Positions 1 through 64,000 of a stretch of 64,000 bases of DNA are shown here, piece by piece. Location: NCBI RefSeq assembly GCF_014212495.1, contig NZ_JACKZC010000007.1:186001-250000 (forward strand). Reading direction: 5' to 3'. Every line of letters begins with the position of its first letter. The stretch's first letter is position 1. The stretch is from Pontibacter sp. Tf4 (GTDB lineage: Bacteria > Bacteroidota > Bacteroidia > Cytophagales > Hymenobacteraceae). Position numbers and translations under genes: made by a program. The notes below the pieces were generated by a model, which searched no databases, was not told the DNA's origin, and saw only the letters and a list, made by a program, of their open reading frames with translations.

Positions 1-1378
1 GTAATTTACTGAACAGGTATTCGCTTTTCTTCCGGCAGCTGGCTGCGTCTATCGGGAATTCACGGCCTGCTACTACTAATAATTTAAGCATGTATTTTGA
101 TCGGGCATCTTCTTTGGCAGTCAGGTATCTGGCAATATACTTTTTCATGCGCTCTGCTTCGCTCGCGATCAGGTTTGTATGCCTGTTATCCAGTGCCGTC
201 ATAAAGTCGAGAATAACACACCATAAGTTAAACCCTTTCTTGTCCTGCTGCACAACAATCAGCTTTTTCCGCAGCTTTACAGGGATTGAAAAACCATAAG
301 CACTCTGATACACCTGGTAAAAGATAGTCCAGCGCTCCTGAGCAAACTGGTTATTTTCTTTAAAATGCTTATTGTTGAAAGCTTCCAGTAATATTTTTTC
401 TGCCAGTTCAAATTTTTGTGCGTGAACCGCAAGCAGAAAGTAATTTTCCAGGTGCGCAAACCAGTTTTTGGAACCCTCAGGCAACTTTTTCTTAAGCTGT
501 TCCGCTTCCTGTATACCTAAGGCATAGTCCCCATTCTTCAGGTAGGCGTATACAAGCAGGTATTTGGTAAAGCTTTCTGAAAAATATGCTTTATGTATTT
601 TTCCTGCCCGGTAGTCGTCAAAAGTCTGGTTCAGATAGTCGATATAGGCAGCAAAATCGCCATTCAGCTCAAAATAGAAGTTCATGAGCTGATGATATCG
701 TCTGAAGACAGTATACAGATTAGTTTTATGCCAACTGGCCTTCAACTCATCCGTTACGTCCTTTAATGTATTAATAAGGCTGTTACCTGCATTAGCTCCT
801 AACTTGTACTCAAATTTGATATTATGGAAGAGTTCATCGGCTCTTTTTTCATATTCTGCCAATGTATAGAGTTCAGCAAGCTTAGAAATACACTCCTCGT
901 ACTCTCGTCTGTTAAATCCATGAATGGTAAGTATAGCTCTTAAAGCCTTATAAGCTTCTATCTGGCAATCTATCAGCTGAACCTCTTCCGCAAGTACCAT
1001 GGCCTTCTGAAGTTGTATTCTTGCCAGTGCAGTTTCACCGGTTACCCTGAACATGTTAGCTAATTGCAGGTAATGCCGGCATTCCAGTTCAGCACTATTC
1101 GATCCAAAACTGATCTCGAAACCAGAAAGATCGAGAAAAAGCAGTTGATTATAAAGTTTCTTCTTTACTCTGGTTTTAAGCATTTTAAATGCATTTGCCT
1201 TCGTAAAGTCTCCATACAGGTTTTGTATCAGCTCCGGCTCACTTTCGACTGCATTATCCTTTATAAGCTGGTATAAGCGTGTCTCAAGGCTTGAGCTATC
1301 AGCGTAATTGAGAAAAGCTGCAGTAGTAGATTTGCCTTTATTTTCTAATAACTCAACGAGTTTTGTAAGTTCTTCCAT
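1..1378 (-). CDS. TPR-like repeat protein, partial (C-terminus beyond window), paralogue of next gene
   Basis: An open frame runs from an ATG at 1378 to the left edge without a stop, about 459 residues, so the C-terminus is missing. I recognise no named family. The protein is helical and TPR-like, with stretches such as YLKNGDYALGIQEAEQLKKK. It is clearly paralogous to the gene just upstream: KMLKTRVKKKLYNQLL matches KMLKHRLKKKLYNALL, and NWFAHLENYFLLAVHAQ matches NWFAYMENYFLLAVHAR, in the same order. Only 2 bp separate its ATG from the stop of the upstream paralogue, so the two are surely co-transcribed. No signal peptide or membrane segment is visible, so a cytoplasmic role, perhaps peptide or protein binding, is the most that can be inferred. 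Confidence 0.8.
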   Translation of the reverse strand, partial: MEELTKLVELLENKGKSTTAAFLNYADSSSLETRLYQLIKDNAVESEPELIQNLYGDFTKANAFKMLKTRVKKKLYNQLLFLDLSGFEISFGSNSAELECRHYLQLANMFRVTGETALARIQLQKAMVLAEEVQLIDCQIEAYKALRAILTIHGFNRREYEECISKLAELYTLAEYEKRADELFHNIKFEYKLGANAGNSLINTLKDVTDELKASWHKTNLYTVFRRYHQLMNFYFELNGDFAAYIDYLNQTFDDYRAGKIHKAYFSESFTKYLLVYAYLKNGDYALGIQEAEQLKKKLPEGSKNWFAHLENYFLLAVHAQKFELAEKILLEAFNNKHFKENNQFAQERWTIFYQVYQSAYGFSIPVKLRKKLIVVQQDKKGFNLWCVILDFMTALDNRHTNLIASEAERMKKYIARYLTAKEDARSKYMLKLLVVAGREFPIDAASCRKKSEYLFSKL

Positions 1379-1380
1379 AA

Positions 1381-2862
1381 TTACACCCCCGCTTTCGGCA
1401 TTTCTTCCAAAATAAGCTCCCACAAGTGCTCATAAGGTACTATCTCAATCTCCGCGTAGGCATCACCCGGAGTCGGGGTCTCCATCAGCTTCTGATAATG
1501 CTTTGCTCCTTTAGCCCGACAGGAGGTAGCATCAAAACCTTCTGTTACGGTTAACATTAACAGTTTCAGGAAAAGCTTGCTCCGAAGACTAAAGGAGTCC
1601 TTCAGGTGCGTTAAAATGTATTTTTTAAGGCTTTCGATCCTGTATAACAGGCCTTCGGAGTCTCCTTTTTTCAGAAAATAAATAAACTGCAGTATAAGTA
1701 TAGCTACGTTAAATCCTTGCTTGTCCTTGCTATACTCGGTGATAGAAGTTATAAAGCTTTGGTAATTAAAGTTTTTAAGAACCGGTGCTGCAGGGTTTAT
1801 AAAGAACAGATACGCCGTATACAATTGCCACCTTTCCTTGGAATCGCTGGAAATTGTATTAAAATTAGTATTAGCCCGAACCCTGTGAAGCAGAATCACG
1901 GCCAATTCGTATTGCCTGGCATGTACAGCTAACAGGAAATAATTCTCCATGTAAGCAAACCAGTTTTTGGTTGTGATATCAAAAAGGTTGTAATAATCGC
2001 TTGCGTAAATTAACCCCTGCGTATAACTTTTGGCCCTTAAATGCGCATACACCAATATGTAAGCATTGTAGGCCATATCAAACCGCTCTTTGCTTATTTG
2101 TCCGCTGGCAATTTTATCGCTTGCTTCCTGGGTTACACTTATGATCTTAGAAAAATTACCGGTAAGCTCGTAATAAAGAATCGACGTTTTGTAATATGCC
2201 AGGAAGCTCTCAAAGGACTGTATTTCAGAAGCAATCTCAGTTAAGCGCTCAATAATCCGGGGCAGTTCTGCTAACAGCGCCTTTCTTACTTTAACGGTGC
2301 TCCTTAAGTGTGCTTTTGCTAACTGGTAAAAACTTAGGGCTTCTTTTTCTAAGGAAACAATCTTGAGCTGTTGCAGATAGGTGTTACGCTTACTGTTATA
2401 TGTCTTCAGGGTTCCCTGATTGGTCAGCGTGGACAGCTCAAGTTCGTATGCACTTAGCAGAAGATCATTGAATTGGTATTCTTGCGAGATAGCGATTGCT
2501 TTGCTACAGAGCGTGAGCACTAAATTGTATTCGGTCTGTTTAGAGAGCAGTTTGGCAATAGTAAGCAAACGGGCACATTCTACTTCCTTTTGCAACTGTC
2601 CTTTGTTGTTATCTATCTCAACGGTTAACAGCGCATTATAAAGCTTCTTCTTTAACCTATGCTTCAGCATTTTATAGCGCACATCACCCTGATCAGTGCC
2701 ATATAGCTGGTAAGCTGCATCGGAATCAGACAAGTATTTACCTTGTGTTACGCCCTGTATAAAAATACCTTCCAGGCCTTTCTGTTTATGCGAAATAGCA
2801 GTGGTCCCCGGCTTAGACGAAACATTATATAAAACTTTAAATAATTGTTGGATCTCCTGCAT
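1381..2862 (-). CDS. TPR-like repeat protein, first of a tandem paralogous pair
   Basis: A protein of about 493 residues made of helical hairpins resembling tetratricopeptide repeats; no catalytic motif is seen and I do not recognise the family. The longest frame starts at 2946, but the extra 28 residues are hydrophobic and absent from the paralogue. The internal ATG at 2862 gives MQEIQQLFKVL, which lines up with MEELTKLVELL of the downstream copy, so I prefer 2862. The downstream paralogue starts 2 bp after this stop, suggesting a tandem duplication within one operon. The pair is divergent from a small peptide ORF and a peptide importer at 3.2-7.3 kb. Function is unknown; a scaffold or peptide-sensor role is only inference. 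Confidence 0.8.
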   Translation of the reverse strand: MQEIQQLFKVLYNVSSKPGTTAISHKQKGLEGIFIQGVTQGKYLSDSDAAYQLYGTDQGDVRYKMLKHRLKKKLYNALLTVEIDNNKGQLQKEVECARLLTIAKLLSKQTEYNLVLTLCSKAIAISQEYQFNDLLLSAYELELSTLTNQGTLKTYNSKRNTYLQQLKIVSLEKEALSFYQLAKAHLRSTVKVRKALLAELPRIIERLTEIASEIQSFESFLAYYKTSILYYELTGNFSKIISVTQEASDKIASGQISKERFDMAYNAYILVYAHLRAKSYTQGLIYASDYYNLFDITTKNWFAYMENYFLLAVHARQYELAVILLHRVRANTNFNTISSDSKERWQLYTAYLFFINPAAPVLKNFNYQSFITSITEYSKDKQGFNVAILILQFIYFLKKGDSEGLLYRIESLKKYILTHLKDSFSLRSKLFLKLLMLTVTEGFDATSCRAKGAKHYQKLMETPTPGDAYAEIEIVPYEHLWELILEEMPKAGV

Positions 2863-3180
2863 AGACAGTAAAAAGTTTAACTTTGAACTCAATATATGTC
2901 CGAATAAACTCAGAACCCAAACCAAGGCTGGTCTGAAAAAATTCAACTATAGGCATATGTTCAAAATAGGCGCAGCCACTAAATGTTACATTTCATAAAG
3001 TTGCTGCAGGCAAAATAGCTAAAATTAGCACAATATATAAATTTTAGGCCTGACTATAAAGTTATATATAATATTTACGGAGATAAATCATAGTTACTTT
3101 TACTGCTTAATATTCCTTGTCAAGCCAATGATATCCTTTAATATTTGTCCTGATCGTAATCTCATTTAAATAAAATCGCC
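2863..3180. other. AT-rich divergent intergenic region
   Basis: About 320 bp between the divergent TPR-like gene and the small peptide ORF. It is AT-rich, with several TATATAA-like runs near 3030-3075 that could hold promoters for both directions, but I see no clean TAnnTTTG box, no hairpin terminator and no conserved RNA. The left 84 bp would be coding if the longer start at 2946 were used. Confidence 0.4.
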
Positions 3181-3354
3181 ATGATAGAAATTATTATTTC
3201 CATTATCCTGCAAATAACCACAATTTTAGGTGGTGGTGACGCCTCTAAGGATGCGCTGCAAGCAAGTGAAACAAAAGCAAAAGCTGAACAAACAAGCCAG
3301 CCTGAGAAACCAGAAGCAAGTGTTGATGGTGGAACTGGTCAGTGGAACGATTAA
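3181..3354 (+). CDS. Small hydrophobic-N-terminus peptide (57 aa), unknown
   Basis: The ORF has an ATG at 3181 and TAA at 3352-3354. The first 16 or so residues are strongly hydrophobic (MIEIIISIILQITTILGGG); the rest is polar, rich in A, E, K and Q, and ends GTGQWND. There is no basic N-terminus, so it is not a textbook signal peptide; it could be a small membrane-anchored peptide or a precursor with a GGG processing site. It lies 65 bp upstream of the peptide-importer lipoprotein and divergent from the TPR-like pair. I know no family for it, and chance coding is possible at this length, but clean start, stop and spacing favour a real gene. Confidence 0.45.
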   Translation: MIEIIISIILQITTILGGGDASKDALQASETKAKAEQTSQPEKPEASVDGGTGQWND

Positions 3355-3419
3355 TCTGATAAAGTTTTCCCTTTTCCTTATCTTGCTAAAGATTACTTTT
3401 AGCCAAAGGATTTTTTGAG

Positions 3420-5135
3420 ATGAGGAAGCTTTACGCGATTTTTTTAAGTTTATTATTACTTCTTACTTATTGCTCGCAGCCTAAGCAACAACCTGGTCAG
3501 GTTAGTGTACGCCTTGCATCTGAGCCGCATACGCTAAACCCTGCCAACTATAACGACATGGCTGCTATGCAGATCCTGAACCTGGTTTTCCAGAGTTTAT
3601 TAGGACCAGACCTGGAAGATGCACAGCTTAAACCTATTCTGGCTAAAAGCTTACCACTGATCGAGCAAAAAGACTCAGTAACATACATAACTTATGAAAT
3701 CCGTGAGGAAGCAAGGTGGACAGACGGTTCGCCCGTAACATCGGATGACGTAGCTTTTACATTAAAAGTGCTGAAAGCTCCGCTGCTTCAGAATGAACAG
3801 ATAAAACCGCAGGTAGCCTTTATACAGGATCTGGTAATTGACAAAGACAACAACAGAAAGTTTACGTTTGTCTGCAACCGCTTTACCCCCGAAATGGAGT
3901 TACTTTCCGGAGATTTTTTTATTCTGCCGGCATATTTATTCGATCCTGAAGACCTTCTTGCCAGTATTCCGGTAGCCGCATTGACAGATAGCCTTTCCAA
4001 GCTTGAAAACAATGAAAATTTAAAGGCTTTCGCGGCTCGTTTTAACACACCGGACTACAATAACAACGGAAAAATATTACAAGGTAGCGCCGGTTACTTG
4101 CTTCAAGAGTGGGTACCGGGGCAATCTATAGTTTTAACCCGTAAAGAGAACTGGTGGGGAAACAACACCTCTGCCAGCAATTTAACTGCCAACCCAAGCC
4201 GGATCGTACTGCACGTTATCCCGGAGAACACTACGGCCCTACTCGCCCTTAAAGCCCGCCAACTGGACGTGCTCAGCGATATTCCTGCACTGGAATTCGA
4301 CGAACTGAAAACAAACAAGGATTTTCTGGAAGACTTTAACCTGCACACCCCGGATTCCTATGCCCTGGTGTATGCCGGCATTAATAGCAGACTGGCCAAG
4401 TTCGCTGATAAAAAGACGCGCCAGGCCATAGCGCACCTGATAGATGTTCCGAACATCATTAAAGTTACCCAGCAATCGTACGCTGTGCCATCGGTTGGTA
4501 TTGTGCCGCCTTCGGTAAAAGAGTACTATAACACAGGACTTAAGCCCTATACCTATAACACTGGTGCCGCGGCACAACTGCTGCAACAAGCCGGCTGGCA
4601 ACAACGCACAAACGGTTGGTTCCGGACTGCGAACGGCAAAGAAGAACAGCTAACTATAACTGTTACCTATAAGGCAGGCAGCACCATGCTCGAAACCACG
4701 GCCCTTATCTTTCAGGCGAGCGCAGCCAAAATAAATATACCTGTACAGGTAGAGGCACAGGAAAGCAGCTTATTCTCTAAAAATTCACGCAATCATAGTT
4801 TTGAGATCTTCTTCAGAACGCTGACGGGTAATCCGTTTAACTTTAACTTCGAGCCTATACTTCATACATCGTTCGCTGAGACGGGTGGCACCAACTATAC
4901 CGGCTTCGGGAATGCAAAAACAGATGCGTTGATAGAAGCGATTAACCACGCTACCGATAAAGGACAGAAAGCGAAACTGCTGAAAGATTTCCAGAAGGTG
5001 ATGCTTGAGGAAGCTACTTTCCTGACCTTGTACTACCAGAAAGAGCGACTGGCCATAAACAAGCGGTTCAGCAACACCAAAGTATCCGGCCTGAAACCAA
5101 ATTACGATATAAGCGCCTTCCTGCTTCAAAAATAA
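3420..5135 (+). CDS. Peptide ABC transporter substrate-binding lipoprotein (family 5, Opp/DppA-like)
   Basis: This is the extracytoplasmic solute-binding component of an oligopeptide/dipeptide-type importer, 571 residues, normal for family 5. The N-terminus is a lipoprotein signal with lipobox LTYC (Cys18), so the mature protein should be membrane-anchored. The family signature WTDGSPVTSDDVAFTL is present near residue 100, and the C-terminal lobe ends in the expected YYQKERLAINK region. The permease genes follow at +7 bp and then with a 4-bp overlap, forming an operon. No ATPase gene is in the window, so the energising subunits must be encoded elsewhere. Peptide specificity cannot be read from the sequence. 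Confidence 0.9.
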   Translation: MRKLYAIFLSLLLLLTYCSQPKQQPGQVSVRLASEPHTLNPANYNDMAAMQILNLVFQSLLGPDLEDAQLKPILAKSLPLIEQKDSVTYITYEIREEARWTDGSPVTSDDVAFTLKVLKAPLLQNEQIKPQVAFIQDLVIDKDNNRKFTFVCNRFTPEMELLSGDFFILPAYLFDPEDLLASIPVAALTDSLSKLENNENLKAFAARFNTPDYNNNGKILQGSAGYLLQEWVPGQSIVLTRKENWWGNNTSASNLTANPSRIVLHVIPENTTALLALKARQLDVLSDIPALEFDELKTNKDFLEDFNLHTPDSYALVYAGINSRLAKFADKKTRQAIAHLIDVPNIIKVTQQSYAVPSVGIVPPSVKEYYNTGLKPYTYNTGAAAQLLQQAGWQQRTNGWFRTANGKEEQLTITVTYKAGSTMLETTALIFQASAAKINIPVQVEAQESSLFSKNSRNHSFEIFFRTLTGNPFNFNFEPILHTSFAETGGTNYTGFGNAKTDALIEAINHATDKGQKAKLLKDFQKVMLEEATFLTLYYQKERLAINKRFSNTKVSGLKPNYDISAFLLQK

Positions 5136-5142
5136 GTTCTTT

Positions 5143-6234
5143 ATGCTGCAGCAACCAGCCATAAAACGCTTATTGGTAGCCATCCCGGTTATATGGTTTA
5201 TGGTTTCGGCTATCTTTTTATTAAGCAGGCTGCTGCCGGGCACTTACGGCGAAACACAGCTCCTGAGCCCCGAAGCCGGGTTTTATGGTAAAAGCCTGCA
5301 AACCGACAGAACAGCAGCCTACCAGCAACTGCTGCAGCGTACCGGCCAGGACCTGCCTTTATTTTATATAAGCATTGCCCCGCTTTCGGAAGTACATACT
5401 GCAACAACTTTCTCCTACCTGGTGCCGGACCTGGAATGGCATGGCACCCGCAACCAGTATCACCACTGGGCTGCCGCTTTGCTTACCGGCCATTTGGGCG
5501 TCTCGTTTACCAATTCCCAACCTGTGTCAGCTCTTATTGCGGATGCTGCCGGCAATACTTTTTTAATATTACTGGTGAGTATGGTGCTAACGTCTGTTCT
5601 CGCTTTTTATGCAGGTATAGCCATGGTGCAGGATACTGGCAAAAAATGGCGCAAACCAATGCTGGCCCTGCTGGTGCTGTTGGATAGTATTCCGCTCTTT
5701 GTGCTTTGCCTGTTATTGCTTCTGCTGCTGGCCAACCCTGATGCCTGGCAGCTTTTCCCGGTGTTTGGCTTAGGTTTAAATTTACACGATACCCAGAGTA
5801 ATTGGGTTACTCAGGCCTCTTATATGGTATTACCTGTTGCCTGTCTGGTGCTGGCAAATCTCCCCTACCTTACCAATCAGGTCTATACTTCGCTGACAGG
5901 CACGTTGCAGGCTGGCTACATTAAAACCGCCCGGGCAAAGGGTCTGCCCCACGCAAAGGTTGTTACCCGGCACGCTCTCAGAAATGCCCTGCTACCCGTA
6001 ATTACTACCTTATCGGATATGTTACCTGCCCTGTTTGCCGGGTCTGTAGTGATCGAAACTATATTTGCTATTCCGGGCGTGGGGCGTTTGCTGGTGAGCA
6101 GTGTCCTTTCCCGCGACTTTCCGGTTATCATTGGCATTGTTATAGTTGTAGCGCTCATAAAAATGGTATCCCATATAGTTGCGGATGTAGCCTATAGTGC
6201 TGCCGACCCACGCATAAGAGCCCGTACTGCATGA
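5143..6234 (+). CDS. Peptide ABC transporter permease, DppB/OppB type
   Basis: Inner-membrane permease of a type I peptide importer, 363 residues. It has an N-terminal membrane segment, a long periplasmic stretch (about 30-125) and a C-terminal BPD_transp_1 domain. The cytoplasmic EAA-type loop for ATPase coupling reads GYIKTARAKGLPHAKVVTRHALRNA (given here in part: TARAKGLPHAKV), followed by IPGVGRLL, both typical of DppB. It begins 7 bp after the lipoprotein stop and its TGA overlaps the ATG of the next permease. Substrate is inferred from family only. Confidence 0.9.
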   Translation: MLQQPAIKRLLVAIPVIWFMVSAIFLLSRLLPGTYGETQLLSPEAGFYGKSLQTDRTAAYQQLLQRTGQDLPLFYISIAPLSEVHTATTFSYLVPDLEWHGTRNQYHHWAAALLTGHLGVSFTNSQPVSALIADAAGNTFLILLVSMVLTSVLAFYAGIAMVQDTGKKWRKPMLALLVLLDSIPLFVLCLLLLLLLANPDAWQLFPVFGLGLNLHDTQSNWVTQASYMVLPVACLVLANLPYLTNQVYTSLTGTLQAGYIKTARAKGLPHAKVVTRHALRNALLPVITTLSDMLPALFAGSVVIETIFAIPGVGRLLVSSVLSRDFPVIIGIVIVVALIKMVSHIVADVAYSAADPRIRARTA

Positions 6235-7295
6235 GAGCGTTCATCTCCGATATTGCTTATTTACTAAGGACAAAGTGGAGCTTTCGGTTGGCCATCGTGT
6301 ACCTGGCGCTGTTAACCGGGCTTGTCCTTCTGCTTCCTTTGCTGCCTTTGCCTTTTAGCCCCAACGAGCTAAACCTGCAACATGCGTTTCAGAAGCCATT
6401 TACTAACCCTACCTATATATTGGGTACCGACCAGTTAGGGCGCGATGTGCTCTCGAATTTACTTTGGGGAGCTCGTAACGGGTTATTCATAGCTGTACCG
6501 GTTATGCTTTTATCGGCTGTACTTGGCACGGCAGTCGGGGCTGTAGCTGGATATTTCGGAAACAGCAAATGGAAACTGACCTACGCACAGGTTTTACTGA
6601 TTCTGGTAACTATACCTATCGTTTGTTATTATCTGATCCATCTTCCGATGCAGGTAGTGCTTTATAGTTTGCCTGGTAAAGTTGCCGGCATGGCTATAGT
6701 TGCAGGCCTGGCACTTTCGGCTATTCTTTGGTTGATCATAAAACCGCTTTTAAACAACCTGATGAGATTAAGGCAAACGATAGCTATACCCGTTGATGGA
6801 ATTGCCCTGCGCCTGATAGAACTCCTGACCAGCATACCCCGCCTTATACTCCTGATAAGTGTGGCGGCTTTTGCCGGGCCATCCCTCTGGCTGCTTTCCG
6901 TTATTCTTATCTGCACGTTCTGGACAGGTACAGCCCGCCTTGCCCGCGCCGAAATGTTACGCATTGTGCAACTGCCTTATATCGAAGCAGCTATAAGTAC
7001 CGGCATGAAGCACCGTCGGGTTATTCTGAAAGAGGCGCTCCCAAATCTGCTGACTCCTGTCATTGTAGCCTTTGTGTTCGGGGTAGCCAGTCTGCTGGCT
7101 GTCGAATCTACGCTCTCTTTCCTGGGCATCGGGTTACCGGCAACGCACGCCAGCTGGGGAAGAACGATCTCCAGTATCCGTTTAAACTTATCGGCCTGGT
7201 GGCTGGTGGCCTTACCTGGGGGCTTTTTAGCGCTTACGGTACTTGCGCTGCAAACCTGTTCCTATCATTTGATACGGCTGTCGCAACAAAAATAA
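6231..7295 (+). CDS. Peptide ABC transporter permease, DppC/OppC type
   Basis: Second permease of the importer, 354 residues. Diagnostic DppC features are present: LGTDQLGRDVLSNLLWGAR near the N-terminus after TM1, the EAA loop around IEAAISTGMKHRRVILKEAL, and the near-terminal signature STLSFLGIGLPATHASWG. The start ATG overlaps the preceding stop (ATGA), indicating translational coupling. A central segment between about residues 115 and 170 is more hydrophobic than in typical DppC and may hold extra membrane spans. The operon ends here; 240 bp without a clear gene follows. Confidence 0.9.
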   Translation: MRAFISDIAYLLRTKWSFRLAIVYLALLTGLVLLLPLLPLPFSPNELNLQHAFQKPFTNPTYILGTDQLGRDVLSNLLWGARNGLFIAVPVMLLSAVLGTAVGAVAGYFGNSKWKLTYAQVLLILVTIPIVCYYLIHLPMQVVLYSLPGKVAGMAIVAGLALSAILWLIIKPLLNNLMRLRQTIAIPVDGIALRLIELLTSIPRLILLISVAAFAGPSLWLLSVILICTFWTGTARLARAEMLRIVQLPYIEAAISTGMKHRRVILKEALPNLLTPVIVAFVFGVASLLAVESTLSFLGIGLPATHASWGRTISSIRLNLSAWWLVALPGGFLALTVLALQTCSYHLIRLSQQK

Positions 7296-7538
7296 CATAG
7301 CCTAAATGTTACTTTTTACCGTTCCGCAACTATAGTTTTTCCAATACCCGATTCACATGTTACTTTTAAGATAAAATGTATACTACATAATACTCTTAAA
7401 GTATATAAAATCCGCTATTCAGAACCACCAGCACAACGCTTTATAACTATAATACAAGTTACAAAGCAGCTATAGCTTTCCTGTTACAGCATATAGGGAT
7501 TGGTTAATATTGTTACAGAAATCAAAATAACACGCTGT

Positions 7539-7787
7539 ATGGACCAAACTTATAGTCTGACCAAGGAAGCAGGCCAACCGAAAGGGAAAGCCGCTGCAAC
7601 GGCCAATAAGGCAAGCGAGCTGCCCGACGAGGCGCTGGAGTTTGCTACTATAGATGGTGGTGTAGTAGACTTTTATGCCTGCGAGCAGGCAGTTAGCAAC
7701 GGTGCTGGTATTTTTATTGGAGGGTATTTTGTAGGGGTTACAGAGTTTACGCAGTGTTATACACAACAAACACTGATGCGTAAGTAA
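7539..7787 (+). CDS. Hypothetical small protein (82 aa)
   Basis: I do not recognise this protein. The frame is open from 7500, but the ATG at 7539 gives a more plausible start (MDQTYSLTKEAGQPKGKA). The C-terminal half, ATIDGGVVDFYACEQAVSNGAGIFIGGYFVGVTEFTQCY, is glycine-rich and mildly hydrophobic with two cysteines. A good intrinsic terminator at 7834-7863 on the same strand follows, which supports transcription of a real gene here. No operon partner. Confidence 0.5.
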   Translation: MDQTYSLTKEAGQPKGKAAATANKASELPDEALEFATIDGGVVDFYACEQAVSNGAGIFIGGYFVGVTEFTQCYTQQTLMRK

Positions 7788-7833
7788 CCCGGCGTAACTA
7801 AGAATAGTTGTTGGTTGTTTGTGTTATACATTT

Positions 7834-7863
7834 AGCCCTGTGGTAATAACTGCAGGGCTTTTG
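7834..7863 (+). terminator. Intrinsic terminator after the small protein at 7539
   Basis: The stem AGCCCTG (7834-7840) pairs with CAGGGCT (7853-7859) across a 12-nt loop and is followed by TTTT. It sits 46 bp after the stop of the plus-strand gene and just before the end of the convergent minus-strand gene. Confidence 0.65.
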
Positions 7864-7869
7864 TATGCC

Positions 7870-8301
7870 TTATGCTGTGTAGATCCAGTCAAGGGCGCTT
7901 TCTCGGTCGGTAAAAGAGCGCAGGCTGCATCCGAAGTGTTGCTCCCATTGCATGTAACCAAGCAGACTCTCTAACACAGCCTGTGTGAACACGTCGGGCT
8001 CCATAATGCGGGCAAACTTTACGACCGATGACTGGCTGAGCGAAGGTAAAAAAGAATTCCTGATCCAGGACTGATCATCAGCGCCTAACGTGTTCAGCTT
8101 ACGTGTATCGGCAAGCAGATACCATGGCTCCCGCTCATCAATTACCTGCAGCAGATGGGTAAGTGATTCCTGCAGTTCTTCGGGAGATGTTACCATATCC
8201 CAATGGATTTCAATAAGATTTAACGGTTCGCTATATCGGATGGTATAAAAGGCACTATCGGATGTAACTGTTTCAGAAATTAAGGCGCGGTTCAGGATCA
8301 T
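7870..8301 (-). CDS. STAS/SpoIIAA-like domain protein (143 aa)
   Basis: The protein has the alternating beta/alpha character of a SpoIIAA-like or STAS-like fold: NLIEIHWDMVTSPEELQESLTHLLQVI, then PWYLLADTRKLNTL, then a C-terminal helix ending ESALDWIYTA. Such proteins in Bacteroidota are usually annotated STAS/SEC14-like and have no known partner. Single gene, convergent with the small protein at 7539. The window also holds a SpoIIE-type phosphatase at 12.7-13.9 kb, but nothing links the two directly. Function unknown; the fold assignment is tentative. Confidence 0.6.
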   Translation of the reverse strand: MILNRALISETVTSDSAFYTIRYSEPLNLIEIHWDMVTSPEELQESLTHLLQVIDEREPWYLLADTRKLNTLGADDQSWIRNSFLPSLSQSSVVKFARIMEPDVFTQAVLESLLGYMQWEQHFGCSLRSFTDRESALDWIYTA

Positions 8302-8540
8302 AAGAAGCTATTACGTAACAATTATAGCTAAATAATTGTATTGCTACATGATAATTTATGCTTATGTAAAGTATTTTAAGTTTTTGTTACCTTTTGAAGC
8401 TTTTCTCTATTTAAAACTATAAGCAAATCCCTTGATTTCGGCCTTAACAGGATCAACAGTACTCTACGCTGGAATTAAACTTAGAAAGGGGCAGCAAGGT
8501 TTAAAAGGGATACAAGTGTAACTCTGAGAAGTGTTGAGCG

Positions 8541-8579
8541 GAAACAAAACAGGCCCTTACCTTGTGGGTAAAAGCCTGT
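8541..8579 (-). terminator. Terminator of tRNA-Ser
   Basis: On the minus strand a 13-bp stem (8567-8579 with 8549-8561, two G-U pairs) and a 5-nt loop are followed by TTTTGTTTC. It ends about 16 nt beyond the tRNA 3' end. Confidence 0.75.
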
Positions 8580-8594
8580 CTGAACTATAGTTTG

Positions 8595-8682
8595 CAGAGA
8601 GTGAGGGATTCGAACCCTCGATACCCTTTTGGGGTATACACACTTTCCAGGCGTGCTCCTTCGACCACTCGGACAACTCTCT
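8595..8682 (-). tRNA. tRNA-Ser (GGA)
   Basis: Read on the minus strand, an 88-nt cloverleaf with a 7-bp acceptor stem (AGAGAGT at 8682-8676 with ACTCTCT at 8602-8596) and discriminator G at 8595. The anticodon loop CTGGAAA gives anticodon GGA. A long variable arm (TATACCC / GGGTAT around 8626-8639) and the T-loop GTTCGAATC confirm a class II serine tRNA. CCA is not encoded. A strong promoter lies 12 bp upstream and a terminator directly downstream, so it is a stand-alone transcript. Confidence 0.97.
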
Positions 8683-8693
8683 AATTGTGGCTG

Positions 8694-8726
8694 CAAAGAT
8701 ACGCTAATAAATTCTATAGTTGCAAA
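8694..8726 (-). promoter_or_regulatory. Bacteroidota-type promoter of tRNA-Ser
   Basis: On the minus strand TTTG (8726-8723), a 21-bp spacer and TATCTTTG (8701-8694) match the Bacteroidota consensus TTTG-N19-21-TAnnTTTG. The mature tRNA 5' end is 12 nt downstream. Confidence 0.8.
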
Positions 8727-8752
8727 CCGGCTTTAACTATAGTTTAACCACT

Positions 8753-9820
8753 TTACAAAGTAATTTCGCCACGCAGGTTCTCTGTCAGCAGCTTTATAGT
8801 TTGCTCTTTCGGCAAGTTAAGACCCAGCACAAACATCAGCTTGGTAATGGCCGCTTCGGTAGTTATGTCAGCTCCGCCAATTACGCCCATGTTTAACAGG
8901 TACTTGCTTGTTTCGTAGCGGCCCTGGTCTACGCGGCCTTCGTCGCACTGGCTTACGTTCAGGATATACACACCGCGGTCTATGGTTTCTTTCAGCAGAT
9001 CCAAGAACCACGTTGTGGTAGGCGCATTGCCAGCTCCAAATGTTTCCAATACCACCCCTTTTATGTTCGGCAACTGCAGAATGCTGCGTACTACCTGCTC
9101 AGTAATACCCGGAAAAAGTTTCAATATCACTACATTGGGCTCCAGCTGGTGGTGTACCTTTAGTGGCTGCAGGGGGCATGGCAGAATATGTTCGTCGTAG
9201 AAATCGATATCAATTCCCGCTTCGGCCAGTGGGGGGTAGTTTTCGGATTTAAAGGCATCGAAATGGCTGCTCTCTACTTTTTTGGCCCGGTTACCGCGCA
9301 GCAACAGGTTATGGAAAAAGATGCTCACTTCCGGCACACGGCACTTAACATGTGCTTTGGTTCCGGCAATCTGCAAAGCTGTGATCAGGTTCTCACGTGC
9401 ATCGGTTCGGATCAAACCTATTGGCACCTGGGCTCCGGTAAAGATCACCGGCTTCTGCAGGTTCTCAAGCAAATAACTCAGCGCAGACGCACTATAGCCC
9501 ATGGTATCGGTGCCGTGCAACACCACAAAACCGTCGTAATCGTTATAGTTCTCTTCTATCAGTTTGGCCAGCATCAGCCAGTCGTCAATCGTGATGTTCG
9601 ATGAGTCGATCACAGGCTCGATGCTTATGACCGTGAGCAGGTAGTTGAATTGCTTCAGTTCCGGCACTTTCTCCAGAACCTGATTAAAATTGAACGGCAC
9701 CAGGTGCTGCGCTTTTTCATCGTACACCATCCCGATCGTTCCGCCGGTGTAAATGATGAGGATAGATGCTTCCGGGTCGTCGGGTGCGGCTGTATCGATG
9801 TGAACTTTTACCGTTTGCAT
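8753..9820 (-). CDS. ansA: Type I (cytosolic) L-asparaginase
   Basis: Hydrolyses L-asparagine to aspartate and ammonia. The 355 residues carry both asparaginase threonine motifs: YTGGTIG (Thr25, Thr28) and HGTDT (residues 102-106). No signal peptide is present, and the length and LPKEQTIKLL-type C-terminus fit the type I cytosolic form. Its start codon lies 2 bp after the stop of the upstream tatD-like gene, so the two form an operon. No unusual residues noted. Confidence 0.93.
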   Translation of the reverse strand: MQTVKVHIDTAAPDDPEASILIIYTGGTIGMVYDEKAQHLVPFNFNQVLEKVPELKQFNYLLTVISIEPVIDSSNITIDDWLMLAKLIEENYNDYDGFVVLHGTDTMGYSASALSYLLENLQKPVIFTGAQVPIGLIRTDARENLITALQIAGTKAHVKCRVPEVSIFFHNLLLRGNRAKKVESSHFDAFKSENYPPLAEAGIDIDFYDEHILPCPLQPLKVHHQLEPNVVILKLFPGITEQVVRSILQLPNIKGVVLETFGAGNAPTTTWFLDLLKETIDRGVYILNVSQCDEGRVDQGRYETSKYLLNMGVIGGADITTEAAITKLMFVLGLNLPKEQTIKLLTENLRGEITL

Positions 9821-9822
9821 AA

Positions 9823-10593
9823 CTATAGTTTAAACAGATTCAGGGCGTTTTTTGTAGTTACTTCTGCTACTTCTTCTTCGGTTTTCTGCATCAGTTCAGC
9901 TACGCGTTTCAGTACCAGCGGAATGTAGGCAGGCTCGTTGCGTTTGCCACGATATGGTACCGGTGCCAGGTACGGGCAATCTGTTTCCAGCACCAGACTA
10001 TCCAATGCCACATGCGGAAGTACTTTATCCAAACCCCCATTCTTAAAAGTAGCCACACCACCAATTCCCATCAGAAAGTTAAGTTCTTTTACTTTGGCCG
10101 CCTGCTCTACCGTACCCGAAAAGCAATGGAAAATACCGCGCAGGGTGCCATCCTGGGCAGCAGCAACTAACTCATACGTTTCGTCAAACGACTCGCGGGT
10201 GTGAAGGATAATAGGCAGGTTGTGTTTCTTCGCCAGTTCGAGCTGTACTTTCAGGGCTTCCTGCTGCTGCGGGAAATAAGTTTTGTCCCAGTACAAATCG
10301 ATGCCGCACTCCCCTACTGCCGCAAACTTTCGCTTGTCCAGCCACTCTTCCACCAGGTATAGTTCGCGCTCAAAATCCTTTTTCACATACGCAGGGTGCA
10401 GTCCCATCATCGGGATGCATGTTCCTGGAAAAGCCACTTCCGTTTCCAGCATCGCATCAATAGAAGTATGGTCGATGTTGGGCATGTAGATCTTCTCTAC
10501 TCCTGCTTCTGTGGCCTTTGCTACTGCGGCAGCCAGGTCATCCTTAAATTCTTCGGAGTAAATATGCGCGTGCGAATCAACTAATTTCAACAT
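9823..10593 (-). CDS. TatD family metal-dependent deoxyribonuclease
   Basis: A 256-residue TIM-barrel hydrolase of the TatD/YcfH family. Metal ligands are visible: DSHAH (His8, His10), GECGIDLYWD, ILHTRES, IFHCFSG and ETDCPYLAP, in family order. TatD enzymes act on DNA 3' ends and are linked to repair and DNA turnover. It is the first gene of a two-gene operon with ansA, 2 bp apart. The symbol is left blank because TatD, YcfH and YjjV cannot be told apart here. Confidence 0.93.
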   Translation of the reverse strand: MLKLVDSHAHIYSEEFKDDLAAAVAKATEAGVEKIYMPNIDHTSIDAMLETEVAFPGTCIPMMGLHPAYVKKDFERELYLVEEWLDKRKFAAVGECGIDLYWDKTYFPQQQEALKVQLELAKKHNLPIILHTRESFDETYELVAAAQDGTLRGIFHCFSGTVEQAAKVKELNFLMGIGGVATFKNGGLDKVLPHVALDSLVLETDCPYLAPVPYRGKRNEPAYIPLVLKRVAELMQKTEEEVAEVTTKNALNLFKL

Positions 10594-10663
10594 TCCAGTT
10601 AGCAGTTAATTGTAATCAGTAACCAAGGCGGTACTATAGTTTAAAGCTGCAAGTTCGAACTAA

Positions 10664-10790
10664 GATTTTTAGGATGAAAGGATTTTAGGATTTTGTATGA
10701 ACTGGTATAAATGGGGATTAAATGATTTAGCGGGATTCAAAGAAACTATAGCTTCGTGGTAGCCAAGACGCAAAGTATTGCGTCTCTACA
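10664..10790. repeat. Intergenic repeat modules, including an AGACGCAA hairpin
   Basis: Between the tatD-like gene and a glycosyltransferase. It holds AGGAT-type direct repeats (10671-10700) and a hairpin AGACGCAA-AGTA-TTGCGTCT (10766-10785). The same hairpin with loop GGTA recurs at 49128-49147. Confidence 0.7.
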
Positions 10791-10811
10791 TTTCCAATAC
10801 CTTTCTAACTT

Positions 10812-11903
10812 CTAATAGCGCCTTCCCTTCCAGACGGTTTTAACTGGTATAAAGAAGAAGATAATGAGGATGACGGAGGAGACGACGAGGTATAGTTCGA
10901 AGAGGATGTAGTAATACCAGGGCACGGTCATGTTTACCCGGCGCAGGCACTCGCGCACAAAGATGCTCTGGAAGATAAGTTTGAGCACGAAAATACCCAG
11001 CATAATGGCCACCGAAGTATGAACCCAGAATGGGATAAGCACCGGATAATAGGCAGAATGCAGAATAAAAATAATAGCCATGTACCACGGCAGGTGCATC
11101 GAGCCGCTCATCCAGCGTTTGCGCTGGTACATATACTGCCAGAACGTGCCAGCCGGCAACGAAAGCGCCAGTGTATCCCGGTTATAGATATTCCGGAACT
11201 CCCAGCCTTTGCTTAGTATTTCGTTAAAAATGGCAATATCTTCTGTAATAGAGAACTTTATGCCTTCAAAGCCGCCTACACTCTCATAAGCCTGCCTGCG
11301 CAACAGCATGTTGTTGCCCATGGTAGTTACCGGCAACTTCACATCCGCCACCACCTGTATCAGCCCCAAAGCATAGAGCCAGTCCAGGGCCTGCATTTTA
11401 TGGAAGAAGTGCTTACCGGTTATCGTGGTGATACCTGTAACGACTCCCACTTTTTCATCCAGGGCAGAGAGCATAGTTTGCACCCAGTTTTTAGGCACGG
11501 CAATGTCGGCATCGGTGTAAAAGAAATAGTCGGTGGTTGCGTGGTGGGCGAGTTGGGCCAGCACATTGGCTTTGCCGCGTGTGTTGCCAATCGTCTGGGT
11601 TATGGTGATGCATCTATAGTTCGGCTTGTCTTTGATAAAGTTGCTAACTATAGCCAATGTATTGTCTGTAGAGGCGTCGTTCCCGATGAGTACTTCAATT
11701 TTATCTTTCGGGTAGTTAAGGGCTTCTATAGCAGTAAGGCAGCGCAGGATGCTGTGTTCTTCGTTGCGGGCGGCTATTAGAATACTGATGCGGGGTTGCT
11801 TGGTGAAAGCAGAAGTATAGCTTTTACGGTTATAGAACAGCAGGTATACCAGCCCCAGAAAAATGGAAAAGTAAACTATAAAGTAGATGACCGATACGAT
11901 CAT
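10812..11903 (-). CDS. Family 2 glycosyltransferase, membrane-anchored
   Basis: A processive-type GT2 of 363 residues with an N-terminal membrane helix (2-23), a GT-A domain and two or three C-terminal membrane helices (from about 270). Catalytic motifs appear in order: GNDASTDN, YTDADIAVP, SITEDIAIF and the QRKRW motif typical of cellulose-synthase-like enzymes. The start overlaps the stop of the deacetylase gene by 4 bp, so both enzymes probably build or modify the same surface polysaccharide or glycolipid. The exact sugar is unknown. Confidence 0.88.
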   Translation of the reverse strand: MIVSVIYFIVYFSIFLGLVYLLFYNRKSYTSAFTKQPRISILIAARNEEHSILRCLTAIEALNYPKDKIEVLIGNDASTDNTLAIVSNFIKDKPNYRCITITQTIGNTRGKANVLAQLAHHATTDYFFYTDADIAVPKNWVQTMLSALDEKVGVVTGITTITGKHFFHKMQALDWLYALGLIQVVADVKLPVTTMGNNMLLRRQAYESVGGFEGIKFSITEDIAIFNEILSKGWEFRNIYNRDTLALSLPAGTFWQYMYQRKRWMSGSMHLPWYMAIIFILHSAYYPVLIPFWVHTSVAIMLGIFVLKLIFQSIFVRECLRRVNMTVPWYYYILFELYLVVSSVILIIFFFIPVKTVWKGRRY

Positions 11904-12538
11904 AGGGTCTCGAAGGTATAGCCCAGCCCGGAGAAATGCTCCAGAAAACGTGGCAGGGCGTAGCGCATGTTTCGTTCCGCTTTCAGGCTGTCGTGGAATA
12001 CGATGATGCTGCCGGGTTGGGTTTTATGTATGCTGTGCTTCAGACATTCTTCCGGGGCCAGTGTACCGTCATAATCGTTGGTCAGCACATCCCACATGAT
12101 CAGCTCGTAGGTTGGCCTGAGCGCTTTTGCCTGTGCTGATGTAATGCGCCCGTAAGGTGGCCTGAACAGTAATTTATCCCCTGATTTATCCGGAGCTATA
12201 GTTTCCAGCGCATCCTGGCACTGCTGCACATTTTGCAGGTATAGTTCCAGTGATGTCTGCCAGCCTTTTAAATGGTTAAAGGTATGATTTGCCAGCTTAT
12301 GTCCGCCAGCTAGCACCTGCTGCGCCACTTCCGGATGCTTTGCCACGTTGTCCCCAACACAAAAGAATGTGGCCTTTGCCTTATAGTTTGCAAGCTGCTC
12401 CAGCACCCATGGGGTTATTTCCGGAATCGGCCCGTCATCAAATGTCAGGAATAGTTTCTTGTCCGCTACATTACGGTGCCAGGTATAGCCGGGCAACAGC
12501 TTCTTCATCAGGTAAGGCGTTTTGTAGAGGCGAAACAC
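11900..12538 (-). CDS. Polysaccharide deacetylase (NodB/CE4 family)
   Basis: A 212-residue CE4 domain. Motif 1 is TFDDGP (Asp34 base, Asp35 metal), motif 2 HTFNH (His85, His89), motif 3 RPPYG, and a late HDS supplies the last histidine. CE4 enzymes remove N-acetyl groups from chitin-like, peptidoglycan or other amino-sugar polymers using a metal. No signal peptide is evident, unusual for a wall-acting enzyme, though the N-terminus is short and may be cytoplasmic-membrane facing. Co-translated with the GT2 at 10812. Confidence 0.9.
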   Translation of the reverse strand: MFRLYKTPYLMKKLLPGYTWHRNVADKKLFLTFDDGPIPEITPWVLEQLANYKAKATFFCVGDNVAKHPEVAQQVLAGGHKLANHTFNHLKGWQTSLELYLQNVQQCQDALETIAPDKSGDKLLFRPPYGRITSAQAKALRPTYELIMWDVLTNDYDGTLAPEECLKHSIHKTQPGSIIVFHDSLKAERNMRYALPRFLEHFSGLGYTFETL

Positions 12539-12552
12539 TTAGTCGATTTGGG

Positions 12553-12687
12553 TATTTGAAAATTTGAAGATTTGGAGATGACTTAATAATAGAAATTCAT
12601 AATCCTGAAAGGTGAATGAACTATAGACTGCTATCGTTACACTCTAATTTCATTTTCAAATTTCCACATCTTCAAATCTCCAAATCT
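12553..12687. repeat. AT-rich inverted-arm intergenic element
   Basis: The left arm (12553-12580, runs of TTTGAA/TTTGGAGAT) is roughly complementary to the right arm (12651-12687, CAAATCT and TTCAAATCT units), with about 70 bp between that includes one CTATAG. The same design is seen at 35414-35526 and, with other words, at 43227-43392 and 59647-59743. Confidence 0.6.
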
Positions 12688-12692
12688 AAAAA

Positions 12693-13916
12693 TTATTTAA
12701 ACCTGCATGAGAGCAGTGTAATGTCATCGTTCAGGGTGGCGTCTTCGTTGTAGAGGTTTATTTCGCGGAGCAGTTGCAGGTGCAGCATTTTGGAGCTCAG
12801 GAAACGGTGCGTCTGCAGGAAGTTTATAGTCCGCTCAATACCAAATTCCGAATCGTCTTCATCAAATACTTCGGTCAGGCCATCGGTGTAGCAAAGCAGC
12901 ACAGCGTTTTTAGGCACCGTAATGCTGGTAACCGACATAAACGGCAGTACATCGAACACACCCAGCATGGTACAGCCTTCGTTCAGCAGTTGGTGCGTGT
13001 TGTTCTCGTGTAGCAAAATGGGCGAATTGTGGCCGGCATTTACATAGCACAGCTCGCGGGTTTTGCGGTTATACAGCGCCAGAAAAGTCGTGATAAACTT
13101 CTCAGCTATCGCATTTCTATAGATCAGGTTATTCAGCTCTGCTACTACGGTATTCAGGTCTGAAGTCTGCCGAAGGATGGTTCTTAGACCTGCCTGGAAA
13201 TTCGACATCAGCAAAGAAGCCGGCACGCCTTTACCCGATACATCGGCCACGCAAAACAGGAATCGGTCCTGGTCTATTTCAATGTAATCGTAGTAGTCGC
13301 CGCCAATGGATGAATGCGGTATGTAGCTGGCGTGTATGGCAATGTCTTTGTCGTTTGGCAGGGCCTTCGGGAACAGCATATTCTGTACTTCGCGGGCAAT
13401 TTCAATCTCGCGGCGGATAGACTCCTGCGCCAGTCGCTGGCGGGCCATTTTATGATTTTCGATGGCAACCAGCATAATGTTACTCACCGTTTGCACAAAG
13501 TTCAGGGCTTCCAGATTGGTATAAAACGGCTGCATCTTGCCTATCATCACAAAGGCCAGTACTTTGCCGTTGTGCAGTACCGGAATAACGATCTCAAAAG
13601 CGCGCCACTTTTTATCTACCTGTAGTTTGCTCATGTAGGTGATCTCTTTCAGCGAGGTAATGGCTTCCGGAAGGTCCTGTTTTTTGAAGTCCTGCTGCGT
13701 ACCGAAATCGGCTTTGCACTCCCACTGCTCATCGTGCACGTACAGCACCAGCCTGCTAATGTGCAGCTGGGCAAGCAGTGTAAAACGGTAAATTTTATAC
13801 AAAGCAGCTTCAGGCAGGTTATCGTTGATCGCCTGCGTAATCTCCAGTAGAGCAGATAGCTCCAGCTTTTTAAGGTTAAGCTCCTGTTGTATATTTGGTG
13901 TGCTACTTTCAGCCAT
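12693..13916 (-). CDS. GAF domain plus SpoIIE-type PP2C serine phosphatase
   Basis: A 407-residue RsbU-like signalling phosphatase. The N-terminal part (about 20-175) looks like a GAF sensor. A helical linker (AREVQNMLFPKALP) leads into a SpoIIE/PP2C domain with GGDYYDY, CVADVSGKG and CYTDGLTE, supplying the metal-binding aspartates. Such enzymes dephosphorylate anti-sigma-factor antagonists; the target here is unknown. Its ATG lies inside the end of the upstream OppC-like gene (8-bp overlap), so it is the last gene of a five-gene operon with no obvious anti-sigma partner. Confidence 0.9.
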   Translation of the reverse strand: MAESSTPNIQQELNLKKLELSALLEITQAINDNLPEAALYKIYRFTLLAQLHISRLVLYVHDEQWECKADFGTQQDFKKQDLPEAITSLKEITYMSKLQVDKKWRAFEIVIPVLHNGKVLAFVMIGKMQPFYTNLEALNFVQTVSNIMLVAIENHKMARQRLAQESIRREIEIAREVQNMLFPKALPNDKDIAIHASYIPHSSIGGDYYDYIEIDQDRFLFCVADVSGKGVPASLLMSNFQAGLRTILRQTSDLNTVVAELNNLIYRNAIAEKFITTFLALYNRKTRELCYVNAGHNSPILLHENNTHQLLNEGCTMLGVFDVLPFMSVTSITVPKNAVLLCYTDGLTEVFDEDDSEFGIERTINFLQTHRFLSSKMLHLQLLREINLYNEDATLNDDITLLSCRFK

Positions 13917-15084
13917 TGGTCAACGGTATTTTTGGATCGTATGCATCGCGCAAGCCATTCCCCAGCAGGTTAAATGCCAGCACCAGCACACTAATGCACA
14001 AACTTGGTAATAGTACTAAATATAAACCAGCCTTCGCCCCTATCAGCTGAAAACCTTCGTTCACCATCATGCCCCAGCTTGGTGCCGGCGGTTGTACGCC
14101 AAGCCCCAAAAAACTTAGGCCCGCCTCTATCAGAATTGCCGATGCAAAGTTTGCTGTGGCAATAACGATTAAGGGCCCTATCATGTTTGGAAGCAGATGC
14201 CTTAAGATAATCAATCTTTCCGGAACTCCCAGAACCTGAGCCGCTTCGATGTACGTCTTTTCTTTTAAACCCAGTATCTGGCCACGCACCACACGGGCAA
14301 CTTCTACCCACATGGTTAAGCCAACTGCCACAAAAGCCACCCAAACGCCTTTACTATCCAGGGCCAGACTAATGGCGATTACCAGCATAATGCTCGGCAC
14401 CGACCACACCACCGTCATCAGGAAGGTCATCAGTTTATCTACCCAACCCCCAAAATAACCGCCTGCCGCGCCAACCGCAATACCTACTATTAACGATATA
14501 AGCACCGCCACAAAGCCAATGCCCAGCGAAATACGTGTGCCTAAAATCAAGCGGCTCAGTACATCGCGCCCGGCCTTATCGGTGCCCAGCCAGAAGGTTT
14601 TGTTCCGGATGTAGTCTTCTTCGATCAGTTTCTGAAGTTCGGCAGAACTATAGTTTCCGGGCTCAGCTACGATCTCATTGAGGCCGAAAGAGCGGGGCTG
14701 ATCGGCCATGGCGTTGTTGCTGCGCAGTGGCTGCACCTGCAAACTATCGCCTTTAAAACTATAGTTCTCGATTGCAATTTCGCTATAGTCTTCAGGAGCG
14801 CCAAAAAGCACGAACTCCACAGGATTTACATCGGCAGCAGGATTTACTTTAGCGATGCGCAGTACCTGTGTTGAGAAACCGGGTGTTTTTTTCTGGATCT
14901 GCACCAGGCCGTTGTTCGCATTTGGCGTGCTGTCGGGCATAATAGCGTAACCAAGTATAGCTACAACTATAGCCAGAATGATAATGCCCAACCCGGCCAT
15001 GGCAGGTTTGTTCTGCAACAGGCGCTGCCTGATGTAATAGGAAGGCGGCCGGTTAGCGGCTTTATCTTTTTGTAGTACAGCCAT
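13909..15084 (-). CDS. OppC/DppC-type ABC permease, orphan
   Basis: Permease of 391 residues. TM1 (about 31-50) is followed by a periplasmic insert to about 165, then LGTDKAGRDVLSRLILGTR, the EAA loop IEAAQVLGVPERLIILRHLL and the C-terminal LSFLGLGVQPPAPSWG signature. It is clearly OppC-like, but no OppB partner, binding protein or ATPase is adjacent. It sits between a wHTH-like small gene (adjacent, no gap) and the GAF-SpoIIE phosphatase (8-bp overlap). It may pair with subunits encoded elsewhere; it differs from the DppC-like gene at 6231 in its insert. Confidence 0.9.
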   Translation of the reverse strand: MAVLQKDKAANRPPSYYIRQRLLQNKPAMAGLGIIILAIVVAILGYAIMPDSTPNANNGLVQIQKKTPGFSTQVLRIAKVNPAADVNPVEFVLFGAPEDYSEIAIENYSFKGDSLQVQPLRSNNAMADQPRSFGLNEIVAEPGNYSSAELQKLIEEDYIRNKTFWLGTDKAGRDVLSRLILGTRISLGIGFVAVLISLIVGIAVGAAGGYFGGWVDKLMTFLMTVVWSVPSIMLVIAISLALDSKGVWVAFVAVGLTMWVEVARVVRGQILGLKEKTYIEAAQVLGVPERLIILRHLLPNMIGPLIVIATANFASAILIEAGLSFLGLGVQPPAPSWGMMVNEGFQLIGAKAGLYLVLLPSLCISVLVLAFNLLGNGLRDAYDPKIPLTNG

Positions 15085-15342
15085 TTAAATTGAATTATGC
15101 ACTACTAAGCCCGCTTTGGTGGCAAGGTAAAAATAGTCGTGGCAATGTTTCCCGAAGGTGTTCGGATCATAGGCGTGCTCGGTATCCTGGTCGGGGTACA
15201 TGATGCGGATGTAGCCTTTGGCGAGCAGCGACTGCAACCCCTGGCAGAGCTCTTCATCACTTAAAGAAAGGGTGCTGCGCAGGTCCGGGTAAGACGCTAC
15301 AAAGTATAGTTCATCGAGTATGTCGAATTCAATTTCTGTCAT
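15085..15342 (-). CDS. Small winged-helix-like protein (85 aa)
   Basis: I do not recognise a named family. The pattern FDILDELYFVASYPDLR, then LSDEELCQGLQSLLAKGYIRIM, looks like helix-turn-helix followed by a wing and could bind DNA or protein. The C-terminus contains HCHDYFYLATKAG. It overlaps the upstream GT2 gene by 4 bp and abuts the OppC-like gene with no gap, so it is translated as part of the operon. Confidence 0.7.
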   Translation of the reverse strand: MTEIEFDILDELYFVASYPDLRSTLSLSDEELCQGLQSLLAKGYIRIMYPDQDTEHAYDPNTFGKHCHDYFYLATKAGLVVHNSI

Positions 15343-16472
15343 CGGTTCTGTATCGTTCTGCCTTTCCAGCGGTAGCGCCCGGTTAATCCTAAAACGGCGG
15401 TTACTACCACGTACGGAATGTACACCAGTTGCAGCGGAAGCATGTACCAGATGTACTGCTTTCGGCCTAAAAAACTGAGAATACGAGATAAAAATAAGAA
15501 ATCTACGGCGAACTTGGCAACTATAGCGCTAATAAATACCGAAGCAGGCAGCACGCCAACTATAGCCATACCCAGGCCCACGAACAATAACAGGTTAACT
15601 GTAAACACAATAAGCGCCAGTAGTTTTACATGCCACTGCTGGTACGCCCGCCATTTGCTCGCCCACCTGATGCGCTGACTCAGGAAACTGCTGATGGTTT
15701 TGCGGGCTTCGGTGTAAACTATAGCTTGTTTGTGTTTCAGGAAAAGTATCTTCTCTGGGTGCTTCTGGCTGATCTTGTGCAGCAGAAATTCATCGTCGCC
15801 ACTGGCTATTCCTTCGTTACCAATGAAGCCGTTCACTTCGTTGAAAGCCCGTTTGGTGTAAGCGAGGTTTGCACCGTTGCACATGTTTGGTTTGCCCATG
15901 CTTATCGATGCGCCGCCTATACCTATTAAACTGGCAAATTCCACCAGCTGCATGCGCTCGAGTAAACTATAGGTATTGCAAAAACTGACTGGTCCGCTGA
16001 TGAATTTGGGTTGATGCGTTTGGAAGCTATAGGCGTATAGTTGCAGCCACTCGGGTTGTACACGGCAGTCGCCGTCGGTAAACACCAGCAACTCCCCTTC
16101 TGCCAGTTCTATTCCTTTCTGTACCGCTGCTTTTTTACCATTGCATTTAACATAACTTTTCAACTCAACATACTTTATAGTTAGCGTTGATGTTTTGGCA
16201 AAATCAGAAACTATAGTTTTGGTAGCATCTTCAGAATGATCATCCACCACAATCACTTCAAAAAGGTGTTTCGGATAGGTCTGGTTTTCCAGATCCTGAA
16301 GTAAATGCAGAATGTTAGCCGCTTCGTTGCGGACAGGGATGATGACAGAGAGTTTTATAGTTGGCTGCCAGCCGGTCGGTATAGTTGGTTCAGGCAATTT
16401 AGCCCAGGCAGCCCAGCGTCGAAGGATAACCCAACTATAGCTTGTTAAGAAAACAATAAGCAGCCACATCAT
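15339..16472 (-). CDS. Family 2 glycosyltransferase, membrane-anchored
   Basis: A 377-residue GT2 with an N-terminal membrane segment, a GT-A domain (VDDHSEDAT, FTDGDCRV, SGDDEFLLHK, QRIRWASK) and three C-terminal membrane helices from about 285. The motifs match processive or lipid-acting glycosyltransferases. It shares 4 bp with the flippase-like gene upstream and 4 bp with the wHTH-like gene downstream. Product unknown; a membrane glycolipid is likely given the flippase-like neighbour. Confidence 0.88.
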   Translation of the reverse strand: MMWLLIVFLTSYSWVILRRWAAWAKLPEPTIPTGWQPTIKLSVIIPVRNEAANILHLLQDLENQTYPKHLFEVIVVDDHSEDATKTIVSDFAKTSTLTIKYVELKSYVKCNGKKAAVQKGIELAEGELLVFTDGDCRVQPEWLQLYAYSFQTHQPKFISGPVSFCNTYSLLERMQLVEFASLIGIGGASISMGKPNMCNGANLAYTKRAFNEVNGFIGNEGIASGDDEFLLHKISQKHPEKILFLKHKQAIVYTEARKTISSFLSQRIRWASKWRAYQQWHVKLLALIVFTVNLLLFVGLGMAIVGVLPASVFISAIVAKFAVDFLFLSRILSFLGRKQYIWYMLPLQLVYIPYVVVTAVLGLTGRYRWKGRTIQNR

Positions 16473-17458
16473 GCAGGCACTCCTTTCCGGAAGAAGCGCA
16501 GGCGCAGCACGAAATACAAACCTACCAGGCTCGGTACGGCAATATTAAGAAACCACAAACTCAGGCTGGCGCTCAGCACCTGTAAGCGCTCCTGCCCAAG
16601 CAAACCAAACAAATACATCGCCGACAACTCCCGCACCCCCAGATCAGAAAGCAAACTAACCGATGGAACGATGGATTTGATAAAGAACGTACCCGCCACA
16701 CCACACACATATTGCAAGGCACTCAGCTTTACATCAAACAGGATCAACAGGAATATAAACTGCAGCAGGAAAACTGTGTAGCGGCCCAGCGAAAGCAGTA
16801 ACAGTTTTGAGATTTCAGCAGAACGATAGCGCGCCATAATGGCCACATACTGTACCAGTTTACGCAACGGTTTTATAGCTGAAATTACCGCCACCAGCGC
16901 CTGCGCATTATACAACAGCAGCAATGTTGCCGCAACTATAGTTATAAGCAGAAGTACTAAACTTATTGAGACACCGGGATAAGCCGCCCAGAAAAAGGTA
17001 ACTATAAAATAGAGTAGCCCGAGAGAACCAACTATAACCGTAGCTACCAACTGGCAAAACCTACCAATAAAAATGGCTCCTATGGCTTCCAGACGCTGTT
17101 TGCTTTTCAGCTCCAGCACGCGGCCGACATAATCTCCTATTCGGTTTGGGGTAATAAAGCCTAAGGTTAAACCTACCATCACGGCACGATAGGCACGCCA
17201 ATATGAGATCGGCTCCAGCTTTTGGCCCAGCAATTGCCATTTCTTAGCCTCAAAGCCCCAGTTGGCAGGTATAAGCAGTGTGGTAACTATAAACAGCCAG
17301 CGCGATGGGCTTTGCAGCGCATTCTCAACTATAGTTCTCCAGCTCAGGAAGGTGTCGGGGGCAGTGAAGATAGCCTGGTACAGCAGGTAAAGGGTAAGCG
17401 CCACCACCAGCAACTTAGCGGAGAGCAAAAGGAACCTTCTGTTAGCAGCAATGTTCAA
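16469..17458 (-). CDS. Flippase-like/lysylphosphatidylglycerol synthase TM-domain family membrane protein
   Basis: A polytopic membrane protein of 329 residues with about eight hydrophobic segments, matching the UPF0104/AglD-like family ([19 protein letters not shown] and [18 protein letters not shown] are typical). Family members are linked to lipid flipping or modification; none of the soluble synthase domain is present. It is the first gene of the minus-strand operon ending at 12693, divergent from ruvC with about 25 bp between start codons, so the promoters overlap. Confidence 0.82.
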
Positions 17459-17468
17459 GATATTGTCT

Positions 17469-17476
17469 TATTTTTG
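17469..17476 (+). promoter_or_regulatory. -7 box of ruvC
   Basis: TATTTTTG matches TAnnTTTG and ends 7 bp before the ruvC ATG at 17484, implying a very short or leaderless message. No good -33 element is seen. Confidence 0.4.
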
Positions 17477-17483
17477 TAGCCTT

Positions 17484-18056
17484 ATGGTTTACTCTTCTGC
17501 GCTTCCGCCTAATAAATTAATTCTTGGCATCGACCCTGGCACCCAGGTTATGGGCTACGGACTTATCGAAGTTACCGGTTCCAAGGTAAAGGTAGTGCAG
17601 TACGGCGTTATTCACCTGAAAAGCTACAGCAACCACGCCATCAAGTTAAAGAAAATTTTCGACCGCATGATACAGCTCATTGACGAGTATTTGCCCGACG
17701 AGCTGGCCATCGAATCGCCTTTCTTTGGAGTGAACGTGCAAAGCATGCTTAAACTGGGTCGTGCCCAGGGTGTTGCCATTGCCGCCGCCCTTTCCCGCGA
17801 CATACCATACGTGGAATACGCTCCCAAAAAAGTAAAGCAATCGGTTACCGGTAATGGTAATGCCTCTAAAGAGCAGGTGGCCGCCATGCTGGTTCAGATC
17901 CTGAAAATACAGCCTGACCCCAAAATGTTTGATGCCACCGATGCTTTGTCGGTCGCACTTTGCCACCATTACCAGAAAGGAAACAATGCCAAGTCGGGTG
18001 CTAAGTCCTGGAAAGGTTTTTTAACGGAGAATCCGGATCGTTTAGCTACGAAGTAG
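17484..18056 (+). CDS. ruvC: Holliday junction resolvase RuvC
   Basis: Crossover-junction endonuclease that cleaves Holliday junctions with RuvAB. From the ATG at 17484 the protein is 190 residues, close to the usual length plus a short tail. Catalytic acidic residues are seen: Asp17 in LGIDPGTQ, Glu77 in AIESPFFG, and Asp150 and Asp153 in [14 protein letters not shown]. An upstream in-frame ATG at 17451 would add 11 hydrophobic residues not found in the family and would overlap the divergent gene's start. Single gene; ruvA and ruvB are not in the window. Confidence 0.95.
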
Positions 18057-18081
18057 TTCGGTTAAATTTTAGACTCTCTTT

Positions 18082-18704
18082 GGTCATCCCGAGCGTTAGC
18101 CGAGGGATCTTATTTGTCCTAAAGTAACTACTGTCATTTCGAACACAGTGAGAAATCCATCTCAAACTAAAGTTGAATCTCAAAGGCTATAGTTCTATAG
18201 TTGGCTTTGCCTACTGCTGGAAACAAGCCTTCTATTTCATAGCCACTCTTCATCCAGGGAGCTTTAAGAGCCTATCGTGCCATAGTTTCCTTGGCTCCCT
18301 CTGTGGCCGGGAGGCCCCGTCTTCGGGCATCGCACTGCTGCCTTCTTGCTATCCTCGTCCCTCGGATTGCCTGCGGCACCGCAACAAGTCAAAGGCGCTC
18401 AACCCAAAGACTGATATCGGTTTGATAGCTAAAGCTTAAACTATAGTTATCTGGACTTGCTCTTCGTTAAGGCAGATCAGTTTTCCTCATGGTCGTATTT
18501 CCGTAGGGACAGGTCGCGACCTGTCCTTTTCACAGGCTGTAACTATAGAACTATAGCTGAAACTATAGTATTGGCTCAGAGTTCCCCTCCTTAGATAAGG
18601 AGGGGCAGGGGTGGTTTGATTACCGCAACTATAGAGATATAGTCTCAACTACACAAAAACCCAAATCCTGAAAATCCTCTAATCCTGCAAATCCTGATTC
18701 AGAC
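18082..18704 (+). repeat. Composite intergenic repeat, copy A
   Basis: Modules in order: two TCATTTCGA-type hairpins (18083-18170), a GC-rich double hairpin with CCCGTCTTCGGG (about 18305-18333), a palindrome GGACAGGTCGCGACCTGTCC (18507-18526), CCCCTCCTT..AAGGAGGGG (near 18585-18606), and AATCCTG direct repeats ending in ATTCAGAC. I count seven CTATAG cores here. Copies B (21716) and C (38235) keep the same order and orientation. The 18057-18934 gap holds this and the mlaE promoter; no gene. Confidence 0.85.
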
Positions 18705-18722
18705 AAAAAGCTGAGTAAAAAG

Positions 18723-18748
18723 AATTCTTAATTCTTAATTCTTAATTC
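18723..18748. repeat. AATTCTT heptamer array
   Basis: Three full tandem copies of AATTCTT and a partial fourth, directly after composite repeat A. It resembles the CGTAATT heptamer array at 25014. Confidence 0.7.
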
Positions 18749-18831
18749 ACCTCTAAACTTTACTTCATCCGAAATACACTATATAAGCGCTGTTACGTTA
18801 GGCTTAAAAAAGCTTTTGGGTTACCTTTGCC

Positions 18832-18839
18832 TTTTAGTC
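18832..18839 (+). promoter_or_regulatory. -7 box upstream of mlaE
   Basis: TACCTTTG fits TAnnTTTG, 96 bp before the mlaE start, which would leave a leader of roughly 85-90 nt. No convincing -33 element is seen. Confidence 0.45.
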
Positions 18840-18934
18840 GGGACTACGTATGAGGAGTTAATTATTGAACAAGGGTCCCTTATTCGCTTTTTTATAGTAA
18901 ACTTGAGCAAAAATTGGCCGCAGCAAATTAGCTA

Positions 18935-19750
18935 ATGGATTCCAGCAACAGAGAAAAAAACAATACACCTCGCCACAAATACTTTATTACCAAAAGGTTA
19001 GACCGCCTTTTCCTGGAGCTGTACCAGATATACGCTTTCGTTAGCCGCTTTTTCCGCGAAGTTTTTGTACCACCCTACGAAGGCCGCGAAATTATCAGGC
19101 AGTGCTACGAAGTCGGCGTTAAATCATTGCCGCTTATTTCCATTACAGCCTTTATCATCGGTATCGTTTTCACCAACCAGTCGCGCCCGTCGCTGTCTGA
19201 GTTTGGGGCTACGTCGTGGTTGCCGGCCCTAATTTCGGTAGCTATTGTGCGTGCCATGGGGCCGCTGGTTACCGCTATTATTGCTTCCGGAAAAGTCGGA
19301 TCGAGTATCGGCGCTGAGCTCGGGTCTATGCGCGTAACCGAGCAGATCGACGCCATGGAGGTTTCAGCCACAAATCCGTATAAGTTCCTGGTAGTAAGCC
19401 GTGTGCTGGCCACCACACTTATGATTCCGGCACTTACCATGTACACCACGCTGGTGGCTCTGCTGGGCGGGTACCTGAACGTACATCAGAACGAGCTCAC
19501 TACCCTGCAAACCTTTTTTACGCAGGTATTTGATGCCATTACGTTCCTGGACATTATTGCGTCGGCGGTAAAATCAGTGCTGTTTGGCTTCACGATCGGG
19601 ATGGTAGGCTGCTACAAAGGCTATCATTCCTCCAAAGGAACCGAGGGCGTGGGCAAAGCGGCCAACTCCTCGGTAGTTACGGCCATGTTCCTGATCTTTA
19701 TCGAAGAGCTGCTGACCATGCAGGTCATCAACGCGATCAGGGTGATGTAA
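18935..19750 (+). CDS. mlaE: MlaE-type lipid ABC transporter permease
   Basis: Inner-membrane permease of an MCE lipid transporter that moves phospholipids between membranes. The 271 residues have five or so hydrophobic segments and the family signature GSMRVTEQIDAMEV (about 130-143). The N-terminal 45 residues are polar and include an amphipathic interfacial helix. It is followed directly by the ATPase and MCE genes. MlaB and MlaC equivalents are not present, as is usual in Bacteroidota. Confidence 0.9.
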   Translation: MDSSNREKNNTPRHKYFITKRLDRLFLELYQIYAFVSRFFREVFVPPYEGREIIRQCYEVGVKSLPLISITAFIIGIVFTNQSRPSLSEFGATSWLPALISVAIVRAMGPLVTAIIASGKVGSSIGAELGSMRVTEQIDAMEVSATNPYKFLVVSRVLATTLMIPALTMYTTLVALLGGYLNVHQNELTTLQTFFTQVFDAITFLDIIASAVKSVLFGFTIGMVGCYKGYHSSKGTEGVGKAANSSVVTAMFLIFIEELLTMQVINAIRVM

Positions 19751-19762
19751 TTGCTTTTACAG

Positions 19763-20536
19763 ATGAAGAAACCAAACTCTAAAATAGATTATAACGACAA
19801 GGTCATCACCATCAGGGGCTTAACAAAAGCGTTTGATGATTTTGAGGTTTTAAAGGGCGTGGACCTGGACTTGTACAAAGGCGAAAACCTGGTAGTTTTG
19901 GGCCGTTCCGGAACTGGTAAGTCAGTACTGATCAAGATCATATCCGGCCTTTTGCGCCCCGATAAAGGCATGGTGAATGTACTGGGCCAGGAAGTAGATA
20001 AACTGACACCAAAACAACTGGACGCGCTGCGTCTCAAGATAGGTTTTTCGTTCCAGAACAGTGCCCTGTACGATAGTATGACGGTGAAGGAAAACCTGGA
20101 GTTTCCGCTGATCCGCCACTCTAAAGACATGACTGCCCGCGACCGGTCGCGTATTATTGATGTAGTGCTGGAAGCAGTGGGGCTGGCGCAAACAGTGAAC
20201 CAGATGCCTTCGGAGTTATCCGGTGGTCAGCGCAAGCGTATAGGTATTGCCCGTACCCTTATTCTGCGCCCCGAAATTATGCTCTACGACGAGCCGACGG
20301 CAGGTCTGGACCCGATCACCAGTCAGGACATCAACACCTTAATAAATGAAGTACAACGACGCTTTAACACGTCATCCATCATCATTACCCACGACCTGAC
20401 CTGCGCCAAAGCCGTAGGCGACCGCATTGTGATGCTCCTCGACGGGCAGTTCCAGCGGCAGGGGTCTTTTGAGGAAGTGTTTGATACGGAAGATGAACGC
20501 GTAAAAGCTTTTTATAACTACAATTTTACTGAATAA
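19763..20536 (+). CDS. mlaF: MlaF-type ABC transporter ATPase
   Basis: The ATPase that powers the MCE lipid transporter. Walker A GRSGTGKS (47-54 from the ATG at 19763), signature LSGGQRKRIGIARTL, Walker B IMLYDEPTAGLDP and the switch His in IITHD are all intact. A TTG at 19751 directly after the mlaE stop could also start translation and would add MLLQ; I prefer the ATG. It is followed 5 bp later by the MCE gene. Confidence 0.92.
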   Translation: MKKPNSKIDYNDKVITIRGLTKAFDDFEVLKGVDLDLYKGENLVVLGRSGTGKSVLIKIISGLLRPDKGMVNVLGQEVDKLTPKQLDALRLKIGFSFQNSALYDSMTVKENLEFPLIRHSKDMTARDRSRIIDVVLEAVGLAQTVNQMPSELSGGQRKRIGIARTLILRPEIMLYDEPTAGLDPITSQDINTLINEVQRRFNTSSIIITHDLTCAKAVGDRIVMLLDGQFQRQGSFEEVFDTEDERVKAFYNYNFTE

Positions 20537-20541
20537 CGCAC

Positions 20542-21540
20542 ATGGCAGATAATAAACGCGCTATCATAGTAGGCATTTTTGTGCTCCTTGCCCTCATCAT
20601 TCTGATAGCAGGTATTTTTACGTTAGGCGGTCAGCAGAAACGCTTTATCGATACGATTTCGGTAAGGTCGGTTTTTGATGATGTGGCAGGTCTGAAAGCA
20701 GGAAACAACGTCTGGTTTTCCGGGGTAAAAATTGGTACCATCAAGTCCATTCAGCTCTATGGCGATTCGCAGGTAGAAGTGATCATGAACATTGAGGAAA
20801 GCGCCCAACAGTACATCCGCAAAGATGCCGTGGCCCGCATCAGTTCCGAAAGCTTTATCGGTAACAAGAACATCATCATCGAGAGCGGCAGCCCGCAATC
20901 GCCACCTGTGGAGGACGGTGACAGAATTACCGGCGTAAACCCGCTGAACACCGACGACCTGATGGAAACGCTGCAGCAGAATAACAAAAACCTGGTAGCC
21001 ATTACCGGCGATTTCAAGCAGCTCTCCACCAAGTTAGTGAACGGCGAAGGTACTGTGGGTGCCCTGCTCACCGATACCATGATGGCTGAGAACTTCAGAA
21101 CGATTGTTGCCAACCTGCAGCGCATGTCGCAGAACACGATGCGTGCCTCAAACGACCTGAACCGCTTTACTTCGCAGCTTAATACGCCCGGCAGCCTGGC
21201 CTCCGAGCTCCTGACCGATACAACAGTCTTCAACCAGTTACAGGCATCAATGGCGCAACTCAGGGAGGCATCCACATCGGCAGCAGTCCTCACACAAAAC
21301 CTGCAGCAGGCCAGCACCAACCTCAACGACAAGAACAGCGCCCTGGGCGTACTGCTAACTGATCCGGAATTTGCCCGCAACCTGCAGAACACCATGCAGA
21401 ACCTGGAAACCAGCACCCAGAAATTTGACCAGAACATGGAAGCCCTGCAAAGCAATTTCCTGTTACGTGGGTTCTTTAAGAAACAGGCAAAAGAGCAGGA
21501 GAAGCTAAAGCAGCAACCAGCAGATACAACCAAACTATAG
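20542..21540 (+). CDS. mlaD: MlaD-type MCE domain protein
   Basis: Membrane-anchored periplasmic lipid-binding subunit, 332 residues. One N-terminal helix (about 7-27) is followed by a single MCE domain (SVFDDVAGLKAGNNVWFSGVKIG) and then a long helical, Gln/Asn-rich tail that may form a coiled coil or channel. It ends the mlaEFD operon and is followed by an intrinsic terminator at 21560. The stop codon lies within a copy of the CTATAG motif. Confidence 0.9.
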   Translation: MADNKRAIIVGIFVLLALIILIAGIFTLGGQQKRFIDTISVRSVFDDVAGLKAGNNVWFSGVKIGTIKSIQLYGDSQVEVIMNIEESAQQYIRKDAVARISSESFIGNKNIIIESGSPQSPPVEDGDRITGVNPLNTDDLMETLQQNNKNLVAITGDFKQLSTKLVNGEGTVGALLTDTMMAENFRTIVANLQRMSQNTMRASNDLNRFTSQLNTPGSLASELLTDTTVFNQLQASMAQLREASTSAAVLTQNLQQASTNLNDKNSALGVLLTDPEFARNLQNTMQNLETSTQKFDQNMEALQSNFLLRGFFKKQAKEQEKLKQQPADTTKL

Positions 21541-21559
21541 GTTACTTATTAATTTACTG

Positions 21560-21596
21560 AAAGCGCAGCTGGTTTAATCTTGCTGCGCTTTTTGTT
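21560..21596 (+). terminator. Terminator of mlaEFD
   Basis: The stem AAAGCGCAGC (21560-21569) pairs with GCTGCGCTTT (21582-21591) across 12 nt and is followed by a T-rich tract, 19 bp after the mlaD stop. Confidence 0.8.
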
Positions 21597-21715
21597 TTTG
21601 AGGTAGTTTATAGTTTGTTTAAAAGCTGATGCTTGCGCAAGCATCTGCGTTCGTTCCTAAAAATTGCAGGGGCAGGTTTACAATTATAGTTCGGTAAGCT
21701 ACAGTTTCCCAATTT

Positions 21716-22328
21716 GTCATGTCGAGCGCAGCCGAGACATCTTATGTGTCCTATAGTTTCTTTTCTGTCATTTCGAGTGTAGCGAGAAATCTATCTCAGA
21801 CTATAGTTTGGGCTCAAAGGCTATAGTTCTATAGTTTATTTTGCCTACTATTCGAACCAAGCCGTTGTTTCATAGCCACTCTTCATCCTGGGAGCTCTAA
21901 TCACCCATCGTTTTATAGCTTGTTTGGCTCCCTCCCGGGCCGGGAGGACCCGTCTTCGGGCATCGCGCTGCTTTCGCTTCCTTGGCTCCTGACGTCGCCA
22001 TGCCTGACGGCACCGGAACCTCTCGAGGCGCTCAACCCAAAGACTGAAATCAATTCGATAGTTTATGCTCTTGCTATAGTTGATGTATTTGCTCTTAGCT
22101 AAAGCAGATCGGTTTTACTCGTGTTTGTAGTTTCGTAGGGACAGGTCGCGACCTGTCCGCTCTTGGTCTGTAACTATGAAACTATAGCTGGCAACTATAG
22201 CAAAGGCAGAGATTGTCCCCTTGAGGGGACTACAGGGGTGTTAAAGCAGCTACTATAAAATAATAGCTCAAACTATAGCAAAAGCTCAATCCTGAAAATC
22301 CCTTAATCCTGCAAATCCTGATTCAGAC
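21716..22328 (+). repeat. Composite intergenic repeat, copy B
   Basis: Same module order as copy A: two GTCATxTCGA hairpins, the GC-rich double hairpin with CCCGTCTTCGGG (21935-21968), the GGACAGGTCGCGACCTGTCC palindrome (22139-22158), a CCCCTTGAGGGG module in place of CCCCTCCTT, then AATCCTG repeats ending ATTCAGAC. I count eight CTATAG cores within it. With copy A it brackets the mlaEFD operon as direct repeats. No gene in 21541-22395. Confidence 0.85.
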
Positions 22329-22330
22329 AG

Positions 22331-22372
22331 AAACAAAACAGCCGGAACGAAGGTGAACTTCTTTCCGGCTGT
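22331..22372 (-). terminator. Terminator of the greA-HIT operon
   Basis: On the minus strand a 10-bp perfect stem (22372-22363 with 22347-22338) is followed by TTTGTTTC. It lies just after the HIT gene stop. Confidence 0.75.
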
Positions 22373-22395
22373 TGCAATGATTTCCTACTTGTGAA

Positions 22396-22794
22396 CTACC
22401 CGTTGTAGGCGGATCTTATCTTTTCAAGGGTTTCTTCAAACTCCTGCTGGCTGAACTGCTTTTTGTTGGCAAAGTTCATGTCCTGCATGCTGTATAACGG
22501 AATAAGGTGCACATGGGCGTGCGGTACTTCCAGGCCAACTACGGCTACGCCAACGCGCTTGCAAGGCACGGCTTTTTCTATAGCTGCCGCTACTTTCTTG
22601 GCAAAAGCCATAAGGCCCAGGTACAATTCGTCGTCCAGATCAAAAATGTAGTCGATCTGCTGCTTCGGTATTACCAGGGTATGCCCTTTGGTGGTCGGGA
22701 ACACATCCAGAAAAGCAAGGAAGCGGTCGTCTTCTGCAATTTTATAGGCAGGTATCTCGCCATTTACAATTTTGGTAAAAATCGAAGCTTCCAT
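22396..22794 (-). CDS. HIT family nucleotide-binding hydrolase
   Basis: A 132-residue histidine-triad protein with motif HAHVHL at residues 92-97; such proteins hydrolyse nucleotide phosphoramidates or dinucleotides. DxFLAFLDVFPTTKGHTLVIPK is the typical N-terminal half. It begins 3 bp after greA and shares its transcript. Physiological substrate unknown. Confidence 0.92.
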   Translation of the reverse strand: MEASIFTKIVNGEIPAYKIAEDDRFLAFLDVFPTTKGHTLVIPKQQIDYIFDLDDELYLGLMAFAKKVAAAIEKAVPCKRVGVAVVGLEVPHAHVHLIPLYSMQDMNFANKKQFSQQEFEETLEKIRSAYNG

Positions 22795-22797
22795 AGG

Positions 22798-23271
22798 TTA
22801 TCGGCTGATGTCTAAAATCTCGAACTGCAGTTTTCCGGCCGGCACGGTTATCTCAGCAATCTCCCCTACCGATTTGCCCAACAGGCCCTTCCCGATCGGG
22901 GATTTAACAGAGATTTTACCGGATGCCAGGTCCGCTTCTTCTTCAGCTACTAAAGTATAGTCTACTACCATATTGTTCTTCAGGTTTTTGATCTTTACTT
23001 TAGACAGAATAAGGGCTTTGCTGCTGTCCAGGTTCGACTCGTCAATCAGGCGGGCGTTGCCTACCACTTCTTCCATTTTAGCGATCTTCAGTTCCAGGTG
23101 GCCCTGCGCATCTTTGGCAGCGTCATACTCGGCGTTCTCGCTCAGGTCGCCTTTATCGCGTGCTTCGGCAAGCTGACGCGCTACTTCCGAGCGGCCTTTT
23201 GTTTTCAGTTCGTGTAACTCTTCTTTCAGTTTCTGTAAACCTTCGGCGGTGTAATACGATACTTTGCTCAT
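22798..23271 (-). CDS. greA: Transcription elongation factor GreA
   Basis: Rescues backtracked RNA polymerase by stimulating transcript cleavage. From the ATG at 23271 it is 157 residues, the family norm. The N-terminal coiled coil carries the acidic tip segment ARDKGDLSENAEYDAAKDAQ, and the C-terminal FKBP-like domain ends in KLQFEILDI. An upstream ATG at 23304 would add 11 residues and lies inside the terminator stem. A structured leader with an intrinsic terminator lies 32 nt upstream, suggesting attenuation. The HIT gene follows 3 bp after the stop. Confidence 0.95.
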   Translation of the reverse strand: MSKVSYYTAEGLQKLKEELHELKTKGRSEVARQLAEARDKGDLSENAEYDAAKDAQGHLELKIAKMEEVVGNARLIDESNLDSSKALILSKVKIKNLKNNMVVDYTLVAEEEADLASGKISVKSPIGKGLLGKSVGEIAEITVPAGKLQFEILDISR

Positions 23272-23289
23272 ACTATTGTTCTTTTGTTT

Positions 23290-23465
23290 AAAACACAAAA
23301 ACAAAGAGAACGGTTATGCTGATCATAACCGTTCTCTTTGCCAACTATGTAAATTATATTCGTTCTTTTCTCAGGGCAGTACCACCTGTAGCGGCAATGC
23401 GTGTTTTACCATATGCTGGTAATAAGGTTTTACAATAGGCAAGCAGCTATTCTGCTTACGTGCTG
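23290..23465 (-). ncRNA. Structured greA leader or small RNA ending in an intrinsic terminator
   Basis: On the minus strand a TATATTTG box (23479-23472) precedes about 175 nt with local hairpins: AAGCAG-AATAG-CTGCTT, TACCA-GCATA-TGGTA and ACAGG..CCTG. It then ends in a perfect 16-bp stem (23339-23324 with 23318-23303, 5-nt loop) followed by GTTTTTGTGTTTT. greA begins 32 nt further on. Either it is a leader that attenuates greA, as described for the E. coli greA leader (GraL), or an independent small RNA. I cannot assign an Rfam family by eye. Confidence 0.5.
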
Positions 23466-23471
23466 TTTAGG

Positions 23472-23479
23472 CAAATATA
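23472..23479 (-). promoter_or_regulatory. -7 box of the greA leader
   Basis: TATATTTG on the minus strand fits TAnnTTTG. A TTG lies upstream but at a 15-bp spacing, shorter than the consensus 19-21. Confidence 0.5.
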
Positions 23480-23532
23480 ATAAATTTTTAATTACAAGCG
23501 TCTGCCCTGTAGTTTTTAAATTTTTACCGGAA

Positions 23533-23964
23533 TTAAACCTGCCGGGTAAGCAAAAGCGTTTTGTGCGGGTAAACCTGGTTGCACCATTCCCACTTTTGCA
23601 ACACTTTAGGCGGCACCCGGCCCGGGTCTGCAACAGGCTTAAAACCACAGCTTTCGTAAAAGTGCTGCAGGTGCTCAAACGGCAGGCAGAAAAGTGTTTT
23701 TCCTGTTACCTGTGCCACCAGAAAAGTAACTATAGTTCGGGCAACGCCAAACCGCCGGAAGCTCTCCGGCACATACATACCGCCCAGTTCCAGCGTGTTC
23801 TCATCTACCGTTACCAGCCGGCCCACGCCTGCTTTTTCACCGTTTGCTTCGGCAATCACGATCAGCTCATTGCTATAGTTTGATAACTGGAAATGAACCT
23901 GCTGATACTGCGCATTTACCCAGGCTATGTCGTCGGGCTGCGCTTTACGGATAGTAAGTATCAC
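23533..23964 (-). CDS. GNAT family N-acetyltransferase
   Basis: A 143-residue single-domain GNAT. The acetyl-CoA pyrophosphate loop is seen in YVPESFRRFGVART (about 79-92), after the beta-strand LELGGM. Substrate unknown. It starts 6 bp after the SerA-like dehydrogenase and is probably co-transcribed. Its stop is followed by the promoter of the greA leader. Confidence 0.85.
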   Translation of the reverse strand: MILTIRKAQPDDIAWVNAQYQQVHFQLSNYSNELIVIAEANGEKAGVGRLVTVDENTLELGGMYVPESFRRFGVARTIVTFLVAQVTGKTLFCLPFEHLQHFYESCGFKPVADPGRVPPKVLQKWEWCNQVYPHKTLLLTRQV

Positions 23965-23970
23965 TATAGT

Positions 23971-24903
23971 TTATCGTTGGATCAGGGCTTCTATTTTCTG
24001 TACCAGCACCTCATTTATCTTCACATACGACTCGTGAGTCCAGCCGCCAATGTGTGGGGTGAGCACTACGTTTCGGGCCTTCGCCAGGTAACTATAGTTG
24101 GCCAGTTGCTCCTCGGTCAGGGTGTGCAGTCTTTCGTTTTCCAGCACATCCAGCGCAGCACCTTTTAGAGTTCCTTTCTGCAGGTGTTTTACCAAAGCTG
24201 TCTGGTCTACCACTTCGCCACGCGAGGTATTCAGGAACCAGACCGGCTTTTTAAAACCACTAAAAAAAGCGTCATCTGCAAAGTTATAGTTCTCCGGGAT
24301 GTACGGAATATGGAAGCTCACTACATCAGCTTCAGCCTGTATCACTTGCATCGGCACCTGTTCGGCCGGCACCGTTACTTTTTCGGGGGCAAACTTATCG
24401 TAAGCTAAAATGCGGCAGCCAAAGCCCTGCAGCACGCGCGCAAAGCTCTGCCCCATGTTGCCGTAGCCAAATATACCGATGGTTTTGCCGCCTATCTCTT
24501 CGCCACGGTTCTCTTCGCGCAGCCACACTTTTTGGCGCACTTCGCGGTCGCCGCGGGCAATGTTGCGGGTAAGCGAAAGCAGCAACCCCAGCGTAAACTC
24601 CCCTACCGCCTGCCGGTTTCCTTCGTTGGCAGCCAGCAAAGCTACGCCGCGTTCCTCCAGTGCACCCGCATCTATGTTATCGACGCCAGCTCCGGCGCGG
24701 GCTACAAATTTCAGCTTATCGGCATATTTTATAGTTTCAGCCGTGATGCGCATTTTGCTCCGAACAATAAGCCCGTCAAAACCAGCCAATGCTTCGCACA
24801 CCTCTATCGGTTTTATAGTTGGCCTGTAGTCCGCTTCCACCCCAATACGCTCCAGCATCGGGAAAATACTCGGGTGCATCTCGTCGATTATCAGGACACG
24901 CAT
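23971..24903 (-). CDS. D-2-hydroxyacid dehydrogenase, phosphoglycerate dehydrogenase-like
   Basis: An NAD-dependent oxidoreductase of 310 residues. The Rossmann motif GYGNMG is at 146-151 and the catalytic triad is Arg228 (NTSRGE), Glu257 (LENERLH region) and His284 (TPHIGGWT). It is the short form without a C-terminal ACT domain, so serine feedback control as in E. coli SerA is not expected. It may make serine (3-phosphoglycerate oxidation) or act on another 2-hydroxyacid. First gene of an operon with the GNAT gene. Confidence 0.87.
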   Translation of the reverse strand: MRVLIIDEMHPSIFPMLERIGVEADYRPTIKPIEVCEALAGFDGLIVRSKMRITAETIKYADKLKFVARAGAGVDNIDAGALEERGVALLAANEGNRQAVGEFTLGLLLSLTRNIARGDREVRQKVWLREENRGEEIGGKTIGIFGYGNMGQSFARVLQGFGCRILAYDKFAPEKVTVPAEQVPMQVIQAEADVVSFHIPYIPENYNFADDAFFSGFKKPVWFLNTSRGEVVDQTALVKHLQKGTLKGAALDVLENERLHTLTEEQLANYSYLAKARNVVLTPHIGGWTHESYVKINEVLVQKIEALIQR

Positions 24904-24907
24904 AATA

Positions 24908-24941
24908 GTTAGAAAGTTTGGAAGTTAAAAAGTTAGAAAGT
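24908..24941. repeat. 34-bp dispersed repeat, copy 1
   Basis: GTTAGAAAGTT-type low-complexity sequence, identical over 34 bp to 48812-48845. Both copies lie just upstream of a minus-strand gene start. Confidence 0.85.
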
Positions 24942-25013
24942 TGACTAAGAGTTTAGGAGTTACGAAAACCGCAACACTAAAAACGACCCGCGAACTATAG
25001 TTGTTCAGAAAAA

Positions 25014-25062
25014 CGTAATTCGTAATTCGTAATTCGTAATTCGTAATTCGTAATTCGTAATT
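25014..25062. repeat. Heptanucleotide tandem array (CGTAATT)x7
   Basis: Seven perfect copies of CGTAATT end 2 bp before the mgtE stop codon. A candidate variable-number locus. Confidence 0.95.
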
Positions 25063-25064
25063 CT

Positions 25065-26417
25065 TTACAGATTATACAGCAAATGCGCTACGCCGAAGTA
25101 AATGGCAAGGCCAAGTAAGTCGTTAGCGGTTGTAATGAACGGACCTGCGGCAACAGCCGGGTTGATGCCAAATTTATCGAGTACCATCGGGGTTATCGTT
25201 CCCATCAGCGAGGCCAGCATCACCACCGAAAACAATGCTACCGAAACAACCAGAGAAAGTGTAAGGTCTTGCCAAGACAAGTAAGTAAATGCAAAAACAA
25301 GGCTCGAGATAATAAGCGCATTCAGCAGCGCTACCAAAATCAGCTTAAACATACGCTGTGCAAATTTATCAAACATCACAGCGTTTGAAGATAATGTCTG
25401 GATAATGATGGAAGAAGACTGAATACCTACGTTACCACCCGTTGCTGTAATAAGTGGTACAAACAGTGCCAGGGCCGGAAGTATGGCAATGTCCTTCTCG
25501 AACAATCCCATAAACTTTGCTGCCAGCAAGCCCCCGATCATACCGATGATCAGCCACGGAATTCGCGAGCGCGAAATACGGAACACGCTGTCATCTTCCT
25601 CTACGTTCTCGGTAATACCCGTCATGAGCTGACGGCTTAACTCGGCCTGCTCCTGCATTACGTCTACCACGTCGTCGATGGTAATGCGGCCGAGCAAACG
25701 GCCCTGTATGTTCACCACCGGGATAGCTTCCAGGTCGTACTTTCGCATCACGCTCACCACTTCGTTTTCGTCGCGAAACGACTCGATCGAGATCACATCA
25801 GTACTATAGATATCCTTTACCAGCACATCGTCTTTAGAGAGCAGCAGCGCTTTTACGCTTACGCGTCCCACCAGCACATCCTTATTATCTACCACATACA
25901 CGGTATAGATGCGCTCCACATCTTCGGCCTGCCTGCGGATCTCTTCAATACACTGCCTTACGCGCCAGTTCAGGTTTACTTTTATAAGCTCTTTTGCCAT
26001 CAGACCACCCGCGCAATCTTCTTCGTAGTGCAGCAGGTCCAGTATGTCTTCGGCTTTTTCTTCGTTCTCAATTAAGGCAATAACTTCCTCGCGCGTCTGC
26101 ACCGATTGCTCGTTCAATATATCCACGGCATCATCCGAGTGCATCAGGTTGATGTAGCGGGCAATCTCAGAAGAAGTGAAATACTGCAGAAAATCGGTCC
26201 GGATGTCGTAGTCCAGGTCGCTCAGGATCTCAGCTCCCACCTCAGGCGGCAGCAGGTCCATCACGTACTTCGATTCATTGGCATCCAGTTCGTAGAGCAC
26301 CGTCGTTATATCGGCCGGGTACATATCGGCCATCGTACTCAGTATAAATTCCGAGTCTTTACGTTCAATGGCTTCCTCTACCTGGTTGATATACTCTCTT
26401 GTGATCTCTACCTGCAT
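25065..26417 (-). CDS. mgtE: Magnesium transporter MgtE
   Basis: Mg2+ channel/transporter of 450 residues. An N-terminal MgtE_N helical domain (about 5-130), two CBS domains (about 135-255) and five C-terminal membrane helices (from about 285) are in family order. TATGGNVGIQSS is the conserved pore segment. The cytosolic domains gate the pore by Mg2+ binding. It starts 4 bp after rsmA, so the two are co-transcribed. A (CGTAATT)7 array abuts its stop codon. Confidence 0.93.
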   Translation of the reverse strand: MQVEITREYINQVEEAIERKDSEFILSTMADMYPADITTVLYELDANESKYVMDLLPPEVGAEILSDLDYDIRTDFLQYFTSSEIARYINLMHSDDAVDILNEQSVQTREEVIALIENEEKAEDILDLLHYEEDCAGGLMAKELIKVNLNWRVRQCIEEIRRQAEDVERIYTVYVVDNKDVLVGRVSVKALLLSKDDVLVKDIYSTDVISIESFRDENEVVSVMRKYDLEAIPVVNIQGRLLGRITIDDVVDVMQEQAELSRQLMTGITENVEEDDSVFRISRSRIPWLIIGMIGGLLAAKFMGLFEKDIAILPALALFVPLITATGGNVGIQSSSIIIQTLSSNAVMFDKFAQRMFKLILVALLNALIISSLVFAFTYLSWQDLTLSLVVSVALFSVVMLASLMGTITPMVLDKFGINPAVAAGPFITTANDLLGLAIYFGVAHLLYNL

Positions 26418-26421
26418 ACGC

Positions 26422-27201
26422 TTATTGGTTCAGCTCTACCAGCTGGGTTAGTTCTATAAAATCCTGCACCGACAATTGCTCGGCACGCTTATCAAAAACG
26501 GGTTGTGCCTGCACTTCGGGCGGCAAGTTATAACTTTTGAGACAGTTACGCAGCGTCTTTCTTCGTGTTCCGAAACTCAGTTTAACCACTTCAAAAAAGA
26601 GCTTCTCGTTACATGGCAATTCTTTCACCTCATTCCGGATCAGGCTGATGACACCAGACTTTACTTTTGGCGGCGGATGGAACACATGCTCGTGCACCGT
26701 GAAGTTATACTCTATTCTGTAAAAGGCCTGCAACAGCACGCTTAAAATGCCATAGGTTTTAGAGCCCGGAGGCGCTGCAATACGTTCGGCCACTTCCTTT
26801 TGTATCATGCACACCACTTCCGGCACTACATCGCGGTGCTCCAGCACTTTAAAAAATATCTGGCTCGATATATTATAAGGAAAGTTACCGATGATAGCAA
26901 ACTTACCGGGGAACAGCTTGCTCAGGTCCGTTTTCAGGAAGTCGGCAGAGATAATACGATCCTGCAGTGCGGGAAAATGCTCTTTTAGATAAGCTATAGA
27001 TTCACGGTCGATATCCACCACAGTGGTTCTGTATTCCTGGTGCTGCAGCAGGTACTGCGTGAGCACACCCATGCCCGGGCCAATTTCCAGCACATCCTGC
27101 ACGCCCTCGGGCATGGTCAGCTGGTCCACAATCTTCTGGGCTATGTTCTGATCTACCAGGAAGTGCTGGCCTAAATGTTTCTTCGGACTTACTTTGCTCA
27201 C
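26422..27201 (-). CDS. rsmA: 16S rRNA (adenine1518/1519-N6)-dimethyltransferase
   Basis: Dimethylates two adjacent adenines in the 3' hairpin of 16S rRNA. The 259 residues include the family opening [21 protein letters not shown] motif [12 protein letters not shown] and the catalytic NFPYNIS (motif IV). Length is normal and no residue is missing. First gene of the rsmA-mgtE pair. Confidence 0.95.
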
Positions 27202-27351
27202 GATGTATACTTTATAGTTTGCAGGGCAGTAATATACTTTTCACCTGAAACCCGTTATAACTTTATTGTGCGATAAACGGCTATGGCTGCTCTTTTTCGC
27301 ATTACGTTTTATAGTTACTATATTTACAGCCTTCAAAGATACGAACGACAA

Positions 27352-28785
27352 ATGCCAACACAACTTAAATACGACACAAGCTTTACTAAAAATACTGATC
27401 TGGCACTGATTATTGCCGCCAACAAGGTTAACGAGCTCACAGAACTGCAGCCGGAAGAGCAAAACTATGTGCAGCAACAGGTAGCGCAGGAAGCCAAATT
27501 CATCTACCTGAACCGCTATTCGCACCGCGTGTATATTGTTGTAAGCCCGGATGCCAAAACCGAAGACCAGAAAAACGAAACACTTCGCGTGGCCGGCCAT
27601 AGTTTGCTGAAGCAGCTGAGAACCGATAAATCCGAAGCCGTAACTATAGTTGATAAGACAGGCACCGACGCGAGTTTATACCTGGCCGAAGGCATTTACC
27701 TGAGCAACTACCAGTACTTTAAGCACAAGACCAAAGACACCAAGGAAACTACGCTTAAAACTATAACTATAGCCGACGAAACTATAGGTGAGCAGAAAGT
27801 AGCGGAACTGGCCAACCTACTGGAAGCCGTATACAAAACCCGCAGCCTGATCAACGAGCCACACAGCCACCAGTCGGCACCGCAGTTCAGCGAGCAGCTA
27901 ACAGAACTGGCCAACGAAGCTGGTTTCAGCATTGATGTGCTGGATGAACTGAAGATACAGTCTTTGAAAATGGGTGGCTTGCTGGCCGTGAACCAGGGCA
28001 GCGAAGAACCCGCTACTTTTAATATATTAGAGTGGAAACCGGAAAACGCTAAAAACAGCAAACCTTATGTGCTGGTAGGCAAGGGTGTGGTATACGATAC
28101 CGGTGGTCTCAGCTTAAAACCAACGCCTATGTCGATGGACTACATGAAGTCTGATATGGCGGGTGCTGCTGCGGTTACAGGGGTGCTATACGCTGCTGCT
28201 AAAAACAACCTGCCACTGCACATTATAGGCCTGATTCCGGCTACCGATAACCGCCCGGGCGGACAGGCTGTTGCCCCTGGCGACGTAATTACCATGCACA
28301 ACGGCATGACCGTGGAAGTACTGAACACCGACGCCGAAGGCCGCCTGATACTTGCCGATGCCCTGAGCTTTGCTAAAAAGTATGACCCGGAACTGGTAAT
28401 TGATCTGGCAACCCTCACCGGTGCCGCACAACGCGCCCTGGGCAAAGAAGCGATTGCTGCCATGGGTACTGCCGGCGATGAGGTGATGAACGAACTGAAG
28501 AAAGTTGGTAACAAAGTGCATGAGCGCATCGTGGATTTCCCGCTTTACCCGGAGTATGGTAAGCAACTGGAATCTGATATTGCCGACCTGAAAAACATTG
28601 GCGGAGCCGAAGCAGGCCACATCACCGCCGGTAAGTTCCTGGAAGCTTTTACCGATTACCCGTGGGTGCACTTTGATATTGCCGGTACCGCTTACCTGCA
28701 CGCCGAAGACGCTTACCGCGGAAAACTGGCAACAGGTACAGGCGTACGCTTAGTGTATAACTTCCTTTGCACGAAGGCTAACTAA
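27352..28785 (+). CDS. pepA: Leucyl aminopeptidase (M17)
   Basis: Dizinc aminopeptidase removing N-terminal residues from peptides. From the ATG at 27352 it is 477 residues; an upstream in-frame ATG at 27283 adds 23 residues unlike the family. The metal and active-site motifs VYDTGGLSLKPTPMSMDYMKSDMAGA (shown in part: DTGGLSLKP, KSDMAGA) and NTDAEGRL are intact. pdxA follows after 6 bp. The 5' half holds several in-frame CTATAG copies, mostly as ACT-ATA codons. Hexameric cytosolic enzyme by family. Confidence 0.93.
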   Translation: MPTQLKYDTSFTKNTDLALIIAANKVNELTELQPEEQNYVQQQVAQEAKFIYLNRYSHRVYIVVSPDAKTEDQKNETLRVAGHSLLKQLRTDKSEAVTIVDKTGTDASLYLAEGIYLSNYQYFKHKTKDTKETTLKTITIADETIGEQKVAELANLLEAVYKTRSLINEPHSHQSAPQFSEQLTELANEAGFSIDVLDELKIQSLKMGGLLAVNQGSEEPATFNILEWKPENAKNSKPYVLVGKGVVYDTGGLSLKPTPMSMDYMKSDMAGAAAVTGVLYAAAKNNLPLHIIGLIPATDNRPGGQAVAPGDVITMHNGMTVEVLNTDAEGRLILADALSFAKKYDPELVIDLATLTGAAQRALGKEAIAAMGTAGDEVMNELKKVGNKVHERIVDFPLYPEYGKQLESDIADLKNIGGAEAGHITAGKFLEAFTDYPWVHFDIAGTAYLHAEDAYRGKLATGTGVRLVYNFLCTKAN

Positions 28786-28791
28786 CAGAAA

Positions 28792-29814
28792 ATGGACAAC
28801 AGATTTAAAGCCCGATTAGGCTTAACTATAGGCGACACCAACGGCATCGGTCCGGAAGTGATCATCAAAACCTTGTCAGACCAGCGTATCCTTAACTATT
28901 GTACGCCTGTTATCTATGCGTCTGCCAATGTGCTTAATAAGGTGCGTAAGGCGCTGAGTGCCGAGCATTTTCATTACCAGCAGGTATCCTCCATACAGGC
29001 TATAGTTCCTAAAAAGGTTAACCTGATCACCTGCCTCGACGAGAACCTGGAAGTAAACCTGGGCAACCCGACGCCGGAATCCGGAAAAGCATCGCTAGAC
29101 TCCTTAATGGCAGCCTGCCAGGACCTGAAAGCCGGATTGCTGGATGGCATTGTGACAGCACCGATCGATAAGGAGAACATCCAGACAGACGAGTTTAAAT
29201 TCCCGGGCCATACCGAGTTCCTGACCTCTTATTTTGATGCGCCGGAAAGCCTGATGCTGCTTGTGAGCGGCGACCTGCGGGTGGCAACTATAACCGGCCA
29301 CATGCCTGTAAAGGAAGTAGCCGGCAAACTTAATTTCAACCTCATCATCCGGAAGGTAACGATCCTGTTAGAATCGCTGCGCAGGGATTTTGGTATCCTG
29401 AAACCACGTATTGCTTTGCTGGGCCTGAACCCACACGCCGGCGAAAACGGATTACTGGGCACCGAAGAACTGGAAATAATTCGCCCGGCAGTGATGCACC
29501 TGAAAGAGAAAGGCCACCTGGTATTTGGCCCCTACCCTGCCGATGGCTTTTTTGGCAAGCAACTATACAAGCAGGTAGATGCCGTTGTATCAATGTACCA
29601 CGACCAGGGACTGATACCATTTAAAACACTGGCATTTGAGAGCGGCGTGAACTTTACGGCCGGTCTGCCAATCGTTCGCACCTCACCGGACCATGGTACA
29701 GCCTATGATATTGCCAGCAAACATACGGCAAGCGAAACCTCTTTCAGAGAAGCATTGTTTCTGGCCTGCGATGTAATAAAAAAGAGAACTGCAGAACAAA
29801 TGCCTGTTGTTTAA
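28792..29814 (+). CDS. pdxA: 4-hydroxythreonine-4-phosphate dehydrogenase
   Basis: Enzyme of the DXP-dependent pyridoxal-phosphate pathway, oxidising 4-phosphohydroxy-L-threonine. The 340 residues begin with LGLTIGDTNGIGPEV and contain GHTEFL, YHDQGLIPFK and RTSPDHGTAYDIA, which supply substrate and metal ligands. Only 6 bp separate it from pepA. No truncation seen. Confidence 0.95.
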   Translation: MDNRFKARLGLTIGDTNGIGPEVIIKTLSDQRILNYCTPVIYASANVLNKVRKALSAEHFHYQQVSSIQAIVPKKVNLITCLDENLEVNLGNPTPESGKASLDSLMAACQDLKAGLLDGIVTAPIDKENIQTDEFKFPGHTEFLTSYFDAPESLMLLVSGDLRVATITGHMPVKEVAGKLNFNLIIRKVTILLESLRRDFGILKPRIALLGLNPHAGENGLLGTEELEIIRPAVMHLKEKGHLVFGPYPADGFFGKQLYKQVDAVVSMYHDQGLIPFKTLAFESGVNFTAGLPIVRTSPDHGTAYDIASKHTASETSFREALFLACDVIKKRTAEQMPVV

Positions 29815-29847
29815 CGAACAGGTATTTTATTTCTCAGAATAATGTTC

Positions 29848-29855
29848 TAATTTTG
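29848..29855 (+). promoter_or_regulatory. -7 box for the DUF177-rpmF-plsX cluster
   Basis: TAATTTTG fits TAnnTTTG, 22 bp before the GTG start at 29878. No -33 TTG at the right spacing. Confidence 0.5.
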
Positions 29856-29877
29856 CAACTTGCAATAAAAAACGGTA

Positions 29878-30423
29878 GTGAAGAAGCTAAAAGAATACGA
29901 GATCAACATTGCCAAACTCAGCAATAAAACGCACCAGTACGAGTTTGACATGGACGATTCATTCTTTGACCTTTTCAGCGGAGAGATCATCCATGGCGGC
30001 AAACTGCACGCCGATGTAGAACTGGAGAAGACCGAAAGCCTGCTGACACTGCATTTTGATATTAAAGGTACCGTACGCATTACCTGCGACAGAAGCCTGG
30101 AAGAGTTTGATCAGCCGGTAGATGTGCAGGAAACGTTCCGCATGAAGTTTGGTCCGGAAGATAAGGAACTGGACGAAGACCTGTGGCAGATAGCGTTCGA
30201 GACGCAGCAGATAAACGTAGCGCAGCACCTGTATGATTACATCGGGTTGTCGCTGCCAATGAAAAAGCTGCACCCGCGGTTCCTGGAAGAAGACGATGAA
30301 GAAAGCGATGACGACATCCTGATCTACTCTTCTAAAAACACCGGCGACGCAGATGCCGACAGCGATGATGACGATGATAACGACATTGATCCGCGCTGGG
30401 ACGCACTGAAGAACCTGAATTAG
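29878..30423 (+). CDS. DUF177/YceD family protein
   Basis: A 181-residue acidic protein of the YceD family, which nearly always lies next to rpmF as here and is tied to 23S rRNA maturation. The start is GTG at 29878; the next in-frame Met (MDDSFF) would remove the conserved N-terminus. DIKGTVRITCDRSLEEFDQPV carries the typical core with one Cys. The C-terminal tail is very rich in Asp and Glu. rpmF follows after 51 bp. Confidence 0.9.
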   Translation: MKKLKEYEINIAKLSNKTHQYEFDMDDSFFDLFSGEIIHGGKLHADVELEKTESLLTLHFDIKGTVRITCDRSLEEFDQPVDVQETFRMKFGPEDKELDEDLWQIAFETQQINVAQHLYDYIGLSLPMKKLHPRFLEEDDEESDDDILIYSSKNTGDADADSDDDDDNDIDPRWDALKNLN

Positions 30424-30474
30424 TAGTAGCTTAACGAATCATAAACAACAGTAAATAAATTATTTAACTAAAAA

Positions 30475-30672
30475 ATGGCACATCCTAAACGTAAGATTTC
30501 GAAGACCAGAAGAGATAAGAGAAGAACTCATTATAAACTTTCTGAGAAAGCCATTGCGATCTGCCCGACTACAGATACTCCGCACCTGTTTCACCACGCT
30601 TATGTAGTGGAAGGCGACCTGTATCACAAAGGCAAACTGGCAATCAAAAATTATACAACTAACGCCCAGTAA
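30475..30672 (+). CDS. rpmF: 50S ribosomal protein L32
   Basis: A 65-residue basic ribosomal protein beginning [21 protein letters not shown], the Bacteroidota L32 form. The zinc-ribbon cysteine pairs of some L32 proteins are not present (one Cys only), as in the non-zinc form. Lies between yceD and plsX with 51-bp gaps either side, the common arrangement. Confidence 0.96.
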
Positions 30673-30723
30673 GCATTAGCTGCTCATAGTTTTAGTTCTG
30701 TATAGTTTAACACCAACCACTAC

Positions 30724-31665
30724 ATGAGGATCGCCTTAGACGCAATGGGTGGCGATTATGCACCGGAGGCAATTGTTAAAGGTGCCATACTTGCCGAAAA
30801 GCAACTTCCTGAACAATATGAGATCCTGCTGATAGGCAAGGAAGATGTTGTTAAGCAGCTGTTACAAGAATATGGGTACACCGGGAAAGGCATTAAAGTG
30901 GTTAATGCAACCCAGGTTATTGATATGGGCGAGCACCCTACCAAGGCGCTAACCCAGAAACCAGACTCCAGCATAGCCGTTGGGTACGGATTACTGAAAG
31001 CCGGGAAAGCAGATGCTTTCTGCAGCGCAGGAAATACCGGAGCCATGCTGGTTGGAGCCATGTTCAGCGTTAAAGCGATAGAAGGTATTTTAAGGCCATC
31101 TATTGCCGGGCTTGTGCCTAAACTTAATGGTGGTTACGGTATTATGCTGGATGTTGGGGCAAACGCAGATTGCAAACCGGAAGTACTGGAGCAGTTTGCT
31201 GAGCTTGGCTCTATTTACGCCAGGTACGTTCTCGACATCAAGAATCCTAAAGTAGGGTTGATGAACCTGGGCGAAGAAGAAGGCAAAGGTACTGTGAACA
31301 CACAGGCTGCTCACCAGCGCTTAAAGGTAAATCAAACTATAAACTTTATCGGCAACATAGAAGGCCGCGACGTTTTCAATGATAAGGCAGACGTTATTGT
31401 TTGCGACGGGTATACCGGTAACATTATCCTGAAAATGGCAGAGTCTATCTACGACATATTGAACGAGAAGAAGATGCATGACCCTTTCTTCGACAAGTTT
31501 AACTATGAGGCCGAAGGTGGAAGCCCGATTTTAGGTATAAACGGCAACGCAGTTATCGGTCATGGAGTGTCTACTCCTACTGCTATCTGCAACATGGTGC
31601 TGCAAGCCCAGAAAATGGTAGCCACTAACCTCTCTGAGCGTTTCAGAAAGAACTACAACGAATAA
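30724..31665 (+). CDS. plsX: Phosphate acyltransferase PlsX
   Basis: Makes acyl-phosphate from acyl-ACP for phosphatidic acid synthesis. The 313 residues start [21 protein letters not shown] and contain [13 protein letters not shown] and [12 protein letters not shown], diagnostic for PlsX. A long hairpin terminator at 31691 separates it from fabH. Normal length. Confidence 0.96.
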
Positions 31666-31690
31666 TATCCGCGGTGATTTCCGCAACTTG

Positions 31691-31753
31691 AACTTGGCAC
31701 GAGCTGTTTCAGTTAACTTTTTATAGAACTGAGAGCGCGTGCCAAGTTTTTTT
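31691..31753 (+). terminator. Terminator/attenuator between plsX and fabH
   Basis: AACTTGGCACG (31691-31701) pairs with CGTGCCAAGTT (31738-31748), with an inner TCAGTT/AACTGA stem, followed by seven T. As fabH begins 44 bp later, partial readthrough could tune fabH. Confidence 0.75.
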
Positions 31754-31796
31754 GTATCTTGCCCGCCTTAAACTAACAACCTAATACCTTTTAAAG

Positions 31797-32795
31797 ATGA
31801 GTAAAATTACTGCCGCGATCACAGGTGTAGCAGGCTACGTACCCGAATACGTGCTTACCAACAAGGAGCTCGAAACAATGGTGGAAACCAATGACGAATG
31901 GATAACCTCCCGTACCGGCATTAAGGAAAGGCGCATTTTAAAAGGCGAAGGCAAAGGTACCTCCCACATAGCGGTACCAGCTGTATTAGAACTGCTTAAA
32001 AAAACCAATACAAAACCAGAAGAAGTTGACCTGCTGATCTGTGCCACTACTACCCCGGATATGGTTTTCCCGGCAACGGCCAACCTGATCACGGCTGAAG
32101 TAGGCGCGGTTAACGCATTTGGCTACGACCTGCAGGCTGCCTGCTCCGGTTTTCTGTATGCCCTTGTAACAGGTTCCAAGTTTGTGGAGTCGGGTCAGTA
32201 TAAAAAAGTAATTGTAGTTGGTGCCGATAAAATGTCTTCTATCATAGACTATACCGACAGAGCTACCTGCATTATTTTTGGTGATGGCGGCGGCGCTGTA
32301 ATGCTGGAACCAAACACCGAAGGCTACGGCATCATCGACTCTGTACTTAAATCAGATGGTACCGGTGCCCAGTACCTGCACATGAAAGCAGGCGGTAGCC
32401 GCAAGCCGGCAACTATAGAAACCGTACAGGCACGCGAGCATTATGCTTACCAGGAAGGTCAGCAGGTATTTAAGTTTGCTGTAAAGGGTATGGCTGATGT
32501 ATCGGCTGAAGTAATGGAGCGCAACCACCTGACGGGTGAAGATGTGGCCTGGCTGGTGCCACACCAGGCAAACAAGCGTATTATAGAGGCAACTGCCAAC
32601 CGCATGGGCCTGAGCAACGAGAAAGTGATGCTGAACATTCACAAATATGGCAACACAACCAGCGGCACTATTCCGCTTTGCCTGTGGGAGTATGAAAACC
32701 AGCTGAAAAAAGGTGATAACCTGGTATTGGCTGCTTTTGGTGGTGGTTTTACCTGGGGTGCCATTTACCTGAAGTGGGCCTACGATCCAAAATAA
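31797..32795 (+). CDS. fabH: 3-oxoacyl-ACP synthase III
   Basis: Starts fatty-acid synthesis by condensing acyl-CoA with malonyl-ACP. The 332 residues have the full catalytic triad: Cys116 (LQAACSGF), His256 (VPHQANKR) and Asn286 (KYGNTTSG). Follows plsX after 131 bp with a terminator hairpin between, and has its own terminator at 32827. Primer preference (branched or straight) cannot be read here. Confidence 0.96.
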
Positions 32796-32826
32796 TACAT
32801 AGTGAAAAGAAAATATTAGTATATTT

Positions 32827-32852
32827 AAAAAGCGGTTCAGGCCGCTTTTTTT
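32827..32852 (+). terminator. Terminator of fabH
   Basis: AAAAAGCGG (32827-32835) and CCGCTTTTT (32842-32850) form a 9-bp stem with a 6-nt loop, then more T. Confidence 0.85.
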
Positions 32853-32895
32853 ATGTCTGTTTATTTCCTGTGCACACCCTTAAAACAAGCGCTCC

Positions 32896-34062
32896 ATGAT
32901 CAAAATCTTTACTCCTATTTTACTCTTATTATCAGTCATCAGTCTGCAGGCAGCAGCACAGGCCAGTTCTTTCGAAAAAGGCTATGTTGTACAGGAAGGC
33001 GACACACTGCACGGCTTTATCAGAAATGTTCCGGAAACAGACCTCACAAAATCCATCGAGTTTAAAAAAGAGTTTACAGCCGAGAAAAGTACAGTTTACA
33101 CGCCTCTTGAGATCAGTTCTTTCTCGTTTGGTAATTCAGGTATAGTATATAGCGCCGTAGAAGCCGAGATCCTAAAAGGTGCAACTATAAGCCGGGTGCA
33201 ACGCTTTGCAAAACTAATGACCAGCGGCTACACCCAGCTTTATAAATTACCACTTCCGCAAGAAGAGCAGTCCATTGTTATAAATAAGTATAACACCAAC
33301 CTGTACATCCTGAAAAAGGACGGTACTTATTACACCCTGGGACTGTACGAAACACTAAGTGAAGGCATTCTGAAGACAAATGCACGTTATAAAGGTACAC
33401 TGCGTGCCATTTTCAGTGATTGCAAAGATTATAAGGATAACCTGGACAGGCTCGCGTTCAATGACAAGAGTATTATGGACGAAGTAGGGAAATACAATGC
33501 CTGCATGGCTCCCAAAACCCAGACGCAGATACACACCGTTAAAACTAAAGCAGTAGTGAAACATGGCTTAGAGGCATTCTATACAAAAGGCTCTAAACCT
33601 GATGATGATTCCAACTACGAAGGTGAAGGGTATGCCGTAGGCTACTTCTGGGATATCATCCACTCTGGTACAAGCAGACAGTTGTCCGGTAAGATTGGTT
33701 TAGGTGTAATGTCCTATAGTTATACATACTACCGGAATTCTTTTTTTTCGAACTATAACGATGAAAAAGTATCAGAGTCAGCCCTTTTTCTCCGTGTTCC
33801 GATTGTTGCCCAGTATAATTTTGGAGATGCGGTATATTCTAATGTCCTCCCTTTCCTAAGCTTTGGGGTTACAACGCTGCTCAACGTAAATTCTGATTCT
33901 AACGCAAGACCCGAACATCCGGGCTTAACCATTCTGAATAGTGTTGGCGCCGGCATGTACTATAACCGCATAAGGTTAGGGGTACAGCTCGAAAATCATA
34001 AACTCTCTACGGAAAACCTGACAACATTAAATTTCTCATTGGGTTTCAGGATAGACAATTAA
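32896..34062 (+). CDS. Secreted protein with C-terminal beta-barrel-like region
   Basis: A 388-residue protein with a signal peptide ending near AAAQA. An N-terminal domain begins GYVVQEGDTLHGFIRN and the C-terminal half (from about 230) alternates hydrophobic and polar residues and ends LNFSLGFRID, suggesting an outer-membrane barrel. I do not know a named function. A second protein of the same layout lies at 45534-46589. Inserted between fabH and efp, with its own flanking terminators, so probably not part of the fab cluster. Confidence 0.7.
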   Translation: MIKIFTPILLLLSVISLQAAAQASSFEKGYVVQEGDTLHGFIRNVPETDLTKSIEFKKEFTAEKSTVYTPLEISSFSFGNSGIVYSAVEAEILKGATISRVQRFAKLMTSGYTQLYKLPLPQEEQSIVINKYNTNLYILKKDGTYYTLGLYETLSEGILKTNARYKGTLRAIFSDCKDYKDNLDRLAFNDKSIMDEVGKYNACMAPKTQTQIHTVKTKAVVKHGLEAFYTKGSKPDDDSNYEGEGYAVGYFWDIIHSGTSRQLSGKIGLGVMSYSYTYYRNSFFSNYNDEKVSESALFLRVPIVAQYNFGDAVYSNVLPFLSFGVTTLLNVNSDSNARPEHPGLTILNSVGAGMYYNRIRLGVQLENHKLSTENLTTLNFSLGFRIDN

Positions 34063-34066
34063 CATG

Positions 34067-34134
34067 ACAGAAAGGCTGTAAACTATAGTTTAAAACAAAC
34101 CGGTAGGCTGCCCAACTATAGGCTTTTCTGTTTG
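34067..34134 (+). terminator. Hairpin after the barrel-like gene
   Basis: ACAGAAAGGC (34067-34076) pairs with GCTTTTCTGT (34122-34131); two CTATAG palindromes lie inside the loop region. The T-tract is weak. Confidence 0.45.
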
Positions 34135-34274
34135 TAAAAACCTGGGCCAAACTATAGTTATTAGGCCCTCTAAAACGGCGTTATAATATGTTACGCATGC
34201 ATAACATATAGTTTTATTGGATAAAAACCAAGACAAAATCACATCATTTTACAGCACAAATCAGGCAGATTGAC

Positions 34275-34282
34275 TAACTTTG
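34275..34282 (+). promoter_or_regulatory. -7 box of efp-accBC
   Basis: TAACTTTG fits TAnnTTTG, 69 bp before the efp ATG. Confidence 0.5.
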
Positions 34283-34351
34283 TTTGCAGAACATAGTTTT
34301 GCGCTATACTTTTATCGTTTCATTTAAGTACAACACGACTCAGAACACTAT

Positions 34352-34915
34352 ATGGCAACTACCGCTGACATAAAAAATGGCGTTGTAATTGAGTTCAACA
34401 ACGACCTGTACCAGGTAATAGAATTCCAGCACGTAAAGCCAGGCAAAGGCCCGGCATTCGTAAGAACCAAACTAAGAAATATCAGAAGCGGTAAAGTATT
34501 AGATAACACCTTCTCTGCCGGCCATAAAATTACGACTGCCCGCGTAGAGCAGCGTCCGCACCAGTTTATCTACAAAGATGACATGGGATATAACTTTATG
34601 GACATGAACTCTTTTGAGCAGGTAACCCTGCCGGAAGAAATGGTGCCATTTGCAGACCTGATGAAAGAAGGCCAGGAAGTAACTGTACTGTTTCATGCTG
34701 AAACGGAAACCCCGCTTACCTGCGAGATCCCTCCTTTTGTAGAGTTAACTATAACTTACACAGAGCCAGGCCTGAAAGGTGATACTGCCACTAACGCATC
34801 AAAACCAGCCATTGTAGAAACAGGCGCTACCATACAGGTGCCATTGTTTATTGGCCAGGACGAAAAAATTAAAGTAGACACTCGTACTTATTCTTACGCA
34901 GAAAGAGTAAAATAA
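34352..34915 (+). CDS. efp: Translation elongation factor P
   Basis: Relieves ribosome stalling at polyproline. The 187 residues form the usual three beta-domains; the loop VKPGKGPAFVRTK carries Lys32 at the position that is modified in many bacteria. The C-terminal TRTYSYAERVK is typical. It precedes accB by 3 bp, so the three genes efp-accB-accC share a transcript. Its polyproline role suits the Pro/Ala-rich linker of AccB next door. Confidence 0.96.
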   Translation: MATTADIKNGVVIEFNNDLYQVIEFQHVKPGKGPAFVRTKLRNIRSGKVLDNTFSAGHKITTARVEQRPHQFIYKDDMGYNFMDMNSFEQVTLPEEMVPFADLMKEGQEVTVLFHAETETPLTCEIPPFVELTITYTEPGLKGDTATNASKPAIVETGATIQVPLFIGQDEKIKVDTRTYSYAERVK

Positions 34916-34918
34916 CAC

Positions 34919-35410
34919 ATGAAAGCTAAAGAAATCCAGGACCTTATCGACTTCATCGCCAAATCCGGCCTGAACAAAGTCAACATCGAAACAGAAGAGT
35001 TTAAAATTTCGGTACAGCGCGAGCCAAACCAGAAAGTGAAGTATGTAAGCGAGCCGGCACCAGCCGCTCCTGCTGCTCCGGCTCCGGTTGCTGCACCACA
35101 GGCTGCTCCTGCTCCGGCAGCACCTGCTGCTCCTGCTGCCGCTCCTGCGCCAGCCTCCGACGACAGCAAGTATGTAGCCATTAAAGCACCGATGATTGGT
35201 ACGTTCTACCGCGCTGCCAGCCCCGAATCTCCAATTTTCGTGAACGTAGGCGACGAAGTGAAAAAAGGCCAGGTGATCTGTATCATCGAAGCTATGAAGC
35301 TGTTCAACGAGATCGAGTCTGAAGTATCAGGTAAGATCGTGAAGGTGCTGGTAGATAACGCCACGCCAGTTGAATACGATCAGCCTCTGTTCCTGGTAGA
35401 TCCAAGCTAA
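34919..35410 (+). CDS. accB: Biotin carboxyl carrier protein of acetyl-CoA carboxylase
   Basis: Carries the biotin of acetyl-CoA carboxylase. The 163 residues show an N-terminal helical region, an Ala/Pro linker (about 46-80) and a biotinyl domain with EAMKLF, biotinylated Lys127. efp ends 3 bp upstream; accC follows after an AT-rich inverted element. Normal length. Confidence 0.95.
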   Translation: MKAKEIQDLIDFIAKSGLNKVNIETEEFKISVQREPNQKVKYVSEPAPAAPAAPAPVAAPQAAPAPAAPAAPAAAPAPASDDSKYVAIKAPMIGTFYRAASPESPIFVNVGDEVKKGQVICIIEAMKLFNEIESEVSGKIVKVLVDNATPVEYDQPLFLVDPS

Positions 35411-35413
35411 TAT

Positions 35414-35526
35414 TCAAATTTGAAAATTTGGAAATGAGAAAATTTGGAGATGGAGATGGTCTTATAAACCTCTCCATTTTCATTGTTCATAATTTTCAAA
35501 TCTACAAATCTTCAAATCTACAAATC
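35414..35526. repeat. AT-rich inverted-arm element between accB and accC
   Basis: TTTGAAAATTTGGA-type units on the left (35414-35452) face CAAATCTACAAATCTT units on the right (35492-35526). A long imperfect hairpin in the accBC message is likely. Same type as 12553-12687. Confidence 0.6.
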
Positions 35527-35533
35527 CGACATC

Positions 35534-36880
35534 ATGTTTAAGAAAATATTAATTGCCAACCGGGGCGAGATCGCGCTGCGCATTATCCGTACGTGTAAAG
35601 AGATGGGCATTAAAACGGTGGCCGTTTACTCTACCGCCGATAAGGAAAGCCTGCACGTGCGCTTTGCCGACGAAGCTGTTTGCATCGGTCCGGCACCAAG
35701 CTCACAATCTTACCTGAATATCCCGCACATTATTGCTGCAGCCGAAATCACTAATGCCGACGCTATTCACCCGGGTTATGGTTTCCTGTCTGAGAACGCG
35801 GAGTTCTCGCGCATTTGTGCTGAAAATAACATCAAATTTATTGGTGCCTCTCCGGAGATGATCAACCAGATGGGTGACAAGGCCTCTGCGAAAGACACCA
35901 TGAAAAAAGCTGGCGTACCAACTATACCAGGTTCTGAAGGACTTCTGAAGAACGTGGAAGAAGGTATGAAGCTTGCCAAGAAAATTAAGTACCCGGTAAT
36001 CATCAAAGCTACAGCTGGTGGTGGTGGCCGTGGTATGCGTATCATCAAAGAAGAGGCTGAGTTTGAGAAAGCCTGGAACGATGCCCGTACAGAAGCTGCC
36101 GCAGCTTTCGGTAACGACGGTATTTACCTGGAGAAATACATCGAGGAACCACGCCACATTGAGATTCAGCTGATCGGTGACCAGTACGGAAATGCTGCCC
36201 ACCTTTCAGAACGTGACTGCTCTATCCAGCGCCGTCACCAGAAACTGGTTGAGGAAACGCCATCGCCGTTCATTACAGATGAGCTTCGTGATAAAATGGG
36301 TCAGGCTGCCATTGCAGGTGCCAAAGCTATTAACTACGAAGGTGTTGGTACGATCGAGTTCCTGGTGGACAAGAACCGTGATTTCTACTTTATGGAGATG
36401 AACACGCGTATCCAGGTAGAGCACCCTATTACGGAAGAAGTAATTGATTACGACCTGATAAAGGAGCAGATTAAGGTAGCAGCCGGCGAGAAAATTACCG
36501 GTAAGAACTACTATCCTAAGATGCACGCCATCGAGTGCCGTATAAACGCCGAAGATCCGAAGAATGGTTTCCGTCCGAGCCCAGGCAAGATCACAAACCT
36601 GCACGTTCCAGGTGGCCATGGTGTTCGCGTTGACTCGCACGTTTATTCTGGGTATACTATTCCGGCAAACTACGACTCTATGATCGCAAAACTGATCGTA
36701 AGTGCTCAGACCCGTGAAGAAGCCCTGGTGAAAATGAAGCGCGCCCTGAGCGAGTTCGTAATTGAAGGTATCAAAACCACGATCCCTTTCCACCTGAAGC
36801 TGATGGATGACAAAGGCTTTAAAGAAGGTAACTTTACAACAGCTTACTTAGAGACATTCGATTTTAAAGCGCTTGACTAA
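35534..36880 (+). CDS. accC: Acetyl-CoA carboxylase biotin carboxylase subunit
   Basis: ATP-dependent carboxylation of biotin on AccB, the first half of malonyl-CoA synthesis. From the ATG at 35534 it is 448 residues, the family length; an earlier start at 35483 reads through the repeat element and adds unrelated residues. The opening [15 protein letters not shown], the ATP-grasp glycine loop TAGGGGRGM and [14 protein letters not shown] are present. A terminator follows at 36901. Confidence 0.96.
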
Positions 36881-36900
36881 GCTGCTCAAACTATAACTAA

Positions 36901-36930
36901 AAAAGCCGGTGCATCTGTACCGGCTTTTTT
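36901..36930 (+). terminator. Terminator of efp-accB-accC
   Basis: AAAAGCCGGT (36901-36910) pairs with ACCGGCTTTT (36919-36928) across 8 nt, then T. Confidence 0.85.
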
Positions 36931-37017
36931 GTTTGAAATCCCTATACTTAACATATTAAAACAACTATAGATAACAAAAACAGCACGCATTTTTATAGCA
37001 GAGAATATATTAAATAC

Positions 37018-37025
37018 TATATTTG
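37018..37025 (+). promoter_or_regulatory. -7 box of the lipoprotein gene at 37056
   Basis: TATATTTG fits TAnnTTTG. It overlaps the TTG at 37023 that would open the longest frame, which argues for the downstream TTG start at 37056. Confidence 0.55.
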
Positions 37026-37055
37026 AACTATATCTTAAAATTTAAAACAAACTTA

Positions 37056-37493
37056 TTGAAACAGCTTCTACTTCGTGGTTTACTTATACTGTTTGTTATG
37101 GTAAGCATTACCTCCTGCAGCAAAGATGAACCAACACCAGATTCTGAAAAACTTCTAACATCTCAGGCTTGGGTAAAGGGCAGTGTAAGTGCCGACACGA
37201 AAGACCCTGAATTGCTTGACAGGTTACAAGGAGTTTACCTCGTCCTGAATTACACGCAGATAACCTTCTACGAAAATGGCACTTACGAAAGCGCTGAAGG
37301 GAAAGGCACCTGGCAGCTTTCAGCAGATAATAAAAAGCTTTTGTTTGACCAGAATAGCTACCGAAAAAAAGAATGGTCGATTCGTGAGTTAAAGTCAGGC
37401 TCACTGAAAGTAAACCTTCTGGCGCACCTTATTGATACTGAAAACAATGTCACAGAGGTCACAATATTCCTTGACCTGATACCCAAAAAATGA
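37056..37493 (+). CDS. Lipocalin-like lipoprotein (145 aa)
   Basis: The start is judged to be TTG at 37056, giving MKQLLLRGLLILFVMVSITSC, a textbook lipoprotein signal with Cys21. The longer TTG start at 37023 lies in the -7 box. The mature part (LLTSQAWVKGSV, then ITFYENGTYESAEGKGTWQLSADNKKL) is the lipocalin-like small beta-barrel common in Bacteroidota. Related lipoproteins lie at 50457 and 51051. Ligand unknown. Confidence 0.75.
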   Translation: MKQLLLRGLLILFVMVSITSCSKDEPTPDSEKLLTSQAWVKGSVSADTKDPELLDRLQGVYLVLNYTQITFYENGTYESAEGKGTWQLSADNKKLLFDQNSYRKKEWSIRELKSGSLKVNLLAHLIDTENNVTEVTIFLDLIPKK

Positions 37494-37501
37494 GGCCAAA
37501 T

Positions 37502-37537
37502 AAAAAGGGGAGCAAATTTATATTCGCTCCCCTTTTT
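37502..37537. terminator. Bidirectional terminator between convergent genes
   Basis: A perfect 12-bp stem (37502-37513 with 37526-37537) has A5 on one side and T5 on the other and serves both the lipoprotein gene and the DUF3109 gene. Confidence 0.85.
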
Positions 37538-37555
37538 CATAGTCAGAAATGTTGC

Positions 37556-38131
37556 CTACACTTTCTCTTGCCCTTCTTCCATCAACTGTGTCAGCTCAGT
37601 ATACCAGGCTTCGCCATACTTACGGATAAGCGGCTCTTTCAGGAACTGGTAAACTTTTACGCCTAAGTCCTGTCCGAAATTGCAGGCTGCGGCGCAAATG
37701 CTCCAACGGTCATAGTTCAGTGCTTCGAAGTCATCATACTTCGTGATACGGATCGGGTACAGGTGGCAGGAAATTGGTTTTTTCCAGCTGATCTTGCCAT
37801 CATAGTACGCTTGTTCAATTGCACATTTCAGGATGCCTTTCTCGTCATACAATGCATAAGCACACTCGCGGTTTTCTATAGTTGGCGTGGAGTAGTCGCC
37901 TTCAAAATCGGTGATGTACAGTCCCTGCTCTTCCACGGCCAGCTTACCGGCACCGGTCATATAAGGCTTGATGTGCTCGTAGTTGTCGGCAAGTATTTTT
38001 AGCTCGTCTTCTTCCAGTGGGGCACCCAGGTCACCTTCTACGCAGCAGGCGCCTTTGCACTTCTCGAGGTTACAAACAAAGAAATTATCGCGGATATCGT
38101 CGCTGATAACGGTATTCTGAAGGACTATCAT
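37556..38131 (-). CDS. DUF3109 family cysteine-rich protein
   Basis: A 191-residue protein of the YkgJ-like/DUF3109 type, widespread in Bacteroidota. Cysteines in [31 protein letters not shown] and SICAAAC are suited to bind a metal or Fe-S cluster. I start at 38131 ([13 protein letters not shown]), the family N-terminus; an ATG at 38161 adds 10 residues. Molecular function unknown. Confidence 0.88.
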
Positions 38132-38234
38132 GATTCTACTATAAACGTGCTTTAGGTGCACTTAAGAGAGACAAAGGTAAAGAGAAAATAGTTTAGAAGG
38201 GTTCTATGTTATAATAGCTATAGTTGCATTTCCT

Positions 38235-38959
38235 GTCATGTCGAGCAAAGACGAGATATCTTATATGTCCTATAATTCCACTATCGTCATTTCGAACAAC
38301 GTGAAAACTCTATCTCAGCCTATAGTCTGTAAAGACCTAGCAGCGTGCGCAGCTCCTGCTAGCGTCTGGTGCTATAGTTGACGTTAGTTGCAATTTGGAC
38401 CAAGCCATTGTCCTATAGTTTCTACCAATCCTGGGAGCTCTAATAGCCTATCGTTTTATAGTTTCCTTGGCTCCCTCCCGGGCCGGGAGGCCCCGTCTTC
38501 GGGCATCGCGCTGCTGCCTTCCTGCTATCCTCGTACCTCGGATTGCCTGACGGCACCGCAACAAGTCAAAGGCGCTCAACCCAAAGACTGATATCAGTTC
38601 GATAGCTTATTGTTTGACTATAGTTGCAGTGCTTGCTCTTAGACAAAGCAGATCGGTTTTACTCGTGGCTATAGTTTCGCAGGGACAGGGAAACCTGTCC
38701 TGCTCGTGATCGATAACTATAGATCTATATTCCAAACTATAGTAACGGCAGATACTGTCCCCTTGAGGGGACTATAGGGGTGTTAAAGCAGCAACTATAG
38801 AACTATAGCTGTCAACACAGCAGTAAAATAAAATTCCCCTCCTTGGATAAGGAGGGGCAGGGGTGGTTGGACCAACCTTAACTATAGAACTATAGCTGTT
38901 CCAACTATAGTCAATCCAAATCCTGAAAATCCTTTAATTCTGTAAATCTTGATCCAGAC
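38235..38959 (+). repeat. Composite intergenic repeat, copy C
   Basis: The same ordered modules as copies A and B: GTCATGTCGA hairpins, the GC-rich double hairpin CCTCCCGGGCCGGGAGG plus CCCGTCTTCGGG (38474-38514), GGACAGG-GAAA-CCTGTCC (38683-38700, stem kept but loop changed), both the CCCCTTGAGGGG and CCCCTCCTT modules, and AATCCTG repeats. I count 14 CTATAG cores in this 0.73 kb. No gene in 38132-39006. Confidence 0.85.
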
Positions 38960-39006
38960 ATATCCCCCTCTCCTGTTCTTAGGCTAAGGTTAGAGAGAGG
39001 TAAACG

Positions 39007-40686
39007 CTACTGTTTCTTTGCCGGCGAACCTGCTGCCATCAGAATATTCTGCACGTTCTCGTGGGTAGTATAGTCGATGGCGGCTTTACCGGACTGGTCA
39101 CGGAGTTTTGGGTCGGCGCCAGCCTGGATCAGTGCCAGGATGATCTCGAAATTGGAGTTCAACTCACAGGCGAGGATAAGCGGCGTTTTGCCTTCATTGT
39201 TCTGAATGTTAGGATTTGCCCCGGAAGTGAGTAATTTTTCCAGTTCCATAATACCCAGATGCTGCCCGCTGGTAGATTCCAGTGCTGCGGTAAGTGCAGT
39301 ATTGCCTTTCTTATCTTTAACATTGAGGTCAGCTTTATACTTGATAAGGGTATCCAGCAATTGTACCTGCTCCTGCTCAAATAACTGCGAGTTACTGATG
39401 CGGGCACCAGCTACGGTATGGTGCAGCGCCGTGCGGCCATCGGCATCCTGGGCATTCACTTCAGCGCCTTTGCGTAGCAACATGCCCGCCATTACCGGCC
39501 GTACCTCGGGTTGGTAAATCACACCGTAGTCTTCCAGCAGAAGCGGAATATAGAGCGTGTTCATCAGCGGAGTGCGGCCGTGCAGTTCCTCCGCCTCGTA
39601 ATCATCCGGAATAGCCGTGGTATTTACATTGGCCTTGTTGTTAAGGGCGCGCTCCATCATGTCCGGGTTGCGGGTAATAGAAGCAATTACCAGTTTCTGG
39701 TCTGCGGTCTGGTTCATGTAACGTAGCTGCTCATAGGCGCTTACACTACCTTTCGAGATCGCCTGGCGGTATAGTTTGCGGGCTTCTTCCAGGTTTGGGG
39801 TACCTACTGTTCCTTCTTCGTACAGTAACCCTAAAGTATAAAGAGCTTCGCGGTCGCCGGCTTCTGCTCCTTTTTTCAGCCAGAAAAGTGCTTTTTCCTT
39901 ATTCGGCTCCACTCCTTCCCCATCCAGGTACAGGTTAGCCAGGTACGTATAAGCTACTACATCGCCTTTGTTGGCAGCGCGGTTCAGGTAATTAAAGGCA
40001 TAACCCAGGTCCTTCATTTCGCCATAACCGGTATAGTACATACTGCCCAGCATACGGTTGCTGAAAGGGTCGCCTTCCACCGCCTTGGTCCGGATTACGA
40101 CAGCCGCCTCACGCATTTTCTGAAGGAAGTTCTGCTTGTCTTCCTCGGTGCGCAGGATCATCAGCTCAGCCATCCCCAGGTGACCAAGCGGACTATTCTC
40201 CTGCAGGGCCAGCTCGTAATAATAACGGGCCGAATCGCTGTCGGCAGAAAAGTATTTTGTGCGGTTTTGTAGCTCTGCCAGGGTGTCAATCTGAACAGAA
40301 TCGTATTTCAGCTGGCGATACTGGTGCATACGCCCCAGGAAATACAGGGCATCGGCCTCGCCCTGTGCTGCGGCTTCTCTAAACTTAGCCTGCGCTTCCT
40401 GAAACTGCAACGATGTATAATAATTCATGGCTTCCTGCATCTGAGGTGTCTGCCATCTCAGTTTTGCAGGTGCTTTTTCGGCGGGTTTTGGTGCGGCCGG
40501 TGTGGCTGCAGCTTGTGTTGCCGGTTTAGCAGCAGGTGCAGTTTGCTTGGTAGCCGCTGGTTTGGCAGCAGGTTTCCGGGTAGTGGTTTTGGCAGGAGCT
40601 TTGGTTTTGCTATTGCCGGATTTGCTTTGTGCAGGGCTTAACTGAGCGCTAAAAACGAACAGTGCAAGCAACAGGAGCTTTTTCAT
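39007..40686 (-). CDS. Secreted Sel1-repeat plus ankyrin-repeat protein
   Basis: A 559-residue protein from the ATG at 40686, which gives a good signal peptide (MKKLLLLALFVFSAQLSPAQ). An Ala/Lys/Pro-rich low-complexity linker (about 21-80) follows, then Sel1/TPR repeats (GYGEMKDLGYAFNYLNRAANKG, GEGVEPNKEKALFWLKKGAEAG in shorter form), then ankyrin repeats to the C-terminus (DGRTALHHTVAGA, EGKTPLILACE). The earlier ATG at 40773 adds 29 residues and destroys the signal peptide. Both repeat types bind proteins; the partner is unknown. Confidence 0.85.
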   Translation of the reverse strand: MKKLLLLALFVFSAQLSPAQSKSGNSKTKAPAKTTTRKPAAKPAATKQTAPAAKPATQAAATPAAPKPAEKAPAKLRWQTPQMQEAMNYYTSLQFQEAQAKFREAAAQGEADALYFLGRMHQYRQLKYDSVQIDTLAELQNRTKYFSADSDSARYYYELALQENSPLGHLGMAELMILRTEEDKQNFLQKMREAAVVIRTKAVEGDPFSNRMLGSMYYTGYGEMKDLGYAFNYLNRAANKGDVVAYTYLANLYLDGEGVEPNKEKALFWLKKGAEAGDREALYTLGLLYEEGTVGTPNLEEARKLYRQAISKGSVSAYEQLRYMNQTADQKLVIASITRNPDMMERALNNKANVNTTAIPDDYEAEELHGRTPLMNTLYIPLLLEDYGVIYQPEVRPVMAGMLLRKGAEVNAQDADGRTALHHTVAGARISNSQLFEQEQVQLLDTLIKYKADLNVKDKKGNTALTAALESTSGQHLGIMELEKLLTSGANPNIQNNEGKTPLILACELNSNFEIILALIQAGADPKLRDQSGKAAIDYTTHENVQNILMAAGSPAKKQ

Positions 40687-40974
40687 GGGAGCGTTAAAGG
40701 TGCGGTATAGTTGGTATGTCATCAAAAAGATACTTCTAAATCTGGTAAGCGGCCAGGACACAAAAATAGCCATAACCTGCTTCTAATTCAAAAACGGAAA
40801 CTATAGGTATTGATTACCTGCAATTACCGGGCCTTTTTAAAGGGCCTGACATAAAACGCTTTTGCATCCTGTATTGTTCATCTAATGCCGCCAGCACCAA
40901 TTTGCAATGGCGGTTCAGAATACGGATTACTATTCGTAAATTGCAGGATATTTTTAGCACGCCTAAGAGAACAA

Positions 40975-43227
40975 ATGGATTATATTAGTTTATTGAACGA
41001 GTCGCAGCGCAAGGCAGTATTGCACATTGATGGCCCAGCCATGATTATTGCGGGTGCTGGCTCAGGCAAAACAAGAGTACTTACTTACCGGATCGCCCAC
41101 CTGATCAGTCAGGGTGTGGACCCGTTCAACATACTGGCCCTTACCTTTACCAACAAGGCGGCCAAAGAAATGCGCCACCGTATCGAGAAAGTGATCGGCA
41201 ACGAAGCCAAGAATATCTGGATGGGTACGTTTCACTCGGTTTTCTCGCGTATACTTCGCGCTGAAGCCGACAAAATTGGCTACCCGAAAAGCTTTACCAT
41301 TTACGATACCGATGACTCCAAAACGCTCATTCGCAATATTGTGAAGGAGATGAACCTGGACGACAAACTATACAAGCCCAATGTGGTGCTGGGCCGCATT
41401 TCATCAGCCAAAAACAAACTGATCTCGCACAAACAGTACAACGCCGACCCGGTGATACAAGCCGACGACGAAGCGGCCATGCGCCCCAAGATTGGCAAGA
41501 TATACGAGCAATATGCCAATCGCTGCTTTAAGGCTGGCGCCATGGACTTCGACGACCTGTTGTTCCAGACCAATGTGCTGTTCCGCGACCACCCGGATGC
41601 CCTGAACAAATACCAGAACATCTTTAAGTTTGTGATGGTGGATGAGTACCAGGATACCAACTACTCGCAGTACCTGATCACGCGTAAACTGGCAGCCCAG
41701 AACCGTAATATAGTTGTTGTGGGCGATGATGCACAGTCGATCTACGCGTTCCGTGGAGCCGATATTCAGAATATCCTGAACTTTGAGCGCGACTACCCGG
41801 AGCTGGAAGTATTTAAACTGGAGCAAAACTATAGATCAACCAAAAACATCGTAAACGCGGCCAACTCAGTTATTAAAAACAACTCGGCACAGCTGAAAAA
41901 GGATGTTTATACTGATAACGAGCAGGGCCCGCTGATTGAAGTAATAAAGGCCAACTCGGATAACGAAGAAGGCAAGCTGGTGGCTACAACCATTTTCGAA
42001 GAGAAAATGAACAACCACCTCTCCTACGACGATTTCGCCATCCTATACCGCACCAATGCGCAGTCAAGGGCCATGGAAGAAGCCCTGCGCCGAATGAATA
42101 TCAAGTACAAAATTGTTGGTGGCCTGTCGTTCTATCAGCGTAAGGAAATTAAGGACCTGATCGCGTACCTGCGCCTGACAGTTAACCCGAACGACGAGCA
42201 GGCATTGCGCCGTGTGATCAACTACCCGAAACGTGGTATTGGCGAAACGACGGAATCAAAACTGTTTGTAACCGCCGATGAAATTAACCACAGTGTTTGG
42301 GAAGTGGTGCAGAACGCCACCGAGTTTTTAGGTAACCGTGTGGGTACCGCCATCGAGAACTTCTCGATGATGATCCGCGAGTTTGCCATTATGGCTGAGC
42401 AGAACGATGCGTTTGAAGTGGCCAAACACGTAGCCAAGCGCTCAGGCATCGTAGATGACCTGTACCAGGATAAGACCGTGGAAGGCCTGGCCCGCTACGA
42501 GAACATACAGGAATTGCTGAACGGTATTAAAGAGTATGTGGATGATCCGGAGAAGGATGATAAAAGCCTTTCGGCGTTCCTGCAGGACATTGCTCTTATT
42601 ACCGACGCCGATACCAAAGCAGATGATCAAGGCGAGCATGTTACCCTGATGACCATTCACTCGGCCAAGGGCCTGGAGTTTAAGAACGTGTTTATAGTTG
42701 GCATGGAAGAAAACCTTTTCCCAAGCCAGATGATGCTGAACTCACGTGCCGACCTGGAAGAAGAACGCCGCCTGTTTTATGTAGCTATTACGCGTGCCGA
42801 AAAGAAACTATACCTAACTTACGCCACCAGCCGCTACCAGTGGGGCAACCTGCGTGCCTGCGAAAAGAGCCGCTTCCTGGATGAGATTGACCCGAAGTAC
42901 CTGAATTTTAAGTATGGCGATAGCGGTAACACGGCAACCAATAGTGTGTTTGAGCGCGTACTACAGCGTAAGAGCAGCATCAGCAGTCTGGTGCAGCCGG
43001 CTCCGCGCAAACAAGCCGCAACCGCCTACACCGCCCCTGCCGACTTTACTCCAAGCGACACCAGCAACCTGGCCGCCGGCATGAAAGTAGAGCACCCTAA
43101 ATTCGGTTTCGGCGTAGTAACCCTTGTAGATACCCAGGGCAACAGCGTAAAAGCAACTATAAACTTTGACGAAGTAGGCGAAAAAACCCTGCTCCTGAGC
43201 TTTGCCAAACTACGAATACATGAATAA
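40975..43227 (+). CDS. UvrD/PcrA/Rep-type superfamily 1 DNA helicase
   Basis: 3'-5' ATP-dependent DNA helicase for repair, 750 residues from the ATG at 40975 (MDYISLLNESQRKAV); a start at 40885 adds 30 unrelated residues. Motifs: AGAGSGKT (26-33), VDEYQDTN, GDDAQSIYAFRGA, QNYRST, TIHSAKGLEF, VAITRAEK. The C-terminus (MKVEHPKFGFGVV..INFDEVGEKTLLLSFAKL) is the PcrA-type Tudor-like domain that binds RNA polymerase. Single gene. Confidence 0.95.
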   Translation: MDYISLLNESQRKAVLHIDGPAMIIAGAGSGKTRVLTYRIAHLISQGVDPFNILALTFTNKAAKEMRHRIEKVIGNEAKNIWMGTFHSVFSRILRAEADKIGYPKSFTIYDTDDSKTLIRNIVKEMNLDDKLYKPNVVLGRISSAKNKLISHKQYNADPVIQADDEAAMRPKIGKIYEQYANRCFKAGAMDFDDLLFQTNVLFRDHPDALNKYQNIFKFVMVDEYQDTNYSQYLITRKLAAQNRNIVVVGDDAQSIYAFRGADIQNILNFERDYPELEVFKLEQNYRSTKNIVNAANSVIKNNSAQLKKDVYTDNEQGPLIEVIKANSDNEEGKLVATTIFEEKMNNHLSYDDFAILYRTNAQSRAMEEALRRMNIKYKIVGGLSFYQRKEIKDLIAYLRLTVNPNDEQALRRVINYPKRGIGETTESKLFVTADEINHSVWEVVQNATEFLGNRVGTAIENFSMMIREFAIMAEQNDAFEVAKHVAKRSGIVDDLYQDKTVEGLARYENIQELLNGIKEYVDDPEKDDKSLSAFLQDIALITDADTKADDQGEHVTLMTIHSAKGLEFKNVFIVGMEENLFPSQMMLNSRADLEEERRLFYVAITRAEKKLYLTYATSRYQWGNLRACEKSRFLDEIDPKYLNFKYGDSGNTATNSVFERVLQRKSSISSLVQPAPRKQAATAYTAPADFTPSDTSNLAAGMKVEHPKFGFGVVTLVDTQGNSVKATINFDEVGEKTLLLSFAKLRIHE

Positions 43228-43392
43228 TTAGAAATTATGAATTAAAAATTAGAAATTGATGCCTTGAGTTTTGCATGCCCTATCTTTTATACTTGTCAGA
43301 ACTCATAACTTCTACTTCGAATTCCGTAATTCATAGGTGCACCTGGTGCATTATTTACCATTTCTAATTTCTAATTCATAATTTTGAATTTA
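43227..43392. repeat. AT-rich inverted-arm element between helicase gene and DUF4290 gene
   Basis: The left arm (43227-43259, ATTAGAAATT units) is complementary to the right arm (43358-43392, AATTTCTAAT units); the left arm begins on the last base of the helicase stop codon. Confidence 0.65.
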
Positions 43393-43403
43393 TATAAAAT
43401 CTA

Positions 43404-44075
43404 ATGGAAGCAAGTACCTCCTTTAAACAAGAACTGCTGTTGCGCGAATATGGCCGCAATGTGCAGGATCTTGTAAACCATATACTGACCATACAGGACA
43501 GAGCCGAACGTACGCGCCTGTCGCAGTTGCTGATAAACCTGATGGCCAAGCTAAACCCACAGCTACGCGACACACAGGATTACCAGCAGAAACTGTGGAA
43601 CCACCTGTTTGTGATGTCGGGCTCGCAGCTGGATGTGGATGCGCCTTACCCGCTGAGCGCGATGGAATACCTGAACGACAAGCCGCAGCGCATGACCTAC
43701 CCATTGGAGACGCCAAAGTACAAACACTATGGCCAGAACGTGGAACTGCTGATCCAACGCGCGACCGAGCTGGAAGATGAAAAAGAACGCGAAGCTGCCA
43801 TCATTTCCATCGGTAAACTGATGAAAACGCTGTACCGCTCTTATAACAAGGACAGCATAACCGACGATGTGATCCTGAACGACATCCGCCAGTTATCGAA
43901 AGGCAAACTGAACATGGACCTGGCTTACATTGAGAGCAACAACCTGTTCGAGTCGAATGTAGGTGGCGGCAGCAACCGTCAGGATAACCAGCAGCGCAAC
44001 CAGCAGCAAAACCGCGGCGGCGACAACCGCAACCGCAACAAAAATACCCGATCATCCAACCAACGAAATAAATAG
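43404..44075 (+). CDS. DUF4290 family protein
   Basis: A 223-residue protein of a Bacteroidota-restricted family, nearly always next to murA as here (3-bp gap). The N-terminal 175 residues are helical (REYGRNVQDLVNHIL, YGQNVELLIQRATEL); the C-terminal 40 are Asn/Gln/Arg-rich and probably disordered. Function unknown; co-translation with murA suggests a cell-wall or RNA-related role, which is inference. Confidence 0.9.
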   Translation: MEASTSFKQELLLREYGRNVQDLVNHILTIQDRAERTRLSQLLINLMAKLNPQLRDTQDYQQKLWNHLFVMSGSQLDVDAPYPLSAMEYLNDKPQRMTYPLETPKYKHYGQNVELLIQRATELEDEKEREAAIISIGKLMKTLYRSYNKDSITDDVILNDIRQLSKGKLNMDLAYIESNNLFESNVGGGSNRQDNQQRNQQQNRGGDNRNRNKNTRSSNQRNK

Positions 44076-44078
44076 TAC

Positions 44079-45383
44079 ATGGCTTCTTTCGAAGTAATAG
44101 GTGGTAATAAATTAAAAGGCGAGATCATTCCGCAGGGAGCTAAAAACGAAGCATTACAGATACTTTGTGCTGTGTTGCTTACACCTGAAACCGTTACCAT
44201 TTCCAATATCCCCGACATCCGGGACGTAAATAAACTCATTGAATTGCTGCAAGGCTTAGGTGTTACAGTAGAAAGACTTTCTGCGGATACCTATAGTTTT
44301 AAAGCGGATAACGTGGACCTGGATTACCTGGACACAGAAGCGTTTGTAGCGCAGGGCCGCGCCATCCGTGGTTCGGTGATGATCGTGGGTCCGATGCTGG
44401 CGCGTTTTGGTAAATCTAAAATGCCGAAGCCGGGTGGCGATAAAATTGGCCGCCGCCGACTGGACACACACTTTGAAGGCTTTGAAAAGCTGGGTGCCAA
44501 GTTTGCCTACAATGCTTCGGATAACTTCTTCAGCGTAACGGCTGATAAGCTGAAAGGTGCTTACATGCTCCTGGACGAAGCATCGGTAACAGGTACGGCT
44601 AACATTCTGATGGCTGCTGTGCTGGCCGAAGGTACGACCACCATTTACAATGCAGCCTGCGAGCCTTACGTGCAGCAGCTTTGCCGCATGCTGAACCGCA
44701 TGGGCGCTAAAATAAGTGGCATTGGCTCTAACCTGCTGGTTATTGAAGGTGTGGAGAGCTTAGGTGGCACGGAGCACCGCATGTTGCCGGATATGATCGA
44801 GATCGGTTCGTTTATTGGCCTTGCTGCTATGACGGGCTCTGAGATTACGATAAAAGACTGCCAGATTCCGGAGCTTGGTCTGATACCAGATACCTTTAAG
44901 CGTTTGGGTATTAAAATGGAATTCCGCGGCGATGATATCTACATTCCGGCACAGGACCATTACGAGATCGACACTTATATAGATGGCAGCATCCTGAACA
45001 TATCAGACCACACCTGGCCGGGCTTAACCCCCGACCTGCTAAGCGTGGCGCTGGTAGTGGCTACACAGGCAAAAGGTACGGCACTGATCCACCAGAAAAT
45101 GTTTGAGAGCCGCCTATTCTTCGTCGATAAACTGATCGACATGGGAGCGCAGATCATTTTGTGCGACCCGCACCGTGCTACGGTAATCGGTCATAACAAT
45201 AACATTCCGTTACGCGGCATCCGCATGACTTCCCCGGACATTCGCGCCGGTGTAGCTCTGTTAATTGCAGCCCTTTCCGCGGAAGGCACCAGCATTATCG
45301 ATAACGTTGAGCAGATCGACCGTGGCTACCAGAACATCGATGGCCGCTTGAATGCCATTGGCGCACAGATAAGAAGAATATAG
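44079..45383 (+). CDS. murA: UDP-GlcNAc 1-carboxyvinyltransferase MurA, Asp at the Cys115 position
   Basis: First committed step of peptidoglycan synthesis. The 434 residues match the EPSP-synthase-like fold, with GAKNEALQ near the N-terminus and GPMLARFGKSKMPKPGGDKIGRRR (in part: PGGDKIGRRR). In E. coli the loop reads PGGC with catalytic Cys115; here it is Asp121 (codon 44439-44441). The Cys-to-Asp change keeps activity in known enzymes but prevents covalent attack by fosfomycin. Follows the DUF4290 gene by 3 bp; terminator at 45410. Confidence 0.95.
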   Translation: MASFEVIGGNKLKGEIIPQGAKNEALQILCAVLLTPETVTISNIPDIRDVNKLIELLQGLGVTVERLSADTYSFKADNVDLDYLDTEAFVAQGRAIRGSVMIVGPMLARFGKSKMPKPGGDKIGRRRLDTHFEGFEKLGAKFAYNASDNFFSVTADKLKGAYMLLDEASVTGTANILMAAVLAEGTTTIYNAACEPYVQQLCRMLNRMGAKISGIGSNLLVIEGVESLGGTEHRMLPDMIEIGSFIGLAAMTGSEITIKDCQIPELGLIPDTFKRLGIKMEFRGDDIYIPAQDHYEIDTYIDGSILNISDHTWPGLTPDLLSVALVVATQAKGTALIHQKMFESRLFFVDKLIDMGAQIILCDPHRATVIGHNNNIPLRGIRMTSPDIRAGVALLIAALSAEGTSIIDNVEQIDRGYQNIDGRLNAIGAQIRRI

Positions 45384-45409
45384 ATCAACTATAAACTATA
45401 GTTTTAAGG

Positions 45410-45440
45410 AAGAGCACTCAGAAACGGGTGCTCTTTTTTT
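45410..45440 (+). terminator. Terminator of murA
   Basis: AAGAGCAC (45410-45417) pairs with GTGCTCTT (45428-45435) and is followed by T5. Confidence 0.85.
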
Positions 45441-45533
45441 GGCTATAGTTCAGCACTACCCATTTTCTAATTCATCCCATGTTATCAGAATTAAATCATA
45501 TATTTATAGCAATATCTGATATACCAACTTTTT

Positions 45534-46589
45534 ATGAAAAACAACTTACTACTTCTTGCCCTGTTTACCCTGTTCACAACTGCTGCCTTCGGCCAGATAC
45601 AATCTGCGCAGGGCAAGCTGCTACTTACAAACGGGCAGGAAGTGAGCGGCACCATCACACACTTTTATGATCAGCCCTCCGAAATTATATTGCTGGAGCC
45701 AGACAATACCAAACGCACCCTGCTGCCCGCCGAGGTTGCCGAAATACAACTTACCGACAGCAGACGCTTTGTACTACACGACCTGAATGCCCAACGTCTT
45801 GTGTTTCAATTGCTGATCTCTTCCGAAAAACTAAGCCTGCTGAAACGCGAAACCCCATCTCCTGTATTTTATATCGCAAAAGAGAAAGAACTACACCTGC
45901 TGGAAAACAATGAAGAGACCCTGCTGGTAAACGGCAAACGATATAAAAAGGAAGACCACCGTTATGTAGGCATCCTTACTGCCATGATGCAGGACAGAAT
46001 TGACCTGACGCAGAGAATACAGAGAACAAAACTAAAGGAACAGGACCTGACAGCACTTTTACTGGCATATACTAACGGAAATGTAAGCTATTATTACCAG
46101 TCTGATGAAAAACTGGAACGAAAACCCTATTGGGCTGCCTATGCCCAGTACAGCAACCTCTATCAGAAAGACATAACTACGGCCCGCTCCTATGCCTACC
46201 AGGCTGGTGCACAGTATTACTTTACAGCCGCCAGCCGCAACTCGCTCCGCTTTGGGCTGGAGTATGCAAACTATACCCATTGGAATAGGTTCAATACCAA
46301 AACCTTCGAGTTAAATTTAGCTTACCAGTATGATTTTGTAAAAACAAGCAAAATGAATGCGTACGTGATGGCTACCTTTTTTGGGATAGGCCATGCTGAA
46401 CTCTATGACCGGGAAACTAACGAAACATATTCCGATTTCGGGGCAGGTATCGCCGTGGTTCCGGGCATGGGTTTCGAATACAGAAGTAACCAGAACCTAT
46501 CGTTTTATGGCGAGATAAACAAGCTTTTTGACATCGATAGCCTGCCGAAGAACTATAGCCTGGGCATTAAATACGCGTTTTTGAAGTAA
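45534..46589 (+). CDS. Secreted protein with C-terminal beta-barrel-like region
   Basis: A 351-residue protein with a signal peptide (MKNNLLLLALFTLFTTAAFGQ). The N-terminal domain (GKLLLTNGQEVSGTITHF, then LEPDNTKRTLLPAEVAEIQL) and the C-terminal barrel-like half (alternating aromatic strands, ending YSLGIKYAFL) share the layout of the protein at 32896. Ending in a strand with a terminal hydrophobic residue is typical of outer-membrane barrels. Function unknown. Single gene after murA. Confidence 0.72.
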   Translation: MKNNLLLLALFTLFTTAAFGQIQSAQGKLLLTNGQEVSGTITHFYDQPSEIILLEPDNTKRTLLPAEVAEIQLTDSRRFVLHDLNAQRLVFQLLISSEKLSLLKRETPSPVFYIAKEKELHLLENNEETLLVNGKRYKKEDHRYVGILTAMMQDRIDLTQRIQRTKLKEQDLTALLLAYTNGNVSYYYQSDEKLERKPYWAAYAQYSNLYQKDITTARSYAYQAGAQYYFTAASRNSLRFGLEYANYTHWNRFNTKTFELNLAYQYDFVKTSKMNAYVMATFFGIGHAELYDRETNETYSDFGAGIAVVPGMGFEYRSNQNLSFYGEINKLFDIDSLPKNYSLGIKYAFLK

Positions 46590-46695
46590 GGCTGCTTAAT
46601 GAAGCTAAAAGGAACAGGCAGTAAACAATAGGTAGTATACCAACGGGTTACCTAAACCACAGGAAAGTATAAACAGAAAACCACGCTCCCTGCCT

Positions 46696-47502
46696 ATGAA
46701 ACGCCCAGCCTTTTACTTCCTGATAGCTTTCCTTTCACTGAGTTTGCTGAGTTGCCAGACGGGTAACGATGCCGGAGAAGCTGAAGAGTCTTCTGCCATT
46801 CAGTCCGTTCTCTCTCCCGATGCAGCCATGCCGGCTCCCTCCGATCGTAAACTGATACGGGAGGCGCACCTACGGTTTCAGGTAAAGGATCTGAGTGAAA
46901 GCAGCACACGCGTAGAAGCAGTAGCAAAAAAGTATAAGGCCAGCATTATCCGTAGCCAGAGCAACAACGGTGAAGAAAGCATAGAAGCCAACTATACGAT
47001 AAAGGTATTACCCGAAAATCTGGATGAGCTGTTAGCTGGCATACAAGCTGAAAGTATTTTTCTGGATAATAAAACGGTTACCGCCGACGACGTTACCCTG
47101 CACTATACAGATGTGGAAGCACGTGTAAAGGCAAAACAGGCCGCCAGAGCACGTTACCTGGAGTTACTGCAGCAGGCTAAAAAAGTAGAAGACGTACTGG
47201 CCATTGAAGTAGAGTTAAACAAAGTGCAGGAAGATCTGGAATCGGTGCAGGCACAGCTCATAGCACTTCAGCAACAAACCAGTTTCAGCACCATCCACCT
47301 GGCCATGTACCAGGTAGTGCCCGCTTCTTACACAGACCGCACCAGTTTCACTACCCGCGTTACATCTGCCGTAAGTGGTGGCTGGCAATTATTTAAAGAT
47401 CTGCTGGTTGGAGTTGTGTATATCTGGCCGCTGATCATCGTAATTATAGGTGCTTTATTCCTGATACGGTGGTATAAAAGAAGACCAGGAACTATAGTTT
47501 AG
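46696..47502 (+). CDS. DUF4349 lipoprotein
   Basis: A 268-residue lipoprotein with Cys20 (LSLLSCQTG). The body is DUF4349: LIREAHLRFQVKDL, a beta-rich part, then a long coiled coil (VEARVKAKQAARARYLELLQ region) and one C-terminal membrane helix (about 238-258). It ends in RRPGTIV; the last codons coincide with a CTATAG copy. Function unknown; an envelope role is likely. Confidence 0.85.
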   Translation: MKRPAFYFLIAFLSLSLLSCQTGNDAGEAEESSAIQSVLSPDAAMPAPSDRKLIREAHLRFQVKDLSESSTRVEAVAKKYKASIIRSQSNNGEESIEANYTIKVLPENLDELLAGIQAESIFLDNKTVTADDVTLHYTDVEARVKAKQAARARYLELLQQAKKVEDVLAIEVELNKVQEDLESVQAQLIALQQQTSFSTIHLAMYQVVPASYTDRTSFTTRVTSAVSGGWQLFKDLLVGVVYIWPLIIVIIGALFLIRWYKRRPGTIV

Positions 47503-47518
47503 CAATCGAAACTTAACA

Positions 47519-47564
47519 AAAAAGCCCGTCTATAGTTTATTGAGCAACTATAGCCGGGCTTTTC
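47519..47564. terminator. Bidirectional terminator containing CTATAG motifs
   Basis: AAAGCCCG (47521-47528) pairs with CGGGCTTT (47555-47562); after one mismatch the stem continues through CTATAGTT (47530-47537) with AACTATAG (47546-47553). Lies between convergent genes. Confidence 0.8.
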
Positions 47565-47578
47565 TATATCAGCTTTTC

Positions 47579-48772
47579 TTACTCCTTTCCTTCTCTCCTG
47601 CTGCCGCTGTATAGTTCATATTTCAGCAGACGGCAATCTATAGCACCATTGTAAAGCGGAATACGGCGCGAGGCGCGCAAACCTATAGTTTTGGCAGCTT
47701 CCAGGTTACCGGTAAATACAAACGCATCGTAGCCCTGGTAATTCTGTTTCAGCGTGTCGCCGATGTTCTTGTATAGTTCAAAAATGTCGTCTGACAGGAT
47801 TCGTTCGTTGTAGGGCGGGTTCATGACTACCACACCTTGTTCGGATGGGGCTTTGGTTTTAAAGAAATCAGCTTCTTCTACTTTTATCACGTCTCCCAGT
47901 CCAGCATTGGCTATGTTGGTACGGGCGGCTGCCACGTAATCAGGGTCAATGTCGTAGCCAATAATTTCGGCTTGCGGCTCGCGTTTTTCTTTTGCTTCGG
48001 CAGTGCGCCATACCATTTCAAACAGTTCCTCGTTGTAGCCTTTCCATTTCTCGAAACCATACGGGTCGCGGCGGAAAAGGCCGGGAGCTATATTTTGTGC
48101 CATCATAGCTGCTTCGATCAGGAATGTACCCGAGCCAGCCATCGGGTCCACGAACGTAGATCTTTTGTCCCAGCCACTCAGCGAAATGATACCGGCAGCC
48201 AGCACTTCGTTCAGCGGGGCCACGTTGGTCTGCAATCTGTAACCACGGCGGTGCAGCGAATCTCCGGACGAATCCAGGGAGAGCGTCACCATGTTTTCGT
48301 GCATGTGCAGGTTCAGGCGCACATCCGGCCTTACTCTATCCACAGAAGGGCGCTCGCCGGTCTTTTTACGGAATTGGTCAACTATAGCATCTTTGGTTAG
48401 CTGGGCCACAAACAGCGAGTGCTCAAACGTAGAATGGCTAACTACGGCATCAATGGCAAAAGTCTGATCCAGATCAAAGTACTCGCCCCAGTTCGTTTTC
48501 TGTACCTGTTCGTACAGGTCATCTTCGTTGCGGGCCTTAAAATTCCGGATCGGCTTAAGGATGCGGATAGCGGTGCGGCACCACAGATTGGCTTCGTATA
48601 GTTGGCGTAAGTTACCCGAGCAGGTTACCACACGGTTACCGACTTTCACATATTCCATTTCCAGGGCACGAAGCTCTTCAGCCAGCACTTCCTCCAGTCC
48701 GGCCAGCGTGGTGGCAATAATGTTAAAGTTCTCGGTCGGTTTCTGTTTCGGTTTAAAACTCGGTTTCGCCAT
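47579..48772 (-). CDS. THUMP-domain class I SAM-dependent RNA methyltransferase
   Basis: A 397-residue RNA methyltransferase of the RlmL/TrmN type. The N-terminal THUMP domain (about 10-165) is followed by a Rossmann methyltransferase with DPMAGSGTFLIEAA (SAM motif) and MNPPYNERI (NPPY catalytic motif, N2-guanine type). The likely target is a guanine in 23S rRNA, by family. Single gene; -7 box at 48795. Confidence 0.9.
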   Translation of the reverse strand: MAKPSFKPKQKPTENFNIIATTLAGLEEVLAEELRALEMEYVKVGNRVVTCSGNLRQLYEANLWCRTAIRILKPIRNFKARNEDDLYEQVQKTNWGEYFDLDQTFAIDAVVSHSTFEHSLFVAQLTKDAIVDQFRKKTGERPSVDRVRPDVRLNLHMHENMVTLSLDSSGDSLHRRGYRLQTNVAPLNEVLAAGIISLSGWDKRSTFVDPMAGSGTFLIEAAMMAQNIAPGLFRRDPYGFEKWKGYNEELFEMVWRTAEAKEKREPQAEIIGYDIDPDYVAAARTNIANAGLGDVIKVEEADFFKTKAPSEQGVVVMNPPYNERILSDDIFELYKNIGDTLKQNYQGYDAFVFTGNLEAAKTIGLRASRRIPLYNGAIDCRLLKYELYSGSRREGKE

Positions 48773-48794
48773 AATCTATAGTTGTAATCGTTTG

Positions 48795-48802
48795 CAAAGA
48801 TA
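48795..48802 (-). promoter_or_regulatory. -7 box of the THUMP methyltransferase gene
   Basis: TATCTTTG on the minus strand, 22 bp before the ATG; the 34-bp repeat begins 9 bp further upstream. Confidence 0.5.
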
Positions 48803-48811
48803 CACATTGCA

Positions 48812-48845
48812 GTTAGAAAGTTTGGAAGTTAAAAAGTTAGAAAGT
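48812..48845. repeat. 34-bp dispersed repeat, copy 2
   Basis: Identical over 34 bp to 24908-24941. It sits directly upstream of the methyltransferase promoter. Confidence 0.85.
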
Positions 48846-48944
48846 GAATGTTTAAACCGCAGATTAATGGAGATTAAGTGGATTAAAGGAATGACAGTCT
48901 ACGTAATTGCGTTTTTTTGTCAGAATCTTTAAGTAGGGCCCCTA

Positions 48945-49247
48945 CCCCAAGGATTTACAGAATTTTAGGATGAACAGGATTTCAAAAAGTACCTGTGATA
49001 TAAGCTATAGTTTAATCTGGCGCCGGTATCCAACAGGTGCCGCAGAGTGGGTACGAGTCTCCAGACTCGCTTGGCTATAGTTGCAAAGTACTACCAAACT
49101 ATAGTTTAGCCTATAGTTTCATAGCGTAGACGCAAGGTATTGCGTCTCTACAATCTGTTTAATACATAAAGTCTTCATTAATCCTGGTTCAGACATTAAT
49201 TATCTATAGTTGAGACAACAATTTAACAATTCAACAATCAACAATTA
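48945..49247. repeat. Cluster of intergenic repeat modules
   Basis: Within the 513-bp gap upstream of murB: AGGATTT-type repeats (48951-48985), hairpin CGAGTC-TCCA-GACTCG (49054-49069), hairpin AGACGCAA-GGTA-TTGCGTCT (49128-49147), a TTAATCCTGGTTCAGAC tail and an ACAATTTAACAATTC array (49215-49247). Several CTATAG cores lie between. No gene. Confidence 0.75.
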
Positions 49248-49285
49248 AGACTTATCTTTACAGTCTAAGTCTAATTAATGCGCCT

Positions 49286-50302
49286 ATGAAACTGCAGTCT
49301 GATTTTCCGCTTAAAGCTTATAATACGTTTGGCATTGATGTGAAAGCCAAGCTTTTTGCCCGCTTCGATAGTGTGCAGGAGCTGCAGGAGCTGTTGCAGA
49401 TGCCGGAACTGAAGCAGGAGCAGAAGCTGATTTTAGGTGGTGGCAGCAACCTGCTGTTCACCAAAGATTTTGACGGCATTGTGCTGCAGAACGGTATAAA
49501 AGGCATCGAAATCATCCGGGAAGACGAGAACTATAGTTACGTAAAAGCTGGTGGCGGCGAAGTATGGCATGAGTTTGTACTGTACACACTGGAGCACAAC
49601 CTGGGTGGCGTGGAGAACCTCTCGCTGATACCAGGCACAGTAGGCGCTGCGCCGTTGCAGAATATCGGCGCTTATGGCGTGGAGCTGAAAGATGTGTTTT
49701 ACGAACTGGAAGCAGTGCACATCGAAACAGGCCAGACACAGGTATTCACAAACCAGGATTGCCGCTTTGGCTACCGCGAAAGCGTGTTTAAAAACGATCT
49801 GAAAGGCCAGTTCATTGTTACGTCTGTTATCTTCAGGCTACACAAAACCCATCAACTGAACACCAGCTACGGCGCTATCAAAACCACTTTGGAGGAGATG
49901 CACATCACGCAGCCAACGATACAGGACGTCAGCGCCGCCGTTTGCCACATCCGCCAGAGCAAACTACCAGACCCGAAACAGATCGGAAATGCAGGCAGTT
50001 TCTTTAAAAACCCGGAAATACCAGTGGTACTGTTTGATGTACTGAAAACCCAGTACTCGGAAATGCCGGCCTACCCCGTGTCGGAACTGACAGTGAAAGT
50101 ACCGGCTGGCTGGCTGATTGAGCAGTGTGGCTGGAAAGGCAAAGTGATCGGCAACTATGGCGTGCACAAAAACCAGGCGCTGGTACTGGTAAACTATGGC
50201 GGTGCATCGGGCAACGACGTACGCCAGCTTGCCTACGACATCATTCAGTCGGTAGAAGAAAAATTCGGCATCAGGCTGCACCCTGAAGTAAATATCATGT
50301 AG
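49286..50302 (+). CDS. murB: UDP-N-acetylenolpyruvoylglucosamine reductase
   Basis: FAD enzyme reducing the enolpyruvyl group to make UDP-MurNAc, the step after MurA. The 338 residues match type I MurB: NTFGIDVKA, FAD loop LGGGSNLLFTKDFDG, IPGTVGAAPLQNIGAYG, Tyr-containing FGYRESVFK, GNAGSFFKNPEI (catalytic Ser) and the C-terminal Glu in HPEVNIM. Stand-alone gene, normal length. Confidence 0.96.
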   Translation: MKLQSDFPLKAYNTFGIDVKAKLFARFDSVQELQELLQMPELKQEQKLILGGGSNLLFTKDFDGIVLQNGIKGIEIIREDENYSYVKAGGGEVWHEFVLYTLEHNLGGVENLSLIPGTVGAAPLQNIGAYGVELKDVFYELEAVHIETGQTQVFTNQDCRFGYRESVFKNDLKGQFIVTSVIFRLHKTHQLNTSYGAIKTTLEEMHITQPTIQDVSAAVCHIRQSKLPDPKQIGNAGSFFKNPEIPVVLFDVLKTQYSEMPAYPVSELTVKVPAGWLIEQCGWKGKVIGNYGVHKNQALVLVNYGGASGNDVRQLAYDIIQSVEEKFGIRLHPEVNIM

Positions 50303-50456
50303 GCTGCCGCGCTGTAGTTCCGGCTGTAGCCGCCTGGCGGAACATTTTAGGGACAAGCCCGTATTTCTGCAGCATATCGCCCTGGTCGTATTGCTGCACT
50401 ATACTTCAGGCAGGGCCCCGGGCGTTAAGCTTTTGTGTCTCCTAAAATCTTTAAAC

Positions 50457-50897
50457 ATGAAAAAACTACAGTTCCTTAGCTATTTATTCGCGGCCTTGTT
50501 TATGGTAACCATGGTTAGCTGCGACGATGATGACGATGATACAACTAACCCGAACCCCGATAAGGAAACGCTGCTGACGGCAAAAGTCTGGAATGGCAGC
50601 AAGGTATACTACCAGAACGCTGACTTTACCGAGCAGGTGAAAGAACTCTTTGACATTTCAACTACAACTATAAAGTTTAACGCAGACGGGACCTATACTG
50701 CTTCCATGTCCGGTGAGGACGATGAGACCGGCACCTGGGAGTTTGCCAGCAACGATACCAAGATCGTGATGGACAGTGAGTCCTCGGACCCGATTACGGT
50801 TGATATAAACACCCTGACAGCTACTGAACTATGGGTAGAAGGCGACTTCCTGGAAACAGGAGGCCAGGAGACGATAGAGCTACGCTTTGTACACTAA
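50457..50897 (+). CDS. Lipocalin-like lipoprotein (146 aa)
   Basis: ATG at 50457 gives a lipoprotein signal with Cys22 (VSCDDDDDD) and an Asp-rich tether; the earlier frame opening at 50391 is not signal-like. The mature part (LLTAKVWNGSKV, IKFNADGTYTASMSGEDDETGTWEF) is the small lipocalin-like barrel. Adjacent to a related lipoprotein at 51051; both resemble the one at 37056. Function unknown. Confidence 0.85.
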   Translation: MKKLQFLSYLFAALFMVTMVSCDDDDDDTTNPNPDKETLLTAKVWNGSKVYYQNADFTEQVKELFDISTTTIKFNADGTYTASMSGEDDETGTWEFASNDTKIVMDSESSDPITVDINTLTATELWVEGDFLETGGQETIELRFVH

Positions 50898-50917
50898 GAT
50901 CTTATAAACCGGATAAA

Positions 50918-50946
50918 TAAAAGGCTCCTGCAAAGGAGCTTTTTTG
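50918..50946 (+). terminator. Terminator after the lipoprotein at 50457
   Basis: GCTCC (50923-50927) pairs with GGAGC (50934-50938) within A-rich/T-rich flanks and is followed by T7. Confidence 0.7.
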
Positions 50947-51050
50947 TTTAAATACCGCTTGGTCTGCACATCAAAAACAAAGATTTAACAGTACATATCT
51001 TTACTCAGCTTATGCTGCAATCTCATTTTTTTAAACTAAACAGACCGGCT

Positions 51051-51476
51051 ATGAACAAACTACATTTACGCTACCTGCTGTGCGCTGTGCTGCTACCACT
51101 CTTTCTGGTAAGCTGCGGCAACGACGATGACGACGACCCTGCCGATAATGTCTCTCCGAACGTAGCGCTGCTAACTGCCGGCGTATGGACGGGCGATGCC
51201 ATTATTATTGAAGGAGAAGATGTGACGGATGAGATATTGGAAGACCAGGAATTTGACTTTAGGCTGTACACCACCGAATTTGAGCGCGACGGTACCTACA
51301 ATGAAAGTTATGATGGCGATACCCAGGTTGATGGTAAATGGGAATTCCAGAACGATGAACGGATTATCGTGTTTGAAAAGGGCACAGCCACCGAGTATTA
51401 TGTGGTAGTGGCTAAACTGGATGAAGACGAATTCTTTTACGTGCAGGAGGGAGTAGAATTCCGCTTTGTGCGCTAA
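51051..51476 (+). CDS. Lipocalin-like lipoprotein (141 aa)
   Basis: ATG at 51051 gives a lipoprotein signal (Cys22, VSCGNDDDDD). The mature part (LLTAGVWTGDAI, FERDGTYNESYDGDTQVDGKWEFQNDERIIVF) parallels the neighbour at 50457, so the two are likely tandem duplicates. Very acidic. A long palindromic terminator follows. Confidence 0.85.
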   Translation: MNKLHLRYLLCAVLLPLFLVSCGNDDDDDPADNVSPNVALLTAGVWTGDAIIIEGEDVTDEILEDQEFDFRLYTTEFERDGTYNESYDGDTQVDGKWEFQNDERIIVFEKGTATEYYVVVAKLDEDEFFYVQEGVEFRFVR

Positions 51477-51479
51477 CCC

Positions 51480-51537
51480 AAACTATAGCTAACAAAAAAG
51501 GCTCCCTTTCAGGAGCCTTTTTTGTTAGCTATAGTTT
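51480..51537. terminator. Perfect 26-bp palindromic bidirectional terminator
   Basis: Arms 51480-51505 and 51512-51537 are exact reverse complements around a 6-nt loop. The core GGCTCC stem is flanked by A6/T6 and then by outer AAACTATAGC / GCTATAGTTT arms. It lies between convergent lipoprotein and mutS2 genes. Confidence 0.9.
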
Positions 51538-51544
51538 ATAGTTG

Positions 51545-53932
51545 CTATTTCAGCACGGCCAGCGTAGCGCCATCGCCGCCGCGTTCTTCGGCTTCGCTGC
51601 CCAGGCTGGCTACTTCCGGCACCGAGTACAGGTAATCGCGCACTACCTGCCGCAGTATACCATTCCCGCGGCCATGAATGATCTTGATCTCCGGGATGCC
51701 CAGCATAATGGCTTCGTCAGTAAAGTTCATCACTTTGGTCAAGGCATCTTCGGCATATTCTCCGCGAACATCCAGCGTGCTTCCGAAATCAGCCATGCGC
51801 TGCGTGATGTTCATGCCACGGGTATAACCTTCTTCTGCTTTCTTCTGCTTTTTGGTTTGGGCTTCGGCACGCTCCAGGTTATCAATTTTAACTATAGTTT
51901 TAAGTCCTCCGAAAAGTACCTCCGCAGTTTTGCCTTTTACACTTACGATCTGGCCTACGGAATCCTGCCCTACCAATGCTACTGTATCTCCTTCTTTTAG
52001 CGGGCCACCTGCAGCAAAACGCTTATGTGCCGGACGTGGCTCTTCTTTGCGCACCTGCTCGTTGGCAAAAGTTTCGAGTTCGCGGCGGGCTTCTTTGGTC
52101 TTTTCTTTCTCGGCCTGGCTTTGCTTTATCTGTTGTATAGTTGCTTCAATTTTCTGGTTGGCATCTTTTAACAGCAGCTTGGCTTTGCCTTTGGCTTCGC
52201 GCATCACGTCCTGCTTGCTTTCTTCCAGGAAATTCTTCAGGTCGTTGTACTCTTTTACATTGCGCTTCAGCTTCTGCTCCAGTTTGGTTGCCTCGGCCAG
52301 TTTTTTCTCCAGTTCCTGCTTTTCGGTTTCCAGCTCTTCCAGCAAGCGGTCGTAACGGATCTTGTCTTTACCAACCAGGCTGCTGGCCTTGTCAACTATA
52401 GCTTTCGGCAAACCAATTTTACGGGCAATTTCGATGGCAAACGACGAGCCTGGTTTACCAATCTCGAGCTGGTAAAGCGGCGCCAGGTTTTTGTGGTCGT
52501 AGCGCATGGCTCCGTTTACAATGCCCGGCGTCTTTTCGGCAAAGTTTTTCAGGTTGGTATAGTGCGTGGTTATCACACCGTATACTTTGCTGTTATTCAG
52601 CGTCTGCAACACGGCTTCGGCAATGGCACCACCCAGCACCGGCTCTGTACCTGTACCAAATTCGTCAATCAGCACCAGGCTTTTGCTGTCCGCAACCGTC
52701 ACAAATTTTTTCATGTTGGTCAGGTGCGAACTATAGGTACTCAGGTCGTTCTCAATCGATTGCTCATCCCCGATATCAATAAAGATGTCATGAAAGATAC
52801 CCGCTTCAGAGCCATCTTCTACCGGAATCAGCATACCCGTTTGCAGCATATATTGCACCAGGCCCACCGTTTTTAAGCTCACCGATTTACCACCAGCGTT
52901 TGGCCCTGATATCAGCAGAATACGCTGGTCACGGTTCAGTTCCAGGTCCATTGGCACGGTTGGCTTACCCAACTGCCGGTGCGACAAATAAAGTAATGGG
53001 TGCACGGCTTGTTTCCAGGCGATGTGCGGATGCTTATGCAGCGTTGGCATGGTAGCCTCAACACGGCGCGCAAAAGCTGCTTTGGCCCGGATAAAGTCCA
53101 GCAGACCCAAATACTGGTAAGCCTTACGCAGCTCCGGAATATGGTGGCGCAATGTGTTGGTCAGGCCAGTCAGAATACGAATAAGTTCACGGTGATAGGC
53201 GTTCTCCAGGTCTTTGATGTCGTTGTTCAGTCCGAAAATAGACTCCGGCTCGATGTAAACAGTTTGTCCGGTATTCGACTCGTCGTGAATCAGACCTTTA
53301 ACCCGGCGCTTGTGCTCGGCTATAACCGGTATAACCAAACGGCCGCCGCGTATAGTTGGCTCTGCATCGTCGGGAGTCCAGCCTTCGTTTTTGGCGTGGC
53401 GGATGATGGAGCTGATGGTTTTACGAAGGGCACCCTGCTGTGCAATCAGGTCGCGTTTCAGGCGTTGTAGTTCGGGTGTGGCATCGTCGCGCACGGCACC
53501 GGCATCATCCACCACTTTATCCAGAGCAGCTATCAGTGCACGCTCTACGGTCACGTCGGCGCCTAAGGCTTTCAGGGCTTCAAACTTCCCTTCTTCGGTG
53601 CCCGAAATAAAACGCTGTGAATCGCGGATTGTACGCAACGACATCTTGATCTCGAAGAACTGCACCACATCCAGAAAAGTACCCGGAATAGCAGCTCTGT
53701 CGAGCGCAGCCGTTACGTCGAAATAATGGCTCAGCGGAATTTCGGCGTCGGATTCCAGCAGTTGTTTAAATTCATTTGTTTGTTGTAACAGTCGCTGCAC
53801 CAGGTCGTGGCGGTTCAGGAACTGCATGCGGTTTACGAACTGGCGGCCCAGCGGACTTAAGCAAAGCTCAGACAGCATTTCACGCACTTGCGCAAACCCG
53901 ATCTTTATTTCAAAATTTTCTGGATAGATCAA
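51545..53932 (-). CDS. mutS2: Endonuclease MutS2
   Basis: A 795-residue MutS2. Core and clamp-like helical region, ATPase domain with Walker A SGPNAGGKSVSLKT (about residue 335) and Walker B LVLIDEFGTGTEP, a long coiled coil (about 510-620), a KOW-like segment and a C-terminal Smr nuclease domain with LDVRGEYAED and HGRGNGIL. MutS2 suppresses recombination and helps rescue collided ribosomes in other bacteria. The mismatch-recognition domain of MutS1 is absent, as expected. Single gene. Confidence 0.95.
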   Translation of the reverse strand: MIYPENFEIKIGFAQVREMLSELCLSPLGRQFVNRMQFLNRHDLVQRLLQQTNEFKQLLESDAEIPLSHYFDVTAALDRAAIPGTFLDVVQFFEIKMSLRTIRDSQRFISGTEEGKFEALKALGADVTVERALIAALDKVVDDAGAVRDDATPELQRLKRDLIAQQGALRKTISSIIRHAKNEGWTPDDAEPTIRGGRLVIPVIAEHKRRVKGLIHDESNTGQTVYIEPESIFGLNNDIKDLENAYHRELIRILTGLTNTLRHHIPELRKAYQYLGLLDFIRAKAAFARRVEATMPTLHKHPHIAWKQAVHPLLYLSHRQLGKPTVPMDLELNRDQRILLISGPNAGGKSVSLKTVGLVQYMLQTGMLIPVEDGSEAGIFHDIFIDIGDEQSIENDLSTYSSHLTNMKKFVTVADSKSLVLIDEFGTGTEPVLGGAIAEAVLQTLNNSKVYGVITTHYTNLKNFAEKTPGIVNGAMRYDHKNLAPLYQLEIGKPGSSFAIEIARKIGLPKAIVDKASSLVGKDKIRYDRLLEELETEKQELEKKLAEATKLEQKLKRNVKEYNDLKNFLEESKQDVMREAKGKAKLLLKDANQKIEATIQQIKQSQAEKEKTKEARRELETFANEQVRKEEPRPAHKRFAAGGPLKEGDTVALVGQDSVGQIVSVKGKTAEVLFGGLKTIVKIDNLERAEAQTKKQKKAEEGYTRGMNITQRMADFGSTLDVRGEYAEDALTKVMNFTDEAIMLGIPEIKIIHGRGNGILRQVVRDYLYSVPEVASLGSEAEERGGDGATLAVLK

Positions 53933-54098
53933 TGGATATCTCTTAATTTAAGGCAAATTTAGCATTTTATAACAAGTATAAACGGGTGTTTCGTTCGCTG
54001 AAAGACAGAAGATTTCAGATGTTAGACAACAGGCTCTTTTTATCCTTGTTTCCAATACCATTCATAATTATTAATTCATAATTCGTAATTAAACCACC

Positions 54099-54554
54099 AT
54101 GGTTCTCGATAAACTCTCCAACGCCGACCGTTACGTATGCATGCACCCGCTTTTTGCGCAGGCTTTTAAATTTTTACAGGAAACAGATTTGGCAACTATA
54201 GAAACCGGCGTGCACGAAATAGAAGGCAAAAAACTGTTTGCTATCGTCTCAGAAGCGGCTGGTGTAACCAAAGACAACTATAAACTGGAAGTGCACCGCA
54301 AGTACATCGACATACAGTACGTGATCTCGGGCACCGACCACATGGGCTGGAAAGACTTCGCTCTTTGCGACGAACCCAACGACCCTTATAACGAGGAACG
54401 CGAAGCCGCTTTTTTCCCGGACAAAACCGATAACTGGTTTGATGTGCCAGCTGGCTCCTTCACCATCTTTTACCCGGATGATGCCCACGCGGCCATGGTT
54501 ACCGGCGAGCGTGTGGTAAGAAAGGTGGTGCTTAAGATTGCGGTGGAGGGATAG
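54099..54554 (+). CDS. YhcH/YjgK/YiaL family protein
   Basis: A 151-residue cupin-fold protein of the YhcH family (VHRKYIDIQYVISGTDHMGW, FTIFYPDDAHAAMV). Members are associated with sugar-acid or sialic-acid metabolism and bind a metal through the His and Glu residues seen here. No sugar genes adjoin it. Confidence 0.9.
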   Translation: MVLDKLSNADRYVCMHPLFAQAFKFLQETDLATIETGVHEIEGKKLFAIVSEAAGVTKDNYKLEVHRKYIDIQYVISGTDHMGWKDFALCDEPNDPYNEEREAAFFPDKTDNWFDVPAGSFTIFYPDDAHAAMVTGERVVRKVVLKIAVEG

Positions 54555-54623
54555 TTATACTCCGTACATAGTGCAGATAAACGTATGTTTACTGTTATCC
54601 AATAGTTATGTTCAATTTAAAGT

Positions 54624-55102
54624 ATGAAGAGATACGAAACTTCTGAATTTCGAATTGATGAAACTGGAATTGCGCTTCTTCGAAGTAAGTTTCCCTACAG
54701 AAGGCTTTCTTTTCATGAGATTGAAGAGCTACAGATTCGAAAATCGAATGTGGTAAATAACCATATTGTAGTTCTCATTATGGGAATAGCCTTGATTGCA
54801 GCGGGACTTTACATCGGTGAGATTTTTGGTCCTATAAACATTTCCAGTCCCAAGTTAGGTTATAAAGGGGAAAGGCATTAGGCTACTTTATATTTATGAT
54901 TGTAGGTTTCTTTTGCTTTGGTGGTATACTAATCTACAATTCATTGAGGAAGGATTTTGTACTTGTAATCAGAGCAGACATGTTCAAAAAATCGTACCCT
55001 CTTACGGAGTTAAGAAAAAGAAGAGAACTTGACAGCTTCTTGATGGAAATAAGGGAAGTAGTAGGGAATAAGCTAACAATGCTGACAAGAGAACTTATAT
55101 AG
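54624..55102 (+). pseudogene. Frame-split small membrane protein gene (two ORFs)
   Basis: ORF 1 (54624-54881, 85 aa) has a beta-rich N-terminus (FRIDETGIALLRSKFPYRRLSFHEIEEL) and one membrane helix. ORF 2 (54896-55102, 68 aa) begins with a second hydrophobic helix and ends in a soluble PH-like strand-helix (LVIRADMFKKSYPLTELRKR). In the ORF 2 frame reading is open back to 54866 (RGKALGYFIFMIVGFF), so one lost base in the AAAGGGGAAAGG tract near 54864-54875 would join them into about 160 aa. It may be a mutation, a sequence error or a -1 frameshift. Family not recognised. Confidence 0.65.
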
Positions 55103-55196
55103 AATAAAACTTAACATAACCACACCTTTACGGTAGCTGTGCCACCGCAAAACCAAGCCGTTAATAAAGAATCTCTGTCTTTTTCAACTATAGCCA

Positions 55197-56036
55197 ATGC
55201 TCCCAATCATTAAACCTCAGCAACTGGTAGCCATTTATCCGGATAAAAACCTGATACTGATAGATGCCCGAACCGGCCCGCAGGCAAAGCAGAACTATAG
55301 TTCGGAACACCTGGCCGGGGCGCTCTTTGTTGACCTGGAAATTGACTTAGCACAGAAGTCAGCTGACCCAGCAAATGGTGGGCGTCACCCGCTACCACCT
55401 ATCAGCGAATTTGCAAAGTTGTTGGGTGAGCTGGGCATAACGCCAGAGAGCCATGTAGTGGTGTATGATGATAAAAATGGGGCTAATGCTGCTGCGCGCT
55501 TCTGGTGGATGTTGCGTGCCATTGGGCATACAAATGTGCAGGTGCTGGATGGTGGTTACCAGGCTGCGCTGGCTGCCGGCGTGCCTGTAAACTCAGGTGA
55601 GGAGGCAACTATAAAACAACCCCCTTACCCCTATACTACCTGGCAACTACCCACAGCAACTATAGCCGAAGTAGCGCAGGCTGTTCAAAACCCCGATGCT
55701 GTGGTTATTGATGTACGCGAAGCCGCCCGCTACCGAGGCGAAACCGAACCTATAGATTTAATAGCCGGCCACATTCCCGGTGCGGTGAACATTCCGTTTG
55801 CAGGCAATCTTGCAGCTGACGGTACTTTTCTACCTTCTGAAGTCCTGCAACGCAACTATAAACAAGCACTTGGCAACCGCACCGCTACTGATGTGATAGT
55901 GCATTGTGGCTCCGGCGTTACGGCCTGTCATACCATACTGGCCATGGAGCAGGCTGGTCTGGGCATTCCAAAATTATACGTAGGCTCCTGGAGCGAATGG
56001 TCGAGAAATGACAGGCCAATTGCTACTGAACTATAG
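55197..56036 (+). CDS. Two-domain rhodanese-like sulfurtransferase
   Basis: A 279-residue thiosulfate or 3-mercaptopyruvate sulfurtransferase. The N-terminal rhodanese domain (LIDARTGPQAKQNY, PESHVVVYDDKNG) is inactive-like; the C-terminal domain carries the catalytic Cys237 in HCGSGVTACHT. The loop CGSGVT is more like mercaptopyruvate sulfurtransferases. The chrA gene starts 5 bp later. Confidence 0.9.
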   Translation: MLPIIKPQQLVAIYPDKNLILIDARTGPQAKQNYSSEHLAGALFVDLEIDLAQKSADPANGGRHPLPPISEFAKLLGELGITPESHVVVYDDKNGANAAARFWWMLRAIGHTNVQVLDGGYQAALAAGVPVNSGEEATIKQPPYPYTTWQLPTATIAEVAQAVQNPDAVVIDVREAARYRGETEPIDLIAGHIPGAVNIPFAGNLAADGTFLPSEVLQRNYKQALGNRTATDVIVHCGSGVTACHTILAMEQAGLGIPKLYVGSWSEWSRNDRPIATEL

Positions 56037-56041
56037 TTGAA

Positions 56042-57169
56042 ATGAGTACAGAATTAAGAGAGCTTACCAGGCTTTTCCTGAAGCTGGGATTTATAGCCTT
56101 TGGCGGACCAGCAGCGCACATTGCCATGATGCAGGATGAAGTGGTGGTGAAACGAAAATGGATGAGCGAGCAGCACTTCCTGGACCTGATCGGCGCTACC
56201 AACCTCATTCCCGGCCCAAACAGTACCGAGCTTGCCATCCATATCGGCTACGACCGTGCCGGCTGGCGTGGTTTGCTGGTAGCTGGGCTTTGCTTTATCC
56301 TTCCGGCTGTTTTTATAACCGGTTGTTTTGCCTGGCTCTACAAAACGTATGGGCAGCTGCCGCAACTACAGCCTTACCTCTACGGCATTAAGCCCGCCAT
56401 TATCGCCATTATATTGGCCGCTGTTTTCCCGCTGGCTAAAAAGTCGCTGAAGTCGGTTTGGCTGGGTGTGATTGGTGCGGCAGCCCTGGTGCTGGCTATA
56501 GTTGGCGTAAGCGAGATCTATGTGATGTTTGGAGCAGGTTTTGTCGCGCTGTTGTTGGCCTATTTCCGGAATAAAAACAAGTCGGTACCAATCCATAGTT
56601 TTTCACTTCTCTCTTTTGTTCAGGCGACTGGCACCGTGCTTCAGGCGGTAAGCAATACCAAGCTTTTCCTGATTTTCCTGAAGATCGGGGCGATACTTTA
56701 TGGCAGCGGCTATGTGCTTTTTGCATTTCTGGATACCGAACTGGTTGCAACCGGCCTGTTAACAAGGCAGCAGCTGATCGACGCCATTGCGGTCGGGCAG
56801 TTTACACCGGGGCCAGTCTTCTCGTCGGTTACGTTTGTGGGATACCAGTTAAATGGCTGGGCAGGCGCAGCTGTGGCAACTATAGGTATCTTTTTGCCCT
56901 CGTTTGTGTTTGTAGCCTTACTCAAGCCCGTTGTAAAGTACATGCGAAATTCTGCACTGATGGCAGCTTTCCTGGATGCCGTAAATGTGGCTTCGGTGGC
57001 CGTTATAGTTGCCGTTTGCGTGGAGATGGGCCGAGAAACTATAACCGACTGGCGAACTATAGTTATCGCCATCCTCAGCATTGCCATCACCTTCGGCTTC
57101 CGGAAAGTGAACAGTGCATTGATTGTAATAGGTGGCGCCTTGCTGGGTTACCTGCTAACTTTAATCTGA
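56042..57169 (+). CDS. chrA: Chromate transporter, long-chain CHR family
   Basis: Membrane protein of 375 residues with two homologous CHR halves. The first has FGGPAAHIAMM and LIPGPNSTELAIHIGY; the second has LIDAIAVGQFTPGPVFSSVTFVGY. Each half has about five or six membrane helices. It exports chromate or acts on a related oxyanion. It follows the sulfurtransferase by 5 bp, so an oxyanion/sulfur operon is plausible. Confidence 0.9.
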   Translation: MSTELRELTRLFLKLGFIAFGGPAAHIAMMQDEVVVKRKWMSEQHFLDLIGATNLIPGPNSTELAIHIGYDRAGWRGLLVAGLCFILPAVFITGCFAWLYKTYGQLPQLQPYLYGIKPAIIAIILAAVFPLAKKSLKSVWLGVIGAAALVLAIVGVSEIYVMFGAGFVALLLAYFRNKNKSVPIHSFSLLSFVQATGTVLQAVSNTKLFLIFLKIGAILYGSGYVLFAFLDTELVATGLLTRQQLIDAIAVGQFTPGPVFSSVTFVGYQLNGWAGAAVATIGIFLPSFVFVALLKPVVKYMRNSALMAAFLDAVNVASVAVIVAVCVEMGRETITDWRTIVIAILSIAITFGFRKVNSALIVIGGALLGYLLTLI

Positions 57170-57205
57170 TTCAACTATAGCTCGATTACGAACAAGCCTC
57201 CTCTC

Positions 57206-57352
57206 ATGCCGCCAGTTTGAGCGTAGCGGCAACTGGTGGGTAGGTTTGGCAGCCAGTTTGTAACTGGCGAAACTATAGTTCTACATTAAATACCGGTTAC
57301 AAACTGGCTCTAGGTACAGCCAAAAGTTACGCTAACGCTAAACTTGCGGCAT
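57206..57352. repeat. Hairpin/MITE-like inverted repeat element
   Basis: A 147-bp nested inverted repeat. Outer arms ATGCCGC..AGTTT and AAACTTGCGGCAT (57206-57223 / 57338-57352) and inner arms GCCAGTTTGTAACTGG (57252-57267) with CCGGTTACAAACTGGC (57293-57308, one mismatch); the loop holds AAACTATAGTT. Confidence 0.75.
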
Positions 57353-57362
57353 ACTAACTATA

Positions 57363-57405
57363 GCGGCCAGAGGCCGCAGAATAACTCACACTCGCGGGAC
57401 GCGAG
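57363..57405. repeat. Two small GC-rich hairpins
   Basis: GCGGCC-AGA-GGCCGC (57363-57377) and CTCGCG-GGA-CGCGAG (57391-57405) follow the MITE-like element, separated by 13 bp. Confidence 0.75.
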
Positions 57406-57442
57406 CGAGGGCACTATGGTGAACTATAGTTTAGCTTCCCAA

Positions 57443-57745
57443 CTATAGTATTTCGACGGGTTTATCAATCAGCAGTGCTGCATCCGTATAGTTATCATCC
57501 GGAAAGAATTCCCCGCTGATCTTAAGTATAGCAAACAGGTGATTTCGTAAAGATCCTTGTCTTATAGTTTCTCCTTTCAGTGCGTCCTGGGTCAGGTGCA
57601 GCGCCAGATCAGCGAGTAACAACCGGCGTTTCTCGGTCCACTCCGGCGTATCTTTGTAGACAGCTTCATTCGAGTAAAAGGATTCTACTTTTGCATGGGC
57701 TTCATCTACCAGCTTCAGCACTTCTTTGCGGTTCTCCAGGTTCAT
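57443..57745 (-). CDS. Hypothetical helical protein (100 aa)
   Basis: I do not recognise it. The sequence is helical and charged (RKEVLKLVDEAHAKVESFY, LLADLALHLTQDALKGETIRQ) with no membrane segment. Stop and start are clean and it lies 20 bp downstream of the CPBP-like gene on the same strand, so it is probably co-transcribed. Confidence 0.7.
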   Translation of the reverse strand: MNLENRKEVLKLVDEAHAKVESFYSNEAVYKDTPEWTEKRRLLLADLALHLTQDALKGETIRQGSLRNHLFAILKISGEFFPDDNYTDAALLIDKPVEIL

Positions 57746-57765
57746 AGTTTATAGTTGGTAGAAGA

Positions 57766-58575
57766 TTAAGCAGCTATTTCAGGGGTTGCCTTCAGTTGCA
57801 TTTCACTTGGGGCCTCTGATGGCTTCCTGTTCCGGAGCAACAGGTAAACTATCGGGAAGATCAATGCCGTAGTACCAATGCTTACCCATTCGTAAACTAC
57901 TCCGTCCTGCAGCTGCTCAACCTGCCACACGCCCTGCCCGTTAAAGCCGAACATGGCCCGGTACATCATGTTAGCGCCCCAGTGTATGCCAATTGCCATC
58001 CAGATTGTGCCAGTCTTTACCACCGTATAAGCCAGCGAAATTCCAAGTACGGCCGAGAAAATGAAATTGGTTATCGTTATGCCTTCGTTCCAGGAATCAT
58101 CCAGCGCATAAACTATAGTTGTGAAAAGGATGTAGAAAGCCATCAGGTTGTTTTTCCTGAAATATGGTAGCCAGTAACCTCTGCAAATCACATCATTTAT
58201 CGCCGAAGCCAGCAGCATCCCAAACAAGGCCTGCGCTAACATAGGCACAATGTAGCTGGCCTCCATCAGGCCGGTTACTTCAAATTTACCCATAAGGTAA
58301 AACGCCAGGTATTTGAGCGACCAGTTCAAAAAACCAATTACAAAACCGATCATCAGAAACGTAAACCAGCCCTTTTGCAACTGCAAACCAAAATCGGTCA
58401 GTCCTTTTAGTTTTAAAACATACCGGGCAAACAGGTGCGCCACCACGTAAAACCCAACAGCATAAGCCAGCCAGGGCAGCACATCCAGCGTAATCAGTCT
58501 GGGGATGAGATTGAAGTACAGATCGAGCAGCAGGAACCCGACGATCCAGAGCAGCAGATGGCCCTTATTTTTCAT
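57766..58575 (-). CDS. CPBP-like intramembrane protease family protein, degenerate motif
   Basis: A 269-residue polytopic protein with about eight membrane helices and the layout of the CPBP (CAAX protease/bacteriocin-processing) family. The usual EExxxR motif appears as NDVICRGYW, with Asn-Asp in place of Glu-Glu. The later HxxxN motif survives in GIHWGANMMYR. It may therefore be an inactive or altered homologue. A hypothetical gene follows on the same strand. Confidence 0.75.
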   Translation of the reverse strand: MKNKGHLLLWIVGFLLLDLYFNLIPRLITLDVLPWLAYAVGFYVVAHLFARYVLKLKGLTDFGLQLQKGWFTFLMIGFVIGFLNWSLKYLAFYLMGKFEVTGLMEASYIVPMLAQALFGMLLASAINDVICRGYWLPYFRKNNLMAFYILFTTIVYALDDSWNEGITITNFIFSAVLGISLAYTVVKTGTIWMAIGIHWGANMMYRAMFGFNGQGVWQVEQLQDGVVYEWVSIGTTALIFPIVYLLLRNRKPSEAPSEMQLKATPEIAA

Positions 58576-58671
58576 AGTGGTAGTGTTAGCTTTTGCAGCA
58601 AATGTAATGGTTTATAGTTGATCTCCAAGTAGTGCAAACCATAGCACTTAAACTATAAAACTATAGCGCAT

Positions 58672-58709
58672 AAAAAAGTCCTTCCTGCACCAGGTCAGGA
58701 AGGACTTTT
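58672..58709 (-). terminator. Terminator of fabD
   Basis: A perfect 14-bp stem (58674-58687 with 58696-58709) with an 8-nt loop; the T-run lies on the minus strand just after the fabD stop. Confidence 0.85.
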
Positions 58710-58730
58710 CAGATGATACTAAATTATAGT

Positions 58731-59609
58731 TTACTCTGCAGAGCTTACTTCAGCTGTGCGCTCGATCTTTTTCACCAGGCCTTGTAATACCTTGCCCGGG
58801 CCACATTCTACAAAATGCGTAGCGCCGTCGGCAATCATTTGCTGTACCGACTGTGTCCAGCGAACCGGGGCGGTTAATTGTTTGATCAGGTTTTCTTTGA
58901 TCTCGGCCGGATCTGTGTGTGGCATGGCATCTACGTTCTGGTAAACCGGGCAGATACCTTTGCTGAACGTTGTTTCATTGATGGCTTTGGCCAGTTCTTC
59001 TTCAGCCGGCTTCATCAGTGGCGAGTGGAAGGCACCACCAACCGGCAGCGGCAACGCACGCTTCGCTCCTGCTTCCTTCATCTTCTCGCAGGCGATCTCA
59101 ATACCTTTATTTGAGCCGGAAATTACCAACTGACCCGGGCAGTTATAGTTAGCTGCAACAACAATTTCATCAATTGAAGCGCAGATCTCTTCCACTTTCT
59201 CATCTTCCAGGCCAAGTATAGCGGCCATAGTTGACGGGTTTGCTTCGCAGGCTGCCTGCATGGCCAACGCTCTTTTAGATACCAGTCTCAGACCGTCTTC
59301 AAAGCTCAACACTTTGCTTGCCACCAGCGCCGAAAACTCACCCAGCGAGTGACCAGCCACCATATCCGGTGCAAAATCTTTGGCAACTGCTGCTTGTGCT
59401 ACCGAGTGCAGGAAAATAGCCGGCTGGGTAACTTTGGTTTGCTTCAGCTCCTCGTCGGTACCGTTAAACATGATCTCGGTGATGTTGAACCCCAGGATCT
59501 CGTTTGCTTTGTCAAACAGTTGTTTTGCTACTTCGTGCTGTTCGTACAGGTCTTTGCCCATACCTACAAACTGAGAACCCTGTCCCGGGAAAACGTATGC
59601 CTTTTTCAT
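58731..59609 (-). CDS. fabD: Malonyl-CoA:ACP transacylase
   Basis: Loads malonyl groups onto ACP for fatty-acid synthesis. The 292 residues have FPGQGSQFVGMG, the nucleophile Ser88 in GHSLGE and His195 in GGAFHSPLM. Length is normal. Lies alone, upstream of an AT-rich inverted element; other fab genes are at 30.7-36.9 kb. Confidence 0.95.
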   Translation of the reverse strand: MKKAYVFPGQGSQFVGMGKDLYEQHEVAKQLFDKANEILGFNITEIMFNGTDEELKQTKVTQPAIFLHSVAQAAVAKDFAPDMVAGHSLGEFSALVASKVLSFEDGLRLVSKRALAMQAACEANPSTMAAILGLEDEKVEEICASIDEIVVAANYNCPGQLVISGSNKGIEIACEKMKEAGAKRALPLPVGGAFHSPLMKPAEEELAKAINETTFSKGICPVYQNVDAMPHTDPAEIKENLIKQLTAPVRWTQSVQQMIADGATHFVECGPGKVLQGLVKKIERTAEVSSAE

Positions 59610-59646
59610 TCTTAAATCGTTAATCGTTATTCGTTGATCGTTCTAA

Positions 59647-59743
59647 GGTTAAATTGTTAAAGGCTAAATTGTAAAATGGTGGTCTAAACTATAGTTTGTA
59701 CTATACCAGAACAACAATTCGACAATCAACAATTTAACAATCT
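59647..59743. repeat. AT-rich inverted-arm element upstream of fabD
   Basis: The left arm (59647-59672, TTAAATTGT units) is complementary to the right arm (59711-59743, ACAATTTAACAAT units), with AAACTATAGTTT between. A similar right-arm array is at 49215-49247. Confidence 0.65.
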
Positions 59744-60164
59744 AATTTATAAACCTGGCCCGCTGGTGTGGCTCCGGAAACATACAGGCTTCGCGGCGGC
59801 CGGCAATTTTGTAGCGGTGCCGGGCTATAAAACTATAGATTTTATCGCGGAAAGATACTGGAATAAACCTGAAATAAGAAAACAGCGACCACGGAAACTT
59901 AAGATGGCGGGTAATACGGAGGGCTGCTTCGGAAGCGGAATATAGTTTACCATGCTCGTAAAACAAGACGGCGTCGGGTAGCGGATCCGGCACCTGGGCT
60001 GCTGGTACAAGCTGCTCCAACACGCCACTCTGCAGCGGGGCAAAGTACAGGTTCTGCTGCTTATTATACTTTAAAACCAGCTGCACGCTGGACTGGCAAA
60101 AGCCGCAGGAGCCATCATAAAACACGATCGCTTTGTCCTGCAGCTTTTCCCGGTCAGTTTGCAT
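59742..60164 (-). CDS. DCC/DUF393 thiol-disulfide oxidoreductase-like protein
   Basis: A 140-residue DUF393 protein with YDGSCGFC (Cys20, Cys23), the DCC-family redox-like motif, and ALRITRHLKFPW. Proposed to be thioredoxin-like. Its start overlaps the stop of the large type IX protein gene (TAATG), so the two are co-translated. Confidence 0.88.
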   Translation of the reverse strand: MQTDREKLQDKAIVFYDGSCGFCQSSVQLVLKYNKQQNLYFAPLQSGVLEQLVPAAQVPDPLPDAVLFYEHGKLYSASEAALRITRHLKFPWSLFSYFRFIPVSFRDKIYSFIARHRYKIAGRREACMFPEPHQRARFIN

Positions 60165-62941
60165 TAGCGTACAATCTCTACCCAGCCTTTATACTTTTTA
60201 GAGGCATTGGCCGGATCTATGGAGAAGAACTCAACCTGGGCTTCGTAATAATAGATACCATCCGTCAGGCGGTTGCCATCCGAGTCGGTGCCCGGCCAGT
60301 TTATATCCTTGTCGTTGCCTTCAAAAACCTTCACGCCCCAGCGGTTAAATACAGTGAACTTAACCGACCGGATGAACCTGGCCTTCTTGTCAGGACGGAA
60401 CACATCGTTCAGGTTATCGCCATTCGGAGTGATGATGTTCGGCAGCATGAAGAAGAAGCAGTTGTCCTTGCACACTTCGTTGCTGAACTCACTTTCAATA
60501 TCATTTACATCGGTGGCAGTAACCACATAGCAACCTGCAAACGACTCCAGCCCGGTATGGGTATAGGTCGTGATGTTGCCCGGAACCTGTGCCAGTTCGG
60601 TATAGTCTGTCTGGCCCGGCCCTTTAAAGTAAATGGTGTAATGCTTTATCTCATCACTGCAGTCGCCGGTTATCTGCGGCACCCAGTTCAGAACGTTCTG
60701 GTACGGCGGATCGGTCGGGTTCGCCAAAAAAGCATCGCAATTCAACTGGTCTATCGTCAGCTCCGGCGGACACACCAGCTTAGGCAACAGGGCACATACT
60801 TCCTGGCTCTTGTTCAGCAGTGGGTCCTTCACATCTGCCAGCTGGTACGTACCGCTGGTTTCCACATAATAGCAATAGGTTTTACCACGCTCCAGTGGCG
60901 CAGCCTGCGTTCCTGTATCTGTAAAGGTGCCGCTTGTTGTGGAGCCATTGGCTTCTGCAATTTTCACATACGCTCCGCCGGTACTCTCGCGCCTGAAGAT
61001 GGCATGTGGCTGCAGATCGTTGCGCCAAGGCACATTGTAAGTCCAGTTCAGCGTAATGGCTTTGTTTTCACCTTCTAATGGCGTTACATTCAGGAACACA
61101 CTCGATGCCGAGGTGCTGTCACGGAATACTGTAGGTGGTCCGGCTGTAGTAGCCGACTGGTAAAACTCCAGTTTATAGCGGTATGATTTTTCCAGCGTGT
61201 TCAGTCCCTGGTCTACATGCGTGGTATCGTTCAGGCCAAAGGATTTGATAAAGGTATAGGTACCATTTACCTGCTGCCCTTCCTTGCGGTACAGGCGGTA
61301 CTGGAATGGCGGTATCAGCTTATCAGTTTTGCGCGGCTTGGTCCAGACAACCCGGATGCTGCCGTTGGTAGCGCTGGTGCTGAGTACGGTCACATTAGTC
61401 AGGTACGGAATATCCTGGTCAATTTTAATGCAGACCTCCTCGCTGGCAATGCTTTCGCCACGCCCCGGGGCCGGGAAACGGGCATAAATGATGTAGCAGT
61501 ACTCCACACCTTCCTTCAGGCCGGCACCCTTGTTATTATCCGTAAAAGTTGTTGGCCAGCTTCCATCTTTTGCTTTGCCCACCTCCCCTATAAGTACATA
61601 GCCTGTGCTGGACGGAACACCTGTCTGGCATTCGTCAGGAACAAAGTTAGAAGGGCCTTCGCGCCTGTAAATGCGCATCACTTCGGCATTCTGGCATATA
61701 TAAGGGTTCCAGGTCAGGGTAACAGAGCGGTCGCCGCCTTCGGCACGCAGGTTTTGTGGTGGCGGCCCCACTACCCGGATATTCCAGGGCTGCAGGTCAG
61801 CGAGTTTCACCTGATTGGATCCTTTCACGTCCTCTGCTTTAAAAATAACCTGGTATGGTCTCTCGCGCACATCGTTGCATTCTGTAGCCCACGTTAAGCG
61901 GCCAGTAGCAGAGCCGGGCTCATTTGTCAGTTTAGTAAAAACAGCAGGCGGTATGATACCACTGGTAGCTGTAAGGGTTATCCGGTCATTATCCGGGTCT
62001 GTAGCCCTTACTACACCGGTAAATGTTGTACCGGCAATTACGCAGGTATCCAGCGGTTCCAGCTTTGGCGGGTTGTTCGGCGTGTCCTTTACAATAATCT
62101 GCATGTCGCGTACTACTTCGCCAAGCTTTATGACACCGCCATTTCGGGCTACGCGCCACTCTTCTACTACAAAGGCCACGTTGTATTCCCCTGCCATACA
62201 GGGCGCATCCCACACCAGCTGTCCGTCTTCAATATCCAGGGTAAAAATGGAGGCTGTGGTGCCCTCCGAGTTATTACAGTTAAATGTACGGTTGGGCAAA
62301 CTATAGCCTGGCACCGGCACAATGTTACCGGCAGCATCTTTCCGGAGCGGTACTCTCAATTTAAAGGCAAGGCTGTCACCGTCGCGGTCGTAGGCACCGG
62401 GGTTATGTACCCATACTTTGCCTACAGCGGCTATATCTATAGGCGCAACTGTAAGTACCGGCGTACTGTTAAAGCCGCGTAGCGAGCTGATATTTATAGT
62501 AGTGGTGATCAGAAAGGAATGCTGGTCGGTGGGTCCGGTCATGTTCAGGATACCGGCATTCCGGTTTATACCGTTCCATGATACAGTGTAAGTACCATCA
62601 GCGCTGTAAGTGTATTCCCATCTGTAAACGTTCTTGTCGGTGTTGTTCCCGATATTAGGACCACGGCTCGCGCCTGTTTCCCTGGTTACGGTCACCACAT
62701 TTCCATCCCCCATCGACATTTCCACTTCAGGGTGGTCGGCCAGCGAGGTGGCATCCATGTAGATGATCATGGTAAAGAAGAAGCGGCGCGGATTAGGGTT
62801 AGCAGTCGTATCGCGCTTAGCCGTAATGTCTCCGGCTCTGATGTGTGTAGCCTGTGCCTCCGTAAGTGAACCCAACAGCAATATCAACACCCACAACAAA
62901 CTACCCGGCAACAGGTACCTTAAGCGTAAAGAATTTGGCAT
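60164..62941 (-). CDS. Large secreted gliding-motility/type IX C-terminal domain protein with FN3-like repeats
   Basis: A 925-residue exported protein with a signal peptide (about 1-31, ending EAQA). It holds several Ig/fibronectin III-like repeats (AEGGDRSVTLTWNPY, NGSIRVVWTKPRK, NKAITLNWTYNV). The last 90 residues are the CHU_C/type B type IX sorting domain (NIITPNGDNLNDVF, FNRWGVKVFEG, GIYYYEAQV). It is therefore likely delivered to the surface by the type IX system. Co-translated with the DCC protein; -7 box at 62964. Confidence 0.9.
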   Translation of the reverse strand: MPNSLRLRYLLPGSLLWVLILLLGSLTEAQATHIRAGDITAKRDTTANPNPRRFFFTMIIYMDATSLADHPEVEMSMGDGNVVTVTRETGASRGPNIGNNTDKNVYRWEYTYSADGTYTVSWNGINRNAGILNMTGPTDQHSFLITTTINISSLRGFNSTPVLTVAPIDIAAVGKVWVHNPGAYDRDGDSLAFKLRVPLRKDAAGNIVPVPGYSLPNRTFNCNNSEGTTASIFTLDIEDGQLVWDAPCMAGEYNVAFVVEEWRVARNGGVIKLGEVVRDMQIIVKDTPNNPPKLEPLDTCVIAGTTFTGVVRATDPDNDRITLTATSGIIPPAVFTKLTNEPGSATGRLTWATECNDVRERPYQVIFKAEDVKGSNQVKLADLQPWNIRVVGPPPQNLRAEGGDRSVTLTWNPYICQNAEVMRIYRREGPSNFVPDECQTGVPSSTGYVLIGEVGKAKDGSWPTTFTDNNKGAGLKEGVEYCYIIYARFPAPGRGESIASEEVCIKIDQDIPYLTNVTVLSTSATNGSIRVVWTKPRKTDKLIPPFQYRLYRKEGQQVNGTYTFIKSFGLNDTTHVDQGLNTLEKSYRYKLEFYQSATTAGPPTVFRDSTSASSVFLNVTPLEGENKAITLNWTYNVPWRNDLQPHAIFRRESTGGAYVKIAEANGSTTSGTFTDTGTQAAPLERGKTYCYYVETSGTYQLADVKDPLLNKSQEVCALLPKLVCPPELTIDQLNCDAFLANPTDPPYQNVLNWVPQITGDCSDEIKHYTIYFKGPGQTDYTELAQVPGNITTYTHTGLESFAGCYVVTATDVNDIESEFSNEVCKDNCFFFMLPNIITPNGDNLNDVFRPDKKARFIRSVKFTVFNRWGVKVFEGNDKDINWPGTDSDGNRLTDGIYYYEAQVEFFSIDPANASKKYKGWVEIVR

Positions 62942-62963
62942 ATAGGTAGGGTTAGGCAGTAAA

Positions 62964-62971
62964 CAAAGGTA
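62964..62971 (-). promoter_or_regulatory. -7 box of the type IX cargo gene
   Basis: TACCTTTG on the minus strand, 22 bp before the ATG at 62941. No clear -33 element. Confidence 0.55.
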
Positions 62972-63241
62972 TAACTTTAACTTAAAATATCAGTTTTTGT
63001 TGCTTATTATACTACAATACTTCTGGCCGGAGGCCTGTCTGGAACACATCGTTGCGCCGCAAACAACTCCTGAAGCTGTGTGTTATTAATGGTACACTGC
63101 CACTTAGTACTCTTATACGGTTACAAATGCATTTCGCCGCACTGCTTTTGGAGCAATTTTCACCCGTAAAACCACCCCCGGGCTATTTATATGGCCAATT
63201 TACAGCCGGCAATTTAGATTAATTCAAAATTTGATATTAAA
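62972..63241. other. Divergent intergenic region, type IX cargo gene to sdhC
   Basis: Between the two divergent promoters; I see no gene, terminator or repeat other than short AT-rich runs. Confidence 0.4.
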
Positions 63242-63272
63242 TTGTTTTATACAGGGTGCGCGTGTACCTTTG
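63242..63272 (+). promoter_or_regulatory. Bacteroidota-type promoter of sdhC
   Basis: TTG (63242-63244), a 20-bp spacer and TACCTTTG (63265-63272) match the consensus. The sdhC ATG is 41 bp downstream. Confidence 0.7.
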
Positions 63273-63313
63273 AGAATTAAAAAGCTTCATTATTTAACCT
63301 ATAACAAATACAG

Positions 63314-63988
63314 ATGAATTGGTTTACTAAAACGTTTTCCAGTACAATCGGGCGCAAGATCATCATGTCGATCACGGGTCTTTTCCTCTGCTCTTTCCTG
63401 GTGGTGCACCTGGCTGGTAACCTCACGCTTTTTTACAAAGATGGTGGCGAGGCGTTTAATATTTACTCCCATTTTATGGCGAATAACATGCTTATCCGCA
63501 TCATGGAGATCGTACTGGTGTTAGGGTTCGTGTTCCACATCTACGATGCGGTAGTACTGACTCGCCGCAACAAGGCTGCTCGCCCTGTAGGCTACTATAA
63601 CAGCCACCCGGAGCAGAACAGCACCTGGTCTTCCCGTAACATGGGTCTGCTGGGCACGGTAATTCTGGTGTTTTTGCTGGTGCACCTGTGGAACTTCTTC
63701 GTTCCTGCCCGATTCGGCGAATTGGAAGGTGTTCCGAACGCAGACTACCTGAACCTGTACAGCGAAGTAGTGCTGGCCTTTAAAAACCCGATCTATGTGG
63801 CACTTTATGTGATCGCCATGGTGGCACTTGCTTACCACCTGATCCACGGTTTCCAGAGTGCTTTCCAGTCGCTGGGCCTTAATCACAAAAAGTATACGCC
63901 GTTTATCCAGAAGTTTGGCTACGCTTTCTCAGTGCTCATTTGCCTGGGCTTTGCCGCTATTCCGCTTTACTTCTTTTTCTTCGTGTAA
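63314..63988 (+). CDS. sdhC: Succinate dehydrogenase cytochrome b subunit
   Basis: Membrane anchor of complex II, 224 residues with five membrane helices, the Bacteroidota/epsilon-type b558 subunit. TGLFLCSFLVVHLAGN, VFHIYDAVVL, VHLWNFFV and AYHLIHGFQSAF supply candidate haem-ligating histidines. Preceded by a consensus promoter; sdhA and sdhB probably follow beyond the window. Confidence 0.93.
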   Translation: MNWFTKTFSSTIGRKIIMSITGLFLCSFLVVHLAGNLTLFYKDGGEAFNIYSHFMANNMLIRIMEIVLVLGFVFHIYDAVVLTRRNKAARPVGYYNSHPEQNSTWSSRNMGLLGTVILVFLLVHLWNFFVPARFGELEGVPNADYLNLYSEVVLAFKNPIYVALYVIAMVALAYHLIHGFQSAFQSLGLNHKKYTPFIQKFGYAFSVLICLGFAAIPLYFFFFV

Positions 63989-64000
63989 CATCCAGATTCT

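Follow-up and report, generated by a model that had tools for sequence, protein, structure and literature searches.

In the 64,000-nt stretch of Pontibacter sp. Tf4 analysed here (the window), greA is preceded by a long hairpin and a run of U that point directly at it, with no other gene starting in between. The question raised by this locus is what a terminator does at the beginning of a greA transcript. The answer that we consider likely is attenuation: an intrinsic terminator would discard part of the greA transcripts and would work like GraL of Escherichia coli, with a feedback by GreA that we infer.

Anatomy of the greA leader

The features of the locus, in the order of transcription, are the following.

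23495 to 23497, minus strand: TTG, candidate -33 element (from the sequence; partly conserved by eye in the alignment)
23472 to 23479, minus strand: TATATTTG, -7 box of the greA promoter (from the sequence; Bacteroidota consensus TAnnTTTG)
23467, minus strand: predicted transcription start, placed from the box position with the spacing of F. psychrophilum
23439 to 23459, minus strand: leader hairpin I (GUAAGCAG/CUGCUUGC), 8 bp, predicted fold
23406 to 23422, minus strand: leader hairpin II (UUACCA/UGGUAA), 6 bp, predicted fold
23376 to 23400, minus strand: leader hairpin III, predicted fold
23302 to 23340, minus strand: terminator hairpin CAAAGAGAACGGTTATG-ATCAG-CATAACCGTTCTCTTTG, 17 perfect pairs with a loop of 5
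23334 to 23329 with 23313 to 23308, minus strand: GAACGG with CCGTTC, invariant core of the terminator
23290 to 23301, minus strand: U-tract TTTTTGTGTTTT, probable release site (from the sequence)
22798 to 23271, minus strand: greA, 157 aa, ATG at 23271 (Pfam GreA_GreB_N and GreA_GreB)
22396 to 22794, minus strand: HIT-domain gene (Pfam HIT), 3 nt 3' of greA

The original prediction had described a promoter-like box, three local hairpins and a perfect 16-bp terminator with U-tract ahead of greA. The box was confirmed: a matching one was present in 37/37 loci first examined (the window's own genome and 36 congeners), where, relative to the ATG, it is found between -190 and -221 with the hairpin between -60 and -65. 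The three hairpins were located as listed, and the leader body without the terminator folds with z = -2.8 (2/200 shuffles as stable). The terminator is indeed a perfect hairpin followed by a U-tract, with 17 pairs and not 16, and has an energy of -24.9 kcal/mol (window, 23340-23302); for the whole leader including it, z is -5.2 and 0/200 shuffles fold equally well. That the terminator points at greA with no later promoter was also borne out, as 0/48 Pontibacter loci have a TAnnTTNG box in the interval that runs from the hairpin loop to 12 nt before the ATG. The gene upstream of greA in the window encodes a GNAT acetyltransferase (Pfam) and runs in the same direction as greA.

A generic scanner reported 3 terminator-like sites in 3 kb versus 4.0 expected. 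Since this count is below expectation, a terminator-like match alone is not significant, and the weight rests on the stem (about 17-19 pairs), its position and its conservation, not on the scanner match. The promoter pattern of the scanner is of the sigma-70 type and missed the greA box, which is of the Bacteroidota type. The window leader gave no Rfam match at gathering score and sub-threshold matches only at E up to 10. The weak matches at the terminator (mir-77, L20_leader and others) are far under their gathering scores, reflect the long hairpin with its U-tract, and were discarded. A leader peptide was rejected as well: many leaders carry an ATG within hairpin II, but the downstream frames differ or stop immediately (by eye).

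Distribution of the hairpin and the promoter box

GreA gave a single match at E up to 1e-20 per genome in 120 genomes of the family and 148 of the class. A hairpin with U-tract lies 5' of greA in 48/48 Pontibacter loci, in 28/28 loci from five other genera of the Hymenobacteraceae (26-41 nt before the ATG), and, across 57 further families of the class, in 69/80 loci (50/57 families); these 80 upstream regions, out of the 148 class genomes, were hand-picked for family spread. The background was 8/780 dinucleotide shuffles and 24/316 control genes. The control genes were taken with a simple ORF finder from 20 stretches of 20 kb in related genomes, and the thresholds and the hairpin scoring are our own. 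The core of the finding, hairpin plus U-tract, is far more general than was first seen. Of the structured leader that had been predicted, this part extends through most of the class; the body with three hairpins was seen in Pontibacter only. The stem sequences vary from lineage to lineage. Outside the class, the same hairpin score was reached in 14 of 20 greA loci and a weaker score in 5 more; 1 locus had none.

In 61/80 class loci versus 10/316 control genes the distance from stem end to ATG is 12-50 nt, and a -7 box (TAnnTTNG) lies within 30 nt upstream of the stem in 54/80 versus 1/316. Box and hairpin position occur together in 50/80 class greA loci versus 0/316 controls; at displaced positions in the same greA loci the box was found in 24/276. 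The strict score was passed by 49 of the 80 named loci, and 39/80 passed on score, stem position and box alike. A looser score was passed by 64/77 named loci with long flanks, and by 35/780 shuffles too. From box end to stem the median distance in the class is 6 nt (quartiles 2.75 and 11.25; n = 54), with at most 14 nt in 46/54. Taking the placement of the -7 box in Flavobacterium psychrophilum, mapped at -12 to -5 according to the available part of PMC9723704, the median stem in the class starts at about +3.

Among the other genera of the family, the box stands within 30 nt of the stem, at a distance of 3-16 nt, in 18/28 loci (g25, g26 and g27); judged from the likeness of its hairpin to named loci, g26 appears to be Hymenobacter. 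The remaining 10/28 loci (g23 and g24) have no recognisable box near the stem, and only box-like sequences were seen there by eye. A -7 box that follows the hairpin loop and precedes the ATG was found in 1/28 loci of the other genera and in 4/69 class loci. Some class loci, L154 and L126 among them, pass the scoring with a hairpin that precedes a later promoter box; in loci of this kind it may be an upstream terminator.

Under the threshold are 11/80 class loci, two of them barely (L087 and L152). Inspection by eye showed that L127, L139, L140 and L141 keep the hairpin with a weaker U-tract, that L104 has a hairpin with hardly any U after the stem, that L138 has no hairpin before greA, and that in L133, L137 and L156 greA is close behind an upstream gene and has no leader hairpin. 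In the lineages of these last three, greA may have been placed into an operon and the control lost. The upstream regions of L139 and L140 (family f28) are GC-rich, and by eye the greA hairpin is retained there with the U-tract nearly gone; the pair offers a natural test for a role of the hairpin besides termination.

Covariation in the stem and in the leader body

The core GAACGG/CCGTTC is present in 76/76 family loci (48 Pontibacter and 28 others), its two halves separated by 10 to 16 positions. The stem alignment comprised 34 of 49 distinct family hairpins (left out were 12 Pontibacter hairpins extracted in the opposite orientation, and L040, L061 and L063); in it, 96.4% of cells pair and no variation occurs in the six core pairs. 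Cells in which both sides are changed numbered 85 versus 34.5 in shuffles (0/500 reached this value), with at most 35 in slid controls. In the same 34 hairpins the pairs changed on both sides (7/15 versus 5.8 shuffled, 122/500) and the further pair types (15 versus 15.3 shuffled, 441/500) were not above shuffles. All these measures count sequences, not events. Covarying on most measures, the family stem is read as being under selection for pairing, with fixed letters in six pairs.

In Pontibacter, the body between box and terminator is 106-139 nt long (median 127; 48 loci) and variable in sequence. Covariation of hairpins I and III was seen in a group of 13 alignable Pontibacter sequences, a group that consists of sequences other than that of the window. 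Both sides were changed in 8/10 pairs of the helix that is the counterpart of hairpin I and in 5/7 pairs of the counterpart of hairpin III. Jointly this amounts to 13/17 pairs, with 28 double-changed cells versus 10.4 shuffled (0/500) and at most 13 in slid controls. A second Pontibacter alignment of 11 sequences gave little covariation (1/16 pairs). The helix UGCUAAA/UUUGGCA proposed by RNAalifold is not claimed: 6/7 of its pairs never vary, the seventh departs by mispairs only, and by eye the helix is not kept in sequences outside the aligned group. In the group of 13 (L005 and relatives), near-invariant stretches of the body were noticed around GCUUAUGCUAAA and UUUACAUAUUUGGCAA, an invariance that exceeds what the hairpins explain.

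The covariance search across the family that had been suggested was carried out with a model of the body, R1, in 100 family genomes. It yielded 20 matches at E < 0.05, all at Pontibacter greA loci (11 training and 9 non-training), and the window genome is among the non-training ones (E = 2e-4). Six weaker matches away from greA (E 0.05 to 0.98) look like chance. The search thus found the body at Pontibacter greA loci and none at greA in 66 genomes of other genera; the greA locus was also missed in 12/34 Pontibacter genomes. Over 44 loci, R1 matched 19/35 non-training Pontibacter loci at E < 0.01 and 0/9 loci of other genera. Since R1 also fails at a third of Pontibacter, its silence in other genera is weak evidence; the short distance from box to stem in 18/28 other-genus loci is stronger evidence that the body is confined to Pontibacter.

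Probable attenuation and alternative readings

Whether the hairpin acts as a terminator was considered from its polarity. At least 7 T in 12 nt were found on the 3' side of 64/74 class hairpins versus 10/74 on the 5' side, no tail rule being applied; for control hairpins the figures were 20/55 and 3/55. By sequence, the greA promoter is separated from greA by an intrinsic terminator, the mark of the greA attenuator class. An antiterminator is a different matter. In lineages with a close box, the distance of at most 14 nt (46/54 class loci) is too short to pair with a stem arm. A box at such a distance leaves hardly any transcript before the stem from which a classical antiterminator could be built; the decision must lie with the polymerase and the factors bound to it. 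For Pontibacter, where a body exists, duplexes between stem arm and body were compared with those of shuffled bodies in a simple duplex test (mean z 0.12; 4/48 at p up to 0.05), a duplex-energy test that leaves more complex antiterminator folds aside. No arm-body duplex enrichment was seen. Taking these observations together, we favour a terminator with an efficiency set by the polymerase.

From the observed anatomy, conservation, covariation and control comparisons we infer that termination takes place, that it would be partial and that GreA may tune it. The greA transcription unit would start at the TAnnTTTG promoter, and transcription would meet the intrinsic terminator after about 130 nt in Pontibacter and almost at once in most other lineages. 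A fraction of the RNA polymerases would release there and leave a short RNA, predicted at about 167-178 nt in the window genome and, from the same anatomy, at roughly 30-55 nt where the stem adjoins the box. The remaining polymerases would read through into greA, and in Pontibacter also into the HIT-domain gene. The terminator probably limits the amount of GreA made. GreA acts on the transcribing polymerase in general, and by analogy with E. coli the factor most likely to tune release would be GreA itself; such a feedback on the leader is plausible. The earlier statement that readthrough must be regulated does not follow, since constant partial termination also fits.

In E. coli, as described in the available part of PMC6829880, the greA leader has a hairpin at +19 to +48 followed by a U-tract, and about two thirds of the transcripts stop in it. 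In that study (PMC6829880) the short RNA falls about four-fold when GreA is lost, and GreA must be catalytically active. If the two arms are exchanged so that they still pair, the effect disappears in log-phase cells and persists to some degree in late stationary phase. The autoregulation was not reproduced in vitro, and direct and indirect models were left open by the authors. The Bacteroidota leaders resemble GraL in having a promoter-proximal intrinsic terminator before greA and hairpin arms with a sequence constraint. They differ in that the stem mostly starts from about +3, not +19, at a promoter of the TAnnTTTG type, in the extra body of 106-139 nt in Pontibacter, and in being predicted from sequence. 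The parallel with E. coli that had been drawn is therefore upheld for the layout, hairpin and then U-tract, and not at the level of a family match: the E. coli K-12 leader, with the same layout, scores 127.5 bits with Rfam RF01769, which is not listed for the window leader at E up to 10 and gave no match at gathering score in the five Bacteroidota loci L005, L024, L053, L119 and L199.

Leaders of greA and rnk are the subject of PMC2965389, which we take to be Naville and Gautheret (2010). There too greA is preceded by a premature terminator, but in the part of that source available a clear antiterminator is described in each case, whereas the Bacteroidota mostly have too little RNA upstream of the stem, and in Pontibacter no antiterminator emerged from the simple duplex test. 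The main text of PMC2965389 contains neither the word Bacteroidetes nor Bacteroidales. The available main text of a Bacteroides thetaiotaomicron transcriptome paper (PMC7366714) does not mention greA. Similar greA switches are already known in E. coli and other phyla; for Bacteroidota none was found described in the open-licence literature.

A terminator at the start of the greA mRNA that is kept across most of the class, mostly with no room for a classical antiterminator, is a minimal natural system in which to ask how GreA increases termination in its own leader, a question still open for E. coli. The Bacteroidota greA leader is also a candidate RNA family for Rfam. A wider proposal is put forward tentatively, as one that we think may well be wrong: in Bacteroidota, and perhaps in bacteria at large, the greA terminator could be self-limiting and sensed by the complex of RNA polymerase and GreA without antiterminator, ligand or leader peptide, the six locked pairs of the family could be read sequence-specifically, and in Pontibacter the released stub could have been extended into a structured RNA that has its own function.

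Among the other readings, we regard as unlikely, though the least so, the one in which a trans-acting small RNA, released at the hairpin, is the chief product and greA is expressed by reading through its terminator, especially in Pontibacter with its added body. The covariation of body hairpins I and III and the confinement to greA of all 20 body-model matches at E < 0.05 (100 family genomes; 11 training) speak for it, as does the trans role that GraL also has in E. coli (available part of PMC6829880). Outside Pontibacter, however, the RNA would be little more than a hairpin, and yet the arrangement persists across the class, which makes a shared function in cis more likely; the trans reading is compatible with attenuation and does not exclude it. 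That the hairpin only protects or shapes the 5' end of the greA mRNA, with transcription not being stopped, is improbable. Where a box is close (54 class loci), the stem is near the predicted mRNA 5' end. But the 3' U-tract and the long, strong stem belong to terminators and would be superfluous for protection, and in Pontibacter about 130 nt of transcript would precede the hairpin.

An ordinary terminator of the upstream gene is very improbable. The upstream gene is co-directional in many genomes and may use the hairpin as well, and some scored hairpins (such as that of L154) look like one; against this, a hairpin passing the looser score is present in 41/49 named loci in which the closest ORF upstream lies on the opposite strand (simple ORF finder on longer flanks; five g27 loci were mixed and not used), so that it is not just the terminator of that gene. 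In addition, the box stands within 30 nt ahead of the hairpin in 54/80 class loci, and no box follows the hairpin in 65/69. We give equally little credence to a DNA operator for a repressor, to which the invariant GAACGG/CCGTTC half-sites and their nearness to the promoter outside Pontibacter, where a box is seen, would be suited: the half-site spacing varies from 10 to 16 bp, other stem positions covary as RNA, and in Pontibacter the palindrome is about 130 bp from the promoter. Least credible of all is a 6S RNA. 6S RNA, including 6S-Flavo (RF01685), is similar in length to the Pontibacter leader RNA (about 175 nt), and no 6S-Flavo match occurs elsewhere in the genome; but the Rfam comparison that had been suggested gave no 6S match at the locus at E up to 10 and no 6S-Flavo in the whole genome, and the predicted fold is not 6S-like, being without a single long closing stem and central bubble. 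Both 6S RNA and 6S-Flavo were rejected on these grounds.

A gene with a HIT-type motif follows greA after 2-5 nt in 30/30 Pontibacter loci, so the greA terminator may control both; the HIT-domain gene is probably in the same operon as greA and under the same terminator. Among the named loci, such a gene was noticed within 700 nt after greA in 73/80. A repeated palindrome was observed in the window: with 139 occurrences over both strands versus 2.0 expected, AACTATAG is the commonest octamer of positions 1-64000 (examples near greA are at 23728-23737, 23873-23880 and 23964-23971), and the 10-bp palindrome AACTATAGTT occurs 28 times. It resembles a highly iterated palindrome such as the cyanobacterial HIP1. 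The octamer is rare elsewhere (5 matches in the other 27 Pontibacter loci and 7 in 400 kb of other genomes) and frequent in the window genome and two relatives, with 15, 6 and 11 matches in the 3-kb loci L001-L003.
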